DNA of 64,000 nucleotides from Tabrizicola sp. Lineage in GTDB: Bacteria > Pseudomonadota > Alphaproteobacteria > Rhodobacterales > Rhodobacteraceae. Positions 1 through 64,000 of this stretch are shown here, in pieces. The stretch's first letter is position 1; the number at the start of each line of letters is the position of its first letter. A program made the translations under genes and the position numbers. Location of the stretch: positions 62,001 through 126,000 of the forward strand of contig NZ_JAEULP010000088.1 of the NCBI RefSeq assembly GCF_016792905.1, read 5' to 3'. Below the pieces are notes generated by a model. The model saw nothing but the letters and a program-made list of their open reading frames with translations. It made no database searches and was not told the DNA's origin.

Positions 1-2
1 AT

Positions 3-185
3 CCGACCTATCACCAGCCGCTGGTGCAGAAGGTCATCACCAACGGCGTCCGCTGGGCCTTCAACCCCGAAACGCGGCTCGCGAATCCGACCGATGCCCC
101 GAACACGCCCGTAGGCAAGACGCTGGAACCCATCGTCGAACGCGGACCGCGCCTCCACCATGACGGCGAGGCTGGGTATCGCTGA
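3..185 (+). CDS. ThuA-like domain protein, C-terminal fragment (cut by window edge)
   Basis: Only the last 60 codons are inside the window; the frame is open to the left edge and ends at the TGA at 183-185. The tail reads YHQPLVQKVITNGVRWAF, the pattern that closes ThuA (trehalose-utilisation, GATase1-like) domains, where a histidine-bearing turn is followed by a helix ending in NAVRWA. The stop overlaps the ATG of the next gene by one base (TGATG), so the two are translationally coupled. ThuA proteins commonly sit next to Gfo/Idh/MocA dehydrogenases, as here, in operons for keto-sugar or trehalose-type catabolism; the substrate cannot be read from this piece. Confidence 0.7.
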   Translation, partial: PTYHQPLVQKVITNGVRWAFNPETRLANPTDAPNTPVGKTLEPIVERGPRLHHDGEAGYR

Positions 186-1240
186 TGCAACCCGTCCGTC
201 TTCTGATCCTCGGCACCGGCGGCATGGCGAAGAACCATGCCGAAAACTTCGCCGCGATCCCCGGCGTCACCGTCGTCGCCGGGATCGACACAAGGGCCGA
301 GCAGCTCGCCGCCTTTAAGGCCGCCCACAGCATCCCGCACGGCTTTCCTTCCGTGCAGGAGGCCGTGGCCTGGGGTGAATTCGACGCCGTGACCAACGTC
401 ACCCCGGACGCCGCGCATTACGCGACGACCCTGCCCTTCCTCGCGGCGGGCAAGCATGTGCTCTGCGAAAAGCCGCTCGCGACCAATGCCGCGCATGCCG
501 AAGAGATGGCCGCCGCCGCCGCGAAGGCCGGCGTCGTGAACATGGTCAACCTGACCTACCGCAACGTCCCCGCGCTGCAAAAGGCGGCGCAGATGGTCCG
601 TGAAGGCGCCATCGGCCAGATCCGCCATTTCGAGGCCTCCTACCTGCAAAGCTGGCTGACCCAGCCCGCCTGGGGCCATTGGGACAAGGAATCGCAATGG
701 CTCTGGCGGCTGTCGACCAAGCATGGCTCCAAGGGCGTTCTGGGCGATGTGGGCATCCACATCCTCGACTTCGCGACCTTCATCGCCGGGATGGATGCGA
801 CGCAGATCTCCTGCCTTCTGCAAACCTTCGACAAGGCACCCGGCGGGCAGATCGGCGAATATGTGCTGGATGCGAATGACAGCGCGACCATGCAAGTCCG
901 CCTGTCGAACGGCGCGCTTGGCACGGTCGCGGCCACCCGCTTCGCCACCGGCCACCTGAACGACCTGCGGCTCCGGCTTTACGGCCTGACCGGGGGGCTT
1001 GAGGTGCGCTACGAAAAGGGCATCAGCGCGCTGCGGGCCTGCCTGGGCGACGACATCAAGGACGGCACCTGGCACGACGTCGATTGCCCCGACGTGCCCA
1101 CGGTCTACCAGCGCTTCATCGCCGCGATCCGCAAGGAAGGCCCCGCCGAGCCCGATTTCGCCCGTGGTGCGGCGCTACAGGTGCTGCTGGACAAGGCCGA
1201 GGCATCGGCGGGCGAGGGTGGGAAGCTGCTGACGGTGTGA
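185..1240 (+). CDS. Gfo/Idh/MocA-family NAD(P)-dependent oxidoreductase
   Basis: A 351-residue cytoplasmic sugar or cyclitol dehydrogenase. The N-terminus carries the Rossmann glycine motif (LGTGGMAKNH, residues about 8-17) and the family signature EKPLATN near residue 97, whose lysine is the catalytic or cofactor-contacting residue of this family. The C-terminal half is the expected alpha/beta sheet domain that forms the substrate site. It starts on an ATG overlapping the stop of the ThuA-like gene, so the pair is one operon, resembling thuAB of rhizobia. Whether the substrate is trehalose-derived, inositol or another keto-sugar is not decidable here. A perfect inverted repeat lies 16 bases after the stop. 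Confidence 0.85.
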   Translation: MQPVRLLILGTGGMAKNHAENFAAIPGVTVVAGIDTRAEQLAAFKAAHSIPHGFPSVQEAVAWGEFDAVTNVTPDAAHYATTLPFLAAGKHVLCEKPLATNAAHAEEMAAAAAKAGVVNMVNLTYRNVPALQKAAQMVREGAIGQIRHFEASYLQSWLTQPAWGHWDKESQWLWRLSTKHGSKGVLGDVGIHILDFATFIAGMDATQISCLLQTFDKAPGGQIGEYVLDANDSATMQVRLSNGALGTVAATRFATGHLNDLRLRLYGLTGGLEVRYEKGISALRACLGDDIKDGTWHDVDCPDVPTVYQRFIAAIRKEGPAEPDFARGAALQVLLDKAEASAGEGGKLLTV

Positions 1241-1256
1241 CAGGGCGCTCGTCAAG

Positions 1257-1302
1257 CACTTGCATCGCAATCCTCGCAAAAGCTGCGGGTGCGATGCAAG
1301 TG
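1257..1302. terminator. Perfect 13-bp inverted repeat between convergent genes
   Basis: CACTTGCATCGCA at 1257-1269 is the exact reverse complement of TGCGATGCAAGTG at 1290-1302, with a 20-base loop. It lies in the 76 bases between two convergent genes (plus-strand dehydrogenase ending 1240, minus-strand NYN gene ending 1317), where a bidirectional terminator would be expected. The stem is not GC-dense and there is no T-run on either side, so it may be a Rho-linked stabilising hairpin or a protein site. Confidence 0.5.
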
Positions 1303-1316
1303 ATCGGGGAGGCGCT

Positions 1317-1937
1317 TCAATCCAGCGGCGCCGCCTCCTGCCCCTGCTCCAGCCCGGCCAGCCGGATCGAGCTGTCGCGCAGATCGCCCCGGATCAGGAA
1401 ACCCGGCGTCGCGACCTCGGGGTGCTTTTCCACCCAGTCGCGGAAACGGTCATTGGTCACGATCCGCGCCCCGAATTCGCGCGCGGTCTCCAACAGGTAG
1501 GGATCGGCCTGCGTCCCCTTCGGGACGACCAGAACCTGCCGCGCCTCAAGCCCCAACATGCGGGCGAAATCCCCGTCGTGCAGATAGCGCCCAGCAAGCT
1601 TCCACCCGGCATTTGCATCGAACACCACGCCCGGCACATAGCCGAGACGCCGCAGCTGGCCGATAACCAGCTTCACCGGCTCCAGCTTCGGGGTGTTGTC
1701 CTGCCAGTGCATGACGTTCGACCCGTCGACCAGAATCCAGTTCTCCGGCACAGGCTTGGAGCGGGGTTTAATGCTGCGCCACAGGCGCGGCAGCAGAAGC
1801 ACGATCAGAAGGAGCACCAGAAGCGCAAGCGCCCAGGCGATCTCCCCGGTCGTTACAGTCTGCACGGTCGGCCCGCTCTGGCTGTCGACCGTGATCGTCT
1901 TGAAATCCGCCAGCGGCAGCAGGACCGTCGCGATCAT
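1317..1937 (-). CDS. Membrane-anchored NYN/PIN-like ribonuclease-domain protein
   Basis: 206 residues. One hydrophobic segment (about 33-52) is followed by a basic stretch and a soluble domain. The soluble part resembles the Zc3h12a-type NYN ribonuclease fold: LVDGSNV with Asp71 and Asn74, Asp107 in FDANAG, and TNDRFRDW with Asp163 and Asp167, matching the acidic metal-binding pattern of that family. The predicted role is a membrane-bound, metal-dependent endoribonuclease; the RNA target is unknown. It begins 12 bases after the murD stop on the same strand, so it is probably the last gene of the dcw transcript. A GGGGGG run lies 6 bases before the ATG. The family assignment is by motif reading only. 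Confidence 0.7.
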   Translation of the reverse strand: MIATVLLPLADFKTITVDSQSGPTVQTVTTGEIAWALALLVLLLIVLLLPRLWRSIKPRSKPVPENWILVDGSNVMHWQDNTPKLEPVKLVIGQLRRLGYVPGVVFDANAGWKLAGRYLHDGDFARMLGLEARQVLVVPKGTQADPYLLETAREFGARIVTNDRFRDWVEKHPEVATPGFLIRGDLRDSSIRLAGLEQGQEAAPLD

Positions 1938-1949
1938 CCTTGGCCCCCC

Positions 1950-3353
1950 TCAGCCGCCGATCAGCGCCCTGACCCGCGCCGTGAAATCATCGCCGCGCTT
2001 CTCGAAGTTCGGATACTGGTCGAAACTCGCCGCAGCCGGGGCCAGCAGCACAACCTCGCCCGCCTGTGCCTCTTCGGCGGCCCGCGCCACCGCCCGCTCC
2101 ATCGTCTCGCAGATCTCGTGCGGGGTTTCGCCGATCTGCAAGGCGAAGTCGCGCGCCGAATGGCCGATCAGATAGGCTTTGACGACCGAGCCGAGATAGG
2201 GCTGCAAGGACGCGATCCCGCCGTCCTTGCCCAATCCCCCGGCAATCCAGCGGATTTTCGGAAAGGCTTGCAACGCCTTGGCCGCCGAGTCCACATTCGT
2301 CGCCTTCGAGTCATTCACGAACCGCACCCCGGCGCGCTCGCCCACGAGCTGGCTCCGGTGCGGGAGACCTGCAAAGCTGTGCAAGGCGCCCTCGATCAGC
2401 TTCGGCGCCAGGCCCAGCGAGCGGCAGGCCGCATAGGCCGCGCAGGCGTTCTGGTGGTTGTGCGCGCCGGGCAAGCCCTTGATGTCCCGAAGATCAATCG
2501 AGGCGACCTGCCGCCCCTTGCGCCATTCCGCCAGAAACCCTTTCCGCGCGAAGACCGACCAGCCGAAGCCTTCCAGCTTCGTCCCCGAGGACACCCGGAT
2601 CACCCGGTCATCCTCCGGCCCCTGCCCCAGCTGGTCCGCGAGGAACCGCCCCTCGACCTCGTCCACGCCGATGACCGCGCGGTCCGGCCCGCCCAGGGTG
2701 AAGAGCCGCGCCTTGGCGGCGAAATACCCGCCCATCCCGCCATGCCGGTCCAGATGATCCGGCGACAGGTTGGTGAATACCGCCACATCCGGCGTCAGAG
2801 CGCGGGCAAGGTCCGTCTGGTAGGAGGACAGCTCCAGCACCACCACCTCGCCATCGACGGGCGGGTCGATCGAGAGCACCCCCTTGCCGATGTTCCCCGC
2901 CATTTGCGTCGGCTTCCCGGCCACTTGCAGGATGTGATGGATCAGTGCCGTCGTCGTCGACTTGCCGTTCGACCCCGTCACCGCCACCACCTTGGGCGGG
3001 GTTTCCATCTCTTCCCACTCCGGCCCCGCGGCGCTCTGGAAAAACAGGCCGATGTCGTTGTCGACCGGAATCCCGCCTTCGAGCGCCCGGGCGATGATCG
3101 GATTGGGGGCCGGATACAGATGCGGGATGCCGGGCGACGTCACCAGACAGGCCACCCCCTCCAGCGCCGCGTTGCGGGTCAGGTCCGTCAGGGCGAAGCC
3201 CTCGGCCTCGGCCTTGGCCCGCGCCTCGGGGCTGTCGTCCCAGAGCAAGGGTTCTGCGCCCCCGGCCCGCAGCGCCGCCGCCGTCGCCAGCCCGGACCGG
3301 CCCAGCCCCAGCACCGCCACTTTCTGCCCCTTCATGCCCTTCACCGGGATCAT
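1950..3353 (-). CDS. murD: UDP-N-acetylmuramoylalanine--D-glutamate ligase
   Basis: 467 residues, typical for MurD. It adds D-glutamate to UDP-MurNAc-L-Ala in the cytoplasm using ATP. The N-terminal Rossmann-like domain begins [10 protein letters not shown], the central ATPase domain has the P-loop [11 protein letters not shown], and later blocks include NDSKATN and the C-terminal ligase domain. The ATG at 3353 is chosen because GGGAGG sits 7 bases upstream; a longer frame back to 3401 adds a non-conserved tail. In the normal dcw order murD follows mraY directly; here an HdeA-like gene and a terminator lie between them, so murD may have its own promoter. ftsW/murG do not follow; an NYN nuclease gene does. 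Confidence 0.95.
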
Positions 3354-3444
3354 CGCCTGCCTCCCAATCGTCCCCGACAGGGATAGGTCAGGACAGCGCA
3401 AAGGGGAAGGGGAGGCGCCAGTCCATCTGCATCAGCCGATAAAC

Positions 3445-3474
3445 CGGGCGACCCGTCCAGGGTCGGGCCGCCCG
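3445..3474 (-). terminator. GC-rich hairpin after the HdeA-like gene
   Basis: CGGGCG (3445-3450) pairs with CGCCCG (3469-3474), and inside it GACCC pairs with GGGTC. On the minus strand the stem is followed by TTTATC, so it can act as an intrinsic terminator just after the stop at 3481. It would isolate murD from the upstream transcript. Confidence 0.55.
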
Positions 3475-3480
3475 ATTACG

Positions 3481-3759
3481 TCACTTCTGCATCATGGCAT
3501 CCATCGCCATCATGTCGGGCTTGTCCTTGCAATGATCCATGGTCATGGTCATCGCTTCCTCGGTCTTGGCCTCGTCCATCTTCATCGACGCATCCGGCCC
3601 CGCCATGTGCATGGCTTCGACAGCCTTCATCATCGCGTCCTTGTCCAGCGCCGAATACTCGGCACAGGTCATCTTGGCTGGGTCCATGTCATCGGCCAAA
3701 GCCAGCGACGGCAGAGCGGCGACCGCAACAAGCGCAAGCGTCGTGATCGAATGTTTCAT
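3481..3759 (-). CDS. Met-rich HdeA/HdeB-like periplasmic protein
   Basis: 92 residues. A Sec signal peptide (1-22, cut after SLALA) precedes a short mature domain. It contains MTCAEYSALDKD and a second cysteine (Cys32 and Cys77), the two-cysteine arrangement of the HdeA acid-stress chaperone fold. Seventeen of 92 residues are methionine, including MAMDAMM near the end, far above normal, which hints at metal (copper) contact or oxidation buffering. It has a GAGGAG-type ribosome site. Its place between mraY and murD, on the same strand, is unusual for a dcw cluster. Function in acid or envelope stress is inferred from the family; no catalytic residue is expected. Confidence 0.7.
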   Translation of the reverse strand: MKHSITTLALVAVAALPSLALADDMDPAKMTCAEYSALDKDAMMKAVEAMHMAGPDASMKMDEAKTEEAMTMTMDHCKDKPDMMAMDAMMQK

Positions 3760-3911
3760 CGTACCTCTCCTCGGGCAAAGCCCCTATTGCACGCCCCTTT
3801 CGGGCGCGAGGCAGAGGCTAGACGCCAGTCCCGATCACCGGAAAATCACCGAACCGTGCAGCACACAGTGGTGATCGAACGGCGAGCCTGCCGTGATCGG
3901 TGCAGGCGACG

Positions 3912-4994
3912 TCACCGCACTTTCAGCGTCGCCAGGCCGATCATCGCCAGGATCAGGCTGATGATCCAGAAGCGGATCACGATCTGCGGCTCGGCCCAGC
4001 CCTTCTTCTCGAAATGGTGGTGGATCGGCGCCATCAGGAAGATGCGCTTCTTGGTGCGCTTGTAGTAGAGGACCTGGATGATCACGCTCAGCGCTTCCAC
4101 CACGAACAGGCCGCCGACGATGGCCAGCACGATCTCGTGCTTGGTGCAGACCGCGATTGCCCCGAGCGCCCCGCCAAGCGCCAGTGACCCGGTGTCGCCC
4201 ATGAACACCGCCGCCGGGGGGGCGTTGTACCAAAGGAACCCCAGCCCCGCCCCGAACAGTGCCGAGCAGAAGACCAGAAGGTCGCCGGTACCGGGAACGA
4301 AGTGGATATCGAGGTATTCGGCGAAATTCGCGTTCCCGACGACATAGGCGATGATCCCGAGCGTGCCTGCCGCGATCATCACCGGCATGATCGCCAGGCC
4401 GTCCAGCCCGTCCGTCAGGTTCACCGCGTTGGCGGCGCCCACGATCACCACCATCCCGAAGGGGACGAAGAACCAGCCCAGGTTCAAAAGCGCATCCTTG
4501 AAGAACGGGAACGCCAGTTGGTTGGTCAGCTCCGCCGGATGGAACATCGCGGCCGCATAGGCCGCCAGCGCCGCGATCAAGAGGCCCAGCCCCATCCGCA
4601 CCCGGCCCGAGACGCCCTTGGTGTTCTGCTTCGTGACCTTGGCATAGTCGTCGGCAAAGCCGATCAGCCCGAAGGCCAGCGTCACCAGGATCACGATCCA
4701 GACGAAGGGATTGTCCAGCCGCGCCCAGAGAAGGGTCGAGACCATCAGCGCCGACAGGATCAGGAGGCCCCCCATGGTGGGTGTCCCGGCCTTCGACAGA
4801 TGCGATTGCGGCCCGTCGTCGCGGATCGGCTGGCCCTTGCCCTGCTTGCGGCGCAAGAGGTCGATCAGCGGGCGCCCGAAGAGGAAGCCGAAGATCAGCG
4901 CGGTGACGAAGGCGCCGCCCGCGCGCACGGTGATGTAGCGGAAGAGGTTGAAGACCCCGCCCCCATCGGAAAACTCGGCAAGCCAGTAAAACAT
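3912..4994 (-). CDS. mraY: Phospho-N-acetylmuramoyl-pentapeptide transferase
   Basis: 360 residues, the standard length. This polytopic inner-membrane enzyme joins UDP-MurNAc-pentapeptide to undecaprenyl phosphate to make lipid I. About ten hydrophobic segments are visible. Family motifs are present: [14 protein letters not shown] in the first cytoplasmic loop, FADDYAK (the Asp-Asp pair), [13 protein letters not shown], and MAPIHHHFE near the C-terminus. The ATG follows directly on the murF stop (no gap), so translation is coupled. The gene after it is the HdeA-like protein rather than murD. Confidence 0.96.
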
Positions 4995-6434
4995 CTACAG
5001 GGTCCCTTCCTTCGGGCTCGCGCCCTGCCCCATTTTTCGCAGGACGTCAACGATCAGGCTGACCTTGATGCCCTTGGATCCCTTGACCAGCAGGATGTCC
5101 CCGGCGTCCACCAGGCTGCGGGCGCGCGGGGCCAGTTCCTGCGCGGTCTCGACCCATTCGCCACGCTGACCCCTTGGCAGGGCGGCGTGGAGTACCTTCA
5201 TCCGCGGTCCAACACAGTGGATGACGTGAATGGCGGACAGCCCCGGGTGTCGGGCGATGGCGGCGTGCAGATCGATCTCGGTCGGCCCCAGTTCCAGCAT
5301 GTCGCCCAGGATGGCGATCCGGCGCCCCCCGCCGACACGGCCGATCCCGTCCACGGGTTTCGCCGCGATCAGCACATCAAGGCTTGCTGCCAGCGAGGCC
5401 GGGTTGGCGTTGAAGGCGTCGTCGATCAGGTCGAAGTAGGTCTCTTCGACGATGTCGAGCGTGATCCGTTCCCGCTGTCCGCGCCCCGCCGGCGGCAGCC
5501 AGCGGCCAAGGTCATGCGCGGCGATCATCGGATCGGCCCCCAGCGCCTCGGCCACCGCCAGCGCGCCAAGCGCATTCAGCGCGAAATGGCGGCCGGGCGA
5601 GGAAACCTTGTAGAGGATCGGCTTGCCTTGGTGCGTCGCCCGGCAAACCGTCGCCTCGTCGCCAATCCGCGCTTCCAGAAGCCGCCAGTCGGCACCTTCG
5701 CTCTCGCCGAAACCAATCGCCTTCGCGCCCATCGCCCCGGCCTTCGCCCGCAGGATCGGCGTCGTCGGCATGTCGGCGTTGAACACCGCCGTCCCGCCCG
5801 GCACCAGCCCCTCGAAGATCGCGGCCTTCTCCTCGGCAATGCCCTCGATGCTGGCGAAAGCCTCCAGATGCGCGGGCGCGACGATGGTGATCATCGCCAC
5901 GTCCAGCTTTGCCAGTCGCGCAAGCGGCGCAATCTCGCCCGGATGGTTCATCCCGATCTCGATCACCGCGAAGTCGGTCTCCACCGGCATCCGCGCCAGC
6001 GTCAGCGGCACGCCCCAGTGGTTGTTGTAGCTGGCTTCCGCGGCATGGGTCCGGCCCTGCCCCGACAGGATCGCCCGCAGCATCTCCTTGGTCGAGGTCT
6101 TGCCGACCGAGCCGGTGACGCCGACGACCTTGGCCTTGGTCCGCGCCCGGGCAAAGGCCCCAAGGGCGGCCAGCGCCTTGAGCACATCCGGCACGATCAG
6201 CAGCGGGGCGTCAGGCGACACGCCCTCGGGCACACGGCTGACCAAGGCCGCCGCGGCCCCCTTCTCCAGCGCCTGCGCGACGAAATCATGCCCGTCCCGC
6301 ACATCCTTCAGGGCGACGAAAAGGTCTCCGGGCCTAAGCGTCCGGGTGTCGATGGACACGCCTTGGGCCTGCCACTCCCGCGTCACACGCCCGCCGGTGG
6401 CCCCTGCCGCATCGGAGGAAGTCCAGAGCGCCAT
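4995..6434 (-). CDS. murF: UDP-N-acetylmuramoyl-tripeptide--D-alanyl-D-alanine ligase
   Basis: About 479 residues. It adds D-Ala-D-Ala to UDP-MurNAc-tripeptide. The ATP loop is VTGSVGKTSTKEML and the following block SYNNHWGVPLTLARMP is characteristic of MurF; NPASLAASLDVL and the C-terminal ligase domain follow. The reading frame is open back to 6554, but the added 40 residues are encoded by the GC-rich palindromic element and look artefactual. ATG at 6434 is preferred over the adjacent ATG at 6437 because the GGGTGGGA stretch is then properly spaced. It is coupled to mraY. Confidence 0.95.
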   Translation of the reverse strand: MALWTSSDAAGATGGRVTREWQAQGVSIDTRTLRPGDLFVALKDVRDGHDFVAQALEKGAAAALVSRVPEGVSPDAPLLIVPDVLKALAALGAFARARTKAKVVGVTGSVGKTSTKEMLRAILSGQGRTHAAEASYNNHWGVPLTLARMPVETDFAVIEIGMNHPGEIAPLARLAKLDVAMITIVAPAHLEAFASIEGIAEEKAAIFEGLVPGGTAVFNADMPTTPILRAKAGAMGAKAIGFGESEGADWRLLEARIGDEATVCRATHQGKPILYKVSSPGRHFALNALGALAVAEALGADPMIAAHDLGRWLPPAGRGQRERITLDIVEETYFDLIDDAFNANPASLAASLDVLIAAKPVDGIGRVGGGRRIAILGDMLELGPTEIDLHAAIARHPGLSAIHVIHCVGPRMKVLHAALPRGQRGEWVETAQELAPRARSLVDAGDILLVKGSKGIKVSLIVDVLRKMGQGASPKEGTL

Positions 6435-6472
6435 CATTTCCCACCCCGCGCAAAGCCTGCGCAGAAGCGCTT

Positions 6473-6582
6473 CTCTCCCCCCGCGTGGGGGAGGGAGAGG
6501 GTGGGGGGGCTTCCGGCAGAGGTCGCGCGCCACCTCTGGCCGCTTGCCCCCCACCCCCAGCCCCTCCCCACGGGGGGGAGGG
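6473..6582. repeat. Nested GC-rich palindromic element between murE and murF
   Basis: This 110-base element folds back on itself. The outer arms are G/C runs at 6473-6509 and 6547-6582, each itself a small palindrome around CCCCGCGTGGGG or CCCCACGGGG. The centre holds CAGAGGT (6517-6523) against ACCTCTG (6532-6538). It occupies nearly all of the 172-base gap between murF and murE, two genes that normally almost touch in this cluster. It resembles REP/BIME-type intergenic palindromes. It could stabilise or attenuate the dcw mRNA; this is inference. Confidence 0.7.
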
Positions 6583-6606
6583 TAGGCGCGATATACCCCC
6601 GCCGGT

Positions 6607-8088
6607 TCATATCACCCCATCCAGCGCAGCCACGGCAACGCTCGCCTGCTCCACATCGTCGAACGGATAGACATCGGTCCCGATCACCTGCCCGCTCTCA
6701 TGGCCCTTGCCCGCGATCAGCAGCGCATCGCCCGGCAACAGCGCATCCACTGCCCGCAGGATTGCCTCGGCCCGGTCGCCCACTTCATGCGCCTCGGGGC
6801 AGGCTGCCAGAATGGCGCGCCGGATCGACGCGGGTTCCTCCGTCCGCGGGTTGTCGTCGGTCACATACAGCACATCGGCATGGGCCTTGGCCGCCGCGCC
6901 CATGAGGGGCCGCTTGGTTCGGTCCCGGTCGCCGCCCGCGCCGAAGACCACGACGATCCGCCCCATCACATGCGGACGCAGCGCCGTGAGCGCGGTCTCC
7001 AGCGCATCCGGCGTATGGGCATAGTCGACATAGACCGCCGCCCCGTTCCGCCGCGTCGCCGCCAGCTGCATCCGGCCCCGCACGCCCGTCAGGCGCGGCA
7101 AGACGCCAAGCACGGCTTCGGGCGCATCCCCGGCGGCAATCGCCAGCCCCGCCGCCACCGCCACGTTCTCGGCCTGGAACGCGCCGATCAGGCCAAGCCG
7201 GGTCTGGAACGCCCGGCCCTGCCACAGGTAGCGCACTTCCTGCCCGGTCGCATCGGGCCGCGTGGCCGCGATCTGCAGGTCGGCGCCCTGCCCCTTGCCC
7301 ACCGTCAGCACCCGCAACCCCCGGGACAGCGCCAGTTCGGCCATCTCCGACCCCTTGGCGCCGTCGAGGTTGACCACCGCCACCCCGTCATCCGGGAGCA
7401 AACGGGTGAAAAGCTGCGCCTTGGCCTCGAAATAGGCCTCCATCGTCTTGTGATAGTCGAGGTGGTCCTGCGTCAGGTTGGTGAACCCCGCCGCCTTCAG
7501 CCGCACCCCGTCCAGCCGCCGCTGGTCGATCCCATGGGACGAGGCTTCCATCGCCGCATGGGTCACGCCGCCCTGCGCGGCTGCCGCGAGAAGCTTCTGC
7601 AACGTCACCGGGTCCGGCGTCGTGTGCCCTGACGGAGCCGTCCAGGCCCCCTCGATCCCCGTGGTGCCGATATTGATCGCCTCATGGCCCAAGGCCGCCC
7701 AGATCTGCCGGGTGAAGGTCGCGACCGAGGTCTTGCCGTTCGTCCCCGTCACGGCGACCATCACCTCGGGCTGCGCGCCGAACCACAGCGCCGCCGCACA
7801 GGCAAGTGCTGCGCGCGGATCCTCGGCCACAACCAGCGCCACGTCGGTCTCGGCCAAAGCCTCCGCCGCCAGCCGCGCGCCGGTCGCGTCGGTCAGCACC
7901 GCCGCCGCGCCCTGCTCCAGCGCCGCGCCGATGAACGTCGCGCCATGCACCGCCGTCCCCGGCAGGGCGGCGAACAGCATCCCGGCCCTGACCGCCCGGC
8001 TGTCCGCCGTTACCCCCGACAGTGCCGGATCGCGACCGGCCCGGGCGGTGAGCCCGAGGTCCGATAGCCGTGTCGCGCGCCCTGCCAT
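6607..8088 (-). CDS. murE: UDP-N-acetylmuramoyl-L-alanyl-D-glutamate--2,6-diaminopimelate ligase
   Basis: 493 residues. It adds the third stem-peptide residue. The ATP loop is VTGTNGKTSVATF; HTTPDPVTLQ and ASSHGIDQRRLDG are Mur-ligase substrate blocks; the DNPRTE motif near the C-terminus marks the meso-diaminopimelate-specific enzymes, as expected in a Gram-negative. DYAHTPDALE and the glycine-rich GAGGDRDRTKRP stretch are also typical. A GGGG run lies about 7 bases before the ATG. It lies 25 bases downstream of ftsI and is followed by the palindromic element. Confidence 0.96.
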   Translation of the reverse strand: MAGRATRLSDLGLTARAGRDPALSGVTADSRAVRAGMLFAALPGTAVHGATFIGAALEQGAAAVLTDATGARLAAEALAETDVALVVAEDPRAALACAAALWFGAQPEVMVAVTGTNGKTSVATFTRQIWAALGHEAINIGTTGIEGAWTAPSGHTTPDPVTLQKLLAAAAQGGVTHAAMEASSHGIDQRRLDGVRLKAAGFTNLTQDHLDYHKTMEAYFEAKAQLFTRLLPDDGVAVVNLDGAKGSEMAELALSRGLRVLTVGKGQGADLQIAATRPDATGQEVRYLWQGRAFQTRLGLIGAFQAENVAVAAGLAIAAGDAPEAVLGVLPRLTGVRGRMQLAATRRNGAAVYVDYAHTPDALETALTALRPHVMGRIVVVFGAGGDRDRTKRPLMGAAAKAHADVLYVTDDNPRTEEPASIRRAILAACPEAHEVGDRAEAILRAVDALLPGDALLIAGKGHESGQVIGTDVYPFDDVEQASVAVAALDGVI

Positions 8089-8113
8089 GTCATGTCCCCG
8101 TGATTTGCCAGCT

Positions 8114-9904
8114 TCAATTGCTGGCGGCTGTTACCGCATCCGGGGCGACAGGTTCAAGCTTGGGGCGCAAACCCATCAGGGGCGCGACCCGCCGGATGAT
8201 CTCGGCAGCAACGGGCACCGCCGTCCAGCCCGCCGTGCGCCGCGTCTCGGACAGCGTGTCGTCCTGCGGCTCGTCCAGCGTCACGATGAGCACATATTGC
8301 GGATTGCTGGCCGGGAACATCGAGGCGAAGGTGTTCACCACCTTGTCGTGGTAATAGCCCCCGGTCTTCTTCGGCTTGTCCGCAGTACCGGTCTTGCCCG
8401 CGACCTCATAGCCCGGCACATCGCCCAGCGTGGCCGTGCCTTCCAGCACCACCCGGCGCAGCATCTTGACCGATTCCTCCGCCGTCTTCTCGCTCATGAC
8501 CCTGACGCCCGTGGTCGGCCCCTCGCGCTTCAGAAGCGTCGGCTTGATCATCACCCCGCCATTGGCAATCGCCGCATAGGCCGCCGCCAGGTGCATCGGG
8601 CTGGCCGACATGCCGTGGCCGTAGGAGGTGGTGATCGTCACGATCTCGGGCCATTTCTTCGGGATCAGTGGCTTCGCGCCCGGAGCCTCGACCAGTTCCA
8701 CCGGCGTCGGGTCGAAGAACCCCATCGACTTCAGGAAGGCTTGCTGGCGCAGCGGCCCGATCATCAGCGCGATATGCGCGGTGCCGACGTTCGAAGACTT
8801 CGCGATCACGTCGCTGACCGACAGGAGCGGCCCATAGTTGTGGTTCTCGAATTCCTTGATCAGATGCTTGCCCCACCGCATCGGTGCGTTGGCGTCGACC
8901 AGCGTCTCCGGGTTCACCAGCCCCAGCTCCATCGCCTGCGCCACCGCGAAGATCTTGAAGGTGGAGCCAAGCTCATAGACCCCCTGCACCGCCCGGTTGA
9001 ACAAGGGGCTGTCCCCCGGTTCGGCAGTCTTGTCGACGATCGGCGCGGGCCGGTCGTTCGGATCGAAGGTCGGCAAGGACGCCAGCGCCAGGATTTCCCC
9101 GGTCCGCGCGTCCATCAGGATCGCCGCCGCCCCCTTGGCGTGCAGCATGCCCATTCCGGCGGCCAGCACCTCCTCGATGGTGGATTGCAGCGTCAGGTCG
9201 ATGGAGAGCGTCAGGGGCTTGCCGCCCTGCGCCGGGTCGCGGAGCCTCGCATCCATGGCCTTCTCGATCCCGGCCACCCCGATCACTTCCGCCGAATGCA
9301 CGCCTTCCGCGCCGAAGGACGTCCCGCCCAGCACATGCGCGGCCAGCGTCCCGTTCGGGTAAAGCCGCATCTCGCGCGGGCCGAAGAGGAGCCCCGGATC
9401 GCCGATCTCATGCACCTTCTGCATCTGCTCCGGCGACAGGACCTTGCGAATCCACACGAAACTCCGCCCGTCGGTAAAGCGCCGTTCCAGCGCCTTGGCG
9501 TCCAGTTCCGGGAAGATCTCCGCCAGCTTCATCGCCGTGCCCTTCGGGTCGACCATGACCTTCGGGTGCGCGTAAAGCGCGTGCGTCGTCATGTTCGTGG
9601 CCAGCACCCGGCCATTGCGGTCGGTGATGTCGGCCCGCTGCGCGATGATCTCGGCCCCCGGTGCGCTCGACTTCGGCTCCATCGGTTCGGTCGCCGCCAT
9701 CAGCCCCATCCGCGCGCCGATGGCCCCGAAGGCGAAGACAAAGCTGGCGCAGAGGATCAGAAGCCGGAACTGCGCCCGGCCCCGCGCCTTTTCGCGCATC
9801 GCCTCGTGCCGGACCTTCAGGTTTTCCTTCTCGATGCTGTCGGGGTTCAGCCCGTCTTGCCGGGCCTGCAGGATACGGGCGAGGGGACGAAGCGGGGTGC
9901 GCAT
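8114..9904 (-). CDS. ftsI: Penicillin-binding protein 3, septal transpeptidase
   Basis: 596 residues. One N-terminal membrane segment (about 44-64) anchors a periplasmic protein with a pedestal dimerisation domain and a C-terminal transpeptidase. The three active-site motifs are present: STFK (nucleophile serine) in LGSTFKIFAVAQ, SSN in AKSSNVGTAH, and KTGT in VAGKTGTADK. It makes septal cross-links with FtsW. The ATG is one base downstream of the ftsL stop. It is the beta-lactam target of the divisome. Confidence 0.95.
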   Translation of the reverse strand: MRTPLRPLARILQARQDGLNPDSIEKENLKVRHEAMREKARGRAQFRLLILCASFVFAFGAIGARMGLMAATEPMEPKSSAPGAEIIAQRADITDRNGRVLATNMTTHALYAHPKVMVDPKGTAMKLAEIFPELDAKALERRFTDGRSFVWIRKVLSPEQMQKVHEIGDPGLLFGPREMRLYPNGTLAAHVLGGTSFGAEGVHSAEVIGVAGIEKAMDARLRDPAQGGKPLTLSIDLTLQSTIEEVLAAGMGMLHAKGAAAILMDARTGEILALASLPTFDPNDRPAPIVDKTAEPGDSPLFNRAVQGVYELGSTFKIFAVAQAMELGLVNPETLVDANAPMRWGKHLIKEFENHNYGPLLSVSDVIAKSSNVGTAHIALMIGPLRQQAFLKSMGFFDPTPVELVEAPGAKPLIPKKWPEIVTITTSYGHGMSASPMHLAAAYAAIANGGVMIKPTLLKREGPTTGVRVMSEKTAEESVKMLRRVVLEGTATLGDVPGYEVAGKTGTADKPKKTGGYYHDKVVNTFASMFPASNPQYVLIVTLDEPQDDTLSETRRTAGWTAVPVAAEIIRRVAPLMGLRPKLEPVAPDAVTAASN

Positions 9905-9905
9905 G

Positions 9906-10268
9906 TTACAATCCCTCCGCGCCGGTGGGCTCGGTCGTCGTGCCCTGGACGTCCTGCGAGAAACTGATCTCCGGCAGTTTCGCCGCCGGATAGGCCACTT
10001 GCGCGGCCGTGCCGAACTGCGAGGGCTCCATCGGCATCAGGCCCAGCCGGTCGAAATTGGCCGTGGCCAGTTCGCGCAACCGGTCGGGGCGGTTGAGGTA
10101 AGCCCATTCCGCCCGCTGCACCGTCAGCGCCTCGCGCAACCCGACGATCTGGCGTTGCAGACCCTCGACCTCCTTCAGCGCGGCCTGCGTCGCGTAATTC
10201 TCGCGGTAGGCCCAGAAGCCAAGCGCGATCAGCGCGAGGAACGAGAGGACATACAAAACGGGGCGCAT
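9906..10268 (-). CDS. ftsL: Cell division protein FtsL
   Basis: 120 residues. A short N-terminus leads to one membrane helix (about 3-20), followed by a heptad-patterned coiled coil (LKEVEGLQRQIVGLREALTV) and a variable acidic tail. This is the bitopic FtsL layout; in the divisome it pairs with FtsB and FtsQ and activates FtsI/FtsW. Sequence conservation in this family is low, so the call rests on topology plus its fixed place between rsmH and ftsI with no gap to either. Confidence 0.9.
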   Translation of the reverse strand: MRPVLYVLSFLALIALGFWAYRENYATQAALKEVEGLQRQIVGLREALTVQRAEWAYLNRPDRLRELATANFDRLGLMPMEPSQFGTAAQVAYPAAKLPEISFSQDVQGTTTEPTGAEGL

Positions 10269-11276
10269 CTATCGGCGTCCTTTCTTCTGAATCTCCGGCA
10301 GGCCAAGCTCTGCCGGTGCAAGCATCTTTGCCGGGGCAGTCGTGCGGCGCCCCACCCGAAGCTTCGCCGACCGCGCGCGGGGGTTCCGCGCCACCTCGGC
10401 GTCATCCGGTGCCACCGCCTTGCGCGTCACCATCTCGAATCGCGCGGTGGTGTCGGCCTTGGCCGGGGCATATCGGTTGGCGTTGGCCTCGTGGCCCGAG
10501 GCAAGCTGGAAGAACCGCTTCACGATCCGGTCCTCAAGGCTGTGGAACGTCACCACGGCCAGAAGCCCCCCCGGCTTCAGCGCCCGTTCGGCGGCGTTCA
10601 GCCCCTCGGCCAGCTCCTGAAACTCGGTGTTCACCGCAATCCGGATGGCCTGAAATGACCGCGTTGCAGGGTGACTTTGCCCGGGCTTCGGGCGCGGCAG
10701 GCATTTCGCCACGATCTCGGCCAGCTTGGCGGTGGTCGCGATCGGTTCCACCGCCCGCGCCGCGACAATCGCATGGGCGATCCGGCGCGAGGCGCGCTCC
10801 TCGCCGTAGTGATACAGGATGTCGGCCAGCACGGCTTCATCCGCCGTGTTCACCAGATCGGCCGCCGAAGGCCCGTCCTGGCTCATCCGCATGTCGAGGG
10901 GGCCGTCCTTCATGAAGGAAAACCCGCGCTCGGGCTGGTCAAGCTGCATCGAGGACACCCCGAGATCCAGCACCACCCCGTCCAGCGCCTCGCCCGCAAG
11001 GTCATCCAGGTCCGAGAACGTTCCCGCGACCAGCCGCACGCGGTCGCCATAGGCACCGCTCCAGTCCGCCGCCATATGCAAGGCAAGGGGATCGCGGTCC
11101 ACCCCGATCACCCGATCCGCCCCTGCGGCCAGCAAGGCCCGCGTGTAGCCCCCGGCCCCCAGCGTCCCGTCCAGCCATACACCCGCAATCGGGGCGCATT
11201 CCCGCAGGATCGCGTCGATCAATACCGGAACATGGGGATCAGTATCGGACGGGCGGCCTGGCAGCGGACCCTTCAT
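10269..11276 (-). CDS. rsmH: 16S rRNA m4C1402 methyltransferase
   Basis: 335 residues from the ATG at 11276. It methylates N4 of C1402 in the ribosomal P site using [13 protein letters not shown] opens the domain, the SAM motif is [14 protein letters not shown], and [19 protein letters not shown] and [21 protein letters not shown] are family signatures. The frame is open to 11309, overlapping mraZ by 29 bases; the internal ATG lies 4 bases after the mraZ stop and removes a non-conserved tail. It is the second gene of the dcw operon. Confidence 0.95.
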
Positions 11277-11280
11277 CGGC

Positions 11281-11784
11281 CTACCCCGTCCGCTTGTGCC
11301 GCCCGACAAGGGTCAGCGGGTCGATGTCGTCGTCTTCATCCTCGGCGAGTTCGGCGTCGTACACCTCGCGCCGGTACAGCCGGAAGCGGTTGGTGAAGCC
11401 CGCGAAGGCCGCCTCGGCGTCACCGGCCAGATCGCCCGCAAAGCCCATCTTCTCGCGCACGCGGGGCGGCAGGACGATCCGGCCATCGGCGTCGACCTCG
11501 ACCATCACCGACCGGCTGATCAGGTCACGCTCGGCCCGCACCCGCTCGGGCGAGCCCATCTCCATCGCCTCGATGTCGGCGGCCAGCTGGTCCGCGCCCT
11601 GTTTGGAATAGCATTCGACGAAATTGCGCGCCTTGCCGCCGTAGACCATGACCAGTCGCGCGCCGCCCTTTTCGCCTTTCTGGGGATCGTCCGCGTTCAG
11701 CACGGCCCGGAAGGCCGCCGGGATCGAGACCCGCGCCTTCCCGTCTACCTTCTGGTAGAACTCGCCTCTGAACGCCTCTGCCAT
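11281..11784 (-). CDS. mraZ: Transcriptional regulator MraZ
   Basis: 167 residues with two SpoVT/AbrB-like halves, each with the DxxGR-type core: [15 protein letters not shown] near the N-terminus and [15 protein letters not shown] in the second half. MraZ forms a ring-shaped oligomer that binds phased TGGGN repeats upstream of its own operon and represses dcw transcription. A matching five-repeat operator lies at 12058-12102, about 275 bases upstream, beyond a terminator and leader RNA. It is slightly longer than E. coli MraZ because of an acidic C-terminal tail. Confidence 0.95.
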
Positions 11785-11828
11785 TGCCTGGCCTTCTCAA
11801 AACTCACGTCCGGCCCGAAGCGATGGAA

Positions 11829-12043
11829 ATAAAAAGGCGGACCGGGTTGCTGCCACTACCCGATCCGCCGCTGTCCCATCGCTGGGCGTCCAGCTACGCG
11901 CGCCACCTGGGGGAGATGTCTGCTCGCTCGCGCGCCGGATCCTTGTTTCGCCGATGAAAGGGGCTGCCTGTATGAAGCTGCCTTACGCCTTGTTCGGGGT
12001 CTTTGGTCCGCCCCTGACTTTCACTTGCCCATCGCATCGTCGT
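11829..12043 (-). ncRNA. UpsM-like leader small RNA of the dcw operon
   Basis: The mraZ start is preceded by an unusually long leader containing a strong intrinsic terminator only 46 bases before the ATG, so most transcripts starting upstream should end as a short RNA of roughly 215 nt. This is the architecture of UpsM, the abundant dcw-leader small RNA I recall from Rhodobacter sphaeroides (about 206 nt, RNase E processed under stress). The 5' end is estimated from a weak TTGCTT/CAAGTT pair with 17-base spacing on the minus strand (12050-12078); it is not determined. Sequence identity to UpsM was not tested. Confidence 0.65.
11831..11869 (-). terminator. Intrinsic terminator of the dcw leader RNA
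   Basis: On the minus strand, GGCGGATCGGGT pairs with ACCCGGTCCGCC (12 bp with one G-T pair, positions 11858-11869 and 11836-11847) and is followed by five T residues and ATTT. It is a textbook rho-independent terminator located upstream of, not after, the gene mraZ, so read-through sets dcw expression. Confidence 0.9.
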
Positions 12044-12057
12044 GAGAACAACTTGCG

Positions 12058-12102
12058 TGGGATTTCATGGGAAAGCAAGGGAAATGTTGGGCGCGAATGG
12101 GG
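12058..12102. promoter_or_regulatory. MraZ operator: five TGGGN repeats at exact 10-bp phase
   Basis: On the plus strand the blocks TGGGA, TGGGA, AGGGA, TGGGC and TGGGG start at 12058, 12068, 12078, 12088 and 12098, each separated by exactly five bases. MraZ is known to bind TGGGN-N5 direct repeats, so this is a strong operator candidate, longer than the three-repeat E. coli site. It overlaps the likely start region of the leader RNA, fitting autorepression. The repeats read on the strand opposite to mraZ. Confidence 0.85.
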
Positions 12103-12230
12103 CTCATCTTGTGTCAGAGGGGACTGGAAAGCCGTATCTTGTGGCGCAGCTCGCCCGCGACCTTCAAACTCTAGGAGAAGCCTTCAAAATGTCCCCCTAC
12201 ATCTTGTGGTCCGGTCACGCCCGATAACCG

Positions 12231-12245
12231 TCCCGTGATTTCCCA
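12231..12245 (-). promoter_or_regulatory. Accessory MraZ-like repeat pair
   Basis: On the minus strand this reads TGGGAAATCACGGGA, two GGGA blocks 10 bp apart as in the main MraZ operator but in the opposite orientation and about 130 bases further from mraZ. The stretch 12103-12397 otherwise shows no gene. Binding by MraZ is inference. Confidence 0.4.
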
Positions 12246-12343
12246 AGATTCAGCGCGATCCAAGCGTGATCGGGGGAAAGCTCGGCCCAACGCCAACGAA
12301 TCTGCCCGAATCCCGCTGCCGGAAACAGCTGGAATCCGGCGTT

Positions 12344-12358
12344 TCCCACGATTTCCCG
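12344..12358 (-). promoter_or_regulatory. Second accessory MraZ-like repeat pair
   Basis: On the minus strand this reads CGGGAAATCGTGGGA, nearly the same as the pair at 12231-12245 (shared core GGGAAATC, then GGGA at 10-bp phase). Two copies of the same core in an otherwise geneless 300 bases suggest a functional site. Confidence 0.4.
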
Positions 12359-12397
12359 TGACCTGTGATTCGAAATCCGCACCCCGCATCACATCGC

Positions 12398-12421
12398 AGG
12401 GTGCGCTGTGATCCGCACCCT
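12398..12421 (-). terminator. Hairpin overlapping the TetR gene stop
   Basis: AGGGTGCG (12398-12405) pairs exactly with CGCACCCT (12414-12421) around an 8-base loop, and the TetR stop codon lies in its base. No T-run follows on the minus strand, so termination efficiency is uncertain. Confidence 0.45.
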
Positions 12422-13034
12422 ACGGGGTCGTATCGGGCCGCCCGAACAGAAGCCGCAAATAGCGCTCCAGATGATCAAACGCCTCGCGGGCGGGCGCGGG
12501 GTCGTTCAGCGCCTTGGCCAGGATGATCCCGCCCTGCACCGCCACCTGGAACTGCTGCGCCAGCCCTTCCGCCGTCACCCCCGGTGCCGGATGCGCCGCA
12601 AGCGCCTCGGCCAGATGCGGCCGCACATGCTCGAACCCCGAGGTCACGCTCCGCTCCGCCGCCTCGCGGATGGGGGCGGAAGTCTCGTAGGCCTCCTGCA
12701 CCGTGGTTCCGGCGACGCAGGTGAACTCCGGGATCGGCTGGCCCAGGATCTGCCGCCTGAGGTCGATATACCCGAAGACCCGGTCCAGCGGGTCGGGCAG
12801 GGAATTGTAGGGATGCGCCGCGAACATCGCCCCGGTCGTCGCTGTCCAGTCGTCGATCAGCGCGACGCCCAGCGCCTCTTTCGACGGGAAATGATGGAAG
12901 AACGCCCCCTTCGTCACCCCCGCCGCCGCGCAAAGGTCATCGACCGAGGTCGCGGCAAAGCCGCGATGCCGCACCAGCGTCCGCGCGGCCTCCAGAAGCC
13001 GCGCGCGCGCCTCGCCACGGGGCAAGCGGCTCAT
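12420..13034 (-). CDS. TetR/AcrR-family transcriptional repressor
   Basis: 204 residues. The N-terminal helix-turn-helix is clear: LLEAARTLVRHRGFAATSV then DDLCAAAGVTKGAFFHHF, the canonical TetR recognition helix, followed by PSKEAL. The C-terminal half is a ligand-binding helical domain of the C-terminal type seen in regulators of detoxification genes. The ATG at 13034 removes a 21-residue Arg/Gly-rich tail. It is the last gene of a five-gene operon whose promoter at 15635-15663 contains a TetR-type palindrome, so it most likely represses its own operon. The inducer is unknown. Confidence 0.9.
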   Translation of the reverse strand: MSRLPRGEARARLLEAARTLVRHRGFAATSVDDLCAAAGVTKGAFFHHFPSKEALGVALIDDWTATTGAMFAAHPYNSLPDPLDRVFGYIDLRRQILGQPIPEFTCVAGTTVQEAYETSAPIREAAERSVTSGFEHVRPHLAEALAAHPAPGVTAEGLAQQFQVAVQGGIILAKALNDPAPAREAFDHLERYLRLLFGRPDTTP

Positions 13035-13068
13035 GCGACGCCCCGGGCCTTCGCCCATTCCGCCTGCC

Positions 13069-13932
13069 TCACTCGAACATCCCCTTCGGAACCTCACCCT
13101 TCAGGAAGGGCTCTATGACACCGATCAGCAGGTCGACCTGCCCGATCACCGCAGTATGCGACGTCGCGGGCAGGACCGCCAGCCGCGAGGCGGGCAAGGG
13201 CGCGCCCATGTCGCCCATCCCGCCGCCGCCCAGAAGCCGGAACATCGCCACCGAATGCTCCAGCGTCACCACGTCGGCGTCGCCCGTGATGATCAGGACC
13301 GGCACCTTCAGCGCCTTGACCTCCGCCTCCCAAGCCATCGGCTCCTTCTCCAGCGCGATCAGCTTTTCGACCAGCGCCGGGAACCCGTCGGGGTCGGCGG
13401 CCAGCGTCTTGTAGTCCTCGGCAAAGGGCATGTCGGTGAACATCTCGACCGTCATCATCGGGATGAAGTCGCGGAAGGCGGGCTGCCAGCCCCCGGCATC
13501 ATAGGCGACCGAGGCGGCGACCAGCTGATCCACCTTCTCGGGATGCCGGATCGCCAGTTGCAACCCCGCCGCCGCCCCCATGGAATAGCCGAAGACATCG
13601 GCCTTGGGCAGCTCGACAGCGTCCATGAAGGCCGCCACGTCATCGGCAAGACCCGGATAGGTGATCGGCCGGTCGATGTCGGTGGTGCGGCCATGGCCCT
13701 GGAACTCCAGCGCATAGACGGTGTGCGTTTCGGCCAGTTTCGGGATGATCGCGCCCATCGAGGGGATGTTCATGTAAGCCCCGTGCAACACGACCAGCGG
13801 CTCGCCCTGACCCGAAACCTCGTAATACATCTGCATGCCGTTGACCTCGACCCGGTTGCCGACCGGGGCGGAGTCCGAAAGGGCCGGACCTGCGGCGAAA
13901 AGCGCCAGTGCCAGAACAACGGTGCGAGACAT
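13069..13932 (-). CDS. Secreted alpha/beta-hydrolase fold protein
   Basis: 287 residues. A Sec signal peptide (MSRTVVLALALFAAGPALS) precedes an alpha/beta hydrolase: LVVLHGAYMN (oxyanion region), GYSMGAAAGLQLA (nucleophile elbow, Ser), a late Asp in the ITGDADVV block and the catalytic His in ATSHTAV. The likely role is a periplasmic esterase or lactonase. AGAGGAGG-type ribosome site lies just before the chosen ATG. It sits 91 bases below the PhnB-like gene, in which a minus-strand TTGACC box could give an additional promoter, and 34 bases before the TetR gene. Confidence 0.85.
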   Translation of the reverse strand: MSRTVVLALALFAAGPALSDSAPVGNRVEVNGMQMYYEVSGQGEPLVVLHGAYMNIPSMGAIIPKLAETHTVYALEFQGHGRTTDIDRPITYPGLADDVAAFMDAVELPKADVFGYSMGAAAGLQLAIRHPEKVDQLVAASVAYDAGGWQPAFRDFIPMMTVEMFTDMPFAEDYKTLAADPDGFPALVEKLIALEKEPMAWEAEVKALKVPVLIITGDADVVTLEHSVAMFRLLGGGGMGDMGAPLPASRLAVLPATSHTAVIGQVDLLIGVIEPFLKGEVPKGMFE

Positions 13933-14023
13933 GGTCTCCTCCTCTCCGTAAGTGTTTCGCGTCGCCCGGACGGCAGCGTTGCAGCTTTCCAACCCCGCCG
14001 TCCTGACGTTGGTCAAGCCCGGC

Positions 14024-14476
14024 TCAGGCGCCCTTGTCCCACAGCGCGGGATTGGGCGTCAGCACCGCCCAGAGAATCCCGAACGGATCGCGCACCATGC
14101 CCCAGTCGTCGCCCCAGGGTTGGCGTTCATAGGGCATCACCGAGACGCAACCCGCCGCGACCGCCCGGTCGAACCAGGCCCGCCCGTCGCCCACCACCAG
14201 TTGCAGGTGCCCGCGCGACAGGGGCGGCCCCTCGGGGGAGCCCTCGCCGACATGGTCGGTCAGCATCAGCGCGCCGCCGTTGATCTCGACCTGCAAGTGC
14301 ATGTAGTGCCCCGGCTGGCCCGGCGTCTCCATCCGCCCGATGTCCTTGGCGGCAAAGGCCTTCATGTAGAAATCCGCCGCCGCCCCGGCTTGCCCGCCAA
14401 GGCTCAGATAGGGGATCACCCCCTGCATGATCCGGTCTTCCGGCCGATAGCGCCGGTCTTCGGTCGCGTCGTTCAT
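14024..14476 (-). CDS. VOC-superfamily (PhnB/glyoxalase-like) protein
   Basis: 150 residues with the two beta-alpha-beta-beta-beta halves of the vicinal oxygen chelate fold: VIPYLSLGGQAGAAADFYMKAF at the start, a central HLQLVVGDG block and WGMVRDPFGILWAV near the end, all typical of the PhnB-like subgroup. Such proteins are metalloenzymes or binding proteins of small toxic or antibiotic compounds; the exact substrate is not readable. It lies 15 bases after the RibD-like gene, third in the TetR-controlled operon. Confidence 0.85.
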   Translation of the reverse strand: MNDATEDRRYRPEDRIMQGVIPYLSLGGQAGAAADFYMKAFAAKDIGRMETPGQPGHYMHLQVEINGGALMLTDHVGEGSPEGPPLSRGHLQLVVGDGRAWFDRAVAAGCVSVMPYERQPWGDDWGMVRDPFGILWAVLTPNPALWDKGA

Positions 14477-14491
14477 CGCATCCTCCCGTTG

Positions 14492-15091
14492 TCAGAAACT
14501 GCCGGTCCGCATCGCCCCGGCGGGCTTGTAGGTGGAAATGACAACGCCCGAGGGCGTTGCCTTGTTGGACACCAGCTTCAACTCCGTCGGGTCCACGCCA
14601 TCCGAGAAAATCCGCTTGCCCCGCCCGATCATCACCGGGAAGACCAGAAGCACCACCTCGTCCGCCAGCCCTTCGGCGATCAGGAGGGGCGTCAGCGTGG
14701 AACTGCCCCAGACGATCAGGTCCGGCCCGCCTGCCTGCTTCACCTTGGCGATTCCGGCAGCAATGTCGGACCCGAGGCTTTCCACCGGCCCCCAGCCCAG
14801 GCTTTCGGGCCGGTGGGTCGCCACGAACTTCTTCGCCCCGTTCAGGCTGTCGGCCATCGGCCCGGCCTGCTTCGGCCAGTAACTGCCGAAGATGTCATAG
14901 GTCTTCCGGCCCAAGAGGAGGTCGAACCCCTTCCCCTGTGCCGTGTCGATGGCCGCGCCGCCCTCTTCGTCATGGTGCGGAAAGGCCCAGCCACCGTGGT
15001 TGAAGCCGTTGGCCGGGTCTTCCTCCGGCCCGCCCGGCCCCTGGATGACCCCGTCCAGCGAGATATGCTCGATGATCCTGACCGTGCGCAT
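14492..15091 (-). CDS. Dihydrofolate reductase-like (RibD C-terminal domain) protein
   Basis: 199 residues. The N-terminal strand and loop IIEHISLDGVIQGP, the LLLGRKTYDIF block and the C-terminal GSSTLTPLLIAEGLADE match the RibD C-terminal/DHFR-like family, NADPH-dependent reductases often encoded with stress or antibiotic-response regulators. GAGGAG lies ahead of the ATG at 15091; the frame extends to 15316 but this adds a low-complexity tail. It lies 11 bases after the first VOC gene. The substrate is unknown. Confidence 0.85.
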   Translation of the reverse strand: MRTVRIIEHISLDGVIQGPGGPEEDPANGFNHGGWAFPHHDEEGGAAIDTAQGKGFDLLLGRKTYDIFGSYWPKQAGPMADSLNGAKKFVATHRPESLGWGPVESLGSDIAAGIAKVKQAGGPDLIVWGSSTLTPLLIAEGLADEVVLLVFPVMIGRGKRIFSDGVDPTELKLVSNKATPSGVVISTYKPAGAMRTGSF

Positions 15092-15102
15092 GTCCCGTCT
15101 CC

Positions 15103-15576
15103 TCACCCTGCCGCGCGGACCGCCGCCTCGATCTCGGCGATGTCGATCTTCTTCTGCTTCATCATCGCCGCCATCGCCGCCGCCGAGACCTTCTTGTCCG
15201 AGCTTGTCGTCAGTTCGGTCAGCCGCTTCGGGAAGACCTGCCAGGACACGCCGTACTTGTCCTTGAGCCAGCCGCAGACGCTTTCCTCGCCGCCACCCGT
15301 CGTCAGCGCGAACCACAGCCGGTCGGATTCGGCCTGGTCATCCGTCTCGACCGAGATCGAAACCGCTTCCGTCAGCAGGAAATGCGGGCCTGCGTCAAGG
15401 ATCTGGTAGGGCGTGCCGGCCAAGGTGAAGTCCGTCACCGAGAATGCGCCCATTCCGTTGTCGCCGGTGAAGCTGCGCTCCACACGGCTGCCCGGGATCA
15501 GATCGCAATAGAACTTCGCGGCCTCCGGGCCACGGCCATCACGGAACCAAAGGCAGGTACGAATGTTGTGGGTCAT
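15103..15576 (-). CDS. VOC-superfamily protein (3-demethylubiquinone methyltransferase-like domain)
   Basis: 157 residues. It opens with the pattern TCLWFRDGRGPEAAKFYCDL, followed by PYQILDAGPHF and WFALTTGGGEES with KDKYGVSWQVFPKRL, the arrangement of the PhnB/3-dmu-9_3-mt family of VOC proteins. Despite the database family name these are not proven methyltransferases. It is the first gene of the operon; its start lies 59 bases below the promoter with a TetR-type operator. Confidence 0.85.
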   Translation of the reverse strand: MTHNIRTCLWFRDGRGPEAAKFYCDLIPGSRVERSFTGDNGMGAFSVTDFTLAGTPYQILDAGPHFLLTEAVSISVETDDQAESDRLWFALTTGGGEESVCGWLKDKYGVSWQVFPKRLTELTTSSDKKVSAAAMAAMMKQKKIDIAEIEAAVRAAG

Positions 15577-15634
15577 CTTCTGTCCTCCTCATGGGTTTCA
15601 GCCGTCGCCCTGGCGACTCGCTGGCTATGGGATA

Positions 15635-15663
15635 AAGATACCGACCAGTTGGTATGTAGGCAA
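15635..15663 (-). promoter_or_regulatory. Promoter with TetR-type operator in the spacer
   Basis: On the minus strand TTGCCT (15658-15663) and TATCTT (15635-15640) form a -35/-10 pair with a 17-base spacer. The palindrome ATACCGACCAGTTGGTAT (15638-15655, 7 of 9 half-site pairs) fills the spacer and touches the -10 box. It belongs to the ACCnnnnGGT-type sites bound by many TetR regulators. Binding here would block RNA polymerase, and the last gene of this operon encodes a TetR protein. Confidence 0.7.
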
Positions 15664-15684
15664 CCTGATTTTCCCCGGCAAGCA

Positions 15685-15709
15685 AAAACCCGCCACTCGG
15701 GCGGGTTTT
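15685..15709 (-). terminator. Bidirectional intrinsic terminator after mrp
   Basis: AAAACCCGCC and GGCGGGTTTT form a perfect 10-bp stem with a 5-base loop and T-runs on both strands. It ends the minus-strand mrp transcript 27 bases after its stop and shields the TetR-controlled promoter just below. Confidence 0.92.
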
Positions 15710-15735
15710 CTGTCCGTATCGGATGTCGCAGGGCC

Positions 15736-16836
15736 TCAGCCCATCCCGCCCGCGATCAGCCGGTCGGCGAGCGACAGATAGGGCGCGGCGAGCGGGCTGT
15801 CGGTCGCCGCGACCGGCGTTCCCGCGTCGCCCGCCACCCGCACGTCCAGCGCCAGCGGCAGCTCGCCCAGGAACGGCAGGTCCAGCTTCCGTGCCTCGGC
15901 CGCGACGCCGCCATGGCCGAAGATGTGGCTCTCGTGCCCGCAGTTCGGACAGACATAGGTCGACATGTTCTCCACGAGGCCCAGCACGGGGGTCTTCAGC
16001 TTGTGGAACATGTCCAGGGCCTTCCGCGCATCCAGAAGCGCCACGTCTTGCGGGGTCGAGACCACGATCGCCCCCGTCAACTGCGTCCTCTGGCAGAGCG
16101 TCAGCTGCACATCCCCCGTCCCCGGCGGCAGGTCGATGATGAGGACGTCGAGCTTGCCCCATGCCACCTGCCCCAGAAGCTGCTGCAAGGCCCCCATCAG
16201 CATCGGCCCCCGCCAGACCACCGCCTCGTTCTCCTTCATCATGAGGCCGATCGACATCATCGTCACCCCATGCGCGACCAGCGGTTCGATGGTCTTGCCG
16301 TCCGGGCTGGAGGGCCGCTGCGACACCCCCATCATCTTCGGCTGGCTCGGCCCATAGATATCTGCGTCCAGAAGCCCAACCTTCCGGCCCCGCCGCGCCA
16401 GCGCCACCGCAAGGTTCGATGCCACCGTGGATTTCCCCACGCCCCCCTTGCCGGAGGCCACGGCGATGATCCGGTCGATCCCCGAAATCCGCTGCGGCCC
16501 GCCCGATTGCGGCGTCGGGTGCTGGCCGATTTTCAAGGACGGCGGGGCCGCCTTGGCCGCCGGGCCATGCGCCGTCATCACCAACTGCACCGACGTCACC
16601 CCGGGCAGGGCCTTCAGTTTTGCTTCCGCCGCCGCCTGCGCGGAACCCAACGTCCGGGCCTCGTCCGGCGTCGCCGCCTCGATCACGAAGCGCACCACGC
16701 CCCCCTCGACCGACAGGGCACGAATCAGGTCGCGGCTCACCAGATCGCCGCCGCCGGGCAGCGCGATCCCCGCCAGCACCCGCATCACAAGCTCCCGATC
16801 CACCGCCATCGTTTCAACTCCGCTGAAGATTTGCAC
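15736..16836 (-). CDS. mrp: Mrp/ApbC-type P-loop Fe-S cluster carrier
   Basis: 366 residues. An N-terminal MIP18/DUF59-like domain (about 1-95) is followed by the deviant Walker [12 protein letters not shown] and a MinD-like NTPase. The C-terminal CPNCGH (CxxC) binds a bridging 4Fe-4S cluster in the dimer. It delivers Fe-S clusters to apoproteins in the cytoplasm, such as respiratory complex I parts in related bacteria. GGAG lies 8 bases before the ATG. It is monocistronic, closed by a strong terminator. Confidence 0.92.
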
Positions 16837-16943
16837 TAAGGTCGTAGCGTTTCACCGCAAGGGCAAGGTCCGTTGACCATTTGCTCAAAAAATCGGCGAA
16901 GACCTTGATCAATCATGACATTTCCGTGACGTCAGCCATGCGC

Positions 16944-16960
16944 ATGCTGCATGGCAGCAT
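16944..16960. promoter_or_regulatory. Perfect palindrome upstream of the DUF1127/CcsR locus
   Basis: ATGCTGC-ATG-GCAGCAT is a perfect 7+7 inverted repeat in the 221-base gap between divergent mrp and the DUF1127 gene. It is followed by TTGATC and by further TGCA-containing short repeats to about 17010. It is the best operator candidate for this locus. No convincing RpoH-type promoter could be fixed by eye. Confidence 0.45.
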
Positions 16961-17057
16961 TGATCAGACCCGCTATTGTGCATCTGCAGCATGAGGCGCA
17001 TGTTACCCCTAACAACGCAACAGACGTTGCCGATGAACCTGAAGAGGCTTGAGTAAG

Positions 17058-17273
17058 ATGGCTTATGTGAACACCACCCCCGTTGCCCGCAAGGGTTTTG
17101 CTGACCGCCTGGCTTTCGTGAAGGACATCGTCCTGACCGCGTTCAACCAGCGCCGCGTCTACGCCCGCACCGTGGCCGAACTGAATTCGCTCACCGACCG
17201 TGAGCTCGTCGATCTCGGCATCTCGCGCCTCGGCATCACCGAGATCGCCCGCGAGGCCGCCTACGGCAAATAA
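17058..17273 (+). CDS. DUF1127 small basic protein, CcaF1-like
   Basis: 71 residues from the ATG at 17058, which has GAAGAGG ten bases upstream; an in-frame TTG at 17049 is too close to it. The C-terminal half is the DUF1127/YjiS motif: RRVYARTVAELNSLTDRELVDLGISR followed by an IAREAAYGK end. In Rhodobacter sphaeroides the homologue-type protein CcaF1 is an RNA-binding protein co-transcribed with and needed for maturation of the CcsR small RNAs. The hairpin array that starts 8 bases after this stop makes the same role very likely here. Confidence 0.9.
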   Translation: MAYVNTTPVARKGFADRLAFVKDIVLTAFNQRRVYARTVAELNSLTDRELVDLGISRLGITEIAREAAYGK

Positions 17274-17280
17274 GTTTCGC

Positions 17281-17353
17281 CCGGGGTCCCTCCTCCTCCC
17301 TGGACCCCGGCGACCTGCGGCGATGCCCCTCCCTCCTCCCTGGGCACCGCCGC
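17281..17353 (+). ncRNA. CcsR-like RNA unit 1
   Basis: First hairpin: CCGGGGTCC (17281-17289) pairs perfectly with GGACCCCGG (17302-17310) around a CTCCTCCTCCCT loop. Second hairpin: 17317-17328 with 17342-17353, one A-C mismatch. It is followed by a type-A spacer with its own small hairpin GGACC/GGTCC at 17362-17376. Confidence 0.85.
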
Positions 17354-17386
17354 CCCCATTCGGACCGCGAAGGTCCACCCTGATCG

Positions 17387-17453
17387 GACGCCTCTCCTCC
17401 TCCCTGGCGTCTGGTAACGCGGCGGTGCCAATCCTCCTCCCTGGCATTGCCGC
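17387..17453 (+). ncRNA. CcsR-like RNA unit 2
   Basis: First hairpin: GACGCC (17387-17392) with GGCGTC (17406-17411). Second hairpin: 17419-17429 with 17443-17453, 11 pairs including two G-T. Both loops contain CCTCCTCCC. A type-A spacer follows, with small hairpin GGGCC-AAAA-GGCCC at 17463-17476. Confidence 0.85.
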
Positions 17454-17485
17454 CCCCATTCCGGGCCAAAAGGCCCAACCCCATC

Positions 17486-17555
17486 GGGTGCCCTCCCTCC
17501 TCCCCGGGCGCCTGGTACTCGCGGCGGGGCCTCTCCTCCTCCCTGGCCCCGCCGC
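17486..17555 (+). ncRNA. CcsR-like RNA unit 3
   Basis: First hairpin: GGGTGCCC (17486-17493) with GGGCGCCT (17506-17513), two G-T pairs. Second hairpin: GCGGCGGGGCC (17521-17531) with GGCCCCGCCGC (17545-17555), perfect. Both loops carry CCTCCTCCC. The next spacer is the short, hairpin-free type B. Confidence 0.85.
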
Positions 17556-17568
17556 GTGAAACCATCCC

Positions 17569-17635
17569 GAGCCCGCTCCTCCTCCCAGGGCTTGTGATCC
17601 GCGGCGATGCCTCTCCTCCTCCCTGGCATCGCCGC
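17569..17635 (+). ncRNA. CcsR-like RNA unit 4
   Basis: First hairpin: GAGCCC (17569-17574) with GGGCTT (17588-17593). Second hairpin: GCGGCGATGCC (17601-17611) with GGCATCGCCGC (17625-17635), perfect. Both loops carry CCTCCTCCC. The type-A spacer after it has CAGGCC/GGCCTG at 17644-17660. Confidence 0.85.
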
Positions 17636-17669
17636 CCCCATTCCAGGCCGAAAAGGCCTGAACCTGATC

Positions 17670-17737
17670 GGGCGCCTCTCCTCCTCCCTGGCGCCTGGTA
17701 ACGCGGCGGGGCCTCCCTCCTCCCTGGCCCCGCCGCG
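17670..17737 (+). ncRNA. CcsR-like RNA unit 5
   Basis: First hairpin: GGGCGCC (17670-17676) with GGCGCCT (17690-17696). Second hairpin: 12 perfect pairs between 17702-17713 and 17726-17737. Both loops carry CCTCCTCCC. A type-B spacer follows. Confidence 0.85.
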
Positions 17738-17752
17738 CCAACTCATCCCGAA

Positions 17753-17816
17753 GGCCCCCTCCTCCTCCCTGGGGCCGGACGGATCGCGGCGGGCCCCTCC
17801 TCCTGGGCACCGCCGC
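17753..17816 (+). ncRNA. CcsR-like RNA unit 6, with a decayed second loop
   Basis: First hairpin: GGCCCC (17753-17758) with GGGGCC (17771-17776), loop with CCTCCTCCC. Second hairpin: GCGGCG and GCCC (17786-17796) with GGGC and CGCCGC (17805-17816), loop only CTCCTCCT, so the final CCC of the motif is missing. A type-A spacer follows (CGGGC/GCCCG at 17825-17840). Confidence 0.8.
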
Positions 17817-17849
17817 CCCCATTCCGGGCGCGAAAGCCCGAAGGCCATC

Positions 17850-17920
17850 GGTCGCCCACCCTCCTCCCGGGCGCGCCGACCCTGCGGCGGCCCTCTCTCC
17901 TCCTCCCTGAGGGTCGCCGC
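17850..17920 (+). ncRNA. CcsR-like RNA unit 7 (last)
   Basis: First hairpin: GGTCGCCC (17850-17857) with GGGCGCGCC (17869-17877), one bulge. Second hairpin: 12 pairs between 17884-17895 and 17909-17920. Both loops carry CCTCCTCCC. The last stem is followed by CTTTCCCC, a weak tail, so read-through to the transporter gene is possible. Confidence 0.82.
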
Positions 17921-17989
17921 CTTTCCCCTCTTGCAGCCCGGCCCTGCCCACGGAATAGTCCCGCGACGCCATTCGCCTGGGACACCATC

Positions 17990-19138
17990 ATGCGGGCCTC
18001 GGTCCTGTCTGCCGCCACCGTCGCCGCATTGGTGGGCTATGCCGCCTCGGTCGCGATCGTGCTCTCAGCCGCCACCGCGCTTGGGGCCACGCCGGGCCAG
18101 ACCGCGAGCTGGCTCCTCGCCATCTGCCTCGGCAAGGCCGCGGGCTCCGCCTTCCTGTCCTGGCGGGCGAAGGTCCCCATGGTCCTCGCCTGGTCCACCC
18201 CCGGCGCCGCGCTCATCGCCGCCACCCAGGGCATCAGCTTTGCCGAAGGAGCGGGCGCCTTCGTCGTCACCGGCCTCCTGATCGCCGCGACCGGCCTGAT
18301 CCGCCCCTTGGGAGCCCTCGTCGCCCGCATCCCCGACGGCATCGCCGCCGGGATGCTCGCGGGCGTCCTCCTGCCCTTCTGCCTGAAGGGCGCCACCGCC
18401 GCGCAGGGCCTGCCCGCCCTCGTCCTGCCGATGGTCGCCGTTTTCCTGGTGGTCCGCCTCTGGAACCCGGCTATGGCAACGCTCGCCGCCTTCGCCACCG
18501 GCATCGCGCTGGCGCTTCTCACCGGGTCCGACCTATCGACCCTCCACCTCTCCGCGCCTCTCCTCCAAGTCACGCTCCCGGAGTTTCGCCCCGGCGTGAT
18601 CCTCGGCCTCGCGCTGCCGCTCTACCTTGTCACCATGGCCTCGCAGAACCTGCCCGGCTTTGCCACGCTCCGCGCCGCGGGCTACGAACCGCCGGTCAGC
18701 GCGGCCCTCACCACGACGGGCCTGATCTCCACCGTCACCGCCTTCTTCGGCGCCCATACCGTCAGCATGGCCGCGATCACCGCCGCCATCTGCCTTGGCC
18801 CGGATGTCCATCCCGACAAGGAGCGGCGCTGGATCGTCGGTCCCGCCTATGCCGGTGCCTGGGTGCTCCTCGGCCTCCTCTCGCCCACTGTCCTGCAGCT
18901 TCTCGCCGCCCTGCCCGCCCCCGTGGTCGCGGCGCTGGTGGCGCTGGCGCTTCTCGGGCCGCTGACGGGCGCCCTGACCGCAGCCTTCGCCCATCCCGAC
19001 CAGCGCCTGCCCGCCACGCTGACCCTTGTCACCACCGCCTCGGGCATGGCCGCCTTCGGGATCGGCGCTGCCTTCTGGGGCCTGATGGTCGGCCTTGCCG
19101 TCTGGGGGCTGGAGCACCTGAAGCTCCGCCGCGCCTGA
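17990..19138 (+). CDS. BenE-family (benzoate/H+ symporter-like) transporter
   Basis: 382 residues, almost wholly hydrophobic, with about 11-12 membrane helices. The pattern AWSTPGAALIAA near residue 70, RIPDGIAAGMLAGVLLPF near 115 and the central GAHTVSMAAITAAICLG match the BenE branch of nucleobase/aromatic acid transporters. The first helices and the length fit the family. The start is 69 bases after the CcsR array with no strong terminator between; a GTCCC/GGGAC hairpin (17958-17983) covers the weak GGGA ribosome site. No benzoate catabolic gene is nearby, so the substrate is open. Confidence 0.85.
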   Translation: MRASVLSAATVAALVGYAASVAIVLSAATALGATPGQTASWLLAICLGKAAGSAFLSWRAKVPMVLAWSTPGAALIAATQGISFAEGAGAFVVTGLLIAATGLIRPLGALVARIPDGIAAGMLAGVLLPFCLKGATAAQGLPALVLPMVAVFLVVRLWNPAMATLAAFATGIALALLTGSDLSTLHLSAPLLQVTLPEFRPGVILGLALPLYLVTMASQNLPGFATLRAAGYEPPVSAALTTTGLISTVTAFFGAHTVSMAAITAAICLGPDVHPDKERRWIVGPAYAGAWVLLGLLSPTVLQLLAALPAPVVAALVALALLGPLTGALTAAFAHPDQRLPATLTLVTTASGMAAFGIGAAFWGLMVGLAVWGLEHLKLRRA

Positions 19139-19222
19139 CGCGCAAGGGCGCGACATCGGCTCGCTTGACCGACTCAAGGCTTGCGTCACAGTCTGCGGGT
19201 ACAACCGGGAAAGGCCCGCACC

Positions 19223-19888
19223 ATGCTGCTTCGCGCCCTCGTTCTGCTCTGCCTCTCCGCCCTGCCTGCGCTTGCCGAGCCGATCTGCGACCCCGACCGG
19301 GGCACCGCGCTTTCGGTCACGGGCGTCGCGGCGAACGACACGCTCAACATGCGCACCGGTCCGGCGGCCTCCTATGCGCTTGTCTCCCGCATACGCCCCG
19401 GCGAAAGCGGCGTGACCGCGACCGGCCGCGTCGCCTGGTCCAAGGGCCAGTGCTACACCACCTGTTCGGGCGCAGAAGGCGGCCTGAACGACATCGGCCG
19501 CTCCATCGCCTATGGCTGCAAGGCCAAGGGCGGGATCTGGTACGAAGTCCGGCGCAAGAACGGCGATACCGGCTGGGCCTCGGCCAAGTTCCTCGACCTT
19601 GCCGACGACGGCATGGTGATTGAACCGCCCCCGCCGCCCAAGCCCGAGGTCGAGGCCCGCCTCTCCTACTCCTGCGGCTCGGCAGGCAAGATGAAAGTGG
19701 TGATCTACAAGGGCGGCAAGACAGCGGATGTGACGATCGGCGGCAAGACCTACCTCGTGGTGCGGAAAGAGCATCTGGTCCTGCGCTTCTCCTATGCCGC
19801 CGGTGACGGCGCGCGCCTCCGCGGCGGGACCGAGCTGGTCGAGTGGCGCTGGCCCGGCGGCAACAAGGTGACCTGCACCGGCAACTGA
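19223..19888 (+). CDS. Secreted SH3-domain protein with a C-terminal MliC-like domain
   Basis: 221 residues from the ATG at 19223 (GGGAAAGG about 9 bases upstream). Signal peptide 1-18; a bacterial SH3 domain about 30-125 (LNMRTGPAASYALVSRI, then WYEVRRKNGDTGWASAKFL); a proline linker 135-142; and a domain 146-221 with YSCGSAGKMKVV, a strand-rich middle and a final Cys218. The last domain resembles MliC/PliC lysozyme inhibitors in length, the opening YxC pattern and the two cysteines. A role in binding the cell wall while blocking host or rival lysozyme is possible; the MliC call is tentative. Confidence 0.7.
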   Translation: MLLRALVLLCLSALPALAEPICDPDRGTALSVTGVAANDTLNMRTGPAASYALVSRIRPGESGVTATGRVAWSKGQCYTTCSGAEGGLNDIGRSIAYGCKAKGGIWYEVRRKNGDTGWASAKFLDLADDGMVIEPPPPPKPEVEARLSYSCGSAGKMKVVIYKGGKTADVTIGGKTYLVVRKEHLVLRFSYAAGDGARLRGGTELVEWRWPGGNKVTCTGN

Positions 19889-20012
19889 GGCCTCCCCGTG
19901 CGACTTCCTCTCCTGGTCGGTTCCGGTCCGGCGTGGGGCATGGCTACGCGACGTCTGCACGAAGTGGATCGATGTGCGGGTTCGTGAGGTTCGGCCCGGC
20001 GCCGAAACCCGG

Positions 20013-20651
20013 TCAGCCGCCCAAGAGCTTGGTGTCAAAGGTCATCGACAGGCCGAAGAGACCGCTCTGCTGCTCCGAACTGTCGTAGTAGCGCAGATCG
20101 ACCTCCGCCTCGTCGCTGATCGCGTAGCTTACGCCCAGATCCCAGGTCTTCTCGTCCGGGTCCCCGTCCTGCTGAAACAGCCCGACATTGGCCGACAGCG
20201 TCACCTGGTCGGTCAGCATCTGCTCTGCCCCAACCTCGATACTGCCAAGCGAGCTTTCCGGGTCATAAGTCAGGTCGGTCGACAGCCCCAACCGCTCGCC
20301 AACCGCGACACCAAGGGACAGCCCGATCTCGCCGCAGCAATCGCCCCCGTCATTGGGATAGAGATACCGCGTGTAGGAGAGGTCATAGCTGAACCCGCTG
20401 GCCAGTTCCTGGCGATAGCCCGCATAGAGACTGATCTCGGTCGCCGCATCATCATTGGCGACAAGCCCTTGAAACCCTGCGTAAAACCCCTGCACTTCTG
20501 CCTCCAGATAGGCGCTCGACTCTTGCGTGGCGTTGCCTTTCGGGAAGCGCAGGTCCAGCTTGCCCCCGCCAAGAACCATCAGCCCTTCGGCGCTGGCAGG
20601 TGCTGCGACCGACAGGGCAAGGGTAGCAATTCCGACGAAGCGGGTGTTCAT
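20013..20651 (-). CDS. TorF-type putative outer-membrane porin
   Basis: 212 residues. A signal peptide (MNTRFVGIATLALSVAAPASA) precedes alternating-pattern beta strands: YAGYRQELASGFSYDLSYTRYLYP, GLSTDLTYDPES and a strand ending near DVRY-type DLRYYD. The size and strand pattern fit the small TorF-like family of putative porins, mostly 10-12 strands. An adjacent Cys-Cys pair (DCCGE) lies in a loop. GAGGA sits before the ATG. It is 34 bases downstream of the membrane-bound LuxR-type gene and probably its target or operon partner. Confidence 0.75.
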   Translation of the reverse strand: MNTRFVGIATLALSVAAPASAEGLMVLGGGKLDLRFPKGNATQESSAYLEAEVQGFYAGFQGLVANDDAATEISLYAGYRQELASGFSYDLSYTRYLYPNDGGDCCGEIGLSLGVAVGERLGLSTDLTYDPESSLGSIEVGAEQMLTDQVTLSANVGLFQQDGDPDEKTWDLGVSYAISDEAEVDLRYYDSSEQQSGLFGLSMTFDTKLLGG

Positions 20652-20685
20652 GGTCGTGGTCCTCATAAAAGTCCCGAAGGGGGCG

Positions 20686-21252
20686 TCAGGTGGCCTTCTG
20701 GATCACGGTCAGGTTCGGCCCGTCGCGCGCCGAACTCTCCACCGTCTCGAACAGGCTTTCCAGGAAATAGGCCGAAAGCTCCGCCCGCCCCGACAGACCG
20801 GACTTGCGGTAGATCGACTGGGCCTGCTGGCGGATCGTTGCTTCCGACGTATCCCGCGCGATCGAGATTTCCTTTTGCGAGACACCCTTCAGCATCAGCC
20901 CCGCGATATCCGCTTCGGCCGCAGTCAGCCTCCAGACCTGGAACTGGGTGTCGATGGCCATGCTCAGCGCCTCGATCTCGCGGTGCTGCTGGGCGCGCCA
21001 GGCATCGCCCTGCGCCACCGACCGGATGATGTTGTTGGTGATCGCCTCCTGCTCGGCGCGCAGGTCGATCACGCCGTGCACCGTCCAGGCAACCGCCACC
21101 ATGGCCGCGAGCAGCATCAGCTTTTCGGTCAGGTCGATGGCGACTTCTTGCCAGGGCGGAAACTCCGGCTCTCGGGCCAGATCAAGGGCCATCAGACCAA
21201 GCATGACAAAGGCGATGATCCCGATCAGCAGCTTCAGTCTTCTGTTGGCCAT
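20686..21252 (-). CDS. Membrane-anchored LuxR-type (GerE) transcription factor
   Basis: 188 residues from the ATG at 21252, which has GAGGGACC upstream. Two membrane helices (about 8-24 and 44-60) precede a linker and a C-terminal GerE helix-turn-helix (107-165): LTAAEADIAGLMLKGVSQKEIS then SEATIRQQAQSIYRKSGLSGR. There is no receiver or autoinducer domain, so the signal probably acts through the membrane part. The neighbouring porin gene in the same operon suggests an envelope-sensing circuit. Such one-component membrane LuxR proteins are uncommon but known. Confidence 0.85.
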   Translation of the reverse strand: MANRRLKLLIGIIAFVMLGLMALDLAREPEFPPWQEVAIDLTEKLMLLAAMVAVAWTVHGVIDLRAEQEAITNNIIRSVAQGDAWRAQQHREIEALSMAIDTQFQVWRLTAAEADIAGLMLKGVSQKEISIARDTSEATIRQQAQSIYRKSGLSGRAELSAYFLESLFETVESSARDGPNLTVIQKAT

Positions 21253-21411
21253 GATGGTCCCTCGCAATAGCTGCCCAAGGTTAGGGGACGAAGGGCGACC
21301 GCAGCAATCCGACATACATCATAGACCGTCGCATCCGGTGTTCAGCGGATTTTCACACCAGTCGGGCCGGCCCATCGTCGGCGCACTGGCTCAACCCGAA
21401 AGGAACGCACC

Positions 21412-22137
21412 ATGCAACGCATGACCCTTATCTTCCTGGCCGCGCTTGTCAGCCCGCAAGCCGCCCTTGCCGCCGACCCGGTCCTGCCGGTTTTCGCGGT
21501 GGAACACTTCGCTATCCCCAAGCCCAACCCCTTTGTCTCGCTTGAGGTTGGTCACACCCGCACAATGCGCGGCACCCATACCAACGGCGACCCGATTGCC
21601 GAACTTGCAGTCCAAAGCGTCCAGGGCCCCGGCCCGGTCATCCTTGGGGTGCCCACTGTCCTGGTGCTGGACGAAGCGTTCGAGAATGGCGTCTTGGTCG
21701 AACGCACCTTCGATTACTATGCGACCGACGCGGACGGGAACCTGTGGTACTTTGGCGAGGATGTCACCAACTTCCGCTATGACGACGCTGGCAAACTGAC
21801 CGGCACCGACAGCAAATCCGCATGGCGCGCAGGCGTCAATGGCGCCCTGCCCGGCATTTCGGTTCCGGGTGCCCCGACGGTCGGCATGAACCTGTTTCAG
21901 GAACATGCACCCCAGGAAGCAGCGATGGACTATGCCGAGGTTCTGGCGATCGATATGGAAATCACGGTGCCGGCCGGCACCTTTCACGACGTCATGAAAA
22001 CCTTCGAGGCCAGCACAGCCGAACCGGACCTGCGCGAGTTCAAATATTATGCCCCGGGTGCGGGCATGATCCGGGCCGACGAAGACCTGTCCGAAGCCCT
22101 GGACAACCCGGCCGTGGTGGTCGAACAGCAACCCTGA
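21412..22137 (+). CDS. Conserved secreted protein of unknown function
   Basis: 241 residues. Signal peptide 1-20 (cut after ALAAD). The mature part has NPFVSLEVGHTRTM, then GVLVERTFDYYATDADGNLWYFGED, and later VPAGTFHDVMKTFE and EFKYYAPGAGMIR. I recognise this as a widespread bacterial secreted family with a lipid- or ligand-holder-like beta fold, but it has no established function and I assign none. It is divergent from the membrane LuxR gene (160 bases between them) and has a hairpin 10 bases after its stop. Confidence 0.7.
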   Translation: MQRMTLIFLAALVSPQAALAADPVLPVFAVEHFAIPKPNPFVSLEVGHTRTMRGTHTNGDPIAELAVQSVQGPGPVILGVPTVLVLDEAFENGVLVERTFDYYATDADGNLWYFGEDVTNFRYDDAGKLTGTDSKSAWRAGVNGALPGISVPGAPTVGMNLFQEHAPQEAAMDYAEVLAIDMEITVPAGTFHDVMKTFEASTAEPDLREFKYYAPGAGMIRADEDLSEALDNPAVVVEQQP

Positions 22138-22147
22138 CCGGGCTCGG

Positions 22148-22172
22148 CCGGGCGGGGGCTTTCCCCGCCTGG
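22148..22172 (+). terminator. GC-rich hairpin after the secreted protein gene
   Basis: CCGGGCGGGG (22148-22157) pairs with CCCCGCCTGG (22163-22172) with one G-T pair and a 5-base loop. No T-run follows. The remaining bases up to 22431 show no gene I can support; a GGGAA ribosome site precedes mtnP. Confidence 0.5.
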
Positions 22173-22431
22173 CGCAGGTCATGCGGGATCAGTCGATGTT
22201 GCAGCCTGCATCGGCATGGGCGACCGTGATCTCCGCCCTCGCGCACTGCACGGGAAGTCCGGGCCAGCTTCACCCACCTGCCCGCCGCCGAAAACCCGGA
22301 CGAACCCAGAGAGATCGCACCAATATCATGAAATCATTCAAGATTGCTCAGTATCATTCTGTGTGACGCGCCCTCTTCCCCCTCCCCTCCGACCCGTCTA
22401 TCCTCTTCGCGGCACTCGGAAGGGAACCCTC

Positions 22432-23304
22432 ATGCAGACCATGCTCGGCGTGATCGGAGGATCGGGGGTCTATCAGATCGACGGGCTGGAAGGCGCGGCT
22501 TGGGTCCAGGTCAAGACCCCCTGGGGCAAGCCATCGGACGAGGTGCTGGTCGGCCGCCTGAATGGCCTCCCCGTCGCCTTTCTGCCCCGCCACGGAAGGG
22601 GCCACGTCCATGATCCCGCGACCGTCCCCTACCGGGCCAACATCGACGCCCTGAAACGCATCGGCTGCACCGACATCCTCGCCGTCTCCGCCGTCGGTTC
22701 CCTCCGCGAGGATTTCGCCCCCGGAGATTTCGTCGTCGTCGACCAGTACATCGACCGCACCACCCGGCGCCCGCCCTCGTTCTTCGGCCCGGGCCTCGTT
22801 GCCCATGTCAGCCTCGCGGACCCGACCTGCCCCCGCCTTGGTTCCCTCGCGGCGGAAGCGGCCCGCGCCGAAGGCCTGACGGTCCATCAGGGGGCCACCT
22901 ACCTGTCCATGGAAGGCCCCCAGTTTTCCACTCGCGCCGAAAGCCGGATGTACCGCGCCTGGGGCGCCGACGTGATCGGGATGACCGGAATGTCCGAAGC
23001 CCGCCTCGCCCGCGAGGCCGAGCTGTGCTACGCCTCCCTCGCGATGGTGACGGACTACGACTGCTGGCACGACAGCCACGGCGCGGTAGATGTCGCCCAG
23101 GTCATCGCCGTGGTCCACGCCAACGCCGCCGCGGCCCGCGGCCTTATCGCCCGCCTGCCCGCGCTCCTGTCCCCCAACCGCCAGCCCTGCCCGCACTGCT
23201 GCGACCGCGCCCTGACCCACGCCCTGATGACCGCCCCCGACAAGCGCGACCCGGAACTTCTCGCCAAACTCGACGCCGTGGCGGGACGGGTACTGTCGCC
23301 GTGA
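22432..23304 (+). CDS. mtnP: S-methyl-5'-thioadenosine phosphorylase
   Basis: 290 residues from the ATG at 22432 (GGGAA upstream). It cleaves methylthioadenosine from polyamine and homoserine-lactone synthesis into adenine and methylthioribose-1-phosphate. Motifs: GVIGGSGVYQIDG at the N-terminus, LPRHGRGH, the phosphate site, MEGPQFSTRAESRMYR and the C-terminal ISVVTDYDCW-like block here read MVTDYDCWHD. The adenine product would be used by apt (25029-25562) in the same gene run. Its stop overlaps the GTG of the next gene (GTGA). Confidence 0.93.
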   Translation: MQTMLGVIGGSGVYQIDGLEGAAWVQVKTPWGKPSDEVLVGRLNGLPVAFLPRHGRGHVHDPATVPYRANIDALKRIGCTDILAVSAVGSLREDFAPGDFVVVDQYIDRTTRRPPSFFGPGLVAHVSLADPTCPRLGSLAAEAARAEGLTVHQGATYLSMEGPQFSTRAESRMYRAWGADVIGMTGMSEARLAREAELCYASLAMVTDYDCWHDSHGAVDVAQVIAVVHANAAAARGLIARLPALLSPNRQPCPHCCDRALTHALMTAPDKRDPELLAKLDAVAGRVLSP

Positions 23305-24554
23305 CACCACCGCGCAAGGTCCTGATCCTGGGCGCCGACGGCTTCATAGGCAGGCACCTCGCCTTCGCCCTGCGGGACGCCGGATGGGAGGTGACTGCGC
23401 AGGCCCGCACTCCCGCCCGATTTGCAGCGATGGGCTTTGCCACCCTCAACGCCGACCTGACCGATCCCGCCACCCATTCTCCCGCCTTCTGGGCGCCGCA
23501 CCTGCCGGACGGCACCGCGCTGGTGTATGCCGCGGGTCTTCTGACTGGCACCGAGGCCAGCTTCGCCGCCGTCCACCGCGACGCCCCCAACGCCGCCCTG
23601 CAGGCACTCAGCGGCCGCGCGGTGCTGATATCGGCCGTGGGTATCGAAGCCGACACCCCCTTCGCCCGCTGGCGGCGCGGGACCGAGGCCCTGTTCGCAG
23701 GCCATTGCATCCTGCGCCCGGGCCTCGTGCTGGGTGAAACCTCCTACGGCGGCTCGTCGCTGCTCCGCGCCCTTGCGGCGATGCCCTTTCGCCTGCCGGT
23801 CGTGGGCGATGGCCAACAGCCCTTCAACCCGATCCACGCCACCGACCTGGCCGAAGTTGTGGCCGAATGCCTGGACCACCCCGCCGCAGGAACATGGGAG
23901 ATCGGCGGGCCGGACGTCGTCACTCAGGCCGACCTTCTGACGCGATACCGAAGCTGGCTTGGCCTGCCGCAGGTGCCGCCACTGCACATCCCGCCGCAGG
24001 CGACCCGGCTGCTGGGTCATATGGGCGACGCCCTGCGGCTTGGCCCGGTCTCGGCCACCTCGGTTGCCCAGCTTCAGGCCGGGGTTTGCGCTGATCCCGC
24101 GCCTCTCCTTTCCCGGCTGGAGACCCGCCCGCGCGCGGTGTCCACCTTCCTGAACGCCCGCCCCGCCGGGACGCAGGACCTCTGGCAGGCCCGGCTCTAT
24201 CTCCTGAAACCGCTGATCCGCCTGATCCTCGCCGCCCTCTGGCTCGCCTCCGGCCTGCTCGGCCTGACCTCCCCGGCCGCGAGCTTCACTCCCGGCCTGC
24301 CCCTAACCGAACCCCTCGCCATCACCCTGGCCCGTGCCTTCGGGGCACTCGACCTGGCCCTCGGCCTCGCCCTGCTGCGGAACTGGCGGCCAGGGCCGGT
24401 CGCCCTGACCCAGATCGCCCTCGTCCTGGCCTATACCGCCGGACTCACCCTCCTCGCCCCGGCGCTCTGGCTCGACCCCTACGGCAGCCTCCTGAAGAAC
24501 CTTCCCGTCCTGGCGCTGATGCTGGTCCATCTGGCGCTGGTGGAGGAGCGCTGA
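23301..24554 (+). CDS. Extended SDR/epimerase domain fused to a DoxX-like membrane domain
   Basis: 417 residues starting at GTG 23301, which overlaps the mtnP stop. Residues about 8-290 are an NAD(P)-binding SDR of the atypical YfcH/complex-I-NDUFA9-like type (GADGFIGRHL, then NPIHATDLAEVV). Residues about 300-417 hold four membrane helices of the DoxX-like family. The fusion suggests a membrane-linked reductase, perhaps on a quinone or lipid, but no substrate is known. It overlaps the next gene by TGATG. Confidence 0.8.
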   Translation: MTPPRKVLILGADGFIGRHLAFALRDAGWEVTAQARTPARFAAMGFATLNADLTDPATHSPAFWAPHLPDGTALVYAAGLLTGTEASFAAVHRDAPNAALQALSGRAVLISAVGIEADTPFARWRRGTEALFAGHCILRPGLVLGETSYGGSSLLRALAAMPFRLPVVGDGQQPFNPIHATDLAEVVAECLDHPAAGTWEIGGPDVVTQADLLTRYRSWLGLPQVPPLHIPPQATRLLGHMGDALRLGPVSATSVAQLQAGVCADPAPLLSRLETRPRAVSTFLNARPAGTQDLWQARLYLLKPLIRLILAALWLASGLLGLTSPAASFTPGLPLTEPLAITLARAFGALDLALGLALLRNWRPGPVALTQIALVLAYTAGLTLLAPALWLDPYGSLLKNLPVLALMLVHLALVEER

Positions 24555-25021
24555 TGGACGCCTATCTCCTTGCGAAAACCCTGCACATCCTGTCCGCCAC
24601 CGTGCTTTTCGGCACCGGCATCGGCACCGCCTTCCAGATGGTCTGGGCCATGCGCGGCGACCGGGCCGAGGTGGTGGCAGGCGTGGGCTCCGGCGTGGTG
24701 ATGGCTGACTGGCTCTTCACCCTGCCCGCAGGGATCGCGCAACCCGCCACCGGCCTCTGGCTCGCCCATCTCGCCGGGTGGAGCCTGGCCGAGCCCTGGC
24801 TGATCCTGACCTATGCCCTCTACCTCATCGCCTTCGCGGCCTGGGTGCCGGTCGTCGCCCTGCAATACCGTATCCGCGACCTCTGCCGGGCCGCCCCGCC
24901 CGGCCCGGTCCCGCCCGAAGCCCGCAGGCTCTACCGCCTCTGGGTCCTGCTCGGCTGGCCCGGCTTCGGCGCGCTTGTCGCGGTGATCTGGCTGATGGTA
25001 TCGAAACCCGAACTGTTCTGA
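24554..25021 (+). CDS. DUF2269-family integral membrane protein
   Basis: 155 residues with four membrane helices. [20 protein letters not shown] at the N-terminus with its conserved His, ATGLWLA in the middle and [17 protein letters not shown] near the end fit DUF2269. These proteins are found beside SDR-DoxX fusions in many proteobacteria, so the two are probably partners in one membrane complex. Function unknown. It is translationally coupled to the fusion gene and is 7 bases ahead of apt. Confidence 0.85.
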
Positions 25022-25028
25022 GGAACCC

Positions 25029-25562
25029 ATGGCCAAGACCGTCAAGGACTACATCCGCACCATCGTCGACTTCCCGCACGAGGGGATCCTGTTCCGCGAC
25101 GTGACCACCCTCTTCGCCGATCCGCGCGGGTTCCGGATGTGCGTGGACCAGCTCCTCGCCCCCTATGCCGGGATGAGAATCGACAAGGTCGCGGGGCTGG
25201 AGGCGCGGGGATTCATCCTGGGCGGCGCGGTCGCCCACCAGCTGTCGACCGGCTTCGTTCCGATCCGCAAGAAGGGGAAGCTGCCGGGCCAGACCATTTC
25301 CCAGGCTTACAAGCTGGAATACGGCGAGGCGGTGGTCGAGGTGCATGACGATGCGATGCAGCCGGGGGAAAAGGTGCTCCTCGTCGACGACCTTCTGGCT
25401 ACCGGCGGCACGGCAGAAGCGGGCATCCGGCTGATCGAGCGCCTGGGTGCCGAGATCGTCGCCTGCGCCTTTGTCGTCGACCTGCCCGATCTGGGCGGCC
25501 GCCGGAAGCTCGAAGCGATGGGCATGGATGTGCACGCCCTATGTGCCTTCGAAGGGCTGTAG
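25029..25562 (+). CDS. apt: Adenine phosphoribosyltransferase
   Basis: 177 residues. It converts adenine and PRPP to AMP. The N-terminus [21 protein letters not shown], the central [11 protein letters not shown] and the PRPP loop [13 protein letters not shown] are all present. It closes a four-gene run that begins with mtnP, giving a short route that reclaims adenine from methylthioadenosine. A two-hairpin repeat follows 18 bases after the stop. Confidence 0.95.
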
Positions 25563-25580
25563 CAAAGCCCGAACCTGGCG

Positions 25581-25624
25581 CCGGAGCCTTCGAAGGCTCC
25601 GAGACGATTTCTTCAAAGAAATCG
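25581..25624. repeat. Double-palindrome repeat element, copy A
   Basis: Two perfect palindromes stand side by side: GGAGCCTTCGAAGGCTCC (25583-25600) and CGATTTCTTCAAAGAAATCG (25605-25624). A diverged copy lies at 39674-39717 (32 of 44 bases identical, both hairpins kept), also directly behind a gene. It is probably a dispersed 3'-end element acting as terminator or mRNA stabiliser. The rest of the gap to 25819 shows no gene. Confidence 0.7.
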
Positions 25625-25819
25625 GGGAACCGGGCGCTGCGGCGGGGTTCCGTTAACCCTGTGTCAAGAGAATCGCTCTAGACCTGTGCTTGTCAGGGCT
25701 ACCCACCCTGGCCGCGCTGCTACCCACAGCGTGACCCACACACCCCCAAAGCACCCCGTCGCAGGTTTCCTGCGGCGGGGATGTTTCGTTGCCGCGCCCA
25801 GCGCAAGGGGTGGATGCCG

Positions 25820-27229
25820 TCACCCCAGCACCGCCCCCGGATTCATGATCCCCACCGGGTCCAGCGCCTCCTTGATCGCCCGCATTGCGGCCAGCTTCCC
25901 CGGATCACAATAGCGCGCCAGGTCGCCAACCTTCAGCCGCCCCACCCCATGCTCCGCCGCGACCGACCCGCCAAGCGAATGCACCAGGTCATGCACCGCT
26001 GTCTTCACCCGGTCGCGCACCGCCTCGTGTTCGGCCTTGCCGTGCCCCTGCGCCGGGAAGACGTTCCAGTGCAGGTTGCCGTCCCCCAGATGCCCGAAAC
26101 AGTTCACCCGGAAGTCGCCCAAAGGGGCAATCGCCGCCGGAGCCGCCGCGACAAAACCGGGGATCGCCGACAGCGGCAGCGAGATGTCGTGGCTCGACAC
26201 CGCGCCCACCCTGCGGTTGGCCAGCGGAATGGTCTCGCGCAGCTCCCACAGGTGCAGCGCCTGGGTCTCGGAGGTTGCGATCACCCCGTCCGTCACCAGC
26301 CCCGCCGCGGCCCCGGCCTCGTAAAGCCCCGCCATCGTCGCCTCGGGATCAAGACCCGCGGGCAGTTCCAGTTCCACCAGCACGAGCCAGTCGGGCACCG
26401 GGTTGACGGGTGCCCGCAAATCGAACCCTGCCTCTGCCAGGAAGTCGAAACCCGTCCGGCTGATCAGTTCGAACCCCGAAACCAGCCCTGCGGCCCGCTC
26501 GCCACAGATCGCCAGCAGGTCAAGCGCGGCGGCAGGCGAGGGCACGGCAAGGAGCGCCACGACCCGGGCAGCGGGTCGGGGAAACAGCTTCAGGCTGGCG
26601 GCGGTGATCACGCCCAGCGTCCCCTCCGACCCGATAAGGAGATCGCGCAGGTCATAGCCCGCATTGTCCTTGCGCAGCCGGGTCAGGCCGCCATAGACCG
26701 TCCCGTCCGGCAAGACTGCCTCCAGCCCCAGGCAGAGGTCGCGCGCATTGCCATAGCGCAGGACCGCCGTTCCGCCTGCGTTGGTCGCCAGGTTGCCGCC
26801 GATCCGGCAACTCCCCTCGGAGGCGAGGCTCAACGGAAAGAGCCGTCCCACCTTCGCCGCCTCGGCCTGCACCTCGGCCAGGATCATCCCCGCCTCGACC
26901 ACCATCGCATTCTCTTCCGGCCAGATGCCGCGCAAGCCCGCCATCCGCTCCACCGACAGCAACAGCGGCAGCGGCCCCCCGGTCATGATCTGCCCGCCGA
27001 CCAGCCCGGTCCCGCCGCTGATCGGCACGACCCCGACGCGCGCAGCGGCACAGGCGCGGACGACCGCAGCCACCTCCCCCGTGGTCCGGGGCCGGGCCAG
27101 CACCCCCGCCTGACCGACCCAGCGCCCGCGGGGTTCTTCCAGATGCCGGGGCTCGGGCGCGGTGAGGGCGCCCTCGGGCAACAGCCCGGCAAGATGCGCG
27201 ACAAAGGCGGGATCGCAAGGGTTCAGCAT
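25820..27229 (-). CDS. FAD-linked D-2-hydroxyacid dehydrogenase (GlcD/D2HGDH type)
   Basis: 469 residues from the ATG at 27229, which has AAGGAGA 6 bases upstream. A PCMH-type FAD-binding domain (VVPISGGTGLVGGQ, then RIGGNLATNAGGTAVLRYGNARD) is followed by the FAD-oxidase C-terminal domain with CFGHLGDGNLHWNV and the terminal VAAEHGVGRLK, whose histidines bind the metal and substrate. It oxidises a 2-hydroxyacid such as D-lactate, glycolate or 2-hydroxyglutarate; no GlcE/GlcF partners are adjacent, so a single-subunit enzyme is favoured. Confidence 0.88.
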   Translation of the reverse strand: MLNPCDPAFVAHLAGLLPEGALTAPEPRHLEEPRGRWVGQAGVLARPRTTGEVAAVVRACAAARVGVVPISGGTGLVGGQIMTGGPLPLLLSVERMAGLRGIWPEENAMVVEAGMILAEVQAEAAKVGRLFPLSLASEGSCRIGGNLATNAGGTAVLRYGNARDLCLGLEAVLPDGTVYGGLTRLRKDNAGYDLRDLLIGSEGTLGVITAASLKLFPRPAARVVALLAVPSPAAALDLLAICGERAAGLVSGFELISRTGFDFLAEAGFDLRAPVNPVPDWLVLVELELPAGLDPEATMAGLYEAGAAAGLVTDGVIATSETQALHLWELRETIPLANRRVGAVSSHDISLPLSAIPGFVAAAPAAIAPLGDFRVNCFGHLGDGNLHWNVFPAQGHGKAEHEAVRDRVKTAVHDLVHSLGGSVAAEHGVGRLKVGDLARYCDPGKLAAMRAIKEALDPVGIMNPGAVLG

Positions 27230-27274
27230 CGGCGTCTCCTTCAGCCCCTTGGTAGCCAAGGGCGGCGGGAGAGG

Positions 27275-28075
27275 CTAGTCCAGCCAGGCGGGTTCCAGCA
27301 CCATGATGGTCGGTTGGGACGGCAGGTCGCGCAGCGACAGGGCGATCTGCGCCCCGCCGGTTTCGACCACGGTGAACTCCGGGGACATGTCCGACAGGAA
27401 GGCCTGCAACGACTGGGGGCTGAACCAGTGCATCGGGATCACCACCGAAGACCGCAGGCGCCTCACCACTCCCGTCATATCCTGAAGCCGCATCGTATAG
27501 CCGCCGTCGACCGGCACCATGACCACGTCCAGCCGCCCGATCGCCGCATATTGCTCATCGCTCGGGATTTGGTGCAGGTGGCCGAGATGGCCGATGCAAA
27601 GCCCCCCCGCCTCGAAGATGAAGATCGAGTTGCCGTCCTTCCGCGCGCCCTCGCCGAACGGCCCCCGGGTGTCCGTCGTCACGTTCCTGACCAGCATCGA
27701 CCCCAGGTCCAGCCGGTGCTCCGCGGGCCGGCCACCCTCGGGCCATCCCTTCAGCACATGCGGAATGCGTGCGTCGGGCGCGGCGGTCCAGTGGGTGTGA
27801 TGCGCGTTGTTCATCGTCACCACATCCGGCACCAGGTCCTGCGTTCCAAGGTATCCGGCGTAGTCCGTCACCGCCACCGTGCCATCCGCCGTGACGATGG
27901 CGAAGCTCGCGTGGTCGAGGTAGCGGATCAGGACCGAATCCTTCTCCAGCCCGTCCTGCAACGCCACCGGCAAGACCGTCGGTTCCGCCGCGGCAATCGC
28001 GATGCAGTGCGAAGGAATGCGCTCTTGCGCGAAGGCTGGCACCGCGAGCAGGCAAAGGGCAAGGGCAAGGCGCAT
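27275..28075 (-). CDS. Secreted metallo-beta-lactamase-fold (UlaG-like) protein
   Basis: 266 residues. Signal peptide 1-16. A beta-lactamase-fold core follows: YLDHASFAIVTADGTVAVTDY near the start, NNAHHTHW (metal-site His cluster), GHLGHLHQIP and VVIPMHWFSPQS. This set resembles the UlaG/L-ascorbate-6-phosphate lactonase branch, but the protein is periplasmic, so its substrate is different and unknown. It lies 45 bases above the FAD dehydrogenase gene on the same strand and could be co-transcribed. Confidence 0.8.
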   Translation of the reverse strand: MRLALALCLLAVPAFAQERIPSHCIAIAAAEPTVLPVALQDGLEKDSVLIRYLDHASFAIVTADGTVAVTDYAGYLGTQDLVPDVVTMNNAHHTHWTAAPDARIPHVLKGWPEGGRPAEHRLDLGSMLVRNVTTDTRGPFGEGARKDGNSIFIFEAGGLCIGHLGHLHQIPSDEQYAAIGRLDVVMVPVDGGYTMRLQDMTGVVRRLRSSVVIPMHWFSPQSLQAFLSDMSPEFTVVETGGAQIALSLRDLPSQPTIMVLEPAWLD

Positions 28076-28153
28076 GGATCACCTCCCGGCGAGAGGCAGA
28101 GCGTAACCCGGATTGCGCCACCGTCACCGGGAAACCGGATCACGGATGCGCGA

Positions 28154-28675
28154 TCACCCCGCCATCGCATGCAAGGCTGCAATCGTGCGAAGGTTTCGCG
28201 CGGTCATCGGGGCGGGCAAGAGATGCGGAAGCTTCTCGGCCAGCTTCGACGTCCCGACGCCTCCCGGTGTGTGCAAGGTGAAGCGGCGCGGGCCGACGTG
28301 CCAGCCATCCCCCGGCAGGGCCAGTGCCTTGAGTTTCGCCTCCTCCAGCGCCGGCGTCTCGCGCAGGAAATAGACGTGAACCCGGCCTCCGTCTGCGCCG
28401 GCAAAGGGATGATCGCTCAGCGCTTCGGCAAGGTCCGCTGCCGTCAGGACAAAAATCTCGCGCGAGAAGCCGAAACGTGCCGCGACGCCGTCATGGATGA
28501 TCCGTTCCAGCTCCGGCGCTTCCAGATCGCTTTCGAACACCGCATTGCCGGACTGGATATAGGTCCGCACCGCACCGAGCCCCAGCCCCGCCAGCATCTC
28601 ACGGAACTCCGCCATCGGCAGCTTTCCGGCGCCACCGACATTCACCCCGCGCAAAAGGGCAATCCGAACGCCCAT
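28154..28675 (-). CDS. DUF1697-family protein
   Basis: 173 residues. The N-terminus RIALLRGVNVGGAGKLPMAEFREML and the YIQSGNAVFES block are the signature of DUF1697, a ferredoxin-like cytoplasmic family of unknown biochemical role. RVHVYFLRETP and the TRLTLHTPGGVGTSKL-type end (here FTLHTPGGVGTSKLAEKLP) complete the match. No neighbour suggests a function. Confidence 0.88.
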   Translation of the reverse strand: MGVRIALLRGVNVGGAGKLPMAEFREMLAGLGLGAVRTYIQSGNAVFESDLEAPELERIIHDGVAARFGFSREIFVLTAADLAEALSDHPFAGADGGRVHVYFLRETPALEEAKLKALALPGDGWHVGPRRFTLHTPGGVGTSKLAEKLPHLLPAPMTARNLRTIAALHAMAG

Positions 28676-28723
28676 GCCCTCCCCCTTCGCCTTTCACATT
28701 TGCCAAAATATCCCGCCGGAGGT

Positions 28724-28796
28724 GCAACATGTCGCCGCCACTGGTTCGAGGCGACATGTTGCGGCGAGCGGCTTTGCGTCCCTCACGCAAAGCCGC
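28724..28796. repeat. Two perfect stem-loops in tandem
   Basis: GCAACATGTCGCC (28724-28736) pairs with its exact complement at 28750-28762. GCGGCTTTGCGT (28768-28779) pairs exactly with ACGCAAAGCCGC (28785-28796) round CCCTC. A smaller stem CTTGC/GCAAG follows near 28808-28820. All lie in the 172-base gap after the RimJ-type gene on the minus strand and probably end that long transcript. Confidence 0.65.
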
Positions 28797-28847
28797 GAGA
28801 CAAAAGGCTTGCGCCGCAAGGCGCTCAATATGACAGGCGCCCCGACC

Positions 28848-29432
28848 TCAACCCACGTCGGTCCGTCCGCGCCGGTCGCCGCGCAGGTTGGCGTAAAGCA
28901 CATGGTTGCGCCAGCGCCCATTGATCTGCAGGTAGCTCTGCGCCACCCCCTCGTACTTGAACCCGCATTTCTCCAGCACCCCGCGCGAGGGCAGGTTCTC
29001 CGGCAGGCAGGCCGCCTCCAGGCGGCTTAGGTCCATCCGGGTGAAGGCGTGGTGCGTCAGCGCCAGGATCGCCTCACGCATGTAGCCCTGCCGCGCGAAG
29101 GGTTCGCCGATCCAGTAGCCGAAGGTGCCGGTCTGCGACGGCCCCCGGCGGATGTTGTCCAGCGTCAGCGCCCCCAGAAGCTGATTGTCGGCGCGGCGGA
29201 TCAACAGCATCGGCAGCGCCTGACCCTGGGCCTCGGCGCGCAGCGCCCAGTACACCCGATTGGTGAAGGCGCGGCGGCTCAGGTGGTCGGTCGACCAGAC
29301 CGGCTCCCATCTCACCAGGAACTCGGCGCTGGCCTCGCGCACCTCCGACCATTGCCGCCAGTCGCCATGTTCCGGAAGCCGCAGCGTCATCCGCTCGGTC
29401 TCGACCCGGACTCGGCGCTTCAACCCGAGCAT
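28848..29432 (-). CDS. GNAT-family N-acetyltransferase, RimJ/RimL type
   Basis: 194 residues. RMTLRLPEHGDWRQWSEVRE opens the domain; GTFGYWIGEPFARQGYMREAILALTHHAFT holds the acetyl-CoA pyrophosphate loop (RQGYMREA, a variant of Q/RxxGxG/A); ENLPSRGVLEKCGFKYEG is the typical RimJ end. It likely acetylates a protein or ribosomal N-terminus. Its ATG overlaps the M16 peptidase stop by one base, making it the last gene of the ctaC-started series. Confidence 0.88.
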   Translation of the reverse strand: MLGLKRRVRVETERMTLRLPEHGDWRQWSEVREASAEFLVRWEPVWSTDHLSRRAFTNRVYWALRAEAQGQALPMLLIRRADNQLLGALTLDNIRRGPSQTGTFGYWIGEPFARQGYMREAILALTHHAFTRMDLSRLEAACLPENLPSRGVLEKCGFKYEGVAQSYLQINGRWRNHVLYANLRGDRRGRTDVG

Positions 29433-30688
29433 CAGGCCGAAAGTCCCCGCCGAACCTCGTCGATCCCCGGTGCCCCGGCCACCGGCCCGTAGATCGCCAG
29501 CGCCGCCCGCGCGCCCGTCAATTCACCCGCATAGCCGCGCACCGCCGCCGTATCGACCGCGTCGATCTTCGCCACCGCCTCGGTCACGTCGGGGATGCGG
29601 CCCCAGATCGACAACAGCCGCGCATTGCGCTCGGCCCGCGCGGAGGGGCTTTCCAGCCCCATCAGAAGGCCCGCCTTCAGCTGCGCCCGGGCGCGGGCCA
29701 CCTCGGCCTCGGTCATGTCCTCCGCCGCGCGCTTCAGCTCGTCCACCGTGAGCTGCGTCAGCTCGCCGATCTCGGCTTCCGAGGTTCCGGCATAGATCGT
29801 CACCTGCCCGGTATCCTCATAAGCCGCCGACTGGGCGTAGATGGAATAGCACAGCCCCCGGTCCTCGCGGATGCGCTGGAACAGGCGGCTCGACATGCCG
29901 CCGCCCATCGCTGTCGAATAGACCTGCGCGGTATAGACCTTGTCGTCGCGGTAGCCCGGGCCCTCGAACTGGAGCGCGAAATGCACCTGCTCCAGGTCCT
30001 TCACCTCGCGCCGCTCGCCGCCGACGAACCGCGCGGGTTCGACCTTCGATGCCCCGACCGGCTTCAGCCCGCCGAATATCCGCTCTGCCGCCGCGACAAT
30101 GGCGTCATGGTCCACACCCCCCGCCGCCGACAGGATCATCTGGTCCGGCCCGTAATGCGCCCCGGTGAACCCCTCGAAATCCGCCTTGCGGAACGAGGAC
30201 ACCCGCTCCTCCGGCCCCAGGATGGTGCGCCCGAAGCTCTGCTCGGGATAGCTTACCTCATGCAGCCAGTCGAAGATGATGTCATCCGGCGTATCCAGCG
30301 CCTGGCCGATTTCCTGCAGGATCACATGCCGCTCGGTCTCGATGTCGGCCTTGCGGAATACGGGGTTCAGCACGATGTCGGCGATCACGTCCAGCGCCAT
30401 CAGCACATCGCCCGACAGCACCCGCGCGTAATAGGCGGTCATCTCGCGGCTGGTATAGGCGTTGATGTAGCCGCCCACATCCTCGATCTCTTCGGCGATC
30501 CGGAGGGCAGACCGCCGCCGGGTGCCCTTGAACGCCATATGCTCCAGGAAATGCGCGATGCCGTTCTGGTCGGGGCGTTCATGCCGCCCCCCGGCCTCGA
30601 CCCAAAGGCCGACGGATGCGGATTGCAGCCCCGGCATGGCTTCGGTCACGATGCGGAAGCCGTTCGGCAGGGTGTGCAGCTTCTGCAT
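29432..30688 (-). CDS. M16-family zinc peptidase (mitochondrial-processing-peptidase-like)
   Basis: 418 residues. The inverted zinc motif HFLEH (HxxEH) lies about residue 47 with the downstream glutamate in the ETERHVILQEIG block, followed by the R/Y-type GGGMSSRLFQRIREDRGLCYSIYA substrate motif of the second half. It is the PqqL/MPP-beta-like processing peptidase that is usually next to thrC in alphaproteobacteria. It overlaps the thrC stop by one base. Its location (no signal peptide) is cytoplasmic. Confidence 0.93.
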   Translation of the reverse strand: MQKLHTLPNGFRIVTEAMPGLQSASVGLWVEAGGRHERPDQNGIAHFLEHMAFKGTRRRSALRIAEEIEDVGGYINAYTSREMTAYYARVLSGDVLMALDVIADIVLNPVFRKADIETERHVILQEIGQALDTPDDIIFDWLHEVSYPEQSFGRTILGPEERVSSFRKADFEGFTGAHYGPDQMILSAAGGVDHDAIVAAAERIFGGLKPVGASKVEPARFVGGERREVKDLEQVHFALQFEGPGYRDDKVYTAQVYSTAMGGGMSSRLFQRIREDRGLCYSIYAQSAAYEDTGQVTIYAGTSEAEIGELTQLTVDELKRAAEDMTEAEVARARAQLKAGLLMGLESPSARAERNARLLSIWGRIPDVTEAVAKIDAVDTAAVRGYAGELTGARAALAIYGPVAGAPGIDEVRRGLSA

Positions 30689-32073
30689 CAGCGAAGGGTC
30701 CTTTCGCGCACCAGCGCCTGAAGCGCCTCAAGGTCGTTCGGCACCCGCGTCACCCGTTCCTTGCGCTCGAACAGGTCCGCCATGTGCGGCGGCAGGCCCG
30801 GGCGGATGCCCGTCGCACGGCTCACCGCGTCCGGAAACTTCGCCGGATGGGCGGTGGCAAGCGTGATCATCGGCGCCAGCCCGATATGCTCCTCGGCCAC
30901 CTTCACGCCCACGGCGGAATGCGGGCACAGAAGCTCTCCGGTCGTCTTCCAGTGCCGCGCGATGGTTTCCAGCGTCTCCGCCTCGCTGCACCGGCCCGAG
31001 GCGAAGGTGCCGCGCAGGCTGTCGATCGCCCCCTGGCTGATCCTGAACCCGCCCGCCTTCAGCTCGCCCATCAGCGCCGCCACCGCCGCCCCGTCACGGC
31101 CATAGGCGTCGAACAGGGCGCGCTCGAAATTCGAGGAGACCTGGATGTCCATCGACGGGCTCATCGAGGGCTTGACGCCGTTCGTCCGGTAGTCCCCCGA
31201 GCGCAGGGCGCGGTCCAGAATGTCGTTCTGGTTGGTGGCGATCACCAGCTGGTCGATGGGCAGGCCCATCCGCTTGGCGATATAGCCCGCGAAGATGTCG
31301 CCGAAGTTCCCGGTCGGCACGGTGAAGCTGACCGCACGGTGCGGCGCGCCAAGGGCGGTCGCCGCGTAGAAGTAATACACCACCTGCGCCAGCACCCGCG
31401 CCCAGTTGATGCTGTTCACCCCGGCGAGCCGCACCCCGTCGCGAAAGGCGAAATCGTTGAACATGTCCTTCACGCGGGCCTGACAGTCGTCGAAATCGCC
31501 GTCCACCGCCAGCGCATGAACGTTCGCTTCCGACGGCGTCGTCATCTGCCGCCGCTGCACCTCGCTGACACGGCCATGCGGAAAAAGGATGAACACATCC
31601 ACATTGGCGAGGCCCCTGAACGCCTCCATCGCCGCCGACCCGGTATCGCCGCTGGTCGCGCCGACGATGGTGATCCGTTCCCCGGTCTTGGCCAGCGCCG
31701 CCTGCATCATCTGCCCGATGAGCTGCATGGCGAAGTCCTTGAACGCCAGGGTCGGCCCGTGGAACAGCTCCAGCAGGAAATGGTTCGACCCCAGCTGCAC
31801 CATCGGCGCGCGGGCGGCGTGGTGGAAGCCCTCATAGGCATTGGCGATCAGGCCGCGGAATTCGTCGTCCGCGAAGAACCCGCCCAGATAGGGCCGCATC
31901 ACCCGGAAGGCGACCTCCTCATACGGCGCACCCGCGAGAGCCGCGATTTCCGCATGGCTCAGCACCGGCACCGTCTCGGGGACATAAAGCCCGCCGTCGC
32001 GGGCCAGGCCCGTCATCATCGCCTCGCCGAAGCCAAGAACGGGGGCAGCGCCGCGGGTCGAGATATATTGCAT
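30688..32073 (-). CDS. thrC: Threonine synthase
   Basis: 461 residues from the ATG at 32073; the longer frame to 32160 adds an unconserved tail. It converts O-phosphohomoserine to threonine with PLP. MQYISTRGAAPVLGFGEAMMTGLARDGGLYVP is the typical N-terminus, the PLP lysine is in LAFKDFAMQ, and GATSGDTGSAAMEAF binds the cofactor phosphate. The gene is wedged between surf1 (11 bases) and the M16 peptidase. Confidence 0.95.
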   Translation of the reverse strand: MQYISTRGAAPVLGFGEAMMTGLARDGGLYVPETVPVLSHAEIAALAGAPYEEVAFRVMRPYLGGFFADDEFRGLIANAYEGFHHAARAPMVQLGSNHFLLELFHGPTLAFKDFAMQLIGQMMQAALAKTGERITIVGATSGDTGSAAMEAFRGLANVDVFILFPHGRVSEVQRRQMTTPSEANVHALAVDGDFDDCQARVKDMFNDFAFRDGVRLAGVNSINWARVLAQVVYYFYAATALGAPHRAVSFTVPTGNFGDIFAGYIAKRMGLPIDQLVIATNQNDILDRALRSGDYRTNGVKPSMSPSMDIQVSSNFERALFDAYGRDGAAVAALMGELKAGGFRISQGAIDSLRGTFASGRCSEAETLETIARHWKTTGELLCPHSAVGVKVAEEHIGLAPMITLATAHPAKFPDAVSRATGIRPGLPPHMADLFERKERVTRVPNDLEALQALVRERTLR

Positions 32074-32084
32074 CGGTATCGCCT

Positions 32085-32753
32085 TCAAACCTTCCGCGTC
32101 CTGATACGCCAGAGGAGGAACACTGTCATCCCCGCCCATGTCGCCGCCAAGAGGAACCACTGGATCGCATAACCCCAGTGATCATTGGGTATACCCGATG
32201 TATCGACCGGGACCGGAGTGATCCCGTCACCGGTTGGCTTGCTCGCGACAATTAGTGTCGGTTCCGTCTTCAGCTTGGCCGCCATGGCCGGGACGTCCCG
32301 CGCAAACCAGAGGCCGGTCTTTTCATCCGGTGGTGGGGTGAAGCTGTTCGTATCCTGCGGCCAGTGCAGGTTGCCTTCCACTTTCGCCGCATGCGGGGGT
32401 CGAGGCACATCGCGCGATTCCTCCTCGATGAAGCCGCGCTGCACCATGATCCGGCGCCCATCGGCCAAAGCGAAGGCCTCGATCACCAGCACGCCCGGGC
32501 TCGCCCCGGTCTGGCCCGCGAGCACCTCCAGATACTCGCCGGTGAAGCGTCCCTCGGCCACCACCGCCTGGAACTTGTCCGGCCCCTCCTCCGGCACGGC
32601 GGGCAGCGGGATCGGCGCATTGACGATCCGCGACTCGATCTCGCCCAGGTAAACCCGCTTCTCCTCCATCCGGCGCAACTGCCAGAAGCCAAGGCTCATC
32701 AGGACCGCCACCCCGACGATGCCCATCAGGACCGGAAAGACATAACGGCGCAT
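32085..32753 (-). CDS. SURF1-family cytochrome oxidase assembly protein
   Basis: 222 residues from the ATG at 32753. Two membrane helices flank a periplasmic domain: the first about 4-22 (LMGIVGVAVLMSLGFWQLRR with the conserved FWQLRR), the second at the C-terminus (WGYAIQWFLLAATWAGMTVF). SURF1 carries heme a to subunit I of aa3 oxidase. The order ctaE-surf1-thrC is standard in this group. A hairpin that could attenuate transcription lies just above it. Confidence 0.92.
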   Translation of the reverse strand: MRRYVFPVLMGIVGVAVLMSLGFWQLRRMEEKRVYLGEIESRIVNAPIPLPAVPEEGPDKFQAVVAEGRFTGEYLEVLAGQTGASPGVLVIEAFALADGRRIMVQRGFIEEESRDVPRPPHAAKVEGNLHWPQDTNSFTPPPDEKTGLWFARDVPAMAAKLKTEPTLIVASKPTGDGITPVPVDTSGIPNDHWGYAIQWFLLAATWAGMTVFLLWRIRTRKV

Positions 32754-32772
32754 CAGAGAACCCCGGAAATGA

Positions 32773-32798
32773 AAGCGCAGGCCCGAGGGCCCGCGCTT
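32773..32798 (-). terminator. Hairpin between ctaE and surf1
   Basis: AAGCGC and GGCCC (32773-32784) pair with GGGCC and GCGCTT (32787-32798). On the minus strand the stem is followed by TCATTT. It lies 22 bases after the ctaE stop and can lower transcription into surf1-thrC. Confidence 0.6.
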
Positions 32799-32820
32799 GG
32801 ATCGTGTCGAACCGGAAGGA

Positions 32821-33624
32821 TCAGCCCTGACCCCAGACGTAGACGGCGGCGAAGAGGAACAGCCAGACCACGTCGACGAAGTGCCAGTACCAGGCGGCAG
32901 CTTCGAAGCCGACATGCTGTTCCGGCGTGAAATGCCCCTTCAGCGCGCGGATCAGGCAGACGGTCAGGAAGATCGTCCCGATGATGACGTGGAAGCCGTG
33001 GAACCCCGTCGCCATGAAGAACGAGGCGCCATAGATGTTGCCGGCAAAACCGAAGGCCGCGTGGCTGTATTCATAGGCCTGCAACAGCGTGAAGAAGAAC
33101 CCCAGCACGATGGCGATGATCAGCCCGTTCACCAGGTCCTTGCGGTTGTTCTCGTGGACCAGCGCATGGTGCGCCCAGGTCGCGGCGCAGCCCGACAGAA
33201 GCAGGATCAGCGTGTTGATGAACGGGAGGTGCCAGGGATCGAAGGTCTCGATCCCGGCGGGCGGCCAGACGCCGTCGATCGCCGGGCTGTCCGGCCCCAT
33301 CGGGTACAGGCGATGCTTGAAGAAGGTCCAGAACCAGGCCGAGAAGAACATCACTTCGGACATGATGAACAGGATGAAGCCGTAGCGCAGGCCCAGCCGC
33401 ACCACCGGGGTATGGTCGCCCGTCTGGCCCTCATGCACCACTTCCGACCACCAGGCGAACATGGTGTACAACACGCCCACAAAGCCGACGAGGCCCATCC
33501 AGGGCCCCGAGCCATGCATCCAAAGAACCGCGCCGAACAGCATCACGAAGGCCGCGACGGCCCCGAACAGCGGCCAGATCGACGGCTGCAGAATGTGGTA
33601 GTCGTGGTTCTTTGCGTGGGCCAT
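32821..33624 (-). CDS. ctaE: Cytochrome c oxidase subunit III
   Basis: 267 residues with seven membrane helices. [19 protein letters not shown] starts the protein as in Rhodobacter/Paracoccus Cox[25 protein letters not shown] and [19 protein letters not shown] are the conserved helices, and [24 protein letters not shown] closes it. It is part of the aa3 proton-pumping oxidase core. Subunit I (ctaD) is not in this cluster, as is usual in the group. Confidence 0.96.
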
Positions 33625-33651
33625 GGCCGGCGTTTCCCTCGTTGTCCGTAC

Positions 33652-34245
33652 TCAGTTCACTGCGGCTGCTTTGGCCGCGGCGGGTTGTTCCAAAGCTGCC
33701 TGGTCTTCCGGCAGCGGCGTTTCGTGGAAGGTATAGCTGAGCACGATCTCATGCACAAACTTCCCGTCCGGGTCATCCACGATGGCAGGGTCGACGAAAA
33801 AGCTTACCGGCATCTGCACGGTCTCGCCCGGTTGCAGCACCTGCTCGGAAAAGCAGAAGCACTCGATCTTGGTGAAATAGCCGCCCGCCGTGTCGGGGAA
33901 GACGTTGAAGCTCGCCCTGCCGCCGATCACCCGGTCGGTCGGGTTGTGCGCCTCGTAGAAGGCCAGCCCCGTTTCGCCGATGCGCAATTCCATCGACCGC
34001 ACCACCGGCTTGAAGGTCCAGGGCATTCCCTGCTCGACCGTGGCGTCGAAGCGGATCTTCACCGTCTGGTCCAGGATCGTGTCCGGCGCGGCCTCGGCCC
34101 GCTGCGGCGTGCCGCCATAGCCGGTGACGCGGCAGAACCAGTCGTAGAACGGCACCGCCGCAAAGGACAGCGACGCCATGGTCGCGACCACGGCCACCAG
34201 CTGCACCAGCGTGCGGTTCTTGCCCTGAAGCCGCGGGAAGATCAT
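33652..34245 (-). CDS. ctaG: Cytochrome c oxidase assembly protein CtaG (Cox11)
   Basis: 197 residues. One N-terminal membrane helix (about 12-32) is followed by a periplasmic immunoglobulin-like domain. [14 protein letters not shown] (Cys in the membrane-proximal loop) and the copper-binding [10 protein letters not shown] (CFC) are present, as is FFVDPAI. It delivers copper to CuB in subunit I. Its start overlaps the stop of the small gene before it by 4 bases (ATGA). Confidence 0.95.
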
Positions 34246-34433
34246 TCGGTCTTCTCCTGCGGCACCGCTTCGGGCTGGATCACATGGTCATAGCCCTGCA
34301 TCGGATCGCCCCGCTTCACCTTGACCACCGTCAGCGCGAAGACCAGCAGAACGAAGGCCCCCAGCGTCAGACCGACACCCAGGTTCCGGCTGAACCGGCG
34401 CTTGTGCAACTCGTGCTCCGGGCGGAAGGTCAT
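34242..34433 (-). CDS. Small CoxF-like membrane protein of the cta operon
   Basis: 63 residues with one membrane helix (about 20-40) after a basic N-terminus ([15 protein letters not shown]). Proteins of this size and pattern lie between ctaB and ctaG in Rhodobacter and Paracoccus (orf/coxF). Function is not established; it is probably an assembly factor. It begins one base after the ctaB stop and overlaps ctaG. Confidence 0.75.
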
Positions 34434-34434
34434 C

Positions 34435-35379
34435 TCACCAACCCCCGAGCCCTGCGGATTTCAGCGCCGCTTCCGCCAGGAAGGCCGCGAAATGCAGGAA
34501 CAGATAGATCAGCGAGACCCGGAAGAACGCCTTCTCGACGGCATAGTTGTCGGCCCCGGCCTGCACTTCGTCCCGCCGCCAGATCCGCACGGCGCCGACG
34601 ATGAACCACAGGTTCAGGACCACCGCCACCGCCAGCGTCAGCGGACCGCCGATCGAGGTCAGCGCCGCCGCCAGCGGCACCGGGGCCAGCAGAAGCGTGT
34701 AGGCCAGGATATGCGCCCGCGTCGCCTTGCGACCATGCGTGACCGTCAGCATCGGCACGCCCGCAGCGTGGTAGTCTTCCTTCATGAACAGGGCCAGCGC
34801 CCAGAAATGCGGCGGCGTCCACATGAAGATCAGCGCGAACATCAGGAAGGCCTCGACCGAGACAGAGCCCGTCGCCGCGACCCATCCGATCATCGGCGGG
34901 AAGGCCCCTGCCGCGCCACCGATCACGATGTTCTGCGGCGTCGAGCGCTTCAGCCACATCGAGTAGACCACGGCATAGAAGAAGATGGTAAAGGCCAAGA
35001 GCCCCGCCGCCACGAAGTTGGTGGCCAGCCCCAGCATCACGACGCTGATCCCGGAGAGGCCCAGCCCGACCGCCAGCGCCTCGCCCGCCTGCACGCGGCC
35101 CGAAGGCACCGGGCGGCGCTGGGTGCGCTTCATCACCGCGTCAATGTCGGCGTCCCACCACATGTTCAGGGCACCGCTGGCCCCCGCGCCGAGCGCGATG
35201 AACAGGATCGCCGAGAACGCCTCGACCGGGTGCAGCGAGACCGGCGCGACCAGCAGGCCCACCAGCGCGGTGAAGACCACCAACGACATCACGCGCGGCT
35301 TCAGAAGCTGCACATAATCGCCGAACCCCGGCTCGTGCGGGGTATCGGTCACGCCCTGATATGTAAGGGTATCGCTCAT
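34435..35379 (-). CDS. ctaB: Protoheme IX farnesyltransferase (heme O synthase)
   Basis: 314 residues, nine predicted helices. It farnesylates protoheme to heme O, the precursor of heme [19 protein letters not shown] starts it; [23 protein letters not shown] holds the Asp-rich prenyl-binding motif DxxxDxx[23 protein letters not shown] is the second conserved loop. It lies 72 bases after ctaC. Confidence 0.95.
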
Positions 35380-35451
35380 CCAGGTCCCGTTTCAGACGGA
35401 TGGGGCCCGGCCGCCGACCAAGCCCCGCACCGCAAATCCAAACCCCAGGCC

Positions 35452-36363
35452 TCAGTCGTTCGAGGCCACCTTCACCGGCGCAGCCGCCGCCACCGAGGAC
35501 AGCTGCACATCGCCCGCCTTCGCCTTGGCCAGCCATTCGGCATAGGCCGCTTCCGACACGACCTTGACCGTGATCGGCATGTAGGCATGCATCTGGCCAC
35601 ACAGCTCCGAGCACTGGCCGAAGTAGATGCCTTCCTTCTCGGCCTTGAACCACAGCGCGGCGGTCCGGCCCGGCACGGCATCCTGCATCACGCCGAACGC
35701 AGGCACTTTCCACGAGTGGATCACATCGGTTGCGGTAGTGTGCACCACGATGACCTTGCCAACCGGCACCACGACGGCCGTGTCGGTCGCCAGCAGGAAC
35801 TGGTCCTTGGTATAGCCCGCAGCCGTCAGCTGCGCCTCGACCTCGGGGGTCATCATGTTGGTGCCGCCGGTCGCGGGCGAGCCGATCATGTAGCTGTCGA
35901 ACGAAATCCCCTCGTCGACATATTCATAGGACCAGTACCACTGGTTGCCGGTCGCCTTGATCGTGACGTCGCCCACCGGAATCTCCTGCTGCTTGAACAG
36001 GATCGGAAGCGAGAAGGCGCCAATCGAGACCAGGATGACGATCGGGATCAGCGTCCATGCCACTTCCAGCGGGCTGTTGTGGGTAAAGCGCGCGGGCGTC
36101 GGATTGGCCTTCGAATTGAAGCGGACGATCACATAGATCAGAAGCGCGGTGACGAAGATCACGATCGCTGTGATGATGATCAGGATCATGTGATCCAGCC
36201 AGTGGATGTCTTCGGCCAGTTCCGTCACCGCGGGCTGAAAGCCCGTCGCACCCGAAATGGGTTGCCCAACGATTTCCAACGCTTGCTGCGCAAGGGCCTG
36301 ACCGGCCACCAGCGTGGCCATCACCGCCGCGCCAACTCCGTTCATCACTGTCGAAAGACGCAT
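35452..36363 (-). CDS. ctaC: Cytochrome c oxidase subunit II
   Basis: 303 residues from the ATG at 36363 (an ATG three codons earlier lacks ribosome-site spacing). Signal peptide about 1-25, two membrane helices, then the periplasmic CuA domain: WYWSYEY (aromatic electron-entry patch), [12 protein letters not shown] and the CuA ligands in [12 protein letters not shown] (C-x-E-x-C-x3-H-x2-M). It takes electrons from cytochrome c. It is the first gene of the run ctaC-ctaB-coxF-ctaG-ctaE-surf1-thrC. Confidence 0.96.
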
Positions 36364-36537
36364 GTGTCTCATCCCGTTCACGTCGCGGCTTGCCGCCGCT
36401 GTCCAGGGATGCCGCCCAAAGGTCAGAATCCCGCTGTTTCCCAAGGCCCTCAAACCATATTAGCTTGCCCGCGACAAGCAAAACCGTAGCGATGAATCCG
36501 TGCCCGCAACCGCCGGATCGGCACAGGGAAGTCGAAC

Positions 36538-37347
36538 GTGGCCTTCATCAAGCTGACCCTCGTCACCTTCGGCCTTTTCTACGCCGTCGCGCTCTCGGGC
36601 ATCTATGCCTTCCAGCGCGATCTCCAGTATTTCCCCACCCGCCGCGACCCGGCGCCAGAGACGCTCGGCCTGACCGGGGTCGAACCGGTTGCGCTTGCCG
36701 CACCCGATGGCGAAACCCTCGTGCTGTGGTTCTCCCCGCCCGAAACCGGCCGCCCGGTGATCCTGTTCCTCCACGGCAATGCCGGAGAGATCGCCGACCG
36801 CGCCGACCGCCTCGCTTTCTATCAGGCCCGCGGCTACGGCACGGCTTTCCTGTCCTGGCGCGGCTATGGCGGTTCGACCGGCTCACCGTCCGAAACCGGC
36901 CTCCTGACCGACGCCAAGGCCGCCTACGATTACCTGCGCGGCCTGGGCATCCCGCCCGACCGCATCGTCCTTGTCGGTGAATCGCTCGGCACCGGACCCG
37001 CCGTGATCATCGCCGCACAGAACCCCGTCGCCGCCGTCATCCTCGAAGCCCCCTATTCCGCCGCCGTCGACATCGCCCGCCGCGCCTATCCCTGGCTGCC
37101 TGTCGGCCTCCTGATGAAGGACCAGTACCGTTCCCGCGATCACATCGCCGGCATACGGGCGCCGCTTCTCATCCTGCACGGGGCGAAGGACCGGGTGATC
37201 CCGCAGGGTTTCGGCAAACGCCTGTTCGATCTTGCGAAGGAACCGAAGACCTTCCTCTCCCTCGGCCCGGTCGGGCACGACGCGCTCTTCTCTCCTGACA
37301 CCTGGGAGAAGGAGGCCGTCTTCATCGACCGGACGCTCGGTCCTTGA
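36538..37347 (+). CDS. Membrane-anchored alpha/beta hydrolase (BEM46/FrsA-like)
   Basis: 269 residues starting with GTG at 36538 (AGGGAAG upstream). A membrane helix (about 4-20) anchors a hydrolase domain: LFLHGNAGEI (oxyanion), GYGGSTGSPSE, GESLGTGPAV (nucleophile Ser), ILHGAKDRVIPQ (Asp) and GPVGHDALF (His). The family includes BEM46-like serine hydrolases of unclear substrate. It is divergent from ctaC and 55 bases ahead of tldD. Confidence 0.88.
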   Translation: MAFIKLTLVTFGLFYAVALSGIYAFQRDLQYFPTRRDPAPETLGLTGVEPVALAAPDGETLVLWFSPPETGRPVILFLHGNAGEIADRADRLAFYQARGYGTAFLSWRGYGGSTGSPSETGLLTDAKAAYDYLRGLGIPPDRIVLVGESLGTGPAVIIAAQNPVAAVILEAPYSAAVDIARRAYPWLPVGLLMKDQYRSRDHIAGIRAPLLILHGAKDRVIPQGFGKRLFDLAKEPKTFLSLGPVGHDALFSPDTWEKEAVFIDRTLGP

Positions 37348-37402
37348 CCCTTCCCGCGCCGCAGCCCATCTCTGGCACGACACAGGACCGAAAGCCCTCC
37401 GT

Positions 37403-38824
37403 ATGACCGACGCCCCCTTCCGCCCCTTCGACAGCCACCTCGACGAAGCCACAGCCCTCGCCACCCTGCGTGAGGCGACCGCCGGGGCCGATGACGGCGA
37501 GCTGTTCCTCGAACGCCGCCGGGCCGAGTCGATCGTCCTCGACGACGGCCGCATCCGCCAGGCGACCTACGACGCCTCGCAGGGCTTCGGCCTCCGCGCC
37601 GTGCGGGGCGAGGTCGCCGGTTACGCCCATTCCACCGAGATCACCGAAACCGCGCTGCGCCGCGCCTCCGAGACCGCCCGCCTCGCCGTGGGCGCCGGTG
37701 GCGGCACCCTCGCCCCCCCGCCGCGCGGCACCAACACAAGGCTCTACCGCGCCGACGACCCGATGGCCGACGCGACCTTCCCGGTGAAGATCGACACCTT
37801 GCGCGAGATCGACGCCTATGCCCGCGCACTTGACCCCCGCGTCGTCCAGGTCTCCGCCACCCTCTCCGCCGCGCTGCAAGAGGTGGAAATCCTCCGCCCC
37901 GAGGGCACCCGCCTCGCTGACATCCGCCCGATGGCCCGCCTCAATGTCTCCGTGATGATCGAGGAGAACGGCCGCCGCGAACAGGGTGGCATGGGCAAGG
38001 GCGGGCGGCACGGGCTCGCCGCCCTCATGTCCCCCGAGACATGGAAGCCGATGATCGCCGAGGCGCTGCGGATCGCCCAGGTCAACCTCGGCGCGGTCGA
38101 GGCCCCGGCGGGCGTGATGGACGTCGTCCTCGGCCCCGGCTGGCCCGGCATCCTGCTGCACGAAGCCATCGGGCACGGGCTGGAGGGCGACTTCAACCGA
38201 AAGGAAACCTCCGCCTTTGCCGGGCTGATGGGGAAACAGATCGCATCCAAGGGCGTCACTGTCCTTGATGACGGCACAATCCCCGACCGCCGCGGCAGCA
38301 TCAGCATCGACGACGAGGGTACGCCTTCCGCGAAGAACGTCCTCATCGAGGACGGCGTCCTCGTCGGCTACATGCAGGACCGCCAGAATGCCCGGCTGAT
38401 GGGCGTCGCCCCCACCGGCAACGGACGGCGCGAGAGTTTCGCCCATATCCCGATGCCGCGGATGACCAACACCTACATGCTCTCCGGCAAGGACGACCCT
38501 GCCGGGATCGTCGCCTCCCTGAAAGACGGCATCTACGCCGTTGGCTTCGGCGGCGGACAGGTCGACATCACCAGCGGAAAATTCGTCTTCTCCTGCACCG
38601 AGGCCTACCGGGTGCGGAACGGCGTGGTGGGCGAAGCGGTGAAGGGCGCAACCCTGATCGGCGACGGCGCCACCGCGCTGAAAGGCATCCGCGCCATCGG
38701 CAACGACCTTCAGCTAGACCCCGGCATCGGCAACTGCGGCAAGGCCGGGCAATGGGTGCCGGTGGGCGTGGGTCAGCCGACCCTGATGATCGGAGGGTTG
38801 ACGGTCGGCGGCGCTGCCACCTGA
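37403..38824 (+). CDS. tldD: Metalloprotease TldD
   Basis: 473 residues from the ATG at 37403; a longer frame to 37232 runs inside the hydrolase gene. The zinc motif HEAIGHGLEGDF (HExxxH) lies at about residue 253. GSISIDDEGTPSAKNVLIEDGVLVGYM and the TNTYML block are also typical. TldD pairs with TldE (PmbA) to trim peptides such as microcin B17 or antitoxin CcdA; no tldE is in the window. It converges on the mmcB-like gene. Confidence 0.94.
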   Translation: MTDAPFRPFDSHLDEATALATLREATAGADDGELFLERRRAESIVLDDGRIRQATYDASQGFGLRAVRGEVAGYAHSTEITETALRRASETARLAVGAGGGTLAPPPRGTNTRLYRADDPMADATFPVKIDTLREIDAYARALDPRVVQVSATLSAALQEVEILRPEGTRLADIRPMARLNVSVMIEENGRREQGGMGKGGRHGLAALMSPETWKPMIAEALRIAQVNLGAVEAPAGVMDVVLGPGWPGILLHEAIGHGLEGDFNRKETSAFAGLMGKQIASKGVTVLDDGTIPDRRGSISIDDEGTPSAKNVLIEDGVLVGYMQDRQNARLMGVAPTGNGRRESFAHIPMPRMTNTYMLSGKDDPAGIVASLKDGIYAVGFGGGQVDITSGKFVFSCTEAYRVRNGVVGEAVKGATLIGDGATALKGIRAIGNDLQLDPGIGNCGKAGQWVPVGVGQPTLMIGGLTVGGAAT

Positions 38825-38892
38825 GCCGGGCATCCCGACCCTGCGATAGCCGCAAGCGTAGCCCGCGCACAGCTCGACGCTCCCTTTACGGC

Positions 38893-39354
38893 TCAGACCC
38901 CCGCGCCCGGATCGCGCATCAGTTGCAGCCGCCCCGCCGCCGCGCGGGCGAAGGTTCGCAGCACGACCTTGCGCCGCGCGCCAGAGAGGGGCGTCTCCGG
39001 CGCCATCCGCACCACCTCGGCATCATAGGGATCGGCCAGGATCAGGCCGGTGTCGGGCGGCAGGAGGTCGACCGGAAAATCCGCGTCCACCGCCCAGAAG
39101 AACCGGTCGCACCAGTCGAGATAGCCCTGCCATTTCCGGTCGGCGCGATAGTCGGCCCGGCCCGACTTGCACTCCACCACCCAGACCTCACCCCTCGGCC
39201 CCAGCGCCATCACGTCGACGCGCAGGCCCGAAACCGGAATCAGTTCCTCGACACAGACGAAATCCAGCGCACGCAGGCCCCGGCAGACGCCGCGTTGCAG
39301 GCGCTGGCCGGGAAGCGCGGGCAGGATTTCGGGAAGGTCGACCGGCACGTCCAT
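38893..39354 (-). CDS. mmcB: MmcB-family DNA-repair protein
   Basis: 153 residues from the ATG at 39354. The core holds D-x(n)-ExK of the PD-(D/E)XK nuclease fold: LRVDVMALGPRGEVWVVECKSG, then DWCDRFFWAVDADFP. This fits MmcB, the alphaproteobacterial protein linked to mitomycin C resistance in Caulobacter. A LexA-type site GTTC-N7-GTTC lies 11 bases above the start codon, so SOS induction is expected. The frame continues to 39597 only as a non-conserved extension. Confidence 0.82.
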   Translation of the reverse strand: MDVPVDLPEILPALPGQRLQRGVCRGLRALDFVCVEELIPVSGLRVDVMALGPRGEVWVVECKSGRADYRADRKWQGYLDWCDRFFWAVDADFPVDLLPPDTGLILADPYDAEVVRMAPETPLSGARRKVVLRTFARAAAGRLQLMRDPGAGV

Positions 39355-39365
39355 CGCGCAATCAT

Positions 39366-39380
39366 GAACCAAAGGTGAAC
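39366..39380 (-). promoter_or_regulatory. LexA (SOS) box upstream of mmcB
   Basis: On the minus strand this reads GTTCACCTTTGGTTC: GTTC, exactly seven bases, GTTC. That is the alphaproteobacterial LexA operator. It is 11 bases before the mmcB start, consistent with repression of a damage-inducible gene. Confidence 0.8.
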
Positions 39381-39673
39381 ATCTGTCCAGACATGCCGAC
39401 AGGACTGAACAACTGCCCAATATCCATCTGGAAAGTTCCTGGACAGTCCTCCCGCCTTGCAGGCCCGCCCGCCGCGCCCTATCTTGAGCCTTGGCGGGTT
39501 CTGCTCCTCGCGTGCGGGGCCAATTTTCCAGTGGCCGATAAGCAAGCGAACGGGGGCTGGCTCTGCCCGGATCCTGGTCCGGGTATCTGGCGCCCACCTG
39601 AGACCTCTGGCTCTCGGGAAAACCCCGGTCCTCACGGTTGCTGCGGGCCCGCCACCTGCCACCAGGCGCGACC
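39381..39673. other. Intergenic stretch with no supported gene
   Basis: Between the LexA box and the repeat element I see only short repeats (CTGTCCAG, CTGGACAG) near the mmcB promoter. A plus-strand frame of 150 codons (39375-39827) crosses it but starts at the LexA box and runs into the opposite-strand small gene, so it is not counted as real. Confidence 0.5.
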
Positions 39674-39717
39674 CCGGAGTTTTCGAGAACGCCGGATCGA
39701 TCTCTTCGAAGGAATCG
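39674..39717. repeat. Double-palindrome repeat element, copy B
   Basis: Diverged copy of the element at 25581-25624: 32 of 44 bases match. GTTTTCGAGAAC and CGATCTCTTCGAAGGAATCG are the two hairpins. It lies 3 bases after the stop of the minus-strand small membrane gene. Confidence 0.6.
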
Positions 39718-39720
39718 ACG

Positions 39721-40029
39721 CTAGCGCCGACGCTTTGCAGCCACCGGAACCACCGCGGGCACCAGCACCGGCTCGCGCACGCCGCGCCCGCCCTTCGGGC
39801 CGTCCTGCGGCTCCGCCATGCCCATGACGCGGAAGGCGAACTGCACCGCCGAGAAGACGATGCCGTTGAAGACCACCAGCATCGCCACCGCGATCCAGCC
39901 GATGTTGGAACTGCCAACCAGATGCCCAAGCCCCGCCACGTCCAGCCAAAGAAGCCCGCCGGTGAAGGCCGCCGAGATGGCAAAGCCCAAGGCCACGGAC
40001 TGGATGTACAGGCGGACAAGCTTCGGCAT
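39721..40029 (-). CDS. Small two-helix membrane protein, unknown
   Basis: 102 residues from the ATG at 40029, which has GGAGG 6 bases upstream. Two membrane helices (about 9-29 and 44-66) are joined by a Gly-rich loop; the tail is basic and ends AKRRR. I do not recognise the family. The frame extends to 40629 but the added part is antisense to the next gene. It is divergent from the host-attachment-family gene. Confidence 0.7.
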   Translation of the reverse strand: MPKLVRLYIQSVALGFAISAAFTGGLLWLDVAGLGHLVGSSNIGWIAVAMLVVFNGIVFSAVQFAFRVMGMAEPQDGPKGGRGVREPVLVPAVVPVAAKRRR

Positions 40030-40218
40030 CGGCACCTCCATGCTGCACTGCAAAAGGTAGGACGGGGAAACCGGGTTGCCAAGTGCCGCGTTGCAGGGTT
40101 GCGCGAATCCGCCGCAGGCACGCGCACCAGGGCGGAAAACGCGGCGCCGTCTGATCAGGATCATGGCGCCGCGCCCTGACCAGGAGCAGACTTGAACAGA
40201 AGGCAAGGAGGACTGCCC

Positions 40219-40653
40219 ATGAAACCTGTCGTCACGCTTTACTGCATCGCCGACGAGGCCGGGTTCCGGCTGTTGCGCGGCAAGGGGGCCGAGATCGAGG
40301 AAGTGCTGCACGCCAGCGCCGAGGCTTTCGACGATGTCGAACACGAATTCGGGGCACGCGGACGGAACCGCGCGGGCACCGGCGCGACCGGCTTTGGCCA
40401 TGACACCCGGTCGGCGGCGGAAATCGAGCGTCCGCGCCTGGCGAAGCATGTGGTCAGGGCGCTGGAGGCGGAGTGGCAGAAGGGCGCGGCCGACCGGATC
40501 GTCCTGGCCGCCGGGCCGAAGATGCTGGGCGCGTTGCGCGATGCGATGCCGGGGCAACTTGCCGGACATGTCGCGGCGGAACTGGCCAAGGATCTTTCCG
40601 ATGTGCCCGTCCATGCGCTGTATCCGCACGTCGAAGGCGTGACCAAGGTCTAG
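40219..40653 (+). CDS. Host-attachment-family (BaeRF-like) protein
   Basis: 144 residues from the ATG at 40219 with AAGGAGG upstream. It reads IADEAGFRLLRGKGAEIEEV, then ERPRLAKHVVRALEAEWQKGAADRIVLAAGPKMLGALR, the layout of the family named for Agrobacterium attachment proteins and related to release-factor-like (eRF1 domain 1) folds. Cytoplasmic. The role is not settled; a link to ribosome or stress handling is suggested by the fold. It precedes the DUF4389 gene by 30 bases. Confidence 0.8.
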   Translation: MKPVVTLYCIADEAGFRLLRGKGAEIEEVLHASAEAFDDVEHEFGARGRNRAGTGATGFGHDTRSAAEIERPRLAKHVVRALEAEWQKGAADRIVLAAGPKMLGALRDAMPGQLAGHVAAELAKDLSDVPVHALYPHVEGVTKV

Positions 40654-40683
40654 GCGGCGATCCCCCGACGAAAGGAGCTACCC

Positions 40684-40968
40684 ATGTCCGACCCCGACCC
40701 CCGTGTGCTGCCTGAACCCGGGAAGACACCCCAGGGTTCGATCTGGACGCGCGGCCTGATGATGCTGATCGTCGCGATCCTCATCGGCCTGGCGCAGACG
40801 GTGCTGCACGCGCTGACCCTTGTGCAGTTCGTGCTGATGCTGGCCGACAAGGGCAAGCCCAACGCCGAGATCGCCCGCTTCGGTACCCTGCTGGGTGGCT
40901 GGCTGGCCAAGGCCGCCGTCTTCCAGACCGCGCAGTCCGAGGTCAGGCCCTGGCCCTTCGAGCGTTAG
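40684..40968 (+). CDS. DUF4389-family small membrane protein
   Basis: 94 residues. One long hydrophobic stretch (about 26-54, LMMLIVAILIGLAQTVLHALTLVQFVLML) and the C-terminal FQTAQSEVRPWPF pattern fit DUF4389. Function unknown. An AAAGGAGC site precedes the ATG. It is the second gene of the pair with the host-attachment-like gene and overlaps the end of pepF by 4 bases on the other strand. Confidence 0.85.
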   Translation: MSDPDPRVLPEPGKTPQGSIWTRGLMMLIVAILIGLAQTVLHALTLVQFVLMLADKGKPNAEIARFGTLLGGWLAKAAVFQTAQSEVRPWPFER

Positions 40969-42791
40969 GCCTCCATCGCCTCCAGTTCGTCGATGAAGCC
41001 CGCGATCATTGACAGGCCCTTGTCCCAGAAGGCCGGATCCGACAGGTCCAGCCCGAAGGGGGCCAGCAGGTCCTTGTGGTGTTTCGACCCGCCTGCTTCC
41101 AGCATGGCGAAATACTTGTCCTGAAAGTTCGGCAACCCGCCCGCATAGGCCGCATAGAGCGCGTTCACGAGGCCGTCGCCGAAGGCATAGGCATAGACGT
41201 AGAAGGGCGAGTGGACGAAGTGCGGGATATAGGCCCAGAAGGTCTCGTAGCCGTCAATGAACTCGAAGGCGTCGCCAAGGGATTGGGCCTGCACGCTCAT
41301 CCACAGCGCGTTGATGTCTTCCGGCGTCAGTTCCCCTTCGGCCCGGGCGGCGTGCAGCTTGCATTCGAAGTCGTAGAAGGCGATCTGGCGGACGACCGTG
41401 TTGATCATGTCCTCGACCTTGCCGGCCAGCAGCGTCTTCTTCTCGGCGGGCGTCTTCGCGCCGTCCAGAAGCTTGCGGAAGGTCAGCATCTCGCCGAAGA
41501 CGGACGCGGTTTCGGCCAAGGTCAGGGGGGTGGAGGAGAGAAGCTCGCCCTGCCCCGCCGCCAGCACCTGATGCACGCCATGGCCCAGCTCATGCGCCAA
41601 GGTCATCACGTCGCGCGGTTTGCCGAGGTAGTTGAGCATGACATAGGGGTGGACCGTGGTCACGGTCGGATGCGCAAAGGCCCCCGGCGCCTTGCCGGGT
41701 TTCACGCCCGCGTCGATCCAGCCCTTGTCGAAGAAGGGTTTCGCGAGGTCCGCCATCCGCGGGTCGAAGGCGGCATAGGCCTCGGTCACTGTCTTGCGCG
41801 CCTCAACCCAGTCCACCGTCTTCGGGGTTTCGATCGGCAGCGGGGCGTTGCGGTCCCAGACCTGCAGCTTGCCCAGCCCCATCCATTTGGCCTTCAGCCG
41901 ATAGTAGCGGTGGCTAAGCTTCGGGTAGGCCGCGACGACGGCATTGCGCAGCGCCTCAACAACTTCCGGCTCGACATGGTTCGACAGGTGGCGGCCATAC
42001 TGGGGTGAAGGCATCTTGCGCCAGCGGTCGTGGATTTCCTTTTCCTTGGCCAGCGTGTTGTGGACCCGGGCGAAGAGCTTGATGTTCTTCTCGAACACCC
42101 CGGCCAGCGCCTGCGCCGCCGCCTCGCGCCGCGACCGCACCGGGTCGGTGAGGAGGTTCAGCGTGGCCTCCAGGTTCAGCTCTTCCGGCTCGCCCTCGAC
42201 GGCGAACATCAGCCCCGCCATCGTCTCGTCAAAGAGCTTGTTCCAGGCCGAAGCCCCGACCACGGACTCATCATGCAAGAACTTCTCCAGCTCGTCCGAC
42301 AGCTGGTGCGGCCGCATCGCGCGCATCCGGTCGAAGACCGGCTTGTAGCGGGCGAGGTCGGCATTCGCAGCGATCAGCCGGGCCAGATGGTCGTCGTCCA
42401 GCCGGTTGAATTCGAGAGAGAAGAACACCAGCGGCGTGGTGGCATTCGTCACCTTGTCCTGCGCATTGCCCATGAACTGGGCGCGTTCGGGGTCGATGGT
42501 GTTCTGGTAGTAGCGCAGGCCCGCAAAGGACATCAGCCGCCCGGCGATCACCTCGATCCGTTCGTATTCCCGCACACAGGCCAGCAGCCCCGCTGCGTCC
42601 TGACGCCCGAGCCGCCCCTCATAGGTCTTGGCGAAGGCCGCGCAGGCGCGTTCCAGCTCGGCCATGTCCGCCGCAAACTCGGGGCCGTCGGCCGAGGGGT
42701 AAAGGTCGCTCAGGTCCCAGTCCGGCAGGTCGCCGAACCCGCCCCCGCTGGCATTGGCGTCGAACACGGGCTGGGGCAGGTCAAGGGTCAT
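40965..42791 (-). CDS. pepF: Oligoendopeptidase F (M3B metallopeptidase)
   Basis: 608 residues. The zinc motif HELGHGVHQ (HExxH) is at about residue 390, preceded by HPYVMLNYLGKPRDVMTLA and followed by the SSTPLTLAETASVFGE zinc-glutamate helix. It degrades oligopeptides in the cytoplasm. The N-terminal DWDLSDLYPS is the PepF-type signature. A hairpin and a gap separate it from the gene below. Confidence 0.94.
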   Translation of the reverse strand: MTLDLPQPVFDANASGGGFGDLPDWDLSDLYPSADGPEFAADMAELERACAAFAKTYEGRLGRQDAAGLLACVREYERIEVIAGRLMSFAGLRYYQNTIDPERAQFMGNAQDKVTNATTPLVFFSLEFNRLDDDHLARLIAANADLARYKPVFDRMRAMRPHQLSDELEKFLHDESVVGASAWNKLFDETMAGLMFAVEGEPEELNLEATLNLLTDPVRSRREAAAQALAGVFEKNIKLFARVHNTLAKEKEIHDRWRKMPSPQYGRHLSNHVEPEVVEALRNAVVAAYPKLSHRYYRLKAKWMGLGKLQVWDRNAPLPIETPKTVDWVEARKTVTEAYAAFDPRMADLAKPFFDKGWIDAGVKPGKAPGAFAHPTVTTVHPYVMLNYLGKPRDVMTLAHELGHGVHQVLAAGQGELLSSTPLTLAETASVFGEMLTFRKLLDGAKTPAEKKTLLAGKVEDMINTVVRQIAFYDFECKLHAARAEGELTPEDINALWMSVQAQSLGDAFEFIDGYETFWAYIPHFVHSPFYVYAYAFGDGLVNALYAAYAGGLPNFQDKYFAMLEAGGSKHHKDLLAPFGLDLSDPAFWDKGLSMIAGFIDELEAMEA

Positions 42792-42868
42792 CGCGATCTC
42801 CGGAAAGCTCTCACATCATCTATGCTGCGACACGGCCCGAGAAAACCCCAAGGCACGCCTCCTCGTGC

Positions 42869-42916
42869 GACTTCGTCTTCTCGTCGGGTCACGACCCTGC
42901 GAGGATTGACGAAGTC
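42869..42916. repeat. Long interrupted stem-loop downstream of the second Gfo gene
   Basis: GACTTCGTC (42869-42877) pairs with GACGAAGTC (42908-42916), inside it CTCG with CGAG, and inside that GGGT with ACCC around CACG. It lies 18 bases after the stop of the minus-strand Gfo gene. A 31-base stretch beginning at 42858 resembles 19890-19920 (27 of 31), so it may be a dispersed element. Confidence 0.6.
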
Positions 42917-42933
42917 ATCGACTAGCGGTCCGG

Positions 42934-43932
42934 TCAGATCTCGACCGCCACGTCGTAGACCCGGTCCATCATGGCTTGCGTGCCGCGCACGAATTCCAGC
43001 GGGCAGGGATAGGGCACGCCTTCGCGCACGGTGCGCCCGAAAGCCTCGACCTGCAGCTTGTACTGGTTCGCGGTCGGGAAACGCTCCACCGTCACCCGGT
43101 TGCCGTTCTGGTGCAGTTCCACCTCGGCCAGGTCGTTGACGTTCGCGTTGAACGGCCCGCCCTCCAGCCGGATCATGCCCTTGGTCCCCTGGAAGGTCGC
43201 GACCTGCCGGTTGTACATCCGCATCGAGGTCATCGAGCCATAGGTGAAGCGGCCCACATGAGGTTTCTTCGGTGGCCCCTCCATCACCGCCGCGACCTGC
43301 GCGAAGGTATCCACGCCGTTGTCGCGATGGATGCGGGCCGAGACGTCCACCGGCTCCGCCCCGGTCACGAAGCGCATCGAACCGAATGTATAGACCCCGA
43401 TGTCGCGCAAGCTGCCGCCGCCCGCATCCGGGCGGTTGCGGATATTGCCCAGGTCGGTGAGGTTGAACGAGAACGCCACGTCGGCATGCACCAGATCGCC
43501 GATCTCGCCCGCCTCCAGCCACTCCTTGGCCCGCTGCCATTGCGGGTGGTGGACGATCATGTAGGCCTCGGCGGCCAGAAGCTTCGTCCGGTCGCGGGCG
43601 GCGATGATCTGGTCGATCTCGCGCGCCTTCATGGCAATCGGCTTTTCGGTCAGCACATGCTTTCCCGCCGCCAGCGCCTTCAGCGTCCACTCGACATGCA
43701 TGTGGTTGGGCAAGGGGATGTAGACCGCGTCGATGGACGGGTCCGCCAAAAGTGCCTCATAGGTCGGATGCACCACCAGCGAAGGGCAGAAGGCCTGGAA
43801 CCCCTCGGCCTTGCCTGCGTCCGAGGTGGCGAGCGCCGCAAGCTCCGCCCCCTCGGCGGCATGGATCGCCGGGGCCATGTGCTCCCGCGCGAAGCGGGCC
43901 GCGCCCAGCACACCCCATCTGACTGGTTTCAT
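42934..43932 (-). CDS. Gfo/Idh/MocA-family oxidoreductase
   Basis: 332 residues from the ATG at 43932 (GGGGAGG upstream). WGVLGAARFAREHM is the Rossmann start and TEKPIAMKAREI holds the catalytic lysine region. PLPNHMHVEWT and AAEAYMIVHHPQW are the sheet-domain blocks, close to the xylose/glucose-fructose-oxidoreductase-type members that bind NADP. It is not closely similar to the first such gene in the window (185-1240). It is 46 bases below pmtA; no sugar operon surrounds it. Confidence 0.88.
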   Translation of the reverse strand: MKPVRWGVLGAARFAREHMAPAIHAAEGAELAALATSDAGKAEGFQAFCPSLVVHPTYEALLADPSIDAVYIPLPNHMHVEWTLKALAAGKHVLTEKPIAMKAREIDQIIAARDRTKLLAAEAYMIVHHPQWQRAKEWLEAGEIGDLVHADVAFSFNLTDLGNIRNRPDAGGGSLRDIGVYTFGSMRFVTGAEPVDVSARIHRDNGVDTFAQVAAVMEGPPKKPHVGRFTYGSMTSMRMYNRQVATFQGTKGMIRLEGGPFNANVNDLAEVELHQNGNRVTVERFPTANQYKLQVEAFGRTVREGVPYPCPLEFVRGTQAMMDRVYDVAVEI

Positions 43933-43978
43933 GATGTCCTCCCCACAGGCTTTGTCGCCCAATAGGTCAGGTTTTGCG

Positions 43979-44599
43979 CTAACCTTCAACCCGGCGGAAG
44001 CGCAGGAAGGTCATCAACCCGAAGGGCCGGACCTGGGCATGCTCCTCCAGCCGCAGCTTCGGATGACCGAGCACCCGGTCGATGGCAAAATCTGCATGCC
44101 AGCCCAGAAGGTTGGCCAAGGGCGCGGCCAGCCGTTCGACATGGCCCCAGCCTTCGGCCCGGCCTGCAAAATGATTGGCGATCAGCACCGACCCGCCGGG
44201 ACGGCAGAGCCGCGCCATCTCGTCCAGCACCCGCTCGGGCTCGGGGACCACGGACATCACATGCATGGCGGCGACATGGTCGAAGCTGGCATCGGGAAAG
44301 GCGATCTGCCGCGCGTCCATCTGGTGCAGGCCCGCCAGGTTGCGCAGGCGTTTCTTCCGGGCCTTGAGTTCCGCCTCGCGCAGCATCTCGGCCGACAGGT
44401 CGATTCCGGTGACGCGGACATGGGACCCGTAGAAATCCAGCGCGAGGCCGGTGCCGATGCCGACTTCCAGCACCGAGCCGCCCATTGCGTTGACATGCAC
44501 GGCGGCAAGCTTGCGGCCGCCTTGCGTGATCCGGCCAAAGGTCAGGTCATAGACCGGCGCCCAGCGTTTATAGGACTTCTGGATGGCCTCTACTTGCAT
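43979..44599 (-). CDS. pmtA: Phosphatidylethanolamine N-methyltransferase
   Basis: 206 residues, close to the 203 of R. sphaeroides PmtA. It methylates PE three times to phosphatidylcholine using SAM. The SAM motif is VLEVGIGTGLALDFY, VTGIDLSAEML is motif II and HVMSVVPEPERVLDEMARLCRPGG is motif III. The N-terminal KSYKRWAPVYD is characteristic of the short alphaproteobacterial PmtA. The nearby psd and pssA supply PE, which strengthens the call. Confidence 0.9.
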   Translation of the reverse strand: MQVEAIQKSYKRWAPVYDLTFGRITQGGRKLAAVHVNAMGGSVLEVGIGTGLALDFYGSHVRVTGIDLSAEMLREAELKARKKRLRNLAGLHQMDARQIAFPDASFDHVAAMHVMSVVPEPERVLDEMARLCRPGGSVLIANHFAGRAEGWGHVERLAAPLANLLGWHADFAIDRVLGHPKLRLEEHAQVRPFGLMTFLRFRRVEG

Positions 44600-44686
44600 A
44601 CATATGATTCCCTTGGAATTTCCGGAACGGCGACAGTGCCCTCGCGTCCCGGGATTGCAAGCGAAAGGCGAATGCGGCGCCGGAAT

Positions 44687-45439
44687 TCAGCTGACGGGGG
44701 TCTTCCGCAGGCTGCGGATCGCCAGCCACAGCACCCCGGCCAGATAGCCCAGGCACAGGATCAGGAGAGTGGTCCAGGGATAGGTCAGCAGCGCCGCCAC
44801 GACCACCACGGCGCCGACCAGCGCATAGCGCACCAGATCGGTCGCAATGGTGATCCGCTTGAGCGAGGGCGTGCGCACCCGGCTGATCATCAGCGCACCA
44901 ATGGCCACCATCCAGGCCGCCACCAGCACCGGCGGCGGGTGAAGAACATGGTTCGTCGCGTTCGACAGGTAGAGCGGCGAAAGCACCAGCAGTGCCCCCG
45001 CAGGTGAAGGCACGCCGATGAAGCTCGTCTTCTCCGCCGCCTCGCCCGCGCTGGTCTTGGTGCCGACGTTGAACCGCGCGAGCCGCAGCATGCAGCACAC
45101 CGCATAGACCAGTACAGCGATCCAACCGAGGCTGGTTTCGGGCCTGAGACCCCACAGATACAGCACCAGCGCAGGGGTCACGCCGAAGTTGACGAAATCG
45201 CACAGCGAATCCAGTTCGGCCCCGATGGCGCTTTCCGATTTCAGCATCCGTGCCAGACGCCCATCCAGTCCGTCCAGCGCCGCCGCCACGCCGATCAGCA
45301 GGACCGCGAGGGTGAAGTTCCCGGCGATGGCATAGCGGATCGCGGTCAGGCCCGAGCAAAGCGCCAGGATCGACACCAGGTTCGGCAGAAGCTTCAGGAC
45401 CAGCAGCTCACGCGGGGCTTCGTCCGGCTTGCGGGCCAT
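44687..45439 (-). CDS. pssA: CDP-diacylglycerol--serine O-phosphatidyltransferase
   Basis: 250 residues, eight membrane helices. The CDP-alcohol phosphotransferase motif is DGLDGRLARML then GAELDSLCDFVNFGV, with all the Asp and Arg residues kept. It makes phosphatidylserine at the inner membrane for Psd. It starts 3 bases after the psd stop, so the two are one operon. Confidence 0.95.
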   Translation of the reverse strand: MARKPDEAPRELLVLKLLPNLVSILALCSGLTAIRYAIAGNFTLAVLLIGVAAALDGLDGRLARMLKSESAIGAELDSLCDFVNFGVTPALVLYLWGLRPETSLGWIAVLVYAVCCMLRLARFNVGTKTSAGEAAEKTSFIGVPSPAGALLVLSPLYLSNATNHVLHPPPVLVAAWMVAIGALMISRVRTPSLKRITIATDLVRYALVGAVVVVAALLTYPWTTLLILCLGYLAGVLWLAIRSLRKTPVS

Positions 45440-45442
45440 GAG

Positions 45443-46135
45443 CTATTCCACCCGTGCCACGCGGGCGGGGGCTTCCTGGCCGATCAGCGCGATCACGCTT
45501 TCGCCCGCCACCATGGTCTGGCCAAGGGCCACCTGCGGATGCACGCCCTCGGGCAGGTAGACGTCAAGGCGGCTGCCAAAGCGGATCAGGCCGAAGCGTT
45601 CGCCGGTGCGGACGCCGTCCCCCGGTTTCTTCCAGCAGACGATGCGGCGGGCGACCAGTCCCGCGATCTGCACCACGGCAATCTTGCGACCGTCCGGCAG
45701 CTCTATTGCAAGGGCGTTGCGCTCATTCTCCTCCGACGCCTTGTCGAGCGAGGCGTTGAAGAACTTGCCGGCCCGGTAAGCAACCGCCGTCACCCGCCCG
45801 GCGATGGGCGCGCGGTTCACATGGCAGTTGAAGACCGACATGAACACGCTGACCCGGACCAGCGCATCAGGCCCCATGCCCAGCTCCGCCGGGGGCACTG
45901 CGCGTTCGATCAGGCTGACCGCGCCGTCCGCCGGGCTGACCAAGAGGCCCGCATTCTCCGGCACCGACCGCTTCGGATCGCGGAAGAAATAGTAGCACCA
46001 GACAGTGAGGCCGAGGCCGAGCCAGCCCAGCGGGTCCCATATCCAGAACAACAGAGCCGTCACCACGGCGAAGGCCGCAACGAACTTGTAGCCCTCGGGG
46101 TGCATCGGCTTGATGACGGTGTCGATCATACGCAT
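45443..46135 (-). CDS. psd: Phosphatidylserine decarboxylase proenzyme
   Basis: 230 residues from the ATG at 46135 (GGAGGA upstream). It is the short, non-E. coli type: N-terminal helices, [21 protein letters not shown], and the self-cleavage site FGSR in [14 protein letters not shown], where Ser becomes the pyruvoyl group. It converts PS to PE. It heads psd-pssA and lies 85 bases below rpoH, past a terminator. Confidence 0.95.
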
Positions 46136-46174
46136 GGGCGTCCTCCTAGCGGTCCCCGGCGGCTGGGGCAAACG

Positions 46175-46202
46175 AAAAGGCCGTGACCCTGCGGCCACGG
46201 CC
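46175..46202 (-). terminator. Intrinsic terminator after rpoH
   Basis: GGCCGTG (46179-46185) pairs with CACGGCC (46196-46202). On the minus strand the stem runs into TTTTCGTTT. It separates rpoH from the psd-pssA operon. Confidence 0.85.
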
Positions 46203-46220
46203 CCGGTTTTCGACCCCGGC

Positions 46221-47117
46221 TCAGGCCGGGATCAGCATCCCCTTGCCCTTGGCCAGCTCGCGCATCCTGGCCTGGAGCTTCTCGAAGGCCCGCACCTCGA
46301 TCTGGCGGATGCGCTCGCGGCTGACGCCATAGCTCTCCGACAGCTCCTCCAGCGTGACCGGATCATCGGCCAGGCGGCGCTGCATCAGCACGTCCTTCTC
46401 GCGGTCGTTCAGCACCGCCATTGCCTGCACCAAGAGCGCGCGGCGGGCGTCAAGCTCGTCCTTTTCCTCATAGGCCTCGGCCTGGTCGCTGTCCTCATCC
46501 TCCAGCCAGTCCTGCCACTGGGTCGAACTGTCGCCGTCCGAGCCGACCGTCGCGTTCAGCGAGGCGTCCGAGCCCGAGAGGCGGCGGTTCATGTCGATGA
46601 CCTCGGCTTCCGTGACCGACAGGTCCTTGGCGATCTGGGCCACGTTCTCGGGCCTGAGGTCGCCCTCTTCCAGCGCGCCGACCTTGGCCTTCGCCTTCCG
46701 CAGGTTGAAGAACAGCTTCTTCTGCGCGCTGGTCGTGCCAAGCTTCACCAGGCTCCACGACCGCAGGATGTATTCCTGGATCGAGGCGCGGATCCACCAC
46801 ATCGCGTAAGTGGCCAACCGGAAGCCCTTTTCCGGGTCGAAGCGCTTGACCGCCTGCATCAGGCCGACGTTCGCCTCGCTGATCACCTCCGCCTGCGGCA
46901 GCCCGTAGCCCCGGTAGCCCATCGCGATCTTGGCGGCCAGCCGCAGGTGGCTCGTCACCATCTGATGCGCCGCATTGGCGTCCTGATGGTCGACCCAGCG
47001 TTTCGCCAGCATGTATTCCTGTTCCGGTTCCAGAAGCGGGAACTTCCGGATTTCCTGCAAGTACCGGTTCAAGCCCTGTTCCGGGCTCGGCGCGGGAAGG
47101 TTCGTATAGGTGCTCAT
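46221..47117 (-). CDS. rpoH: Heat-shock sigma factor RpoH (sigma-32)
   Basis: 298 residues, the size of R. sphaeroides RpoHI. Region 2: [22 protein letters not shown], then [29 protein letters not shown] (2.3/2.4). The RpoH box is [12 protein letters not shown]. Region 4: [39 protein letters not shown]. Of two tandem ATGs the second (47117) has better spacing from AGGGGG. In the Rhodobacter group RpoHI/RpoHII drive heat and oxidative stress genes, including CcsR RNAs, and this window has that locus as well. Confidence 0.96.
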
Positions 47118-47164
47118 CATGCCCCCTGTTCTGCCCGGTGCGTCAGCGCCCCCGGGAAGGCGAT

Positions 47165-47193
47165 AACTTATGGTAACTGCCACCTGTCTGCAA
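47165..47193 (-). promoter_or_regulatory. Candidate rpoH promoter
   Basis: On the minus strand TTGCAG (47188-47193) and TAAGTT (47165-47170) have a 17-base spacer, 48 bases above the rpoH ATG. The -10 box is a weak match. The upstream CTTGGCGTTAAG stretch could hold an alternative promoter. Confidence 0.4.
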
Positions 47194-47300
47194 GGGCCAC
47201 CTACCACCCAACGCTTAACGCCAAGTGTAGCTCCGCCCGTCGCGCAGAAAGCGATGTGTCAGGCATCTCACGCGAATGTCAGGAATCCCGACCGATTTCG

Positions 47301-49277
47301 TCAGATCGCCACCCTCTCGCCCAGTTCCACCACCCGGTCGCGCGGCAAATGGTAGAAATCCGTCGGATCCGCCGCCATCCGGCTCAGCGCGACATAGGCA
47401 CGGTCCAGCGCCAGCTCCCACCCCCGCCCCGTCGCCACCGCCCGCCTGCGCCCCAGGAAGAAGGTCGAGGCCATCACGTCGAACTTCAGCCCCGCCGCCC
47501 GGGCATGGGCCATCGCCCGGCTGACATTCGGCGTCTCCATGAAGCCGAACCGCAGGATCAGCCGCACGAAACAGCCCCCCAGCATCTCGACCGAGGCCCG
47601 CTCCTCCGCCGTCGCATAGGGCACCCGCAACGTCTCCACCGTCAGGAGCACCGTCTGCTCATGCAGCACCCGGTTGTGCTTGATGTTGTGCAGGAGCGCC
47701 GAGGGCACGATGTCGGGATCGCCGGTCAGGAAGAAAGCCGTGCCGGGGATTACATTGACACTGGAATTCCGCATCATCCGCACGAAGCTTGGCACCGTGA
47801 CCGCCAGCTTCAGCACCCGCGCCCGCACCGCCTGCGTGCCGCGCCACCAGGCCCACATCACCATCCCGACGACGAAGGCCGCAATGACCGGCACATAGCC
47901 GCCGTCATGGAACTTCACCAGGTTCGAGGCGAGGAACACCAGCTCCACCGCCAGGATCGGCGCGACCGCCAGCCCCGCCACCGGAACCGTCAGCCGGCTG
48001 CTCCGCACCAGCAGCAGCGTGCCAAGGATCGTCGTCAGCACCATCGTCCCCGTCACCGCGATTCCGTAGGCAGAGGCCAGCGCCGAGGACGATCCGAAGG
48101 CGATGACCAGCCAAAGCACGCCCGCCAAGAGCAGCCAGTTGACCGCCCCGATGTAGATCTGCCCGCTCTGCCCCTCCGCCGTATGCAGGATGCGCAGCCG
48201 CGGCAGGAAGCCAAGCTGGATCGCGCCGCGCGCCATGGAAAACGCCCCGGTGATCACCGCCTGGCTGGCGATGACCGTCGCCGCCGTGGCCAGCGCCACG
48301 AGGATCGGCAGCCCTAACCCGGAGGTCATGGCGAAGAAGGAATCCGCCGCCCGTTCCGGATGCGACAGGATCATCGCCCCCTGCCCCAGATAGTTCAGCA
48401 CCAGCGCAGGCAGGACCAGCGCGAACCAGGCCAGCATGATCGGTTTGCGCCCGAAATGGCCAAGGTCGGCATACAGCGCCTCGCCCCCGGTCACGGCCAG
48501 GAAGACCGCGCCAAGGACGACAAAGGCCACGCCGGGGTGATGCAGAAGGAACGACACCCCCCAGACCGGGCTGAAGGCGCGCAGCACCATCGGGCCGTCG
48601 GCGATGTGCCACAGGCCAAGGCCGCCCAGCGCCAGGAACCAGACCACGCAGACCGGGCCGAACAGGGCCGCCACGCTGGCCGTCCCGCGCCGCTGCACTA
48701 TGAAGAGCGCCACAAGGATGCCCAGCGTCACCGGCAGCACATAGGCGGAAAGCCGGGGCAGGATCAGCCCCACGCCCTCGACCGCCGACAGGACGGAAAT
48801 CGCCGGCGTGATCGCCGCGTCGCCAGCGAACAGCGCCGCGCCCCCCAGCGCCAGCAGGAGCACCGGCACTGACCGCCTGCCCGCCGCCAGCCGGACCAGC
48901 GTATAAAGCGCAAGAATCCCGCCCTCGCCCCGGTTGTCGGCGCGCAAAAGGACGAAAACGTATTTCACCGTGACGATCAGGATCAGCGTCCAGATCAGGA
49001 GCGACAGGATGCCCAGTACCTCCGGCGCGCCGGGGCTCACCGCGCCCGTGGCCTTCAGCGCCTCGCGGAAGGCGTAGATCGGCGAGGTGCCGATGTCGCC
49101 GTAGACCACCCCGATCGCGCCCAGTGTCAGGGCCGCGACCCCGTGCTTGCGGGTCTCGTCGGTGTGGATGTCATCCGCGCGCGGTTCGGATTTCAGATAG
49201 TCGGCGATGTCCAGCGCTTCCTCGTCGAACAGCGGCAGGACGGGCTGGTCGGCCCGGGGAATGGGGTCGTGAATCAT
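47301..49277 (-). CDS. kup: Low-affinity K+ transporter of the Kup family
   Basis: 658 residues. About 12 membrane helices follow a 45-residue cytoplasmic N-terminus; LTLGAIGVVYGDIGTSPIYAFREAL is the defining first helix, and GEALYADLGHFGRKPIMLAWF, LNYLGQGAMIL and GMVLTTILGTLL are conserved. A roughly 200-residue cytoplasmic tail ends the protein. It takes up K+ with H+. It is monocistronic. Confidence 0.95.
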   Translation of the reverse strand: MIHDPIPRADQPVLPLFDEEALDIADYLKSEPRADDIHTDETRKHGVAALTLGAIGVVYGDIGTSPIYAFREALKATGAVSPGAPEVLGILSLLIWTLILIVTVKYVFVLLRADNRGEGGILALYTLVRLAAGRRSVPVLLLALGGAALFAGDAAITPAISVLSAVEGVGLILPRLSAYVLPVTLGILVALFIVQRRGTASVAALFGPVCVVWFLALGGLGLWHIADGPMVLRAFSPVWGVSFLLHHPGVAFVVLGAVFLAVTGGEALYADLGHFGRKPIMLAWFALVLPALVLNYLGQGAMILSHPERAADSFFAMTSGLGLPILVALATAATVIASQAVITGAFSMARGAIQLGFLPRLRILHTAEGQSGQIYIGAVNWLLLAGVLWLVIAFGSSSALASAYGIAVTGTMVLTTILGTLLLVRSSRLTVPVAGLAVAPILAVELVFLASNLVKFHDGGYVPVIAAFVVGMVMWAWWRGTQAVRARVLKLAVTVPSFVRMMRNSSVNVIPGTAFFLTGDPDIVPSALLHNIKHNRVLHEQTVLLTVETLRVPYATAEERASVEMLGGCFVRLILRFGFMETPNVSRAMAHARAAGLKFDVMASTFFLGRRRAVATGRGWELALDRAYVALSRMAADPTDFYHLPRDRVVELGERVAI

Positions 49278-49613
49278 GGTTCACCCTTGGGTGTTGATCC
49301 GGCTTGGGATGTGAAGGTTTGGGTCGGCTTGTCCGGACATTGACGCATCGCAATCATGCGGGTCTCAATCCGGTTCCCTCCTGGCAGGAGGGGCGCACTT
49401 TGGCTCCGATGCCGTTACCGACGCTGAGTCGGCGATGGCGCAACTCATACTCCGATAACGCTCCTGTGACAATATGCTGCACCTGCACGGTGGCCGAATC
49501 CGGCTTGGACGCATCGCGAACGGGCAACCTTGGATCGGGTTTTCCCAACCCGACAGCGCGGGTCTTCCGCGCTATGTCCGTCCTGAAACACATGTTTTCG
49601 TCAGGACCCCACG
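49278..49613. other. 336-base intergenic region with hairpins
   Basis: No gene is supported. It holds a short palindrome CCCTCCT-GGC-AGGAGGG (49376-49392), a GCGCGGGTCTTCCGCGC hairpin near 49557-49573, and the ribosome-site hairpin at 49580-49607. It is the divergent promoter region of kup and the DUF4189 gene. Confidence 0.55.
49580..49607 (+). promoter_or_regulatory. Hairpin covering the ribosome site of the DUF4189 gene
   Basis: GTCCTG (49580-49585) pairs with CAGGAC (49602-49607) and AAAC with GTTT inside. The right arm contains AGGA, the only Shine-Dalgarno-like bases before the ATG at 49614. The fold could make translation temperature- or ligand-sensitive. Confidence 0.45.
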
Positions 49614-50156
49614 ATGCGTTCTCTCTCCCTCACCGCCCTTGCCGCCGCCGCTTTCCTCTCGCTCTCGCCCGCCCCTGTCCGCGCGCAGGACATCTACCCC
49701 TGCGACGGAGCGGGCCCGGGCGAGGTCATCATCGGGATGGAGCCGAACGGACCCGGCATGCCAGACACCCCGATCTGCCAATATGTGGGAGAGGACGATG
49801 GCGGCGATCCCGGCGGCTACTGGGTCGACCAGTATGCCTCTCTGGCCTGGGCACAGGAGGCGAACGGGGAACCGACCTATACCTGGTACGTCAACGCCGC
49901 CAGCCAGGCCGAGGCCGACAATGGTGCCCTCGCGCAATGCGCCGCCTCGGGCTTCCGTGACTGCCGCGTCGCGACCTGGGTGGTGAACGGCGCCATCGCA
50001 ATTGCCGTCGATTCTGCCGGGACGCTCTATTCCGACCACGGCGAGGATGCCCGGCAGGCCGGGAAGAAGGCCCTGCGCGCCTGCAAGCAGCAGGGCGGCA
50101 AGGGCTGCAAGGTCGAACAGACGCTGGAAAGCCTGCCCGCTTGGGTCAACGGCTAG
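49614..50156 (+). CDS. Secreted DUF4189-domain protein
   Basis: 180 residues. Signal peptide 1-24 (cut after PVRAQ). A linker region with YPCDGAGPGEVIIG is followed by the DUF4189 pattern: YASLAWAQEANGEPTYTWYVNAASQAEADNGALAQCAASGFRDCRVATWVVNGAIAIAV, a single repeat with two cysteines (QC and DC), ending with a QAGKKALRACKQQGGKGCKV second partial repeat. The family is extracytoplasmic with unknown role. Confidence 0.82.
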   Translation: MRSLSLTALAAAAFLSLSPAPVRAQDIYPCDGAGPGEVIIGMEPNGPGMPDTPICQYVGEDDGGDPGGYWVDQYASLAWAQEANGEPTYTWYVNAASQAEADNGALAQCAASGFRDCRVATWVVNGAIAIAVDSAGTLYSDHGEDARQAGKKALRACKQQGGKGCKVEQTLESLPAWVNG

Positions 50157-50214
50157 GTGGCAACGGCAGCGCAGCACGCTTGCTGGCAAGCGCGCTGTGC
50201 CACGCAACCGGGCG

Positions 50215-50475
50215 TCAGCCCTGGTTGTCGACCTGCGCCCTGACCGACAGCCGCCCCAGCCGCGAGATGCGGTAGGGGCCGCCGCCTTCCGACGCGATCA
50301 GCCGTTTCCGGCGCAGGCGCTGGAAGACCGGCATTGTGCAGTCCGACAGGATCAGCCCGTCGCGGGTGATACAGAGGATCGTGTCGACCTTGTTGCCGTG
50401 GTTGCGGGTATGGTCGATGCGCCCGCCAAGGGCGAGGACGTGCAGCACGCGCTGCTCGTTCCGGGAGATGTTCAT
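50215..50475 (-). CDS. YjhX/UPF0386-family protein
   Basis: 86 residues. MNISRNEQRVLHVLALGGRI starts a winged-helix-like fold, followed by CITRDGLILSDCTMPVFQRLRRKRLI and GGPYRISRLGRLSVRAQ. These blocks match UPF0386; E. coli YjhX has been called a toxin of the YjhX/YjhQ pair, where YjhQ is a GNAT antitoxin. No GNAT gene is adjacent here, so an orphan role is more likely. Confidence 0.88.
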   Translation of the reverse strand: MNISRNEQRVLHVLALGGRIDHTRNHGNKVDTILCITRDGLILSDCTMPVFQRLRRKRLIASEGGGPYRISRLGRLSVRAQVDNQG

Positions 50476-50757
50476 TGGGAAGTCCGAAGTCTGTCGCCAT
50501 GCCGGACCAGCCGAAGGCAGACGCGCTTCGCCGGTCGTTCATGTCATCCCTGGCCCGGATTGCTCCAGGCGGATGACGTCAGCAGGCTGCCACAGGTCCC
50601 GACATAAGGCGCACTCCGGGGGGCCGTCGTGGCCCGTGCGGGATGTTGTATAAGGCGAACCGGCAGGCCGCACAATGGACAGCTTCCCCGCCAACGCATT
50701 TCCTAAGATCTGGTAAATGTCCGCGACCAACCCATTGATTTCATGGTGTCCAAAAAT
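50476..50757. other. Intergenic region between rluD and the YjhX-like gene
   Basis: No gene supported. Two short direct repeats (GGACAGCTT) and a GC-rich stretch near 50618-50640 are visible. A minus-strand frame running through here is the antisense extension of rluD. Confidence 0.4.
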
Positions 50758-50774
50758 CTGTCCACCGTGGACAG
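50758..50774 (-). terminator. Intrinsic terminator after rluD
   Basis: CTGTCCAC (50758-50765) pairs perfectly with GTGGACAG (50767-50774). On the minus strand it is followed by ATTTTTGG. The stem lies 7 bases after the rluD stop. Confidence 0.8.
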
Positions 50775-50780
50775 CTTTTG

Positions 50781-51815
50781 TCAGCCCCTCCGCAAGGCCG
50801 CGATCAGCCCGGCCATGTCGGCAGGCAGCGGCGCGGAAAACTCCAGCCTCTCCCCCGTCACCGGATGGTCGAACCCCAGCGTCGCCGCATGCAGCGCCTG
50901 CCTCGGGAAGCCGTTCCCGACCGCCGCCCCCTGCCCCAGCGCGGCCCCCAGCCGCTTTTTCCCGCCATAGGTCTGGTCCCCCACCAATCCGTGCCCGGCA
51001 TAGGCCAGGTGGACCCGGATCTGATGCGTCCGACCCGTCTCCAGCCAGCAGTCGACCAGCGCCGCCTGGCCCCCGAACCCCTCCACCACCCGCGCCCGGG
51101 TGACGGCGTGGCGGCCCTGGTCCCAGACCACCGCCTGCCGCTGCCGGTCGGTCCGGTGGCGGGCCAGGAGGGTCGCGATCCGCAGGATGCCGCCCGCCTC
51201 GAAGCTGATCCCCTTCAGCCCGCGCAGCCTTGGATCGGCGCTGGAGGGCACGCCATGGACCACCGCCAGATAGTGCCGCGTGACCGAGTGATCCTCGAAC
51301 TGGCGGGCAAGGCCATGATGCGCCCGGTCCGATTTGGCCACCACGAGGAGGCCGGACGTATCCTTGTCGATCCGGTGCACGATCCCCGGCCGCCGCTCGC
51401 CGCCGATCCCCGACAGCGTGTCGCCGCAATGGTGGAGCAGCGCGTTGACCAGCGTGCCGGAGGGAGACCCCGGCGCGGGGTGGACGACCATCCCGGCAGG
51501 CTTGTCGATGACGACAAGATCGGCATCCTCCCACACCACGGTCAGGGGAATGTCCTCGGGCAGGGTCTCAACCTCGATCGCCGGGTCGAGCCGCAGGGTG
51601 TAGACCTCTCCCTCCACCACCTTCGCCTTGGGGTCGGTCACGGCCACCCCGTCGCGGAAGACGGCCCCCTCGGCGATCATCCGCATCAGGCGGGACCGCG
51701 ACAGCGCCGCTTCCTCTGGCACCGCGGCGGCAAGCGCCTTATCAAGACGGCCGGGGGCGTCCTCGCCGATGGTCACGGTCAGCGTTCCGTCCCCGTCCTC
51801 GAAAGGCCCGTTCAT
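50781..51815 (-). CDS. rluD: 23S rRNA pseudouridine synthase RluD type
   Basis: 344 residues from the ATG at 51815 (GGGAGA 6 bases upstream). An S4 domain (RLDKALAAAVPEEAALSRSRLMRMI) precedes the RluA-family catalytic domain: VVIDKPAGMVVHPAPGSPSGTLVNALL, HRIDKDTSGLLVVAKSD with the catalytic Asp, and ETGRTHQIRVHLAYAGHGLVGD. It modifies uridines 1911/1915/1917 of helix 69. The 5' end overlaps the divergent small membrane gene. Confidence 0.93.
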   Translation of the reverse strand: MNGPFEDGDGTLTVTIGEDAPGRLDKALAAAVPEEAALSRSRLMRMIAEGAVFRDGVAVTDPKAKVVEGEVYTLRLDPAIEVETLPEDIPLTVVWEDADLVVIDKPAGMVVHPAPGSPSGTLVNALLHHCGDTLSGIGGERRPGIVHRIDKDTSGLLVVAKSDRAHHGLARQFEDHSVTRHYLAVVHGVPSSADPRLRGLKGISFEAGGILRIATLLARHRTDRQRQAVVWDQGRHAVTRARVVEGFGGQAALVDCWLETGRTHQIRVHLAYAGHGLVGDQTYGGKKRLGAALGQGAAVGNGFPRQALHAATLGFDHPVTGERLEFSAPLPADMAGLIAALRRG

Positions 51816-52158
51816 GTCGTCTCCCATGTCCGACCCCGCCACGCCCGATGCCTCCGATCCGGTCCTGCCGCCCAGCCTGCGGCTTCTGAAGTGGCTGGTC
51901 ATCCTGCTGACGCTGTCGATGATCGGGGCCGTCATAACCGTGGTCTGGCTGCTTGTCACCCGGATGCCCCAGTCTTTCGGTGCCCCGGCCCCACAGGTGC
52001 CTGCCGGGCTGGCGCTGCCCGAGGGCAAGACCGCCGCCGCCGTGACCTTCGGCCAGGGCTGGACCGCGGTCGTCACAACCGACGAACACATCCTGGTCTT
52101 CGGCGCGGATGGCAGGCTGCGACAGGAGGTCACGATCTCGCCCGCACCCGGGCCTTGA
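51814..52158 (+). CDS. Small membrane protein divergent from rluD (DUF6476-like)
   Basis: 114 residues from the ATG at 51814 (GAAAGG upstream) or 110 from 51826. One membrane helix (about 28-48, WLVILLTLSMIGAVITVVWLLV) is followed by a periplasmic tail (GKTAAAVTFGQGWTAVVTTDEHILVFGADG). This type of gene often lies beside rluD in Rhodobacteraceae. Function unknown. Both this ATG and the rluD ATG use the same CATG palindrome on opposite strands. Confidence 0.75.
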   Translation: MSSPMSDPATPDASDPVLPPSLRLLKWLVILLTLSMIGAVITVVWLLVTRMPQSFGAPAPQVPAGLALPEGKTAAAVTFGQGWTAVVTTDEHILVFGADGRLRQEVTISPAPGP

Positions 52159-52221
52159 CCGACCGCACAGCCATGGGGCTACTGTCGGCCCCAAGATTCA
52201 TTCGGTTGGTGTGCGCAGTTG

Positions 52222-53901
52222 ATGGCTTCCCTCGCTTCCCTGTCCAGGTCAGAAGGGGAACAGCGGCGCGAAGAATTGCAGCGCCAGTACCGCATCCTGC
52301 GCAGCGAGTTTGTCCCCCGCATCCTTCTGGTCGCCTTCGGCTACGCGATCTGCTCAATCTATGTGAGCCTGATATTGTTGGCGGCTCTGTTCCTGGTCGA
52401 GCTGGTTGGCGAGTTCATCTCTCAAGGACTGTTGCGCGGGCTTGACCCGACAAGATCGCCCGTCCGCTACCGGGCCTTCCTTCTGTCGCTGGTACCGATG
52501 GAGGCATCGCTCGTCACCGCTGCCGGGCTCTTGTGGATGCATGACGACCCCTATGCCAAGGCGATCGCCATCGCCATCACCATGACAGCGCTTCTTCACC
52601 TGTGCTCGGTCCGGTCGATCCACCTCGCGCTTGGGATGATCGGCATGGCAACGGTTGCGACCGTGGCGCTGGTGTTCAACACACTGCACTGGGTTGGCCT
52701 TGGCAACTGGACCGGGCTGGCGGTTTCAACGGTCACGGCGCTCGTCGGGCTAGGCTATGCGGCCATCGCCATGGTGTCGAACAACCGCCTGCACCGGACC
52801 GGAGACGAGGCCGCTGCAACGGCGCGAGCGGCGAATGAGGCGAAGGGGCGGTTCCTCGCGCAGATCAGCCATGAGCTGCGGACCCCTTTGAACGCGGTCA
52901 TCGGATTGAGCGAGATTGAGGCGGCAGCGGCGACGGGTGCGTCGCGGAAGCGGCTGCGGACGGTCGTGACCTCGGCCCGTGACCTTGCGGTGATGCTGGA
53001 TGACGCGGTCGACTATTCGGCCATCACCGAAGGGCGGGTCACGGTCACGCCGCGGCCGGTTTCGGTGCCCGCCGAGCTTTTGGGCAATCTCCTGGCCTTC
53101 GAGTTGCAGGCCCGCAAACAGGGCCGCGATCTTGTGGTCACGGTCGACGCGAATATGCCCGATGTCCTCATGATCGACGGGCAGCGGGTCCGGCAATGTC
53201 TTGGCAACATGATCGGCAATGCGCTGAAGCACACTTCGCACGGGCCGGTCGCAGTGCAGGTCCGCCATGCGAAAGGTCGCCTGGTGATCGACGTGGCCGA
53301 CGAGGGCCCGGGCATCCCGCAGGAATCGCACGAGAAGGTTTTTGAGCCGTTCTATCGCGGGTCGAGCGGGACGCCAGGCGTCGGCCTGGGACTGGCGATC
53401 AGCCGGGCCGTTGCGCGGCAGATGGCGGGCGACCTCGTCGTCGTGCCCTCGGTCCGTGGTGCGACCTTCCGGCTGACGGTCCAGGCACCCGAGGCCGAAG
53501 CCGCGACCGAGCGCAAGGGCGCCGCCGATTTCCGCAATACGACGATTCTTGTCGTGGACGACATCTCCACGAACCGGATGGTGGCCGCGCAGCTTCTGGT
53601 GGCGACCGGGGCGCGAGTGATCGAGGCTTCGGGCGGCCCGGAAGCGCTGGCGCGGCTGGCCCAGGGCGGGATAGACGCGGTCCTTCTGGACCTGATGATG
53701 CCGGACATGGACGGACGCGAGACTCTGCGCCGGATCCGGGCGGCGCATGGACGGAGTGTGCCGGTGGTGGCAATGACGGCGGATGTCCTTTCAATTCATG
53801 GCGAGGACGACCTGAGTTCGGCCCTGGACGGGTTCCTGCCGAAGCCGATCCTGCCAGAAACGCTGCGCGACGTGCTGGGTTCCGTGCTGACCCGGGGTTG
53901 A
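52222..53901 (+). CDS. Hybrid sensor histidine kinase with C-terminal receiver
   Basis: 559 residues. About six N-terminal membrane helices (35-205) lead to a HisKA domain with the H-box FLAQISHELRTPLNAVIG (about residue 215), a HATPase domain (NMIGNALKHTS, DEGPGIP, GVGLGLAISRAVARQMAGD) and a receiver with the phospho-Asp in LLDLMMPDMDG. There is no extracellular sensor domain, so the membrane block is probably the sensor. No response regulator with an output domain is adjacent, so its partner is elsewhere. It precedes the amidase/ABC region by 87 bases. Confidence 0.9.
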   Translation: MASLASLSRSEGEQRREELQRQYRILRSEFVPRILLVAFGYAICSIYVSLILLAALFLVELVGEFISQGLLRGLDPTRSPVRYRAFLLSLVPMEASLVTAAGLLWMHDDPYAKAIAIAITMTALLHLCSVRSIHLALGMIGMATVATVALVFNTLHWVGLGNWTGLAVSTVTALVGLGYAAIAMVSNNRLHRTGDEAAATARAANEAKGRFLAQISHELRTPLNAVIGLSEIEAAAATGASRKRLRTVVTSARDLAVMLDDAVDYSAITEGRVTVTPRPVSVPAELLGNLLAFELQARKQGRDLVVTVDANMPDVLMIDGQRVRQCLGNMIGNALKHTSHGPVAVQVRHAKGRLVIDVADEGPGIPQESHEKVFEPFYRGSSGTPGVGLGLAISRAVARQMAGDLVVVPSVRGATFRLTVQAPEAEAATERKGAADFRNTTILVVDDISTNRMVAAQLLVATGARVIEASGGPEALARLAQGGIDAVLLDLMMPDMDGRETLRRIRAAHGRSVPVVAMTADVLSIHGEDDLSSALDGFLPKPILPETLRDVLGSVLTRG

Positions 53902-53988
53902 CCGATAGCGGCAAGCCATGTCGGTTGCGGGCATGACGGGGGCTTCGGACAGACGGCAGTCTGAAGATGTCAGCAGGGAGAGGCCGGA

Positions 53989-55425
53989 ATGATCGGAGAT
54001 CTTGGCGCAGCCGACGCAACCGAACTGGCGGCAATGGTCGCACGCCGCGAATTATCGCCAAGTGAACTGCTGGATGCGGCGCTGGCTGCGGTCGAGGCGC
54101 GAAATCCTGCGATCAACGCGGTGGTGCTGGTGCAGGAGGGCGTGGCGCGGAAGGCGATTGCCGAGGGCCTGCCGCCGGGACCCTTCCGGGGGGTGCCGTT
54201 CCTGATCAAGGACCTGGGCTGCGAGGCGAAGGATTTCCCGTCGCACAACGGCTCGCGCCTGTTCGCGAACACGGTTTACCCCGGCGATTCCGCGATCTTC
54301 GAGCGGATCAGGGCGACGGGGGTCGTGACTTTCGGGCGCACGACCAGCCCCGAGGGCGGGGTTGGTACGGTGACGGAAGCGGCGGTCTACGGCGGGCCGA
54401 CACGGAACCCGTGGAACCTTGACCATACCTCCGGCGGGTCCTCCGGGGGGGCGGGGGCGGCGGTGGCGGCGGGGATCGTCGCCATGGCGCATGGGTCCGA
54501 CGGGGGCGGGTCGGTGCGGATACCGGCCTCGTCCTGCGGGCTGTTCGGGTTCAAGCCGACGCGGGCGCGGCTGCCGGACGGGCCTTATGCGGGCGAAGGC
54601 TGGGCGGGCATGGCGATCGACGGGTTCCTGACGCGGTCGGTCCGCGACACGGCGGTGATGCTGGACGCCTGCGCGGGGCCGGACCTGGGCGCACCCTATG
54701 TAGCGCCGCCGCTCCACCATGGCCATGCGGCAGCGATCAGTCGTCCGCCGCGCCGGTTGCGGGTGGCGATCTGCGACACCACGCTGACCGGCGCACCGAT
54801 CCATCCCGAGGTGGCCGAGGCGGTACGGGCCGCCGGGCGCCTGCTGGAATCGCTTGGCCATGCGATCGAACCGGCGCGGCCCGACGCGGATGTGCCGATG
54901 ATGATGCGGGCCTGGACGGACATCGTCGGTGTCGGCACGGCCCTGTCGATCCGGTCGAAACTGGGCGACCGTGCTCCGCGCGCAGAGGAGGTGGAGGGCG
55001 TCAGCCGGGGCGCCTGGGCACATGCGCAGGGGCTGCATCCGACACGCTACCTGCAGGCGGTCGGCGAGATCCACGCCTTTGGCCGCCAGATGGCCGGGTT
55101 CTTCGACCGGGGGCCGGATGTGCTGCTGACGGCCACGCTGGCCGAGCCGCCGGCCAGGGTCGGTCGCTTCACGCCGACGACCGAGGACTATGTCGCCTAT
55201 CGCACCGGCCCGCAGGGCATCTTCGCCTACTCGCCGTTCTGCGCCGCGTTCAACGCCAGCGGCCAGCCCGCCGCCTCGCTGCCTCTCGGCTGGTCCTCGG
55301 ACGGGTTGCCGATCGGCGTCCATCTGGCGGCAGGCTATGGCGAGGATGAGCTTCTGATCAGTCTCTGCGCAGAAGTCGAGCGCGCGGCCCCCTGGACGGC
55401 AAAGCGCGCACCCGTGGCGGGGTGA
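53989..55425 (+). CDS. Amidase (amidase-signature family)
   Basis: 478 residues; GGGAGAGG lies before the ATG. The Ser-cisSer-Lys triad is visible: FLIKDLG (Lys), TSGGSSGG (cis-Ser) and [13 protein letters not shown] (nucleophile Ser). It hydrolyses amides, perhaps an N-acyl or aryl amide brought in by the neighbouring ABC importer. It is the first gene of the amidase-ABC-amidase block; ABC genes follow after 77 bases. The substrate is not assigned. Confidence 0.92.
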
Positions 55426-55502
55426 CGCGGAAGGAATCGCTTGTCAGCGCAGAATTGCTCGGATCAATATGATCAAATATGGGGAGTCGAAGGGGGACGA
55501 CC

Positions 55503-56567
55503 GTGGCCGATGAGGTGACGATCTCTGCCCGGAATGTCGTGAAGGCCTTCGGGCAGGGCGCAGCTACGGTGCGGGCGCTGGACGACGTTTCGGTGGACAT
55601 CCGGCGGGGAGAGTTCTTCACGCTTCTGGGGCCCTCGGGCTGCGGCAAGACCACGCTTCTGCGGCTGATCGCGGGCTTCGAGATGCCGACCGACGGCACG
55701 ATCCTCTTGGACGGGACCGACATCACCACGCTGCCGCCGAACCGGCGGCCGGTGAACACGGTGTTCCAGAGCTATGCGCTGTTTCCGCACCTGACGGTGG
55801 CGCAGAACATCGCCTTCGGGCTGGAGATGCTGGGTAAGCCCGCTGCGGAAGTGAAGACGCGGACGGCGCAAATGCTGGCGCTGGTCAAGCTCGACGCGAT
55901 GGCGGGGCGCAAGACCAGCCAGCTTTCGGGCGGGCAGCAGCAGCGGGTGGCACTGGCCCGCGCTCTGGCGCCGCAGCCGAAGGTGCTCTTGCTCGACGAG
56001 CCGCTGAGCGCACTGGACCTGAAGCTGCGCAAGGAGATGCAGATCGAGCTGAAGCGGTTGCAGCTGGAGACCGGCATCACCTTCATCTTCGTCACCCATG
56101 ACCAGGAAGAAGCCCTGACCATGTCCGACCGCATCGCGGTGATGAGTGCGGGCAAGATCCAGCAGGTCGGCACGGCGAAGGACATCTACATCCACCCGAA
56201 GAACCGCTTCGTCGCCAGCTTCATCGGCGAAACCAACTTCCTGACCGGCGCCGCCGAAGACAGCACGCTGCGCCTTGGCACCGGGGAACGGATCGACGTG
56301 CCGGGTCTGCGGGCGGGTGGAAGCGCAACCGTCAGCGTGCGACCGGAGCAGTTGCGTCTCGGCAAGGCGGAAGACGGCGGGTTGCAGGCCAAGGTCAGGA
56401 CGCTGGTCTATTTCGGCACCGACACGCATTGCCATCTTGCGCTTGCCGACGGCACCGAGGTCGTCGCGCGCCTGCAAAGCCCGGCCACGGGCGAGGCTGG
56501 TCTGTCCGAGGGGCAGGAGGTCGGCGTGAGCTTTGCCAAGGGCGCCGTGCAGCGGGTGGAGGACTGA
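55503..56567 (+). CDS. Polyamine-type ABC transporter ATPase (PotA/PotG-like)
   Basis: 354 residues starting at GTG 55503 with AAGGGGGA upstream; an ATG at 55479 has no ribosome site. Walker A GPSGCGKTTLLRL, signature LSGGQQQRVALARAL, Walker B VLLLDEPLSALD, and a C-terminal TOBE domain (VRPEQLRLG). NTVFQSYALFPHLTV is the Q-loop block typical of spermidine/putrescine importers. The stop overlaps the permease start (TGATG). Confidence 0.95.
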   Translation: MADEVTISARNVVKAFGQGAATVRALDDVSVDIRRGEFFTLLGPSGCGKTTLLRLIAGFEMPTDGTILLDGTDITTLPPNRRPVNTVFQSYALFPHLTVAQNIAFGLEMLGKPAAEVKTRTAQMLALVKLDAMAGRKTSQLSGGQQQRVALARALAPQPKVLLLDEPLSALDLKLRKEMQIELKRLQLETGITFIFVTHDQEEALTMSDRIAVMSAGKIQQVGTAKDIYIHPKNRFVASFIGETNFLTGAAEDSTLRLGTGERIDVPGLRAGGSATVSVRPEQLRLGKAEDGGLQAKVRTLVYFGTDTHCHLALADGTEVVARLQSPATGEAGLSEGQEVGVSFAKGAVQRVED

Positions 56568-57475
56568 TGAGCCCCGCCGAGGAAACCGCCGTCCGGGATC
56601 AGGTGCGCAGCGCCTGGTATCTGTCGGCCCCGGCGCTTGCGGTGCTGACCCTGGCGGCGGTCGGCCCCTTGCTGATCGTGCTGGTCTATTCCTTCCTGAC
56701 CCCCGGCACGCATGGCAACATCGAATGGATCTTCAGCCTGGAGGGATGGCGCGGCGTCCTCTTTGAATACGACATCTTCGACGACACGCTGAAGCTGGCC
56801 GACGGCAACCTGACGATCTTCTGGCGGTCGGTGAAACTGTCCTTCGTGACCACGGTGCTGACCTTCATCGTGGGCTTTCCGACCGCCTGGTTCATCGCGA
56901 CGCGACCGACGAAGGCCCGGGCGGCCTGGCTGTTCCTGATCACCATTCCCTTCTGGACCAACCTTCTGATCCGGACCTTCGCCATCAACCAGATCATCCG
57001 CAACGAGGGCGTTCTGAACACTCTCCTTTTGAAAGCCGGGGTGATCTCGACGCCGATCCAGCTGACCTATACCGATACCGCTCTGCTGATCGGGATGGTC
57101 TATGTCTATTTGCCGCTGATGGTGCTGCCGCTCTTCGCGACCATCGACCGCTTCGACATGCGGCTTCTGGAGGCGGGCTACGACCTTTACGCAAGCCGCT
57201 GGCAGGTGCTGCGCCGGGTGATCCTGCCGATCATCAAGCCGGGGATCATCGCGGGCTCGATCCTGGTCTTCATCCCCTGCCTTGGCGCCTATGTGACCCC
57301 GCGCATCCTGGGCGGCGGCAAGAACATGATGATCGGCAACTTCATCGAGCTGCAATTCGGCCAGGGCAAGAACTGGCCGCTGGGCGCGGCGCTGTCGGTG
57401 GCGCTGCTGGTGATCGTGACCATCGCCCTCCTCGTCTATGTCCGCACCATCAGCGGGGAGCGCAAGAATGGCTAG
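56567..57475 (+). CDS. Polyamine-type ABC transporter permease 1 (PotB/PotH-like)
   Basis: 302 residues. Six membrane helices; the EAA loop is EAGYDLYASRWQVLRRVILPIIKPGIIAG. LIRTFAINQIIRNEGVLN is a PotB/PotH hallmark. The start is coupled to the ATPase stop and its stop overlaps the second permease by 8 bases, so the three are one operon. Confidence 0.94.
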   Translation: MSPAEETAVRDQVRSAWYLSAPALAVLTLAAVGPLLIVLVYSFLTPGTHGNIEWIFSLEGWRGVLFEYDIFDDTLKLADGNLTIFWRSVKLSFVTTVLTFIVGFPTAWFIATRPTKARAAWLFLITIPFWTNLLIRTFAINQIIRNEGVLNTLLLKAGVISTPIQLTYTDTALLIGMVYVYLPLMVLPLFATIDRFDMRLLEAGYDLYASRWQVLRRVILPIIKPGIIAGSILVFIPCLGAYVTPRILGGGKNMMIGNFIELQFGQGKNWPLGAALSVALLVIVTIALLVYVRTISGERKNG

Positions 57476-58274
57476 GCGGCGTGATTTCGCGGTGAACGAC
57501 CTGCCGGGCGCGACGCTGATCTCGATGCTCGTCTTCATCGGGCTTTACGCCCCGATCCTGGTCCTGATCGTTTATTCCTTCAACGCGGGCGACAGCGTGG
57601 CCAAGTGGCAGGGCTGGTCGCTGGACTGGTATCGCACCGCCTGGGCCAACGACGAGGTCAAGGCCGCGACCTGGGTCAGCCTGGTGGTCGCCACCGGGGC
57701 TGCGGTCCTGTCGACGGCGCTGGCCACGATGGCGGCCCTTGGCACGACCCGGCGACCGGCATTCCGGGGACAGACCTTCATCTACGTGATGATCAACCAG
57801 CCGCTGATGGTGCCGGAAATCGTGACGGCAGTGGCGCTGCTGCTGGTGACGGCGGCGATCAAGAAGGCCACCGGCTACAGCGGCCTTGGCTATCTGATCG
57901 TGGCCCATGCCGCCTTCTGCATTCCCTTCGCCTATCTGCCGATCCGCGCCCGGCTGGAGGGGATGGACCTGACGCTCGAAACCGCGGCCTCGGACCTGTA
58001 CGCCAGCCGCTGGCAGACGTTCCGGCGCGTCACCCTGCCCCTCTTGATGCCCGGCATCCTGGCGGGGGCTATGCTGGCCTTCGTGACCTCGCTGGATGAC
58101 GTGGTGATCACCGAATTCATCAAGTCGCCCGGACAGGACACGCTGCCGACCTATATGCTTGGCCAGCTGCGCCGGGCGATGAAGCCGGACGTGAACGCGA
58201 TCTCGACACTTCTTCTGGCGCTGACGCTGGTGCTGCTGTCGGCGTTCTTCCTACTGACCCGAAACCGCAAGTGA
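57468..58274 (+). CDS. Polyamine-type ABC transporter permease 2 (PotC/PotI-like)
   Basis: 268 residues, six membrane helices. The EAA loop is ETAASDLYASRWQTFRRVTLPLLMPGILAG and DDVVITEFIKSPGQDTLPTYM follows, as in PotC/PotI. The ATG at 57468 lies inside the end of the first permease. It precedes the binding protein by 46 bases. Confidence 0.94.
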   Translation: MARRRDFAVNDLPGATLISMLVFIGLYAPILVLIVYSFNAGDSVAKWQGWSLDWYRTAWANDEVKAATWVSLVVATGAAVLSTALATMAALGTTRRPAFRGQTFIYVMINQPLMVPEIVTAVALLLVTAAIKKATGYSGLGYLIVAHAAFCIPFAYLPIRARLEGMDLTLETAASDLYASRWQTFRRVTLPLLMPGILAGAMLAFVTSLDDVVITEFIKSPGQDTLPTYMLGQLRRAMKPDVNAISTLLLALTLVLLSAFFLLTRNRK

Positions 58275-58320
58275 CCTGCGGGTGAAGCTGCAGGCAATGA
58301 TCCAACTGAAGGAGACACCG

Positions 58321-59346
58321 ATGAAGACACTGCTTGGCGCTGTTGCGCTCATGATGGCGGGAACCGCCCTCGCCCATGCCGAGGGCGAGCTGTTCCTTTA
58401 CAACTGGGGCAACTACACCAGCCCCGACATGATCAAGAAGTTCGAGGACAAGTATCAGGTCAAGGTAACGATCACCGACTTCGACTCGAACGACACCGCG
58501 CTGGCCAAGGTCGAGGCGGGCGCCTCGGGCTTCGACCTCGTCGTCCCCTCGGCGGGTTTCGTCGGCATCTATGCCGAAAAGGGCCTGATCCAGAAGCTCG
58601 ACCTGTCCAAGCTGCCGAACCACAAGAACATCGCCCCCGAATGGCTGGATGTCGCCTGGGATCCGGGCCGGGAATGGAGCGTTCCGTGGCAGTGGGGATC
58701 GACGGGCATGTCGGTCAACGTCAAGGACTATGCCGGTGACATCAACACCAGCGACATCTTCCTGAACCCGCCGGCCGAGCTGGAAGGCAAGATCAACGTC
58801 ATCCCGGAAATGGGCGACGTGCTGGCGCTGGCGACGATGTGGGCGGGCGGCACGGTCTGCTCGGAAGACCCGGAAGTGATGAAGAAGGTCCGCGACGCCC
58901 TGCTGGCCGCGAAGCCCAAGTGGATGTCGATGGACTATTCCACCGTCGAGAAGATGATCAACCACGACTACGCCGCGACCGTCGACTGGAACGGGTCCGC
59001 GATGCGGGCGCGGCTGGGCAACCCCGACGTGGCCTATGGCTATCCGAAGGAAGGCTATGGCCTGTGGATGGACAACGTTGTGCTCTTGTCGGACGCGAAG
59101 AACGTCGACAACGCCTATCTGTTCCTCGATTTCATCATGGACCCGGAAAACGCGGCGATGCTGTCGGCCTTTGCTCGCTATGGCAACGGCATCGCCGGAT
59201 CGGACGCCTTCATGCCGGAGGACATGAAAACCGCGCCCGAGATCGTGCCGCCGGCCGAATTTGCCGCCAAGGGCCAGTTCGTGACCGTCTGCACCGGCAA
59301 GGCGCTGGAGTACCAGACCGCGATCTGGACCGAACTGCAGAAGTAA
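58321..59346 (+). CDS. Polyamine-type periplasmic binding protein (PotD/PotF-like)
   Basis: 341 residues with signal peptide 1-20 (cut after AHAEG). ELFLYNWGNYTSPDMIKKFEDKYQVKVTITDFDSND is the PotD/PotF opening with the NWGNY/TSPD pattern; GFDLVVPSAGFVGIYAEKGLI and SVPWQWGSTGM follow. AAGGAGACACC precedes the ATG. The binding site residues for polyamines were not checked one by one, so another amine-like ligand is possible given the flanking amidases. Confidence 0.93.
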   Translation: MKTLLGAVALMMAGTALAHAEGELFLYNWGNYTSPDMIKKFEDKYQVKVTITDFDSNDTALAKVEAGASGFDLVVPSAGFVGIYAEKGLIQKLDLSKLPNHKNIAPEWLDVAWDPGREWSVPWQWGSTGMSVNVKDYAGDINTSDIFLNPPAELEGKINVIPEMGDVLALATMWAGGTVCSEDPEVMKKVRDALLAAKPKWMSMDYSTVEKMINHDYAATVDWNGSAMRARLGNPDVAYGYPKEGYGLWMDNVVLLSDAKNVDNAYLFLDFIMDPENAAMLSAFARYGNGIAGSDAFMPEDMKTAPEIVPPAEFAAKGQFVTVCTGKALEYQTAIWTELQK

Positions 59347-59371
59347 GGTCCGGCCCGCCTGTCGAACCGGC

Positions 59372-59402
59372 GAAGCGGGAGGGTGTCGCACCCTTCCGCT
59401 TC
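59372..59402 (+). terminator. Hairpin between the binding protein and amidase 2
   Basis: GAAGCGGGAGGGTG (59372-59385) pairs with CACCCTTCCGCTTC (59389-59402), 14 bp with one G-T and a 3-base loop. Only CTGTGTTG follows, so termination may be partial and the amidase can be a weakly expressed read-through gene. Confidence 0.7.
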
Positions 59403-59434
59403 CTGTGTTGAACATTACCGCCCGGAGGGTGCCC

Positions 59435-60859
59435 ATGCTGGAATGGTCGGCCACGGAACTGTCTGCCGCGATCCATGCGCGGCAGGTCGCACCGTCCGAG
59501 GTGATGGCGGCCTGGCTGGCGCAGGTCCGGGCGGTGAATGGCGCGATCAATGCAGTCATCTCGCTGCGCGATCCCGACGAATTGATGGCCGAGGCACGGG
59601 AGCTGGACGACGCAGCGCCGCAGGGCTGGCTGCACGGGATTCCCCTGCCGGTCAAGGAGCTGGTGGCCACGAAAGGGTTGCGGACGACCTGGGGGTCGCC
59701 CGTCTACGCGGACAATGTGCCCGCAAAGGACGATATTCTCGCGGCACGGATGCGGGCGGCGGGGGCGATATTCCCGGCCAAGACCAACGTGCCGGAATGG
59801 GGCCAGGGATCGCATTCCTTCAACCCGATCTTTGGTGTCACCCGCAACCCCTATGAGCTGTCCCGCAGCGCGGGCGGCTCGTCCGGCGGGGCGGCGGCGG
59901 CGCTCGCCGCGCGGATGGCCTGGGTCGCGGATGGCAGCGACATGATGGGGTCGCTGCGCAATCCGGCCGGGTTCTGCAATGTCTATGGCCTGCGCCCGAC
60001 CTGGGGCCTGGTGCCCGCGGATGCCGAGGGCGACACCTATCTTTCGACGCTTGCCACCGAAGGCCCGATGGCCCGGACGGTCGAGGATCTGGCGCGGCTT
60101 CTGATCGCGCAGGCGGGCGAGAACCCCGAGGTGCCCTTCCCCCGCCCGGTGCCCGACCTGCTGTCGGGGCTGGAACGGGGCGTCAAGGGGCTGCGCATCG
60201 GCTGGCTCGCCGACTGGGGCGGGGCCTATGCGATGGAGCCGGGCATCCTCGACGCTTGCGAAAGCGGCCTGAGGGTGCTGGAGGATCTGGGCGCGGTGGT
60301 CGAACCCCTGCCCCCGCCCTTCCCGGCCGAGAAGCTCTGGTCGTCCTGGGTCACGCTCAGGGCGATGCTGAATGCGGGCGGCAAGCGCGCCCTGGTCGAG
60401 GACGCCGCCAAGCGCGCATTGACCAAGTCCGAGACGCTGTGGGAGATCGAGCAGGGCATGGGGCTCTCGGCACAGGCGGTCTACGAGGCGAGCGTGATCC
60501 GCAGCCGCTGGCACGCGCATGCGGCGCGGCTCTTCCGGCGTTTCGACGCCGTGGTTCTGCCCACGGCACAAGTTTGGCCCTTCCCGGTCGACTGGCGCTG
60601 GCCGGAAGCGATCAACGGGCAGAAGATGGACACCTATCACCGCTGGATGGAGGTGGTGGTGCCTGCGAGCCTGATCGGCCTGCCCGCCCTGTCGGTGCCG
60701 GTCGGCTTTTCGCCCGAGGGGCTGCCCTCGGGAATGCAGATCATGGGACGGTCTGGCGATGATGCCGGAGTGCTTGCCATCGGCCAGGCCTACCACCGCG
60801 CGACCGAGTGGCCACAGCGGCATCCGCCACGGCTGGCCTCGCCGATCCCCTTGCGTTAA
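59435..60859 (+). CDS. Second amidase (amidase-signature family)
   Basis: 474 residues from the ATG at 59435 (GGAGGG upstream). Triad: LPVKELV (Lys), SAGGSSGG (cis-Ser) and DMMGSLRNPAGFCNVYG (nucleophile Ser). It is clearly distinct from the first amidase of the block and has the AUGSV-type central insertion. The pairing with an amine importer suggests that amides are cleaved after uptake, releasing amines. The next gene starts 25 bases on. Confidence 0.92.
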   Translation: MLEWSATELSAAIHARQVAPSEVMAAWLAQVRAVNGAINAVISLRDPDELMAEARELDDAAPQGWLHGIPLPVKELVATKGLRTTWGSPVYADNVPAKDDILAARMRAAGAIFPAKTNVPEWGQGSHSFNPIFGVTRNPYELSRSAGGSSGGAAAALAARMAWVADGSDMMGSLRNPAGFCNVYGLRPTWGLVPADAEGDTYLSTLATEGPMARTVEDLARLLIAQAGENPEVPFPRPVPDLLSGLERGVKGLRIGWLADWGGAYAMEPGILDACESGLRVLEDLGAVVEPLPPPFPAEKLWSSWVTLRAMLNAGGKRALVEDAAKRALTKSETLWEIEQGMGLSAQAVYEASVIRSRWHAHAARLFRRFDAVVLPTAQVWPFPVDWRWPEAINGQKMDTYHRWMEVVVPASLIGLPALSVPVGFSPEGLPSGMQIMGRSGDDAGVLAIGQAYHRATEWPQRHPPRLASPIPLR

Positions 60860-60883
60860 GCCTTGGCGAAACAGGAGGCCGGG

Positions 60884-61594
60884 ATGATCCTTGGGCATAT
60901 CGGGGCGCGCAAGGGCTCGAAGGGCGTGCCGGGCAAGAACTTTCGCCTGATCTGCGGCAAGCCGCTGATCGACTGGTCGCTGGACCAGCTTTTCGCCAAT
61001 CCCCGGGTCGGCGCGGTCGTGGTCTCGACCGATGACGAGGCGATCCATGACCATGCCGTCCGGCGTGGCGCGCTGGAGATCGGCCTGCGCCCGGCCGAAC
61101 TTGCCACCGACACTGCGCCGAAATGGGGGGTCTGGCAGCACGCGCTTGCCGCAAGCGAAGCGATCACCGGGCCGGTTTCGGCCTTTCTCGACCTCGATTG
61201 CACCTCACCGCTGCGTCTGCCGGAAGATATCGACGGAGCGCTCACACTTTACGAAACCGAACATCCAGATATGGTCATGAGCGTGTGCGAGGCGCGGAAG
61301 AATCCATATTTCAACCTTGTGGAACCGGATGCGACCGGAGCGCTGCATGTGTCAAAACCGTTGCCCGGAGGGGTCTGGGCGCGGCAGGATGCGCCGGTGG
61401 TCTACGAGCATGTCGGCATGGTCTATGTCGTTGACCCGCAATACCTGGCCCATGCAAGTACGATCTACGAAGGGCGGGTCATTCCCTATGTGCTGCCGAG
61501 CGAACGCTGCCACGACATCGACACGCCCTACGACATGCGGCTGGTCGAATTCCTGTTGTCCGAACAGCTGAAATCGGGCCTGGTCAAGGCCTGA
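60884..61594 (+). CDS. Acylneuraminate cytidylyltransferase-like CMP-sugar synthetase
   Basis: 236 residues from the ATG at 60884 with AGGAGG upstream. GHIGARKGSKGVPGKNFRLICGKPLIDW is the CTP-binding start of the NeuA/KdsB-like family (R-x-GSKG-x-P-x-KN); TSPLRLPEDIDGAL is the second block. The product would be a CMP-activated nonulosonic acid (sialic, legionaminic or pseudaminic type) for surface glycans. No synthase or transferase for such sugars is in the window. It overlaps the end of waaA by 11 bases. Confidence 0.88.
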   Translation: MILGHIGARKGSKGVPGKNFRLICGKPLIDWSLDQLFANPRVGAVVVSTDDEAIHDHAVRRGALEIGLRPAELATDTAPKWGVWQHALAASEAITGPVSAFLDLDCTSPLRLPEDIDGALTLYETEHPDMVMSVCEARKNPYFNLVEPDATGALHVSKPLPGGVWARQDAPVVYEHVGMVYVVDPQYLAHASTIYEGRVIPYVLPSERCHDIDTPYDMRLVEFLLSEQLKSGLVKA

Positions 61595-62858
61595 GCAGCG
61601 GCGCAATCGCCTGCACCGTCCGCGCTGCAGCACCCGAATGTGCCGCAACGAAGCGGGTGATGGTTTCCGGTGCCGGGTCGGGCCAGTTCATCACATCGGC
61701 CACCAGTCGTTCGGCGCTGGTTTGCAGGCAGACCCCGGCGGCAATCGCCTCGACGGCCGGGTATTCGATGGTCTGGATGTGGGGCCCGACGATCACCGGG
61801 CGTCGCAGCGCCAGGGGCTCGATGATGTTGTGCGAGCCCTTCGGCTGGAACCCGCCGCCCACGACAACCCGGTCGGCCAGCGAGAGGTAGAAATACATCT
61901 CGCCAAGCGAATCTCCCAGCAGTACATCCACTGGCGCGAAATCCCTCCGGATAAAATCCGCCGTCAGGTCCACACTGCGTCGCGCCACACGGACGCCAAG
62001 CCCGTCGAGCAGCCTTGCCACGTCGTCGAAGCGCTCCGGCGCCCGCGGAATGAACAGGATCAGCGGCGGGTTTTCGGTCGCGAGGATGGCCTGGGTGGCA
62101 GACAGGAAAAGCGCCTCTTCCGGTTCCGTCACCGAAGCGAAGGCGATGATCCGGCGTGATCCGGCAAGGCCGGTGCGCAATCTTGCGCCCGCAGCCAGTT
62201 GCTCCGCCGGGATTGGCTGGTCGAAGCGCAATTCGCCCGTCACCGTGATATTGGACACCCCGACCGAAGCGAAGCGTTCCGCTTGCAGGTCCGACTTCAC
62301 CAGCGCCCCGGCAAATCCGCGCATCAGGGCAGGCCGGACCCCGAACCGGGCGTCGCGCGCCATGGAGTCGGACGGATACTGCGCGTTGCACATCAAAAGC
62401 GGCACGCGAGCCTTCCGCGCGGCAAAGATCATCCGGGGCCAGATTTCGATTTCCATTACCAACCCGAGCTTTGGCCGGAAGGCGCGGAAGAAGCCGCGAT
62501 AGGCCCAGGTCGTTTCGAAGGGCACCCAGACGGCGACAAGCCGACCAGAAGCGATTTCGGGGGCGAAGACACGCTCTGCCTCCCGTCGGCCGGCAGGGGT
62601 AAAATGGGTGGTGACGACCACCTCTCCCCGATCGAGCAGCGCACGCACCAGCGGCACGGCCGATCGTATCTCGCCAAGGCTCACGGCATGGATCCAGACC
62701 GCGCCGGGCAGGCGGGGCCGGTAGCGACCGAAGCGCTCGCCCAGATGCCGGGCATAGAGCGGGTCCTTGCGACCGCGTTTCCAGAGGTAGATCAGGACCA
62801 CGGGCAGGCCGATATGCCAGAGGGCCGACCAGAGCCGCAGGAAGAGCCAGAGCCTCAT
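61584..62858 (-). CDS. waaA: Kdo transferase, WaaA type (downstream paralogue)
   Basis: 424 residues. One N-terminal membrane helix (about 8-26) and the GT30 pattern: WIHAVSLGEIRSAVPLVRALLDRGEVVVTTHFTPAGRREAE, VWVPFETTWAYRGFFRAFRP, VMEIEIWPRMIFAARKARVPLLMCNAQ and LGDSLGEMYFYLSLADRVVVGGGFQPKGSHNIIEPLALRRPVIVGP. It adds Kdo to lipid A precursor at the inner membrane. It starts within the stop of the upstream paralogue (ATGA overlap). Confidence 0.92.
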   Translation of the reverse strand: MRLWLFLRLWSALWHIGLPVVLIYLWKRGRKDPLYARHLGERFGRYRPRLPGAVWIHAVSLGEIRSAVPLVRALLDRGEVVVTTHFTPAGRREAERVFAPEIASGRLVAVWVPFETTWAYRGFFRAFRPKLGLVMEIEIWPRMIFAARKARVPLLMCNAQYPSDSMARDARFGVRPALMRGFAGALVKSDLQAERFASVGVSNITVTGELRFDQPIPAEQLAAGARLRTGLAGSRRIIAFASVTEPEEALFLSATQAILATENPPLILFIPRAPERFDDVARLLDGLGVRVARRSVDLTADFIRRDFAPVDVLLGDSLGEMYFYLSLADRVVVGGGFQPKGSHNIIEPLALRRPVIVGPHIQTIEYPAVEAIAAGVCLQTSAERLVADVMNWPDPAPETITRFVAAHSGAAARTVQAIAPLLRP

Positions 62859-64000
62859 CCCAGGCCTCCGAGCGCAAGGAGCTCGGCGGCGAGGGGCGCG
62901 AGCGCCTGCCGCGCGCGGTCAGAAAGCAGGCTGGCACGGGTGGCCATTTCGGCATGGTCGGCCAGAACCGCAGCGGCCAGCCCGTCGGCCGAAACCGGCT
63001 GCGCCGCGCCGAATTCGTGCAGTGTGGCGAAATCGGCGGCAAAGTTGGCGATCCGTGGCCCGTGCAGGATGGCAGAGCCAAGCGCCGCCGGTTCCCAGGG
63101 GTTGTGGCCTTCGGTCGGACCGAAACTGCCGCCGACAAGACAGGTCGGGCAGAGCCGATACCAAAGGCCCATCTCGCCCAAGGTATCGACAATCCAGACA
63201 TCCGCCGTCGGCCCCTGCCCCGCGCTGCGCCGGGTTGCGGTCAGGCCGTGCTCTGCCGCCCGCGCCGCGATCTCGGCGCCACGGCCCGGATCACGCGGAG
63301 CGATGACGAGGAGCGGCCTGGGATGCAGCGCGCGGAAGGTTGAAAACACGACAAACTCATCCTCGGGATGCGAGGAGGCGAGGAGGATGGGGCGGAGGCC
63401 CGCCAGCGCCTCGCGCGCAGCCGAAAGCGCCTTCGGCTCGGCGGACAACGGCGGCGCGGCGGCCTTGAGCGAGCCCGTCACCCGCACCTCGGCCGCGCCA
63501 AGGTCCTGCAGGTGGCGCGCCGTCGTCGGGTCCTGCGCGGCGATCAGACAGAAGCGGGCGAGGAGATCGGAGTAGAGGCCCTTTCCTTTCACCCGCCGGG
63601 CATAGGCCGCGGCATTCATGCGCGCATTGATCAGCGCCAGCGGGATGCCGCGCGCGGATGTGGCGACAACCGCTCCGGGCCAGAGGTCCTGCTCGGCCCA
63701 GACCGAGAGGCTCGGGCGCCAATGGTCGAGAAAGCGGGTCAGGTAGGCAGGCGCATCGAGCGGCAGGAACTGGTGGAAAGTGCGGGGCGGCAGGTTCGCC
63801 GCAAAGACCTCGGCCGAGCCGCGGGTGGTGGACGTAACCAGAAACCCGGCAGCCGGTGCCTGGTCGGCCATCGCGGCGATGAGCCCACGCAGGGCGAGCG
63901 TTTCGCCAAGGCCCACGGCGTGGAGCCAGATGAGCGGTCCGTCCGGGCGGGGCAGCGAGGCTTCGCCCAGCTTCTCGCGCCAGCGGTCGGGCAACTCCTT
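62855..64000 (-). CDS. Kdo transferase-like protein, WaaA type (upstream paralogue, cut by window edge)
   Basis: 382 codons are seen; the frame is open at base 64000, so the N-terminus lies outside. The same GT30 layout occurs: IWLHAVGLGETLALRGLI, VWAEQDLWPGAVVATSARGIPLALINARMN, DTLGEMGLWYRLCPTCLVGGSFGPTEGHNPWEPAALG. The sequence differs clearly from its neighbour: E in the E-x-E-I-W motif is replaced by Q-D (AEQDLW) here. It may add a second Kdo or Kdo-like sugar, or have another acceptor. The possible TTG at 63994 is not a real start. Confidence 0.88.
   Translation of the reverse strand, partial: KELPDRWREKLGEASLPRPDGPLIWLHAVGLGETLALRGLIAAMADQAPAAGFLVTSTTRGSAEVFAANLPPRTFHQFLPLDAPAYLTRFLDHWRPSLSVWAEQDLWPGAVVATSARGIPLALINARMNAAAYARRVKGKGLYSDLLARFCLIAAQDPTTARHLQDLGAAEVRVTGSLKAAAPPLSAEPKALSAAREALAGLRPILLASSHPEDEFVVFSTFRALHPRPLLVIAPRDPGRGAEIAARAAEHGLTATRRSAGQGPTADVWIVDTLGEMGLWYRLCPTCLVGGSFGPTEGHNPWEPAALGSAILHGPRIANFAADFATLHEFGAAQPVSADGLAAAVLADHAEMATRASLLSDRARQALAPLAAELLALGGLG

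Follow-up and report, generated by a model that had tools for sequence, protein, structure and literature searches.

The region from 17281 to 17920 on the + strand of the window, by which we mean the whole stretch of 64,000 nucleotides that was analysed, carries the ccaF1-CcsR (CIN1, cuckoo RNA) locus of a Tabrizicola-like bacterium from the family Rhodobacteraceae. The locus is built of two-stem-loop units with CCUCCUCCC loops and stems conserved in structure, and a DUF1127 gene stands directly upstream. It is a real and well-constrained member of a known small RNA (sRNA) family, and its size is inside the range of the genus. The best explanation, which we hold with high confidence by analogy with relatives in which such silencing has been shown, is a stress-induced array of CcsR-type anti-Shine-Dalgarno sRNAs that would silence mRNAs. 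To what is known of the family the analysis adds separator hairpins, a conserved palindrome, a narrow Rfam cut-off and a possible miscount in the model organism.

The array consists of 14 consecutive stem-loops arranged as seven two-hairpin units, the first stem starting at 17281 and the last ending at 17920 (Table 1). The sequence-only reading had described this arrangement, with 13 exact loops and second stems always framed by GCGGC/GCCGC, and its description was confirmed with exact coordinates. The loop CCTCCTCCC is exact in 13 of the 14 stem-loops, the exception being CCTCCTCCT at 17796 in the second stem of unit 6, and GCGGC/GCCGC forms the base of the second stem in seven of seven units. 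Both strands of the window were searched for exact CCTCCTCCC: all 13 copies on the + strand fall in the array, and none was found on the - strand or outside the array. Dinucleotide shuffles of the region 17274-17930 (500 shuffles) contained on average 0.26 and at most two motif hairpins, against the 14 observed, and an origin of the array by chance was rejected on this ground; the same search returned three on the + strand and none on the - strand in the other 63 kb of the window. The motif positions are spread over all three reading frames, which argues against a coding repeat, and this candidate was also rejected. When all 657 nt are folded together, the minimum free energy structure pairs arms of unit 1 with arms of unit 2, so that "14 separate hairpins" is a statement about local folding. 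The last unit is succeeded (window 17921-17970) by a tail, CTTTCCCC..CTTGCAGCC, and then by a GAATAGTCC-like word; this succession recurs in several relatives and is possibly a conserved 3' end or an element of the next gene.

Table 1. Features of the ccaF1-CcsR locus, in window coordinates.
Feature	Position	Strand	Remarks
Palindrome TGCTGCATGGCAGCATTG (contains CTGCN3GCAG), presumed operator	16945-16962	+	Exact match; conserved in relatives
RpoH-type promoter (predicted)	16976-17004	+	-35 TTGTGC 16976-16981, 17-nt spacer, -10 CATGTT 16999-17004
ccaF1-like gene, 71-aa DUF1127 protein	17058-17273	+	PF06568 E 2.3e-11; 73-93% identical homologues in 12 loci
CcsR-like unit 1, stems 17281-17310 and 17317-17353	17281-17353	+	Clusters with first units of 11 other loci
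Junction 1-2, separator hairpin GGACC-GCGAA-GGTCC	17354-17382	+	
CcsR-like unit 2	17383-17453	+	CcsR1 match
Junction 2-3, separator hairpin GGGCC-AAAA-GGCCC	17454-17482	+	
CcsR-like unit 3, then short junction without hairpin	17483-17556	+	Sole unit without whole CcsR1 match
CcsR-like unit 4	17564-17635	+	Best RF02791 match, 48.0 bits
Junction 4-5, separator hairpin CAGGCC-GAAAA-GGCCTG	17636-17666	+	
CcsR-like unit 5, then short junction without hairpin	17667-17737	+	CcsR1 match
CcsR-like unit 6, second loop CCTCCTCCT	17753-17816	+	Weakest unit, 35.8 bits with model R1
Junction 6-7, separator hairpin CGGGC-GCGAAA-GCCCG	17817-17852	+	
CcsR-like unit 7 (terminal type)	17853-17920	+	Clusters with last units of eight other loci

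That the stems are maintained by compensatory changes, as had been claimed from the letters alone, was borne out in two sets of units. The first comprised 28 of 70 extracted units, chosen by eye because their first stems were alike, with a structure written by hand; the 42 units left out of it included first units and B-type units. In this set 96.3% of cells were paired and eight of the 21 pairs had changed on both sides (40 cells), while in slid controls 35-54% were paired, with 2-13 double-changed cells. The second set covered 121 units of all types from 24 sources (the window, L008-L020 and L022-L031; 118 distinct rows), with 93.2% of cells paired and changes on both sides at all 21 pairs (459 cells), compared with 36-61% and 28-80 cells in slid controls. 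None of 500 shuffles was as high in any of five measures for either set, although the shuffles ignore relatedness and the 121-unit alignment (A3) was fitted to the structure. Covariation, the absence of which the earlier reading had named as one of its refutations, is thus present. Pairing in the 121 units was 87.2% for the first stem and 98.5% for the second. RNAalifold on the first MAFFT alignment, of 33 units of mixed type, recovered the second stem only, probably because the first stems were out of register.

Across the same 121 units the nine columns of the loop motif are 97-100% conserved in both hairpins, a figure biased upward because the model was trained on motif-chosen units. The eight outer columns of the left arm of the first stem are 38-73% conserved, and several first-stem columns fall below 50%. 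Nearly invariant loops on stems that need only pair are as expected where the letters of the loop and the pairing of the stem are constrained. A tandem repeat maintained at the DNA level by replication slippage, without RNA function, might be suggested by the likeness of the inner units and by near-identical copies in an R. sphaeroides-like locus (see below), but it is contradicted by the covariation, in which double changes preserve the stems and leave the loops nearly invariant, and we regard it as barely credible. An extended terminator or 3' protective tail of the DUF1127 mRNA, with the motif incidental, would agree with the position of the array 3' of the gene, with its strong hairpins and with the CTTTCCCC-type tail that follows the last unit in several loci. 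A terminator, however, needs neither such conservation of loop letters nor seven copies, and this explanation appears very improbable.

Assignment to the CcsR/cuckoo family, also proposed earlier, was examined with the Rfam covariance models. A search of the whole window at gathering scores gave no match and was for this reason repeated in E-value mode, in which CcsR1 (RF02791) matched six of the seven units at E<=0.0085 (best E 2.4e-10, 48.0 bits) and ar14 (RF02344) matched with a best E of 1.5e-8; both are below the gathering scores, and both support the assignment. No unit reached the RF02791 gathering cut-off of 65.3 bits. Among 295 genomes of the bacterial family, only 10 pass this cut-off though 250 match CcsR1 at E<=0.01, and we therefore read the low score as due to the model, not the locus, and the cut-off as a narrow threshold for annotation that does not define the family biologically. 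As a control, CcsR1 matched one of 14 unrelated genomes (Thermus composti), below the cut-off. The cuckoo RNA family of Reinkensmeier and Giegerich (2015) consists of adjacent hairpins with identical CCUCCUCCC loops on stems that vary freely, and in these traits the window array is like it. With ar14/NfeR1 (RF02344) the array shares an identical loop motif and paired hairpins. It differs in that ar14 has three hairpins, each with the motif, and that NfeR1 has its own RpoD-type promoter according to an excerpt of PMC10746234, whereas the window units have two motif hairpins and lie behind a DUF1127 gene; a third hairpin, where present, is without the motif.

The DUF1127 gene that the sequence-only reading had placed ahead of the array ends seven bases before the array starts. 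Upstream of this gene and divergent from it is a gene for an Mrp-type P-loop NTPase, and downstream of the array one for a BenE-type transporter. In an alignment of the 200 bases ahead of the DUF1127 gene from 23 loci (the window, L008-L019 and L022-L031), ATTGTGCA and GCAGCA were invariant and CATGTT was kept in 20 of the 23. This promoter block is common to the window, the R. sphaeroides-like locus L022 and 21 other loci, and its RpoH-type character, as predicted from sequence, is consistent with the stress-type setting suggested earlier. In R. sphaeroides, an RpoHI/RpoHII promoter is reported for ccaF1 (excerpt of PMC10253847).

The likeness to R. sphaeroides ccaF1-CcsR1-4 (RF02791, CIN1) comprises the 71-aa DUF1127 protein, the promoter block and the two-hairpin CCUCCUCCC units. 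Assembly G051 is probably R. sphaeroides 2.4.1-like by the sizes of its seven replicons (3188524, 943018, 114179, 114045, 105284, 100827 and 37100 bases). Its locus L022 (G051:C4:690874-693956) has a gene for a 71-aa DUF1127 protein, and behind this gene stand seven two-hairpin units, of which the last five are near-identical. Its second stems are mostly GCGGC/GCCGC and its upstream neighbour is Mrp-type by eye; unlike the window, which has two short junctions between units, L022 has only long ones (six, 30-39 nt). R. sphaeroides CcaF1 is 71 aa long (PMC10253847, in part), and four CcsR RNAs are named there, CcsR1-4, formerly RSs0680a-d (passages of PMC5036791 and PMC10253847). The earlier statement that R. 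sphaeroides has four CcsR RNAs agrees with the naming in these papers but not with the R. sphaeroides-like locus, which shows seven. Either near-identical copies were not numbered separately or the assemblies differ.

The array had been called expanded, or amplified, a description that counts of units across genomes do not support. Protein-based retrieval gave 14 loci, 12 of them close (L008-L019; 73-93% identical) and labelled as Tabrizicola (six), Rhodobacter (two) and metagenome-assembled genomes (MAGs) of Rhodobacteraceae, Rhodobacterales or Pseudomonadota (four). A covariance model, R1, built from the 28 units (three of them from the window), counted 4-8 units per locus in the 12 close ones, of which L010 ends at a contig edge, and seven in the window; these are the only units in this genome, all within the array. 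The distant locus L020 (46%) has one weak R1 match, upstream of the gene, and L021, with a 53% match over 39 residues and no motif, was left out. A run of Ns lies inside the eight-unit array of one MAG (L013:2978-3034), where the unit count is uncertain.

Of 32 genomes from the genus, 30 match R1, with 2-8 units each; the remaining two have completeness values of 70% and 81%. Two units are found in one genome, three in four, four in ten, five in six, six in six, seven in one (that of the window) and eight in two; the counts are per genome, at least two genomes (G315 and G317) match on two contigs, and some of the genomes are sources of L008-L019. Seven or more CcsR1 matches occur in 10 of the 295 family genomes, this one included, with a maximum of 11, these counts being rough because at most 14 candidates were scored per genome. 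Seven units are in the upper part of the genus range and inside it, and strain-specific amplification is rejected by this range together with the seven units of the R. sphaeroides-like assembly. The breadth of the matches in the genus also counts against maintenance by slippage. In a quick tree of 71 short unit sequences, the first units of 12 among 13 loci group together, as do the terminal units of nine loci, and inner units are mostly of two alternating types; the division into first, A, B and last types is tentative, the tree having been taken without support values. The alternation of two inner types suggests, as far as the sequences go, that the array may have grown by duplication of an inner two-unit module.

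The junctions between units have a structure of their own that was absent from the earlier reading. Small extra hairpins without the motif are present in four of the six window junctions (after units 1, 2, 4 and 6). The 58 junctions of 13 loci (the window and L008-L019) divide into 43 long and 15 short ones. Every one of the 43 long junctions can form a local hairpin, the best being of 4-7 bp and often capped by a GCAA, GAAA or UUCG-like loop, while 29% of base-shuffled long junctions form such a hairpin. The register of the best hairpin deviates in at least three junctions (that behind unit 3 of L009 and those behind unit 1 of L012 and of L015), and the long junction after unit 3 of L013 includes Ns. 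The short junctions (2-9 nt between model ends) contain no hairpin and have hardly room for one. When arms were exchanged between junctions, the four loop-proximal pairs were kept in a mean of 18.2 and a maximum of 27 of 43, the value of 43/43 for these pairs in the junctions themselves holding by construction. Separator stems thus differ in letters and yet pair, which is a further point against slippage.

The junctions also bear on how the array may be processed. It could work mainly as one long multivalent tail that undergoes little processing, its anti-Shine-Dalgarno loops, up to 14 in number, serving to sponge mRNAs or to keep the ccaF1 mRNA stable: two of the six window junctions, and 15 of the 58 over the 13 loci, are short and without separator, so paired units may stay joined. 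We consider this improbable, as the CcsR RNAs of R. sphaeroides are described as RNase E-derived species (in parts of PMC8625941 and PMC7866481) and as each of the 13 close loci has at least one separator junction.

The explanation that we prefer, a stress-induced CcsR-type array, would proceed as follows. Heat or oxidative stress would lead an RpoH-type sigma factor to transcribe the DUF1127 gene and, with it, the 3' tail, as the promoter block suggests. RNase E, modulated by the DUF1127 RNA-binding protein, would then cut the tail into CcsR-type RNAs in the manner of R. sphaeroides, and every unit would display two CCUCCUCCC loops, single-stranded and borne on stems rich in GC. These loops copy the anti-Shine-Dalgarno tail of 16S rRNA and are therefore expected to bind Shine-Dalgarno sequences of mRNAs; as with NfeR1, they would pair with GGAGG-rich ribosome-binding sites and silence the mRNAs. 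Of the earlier proposal on these loops, their anti-Shine-Dalgarno-like nature is upheld, and the suggestion that they mimic ribosome-binding sequences is not. With loop letters and stem pairing as the sole constraints, units may duplicate freely, and copy number would likely set dose and redundancy, not new specificity.

Much of this scheme has precedent in excerpts of published work. In R. sphaeroides, CcsR is co-transcribed with ccaF1 and processed by RNase E (PMC10253847, PMC8625941, PMC7866481), and PNPase turnover, Hfq association and stress induction are described (PMC10253847, PMC8625941, PMC8307010, PMC5036791, PMC7866481). CcaF1 is reported to promote the maturation of CcsR by RNase E (PMC10253847), whereas, to the contrary, more CcaF1 is reported to interfere with it (PMC8307010). 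The three CCUCCUCCC loops of NfeR1 are redundant, and ntrB is silenced by pairing at the translation start (PMC10746234). In this genome, perfect complements GGGAGGAGG are found 3-9 bases ahead of an ATG six times, compared with two in the reversed control; two of the six, ahead of a homogentisate dioxygenase-like and a PotC-like permease gene, are plausible gene starts by eye and are leads only. With so few perfect nine-base complements, targets are predicted to be mostly shorter matches.

Between the palindrome CTGCATRGCAGCATTG and the RpoH-type -35 downstream of it are 12 bp, TGCTGCATGGCAGCATTG standing 12 bases ahead of ATTGTGCA, and CTGCN3GCAG occurs once in the 64-kb window. All 13 close loci, the window among them, carry this core without a mismatch, and over the 23 aligned loci the count is 18; the R. 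sphaeroides-like locus is not one of these. A compound pattern, searched with up to three mismatches in 100 of the sampled family genomes, was found in 40 of them (41 places), and in none with the reversed pattern as control. The core is exact in 28 of the 41 places and at least one base off in 13, the central triplet is ATA or ATG in all 41, and at least 17 have a CcsR1 match, among the matches listed, no more than about 750 bases away. With two or three mismatches the palindrome has ten other places in this genome.

A site CTGCNNNGCAG (CTGCN3GCAG) is quoted for R. sphaeroides PhaR, and the S. meliloti PhaR motif is stated to require an R-N-Y centre (both in passages of PMC12542648). The palindrome fits the former consensus and not the latter, its centre being ATR; this fixed centre counts against PhaR. 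The PhaR gene is present in this genome. About 1 kb upstream of it the phasin family PF09361 matches at 21.9 bits, below its cut-off of 24.9, and two CTGCN3GCAG sites, with centres AAT and ACC, stand ahead of the phasin-like frame. PhaR is present in 96 of the 100 family genomes and hence hardly discriminates: the compound pattern is absent from the four without a PhaR match, two of them less than 85% complete, but equally from 56 of the 96 with PhaR. Among the literature matches listed, PMC10371769 is the sole paper whose available text matches both CcaF1/CcsR1 and 'phar'. It is conceivable, though doubtful, that the array is under RpoH plus PhaR (or another regulator) through the palindrome, which would couple carbon storage to the dose of stress sRNA, and that, through the alternation of long and short junctions, two-loop monomers and four-loop dimers are released in a defined mixture.

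An array of seven CcsR units is nothing out of the ordinary for its group, and the standard Rfam cut-off conceals the family in most of the sampled genomes that match. The array count of R. sphaeroides, four in the papers, calls for a recount and is possibly a miscount in the model organism. The palindrome and the separator hairpins offer two testable handles on the dosing of anti-Shine-Dalgarno RNA. If PhaR were to prove the regulator that acts at the palindrome, this sensor of PHB granules would be linked to the dosing of sRNA.
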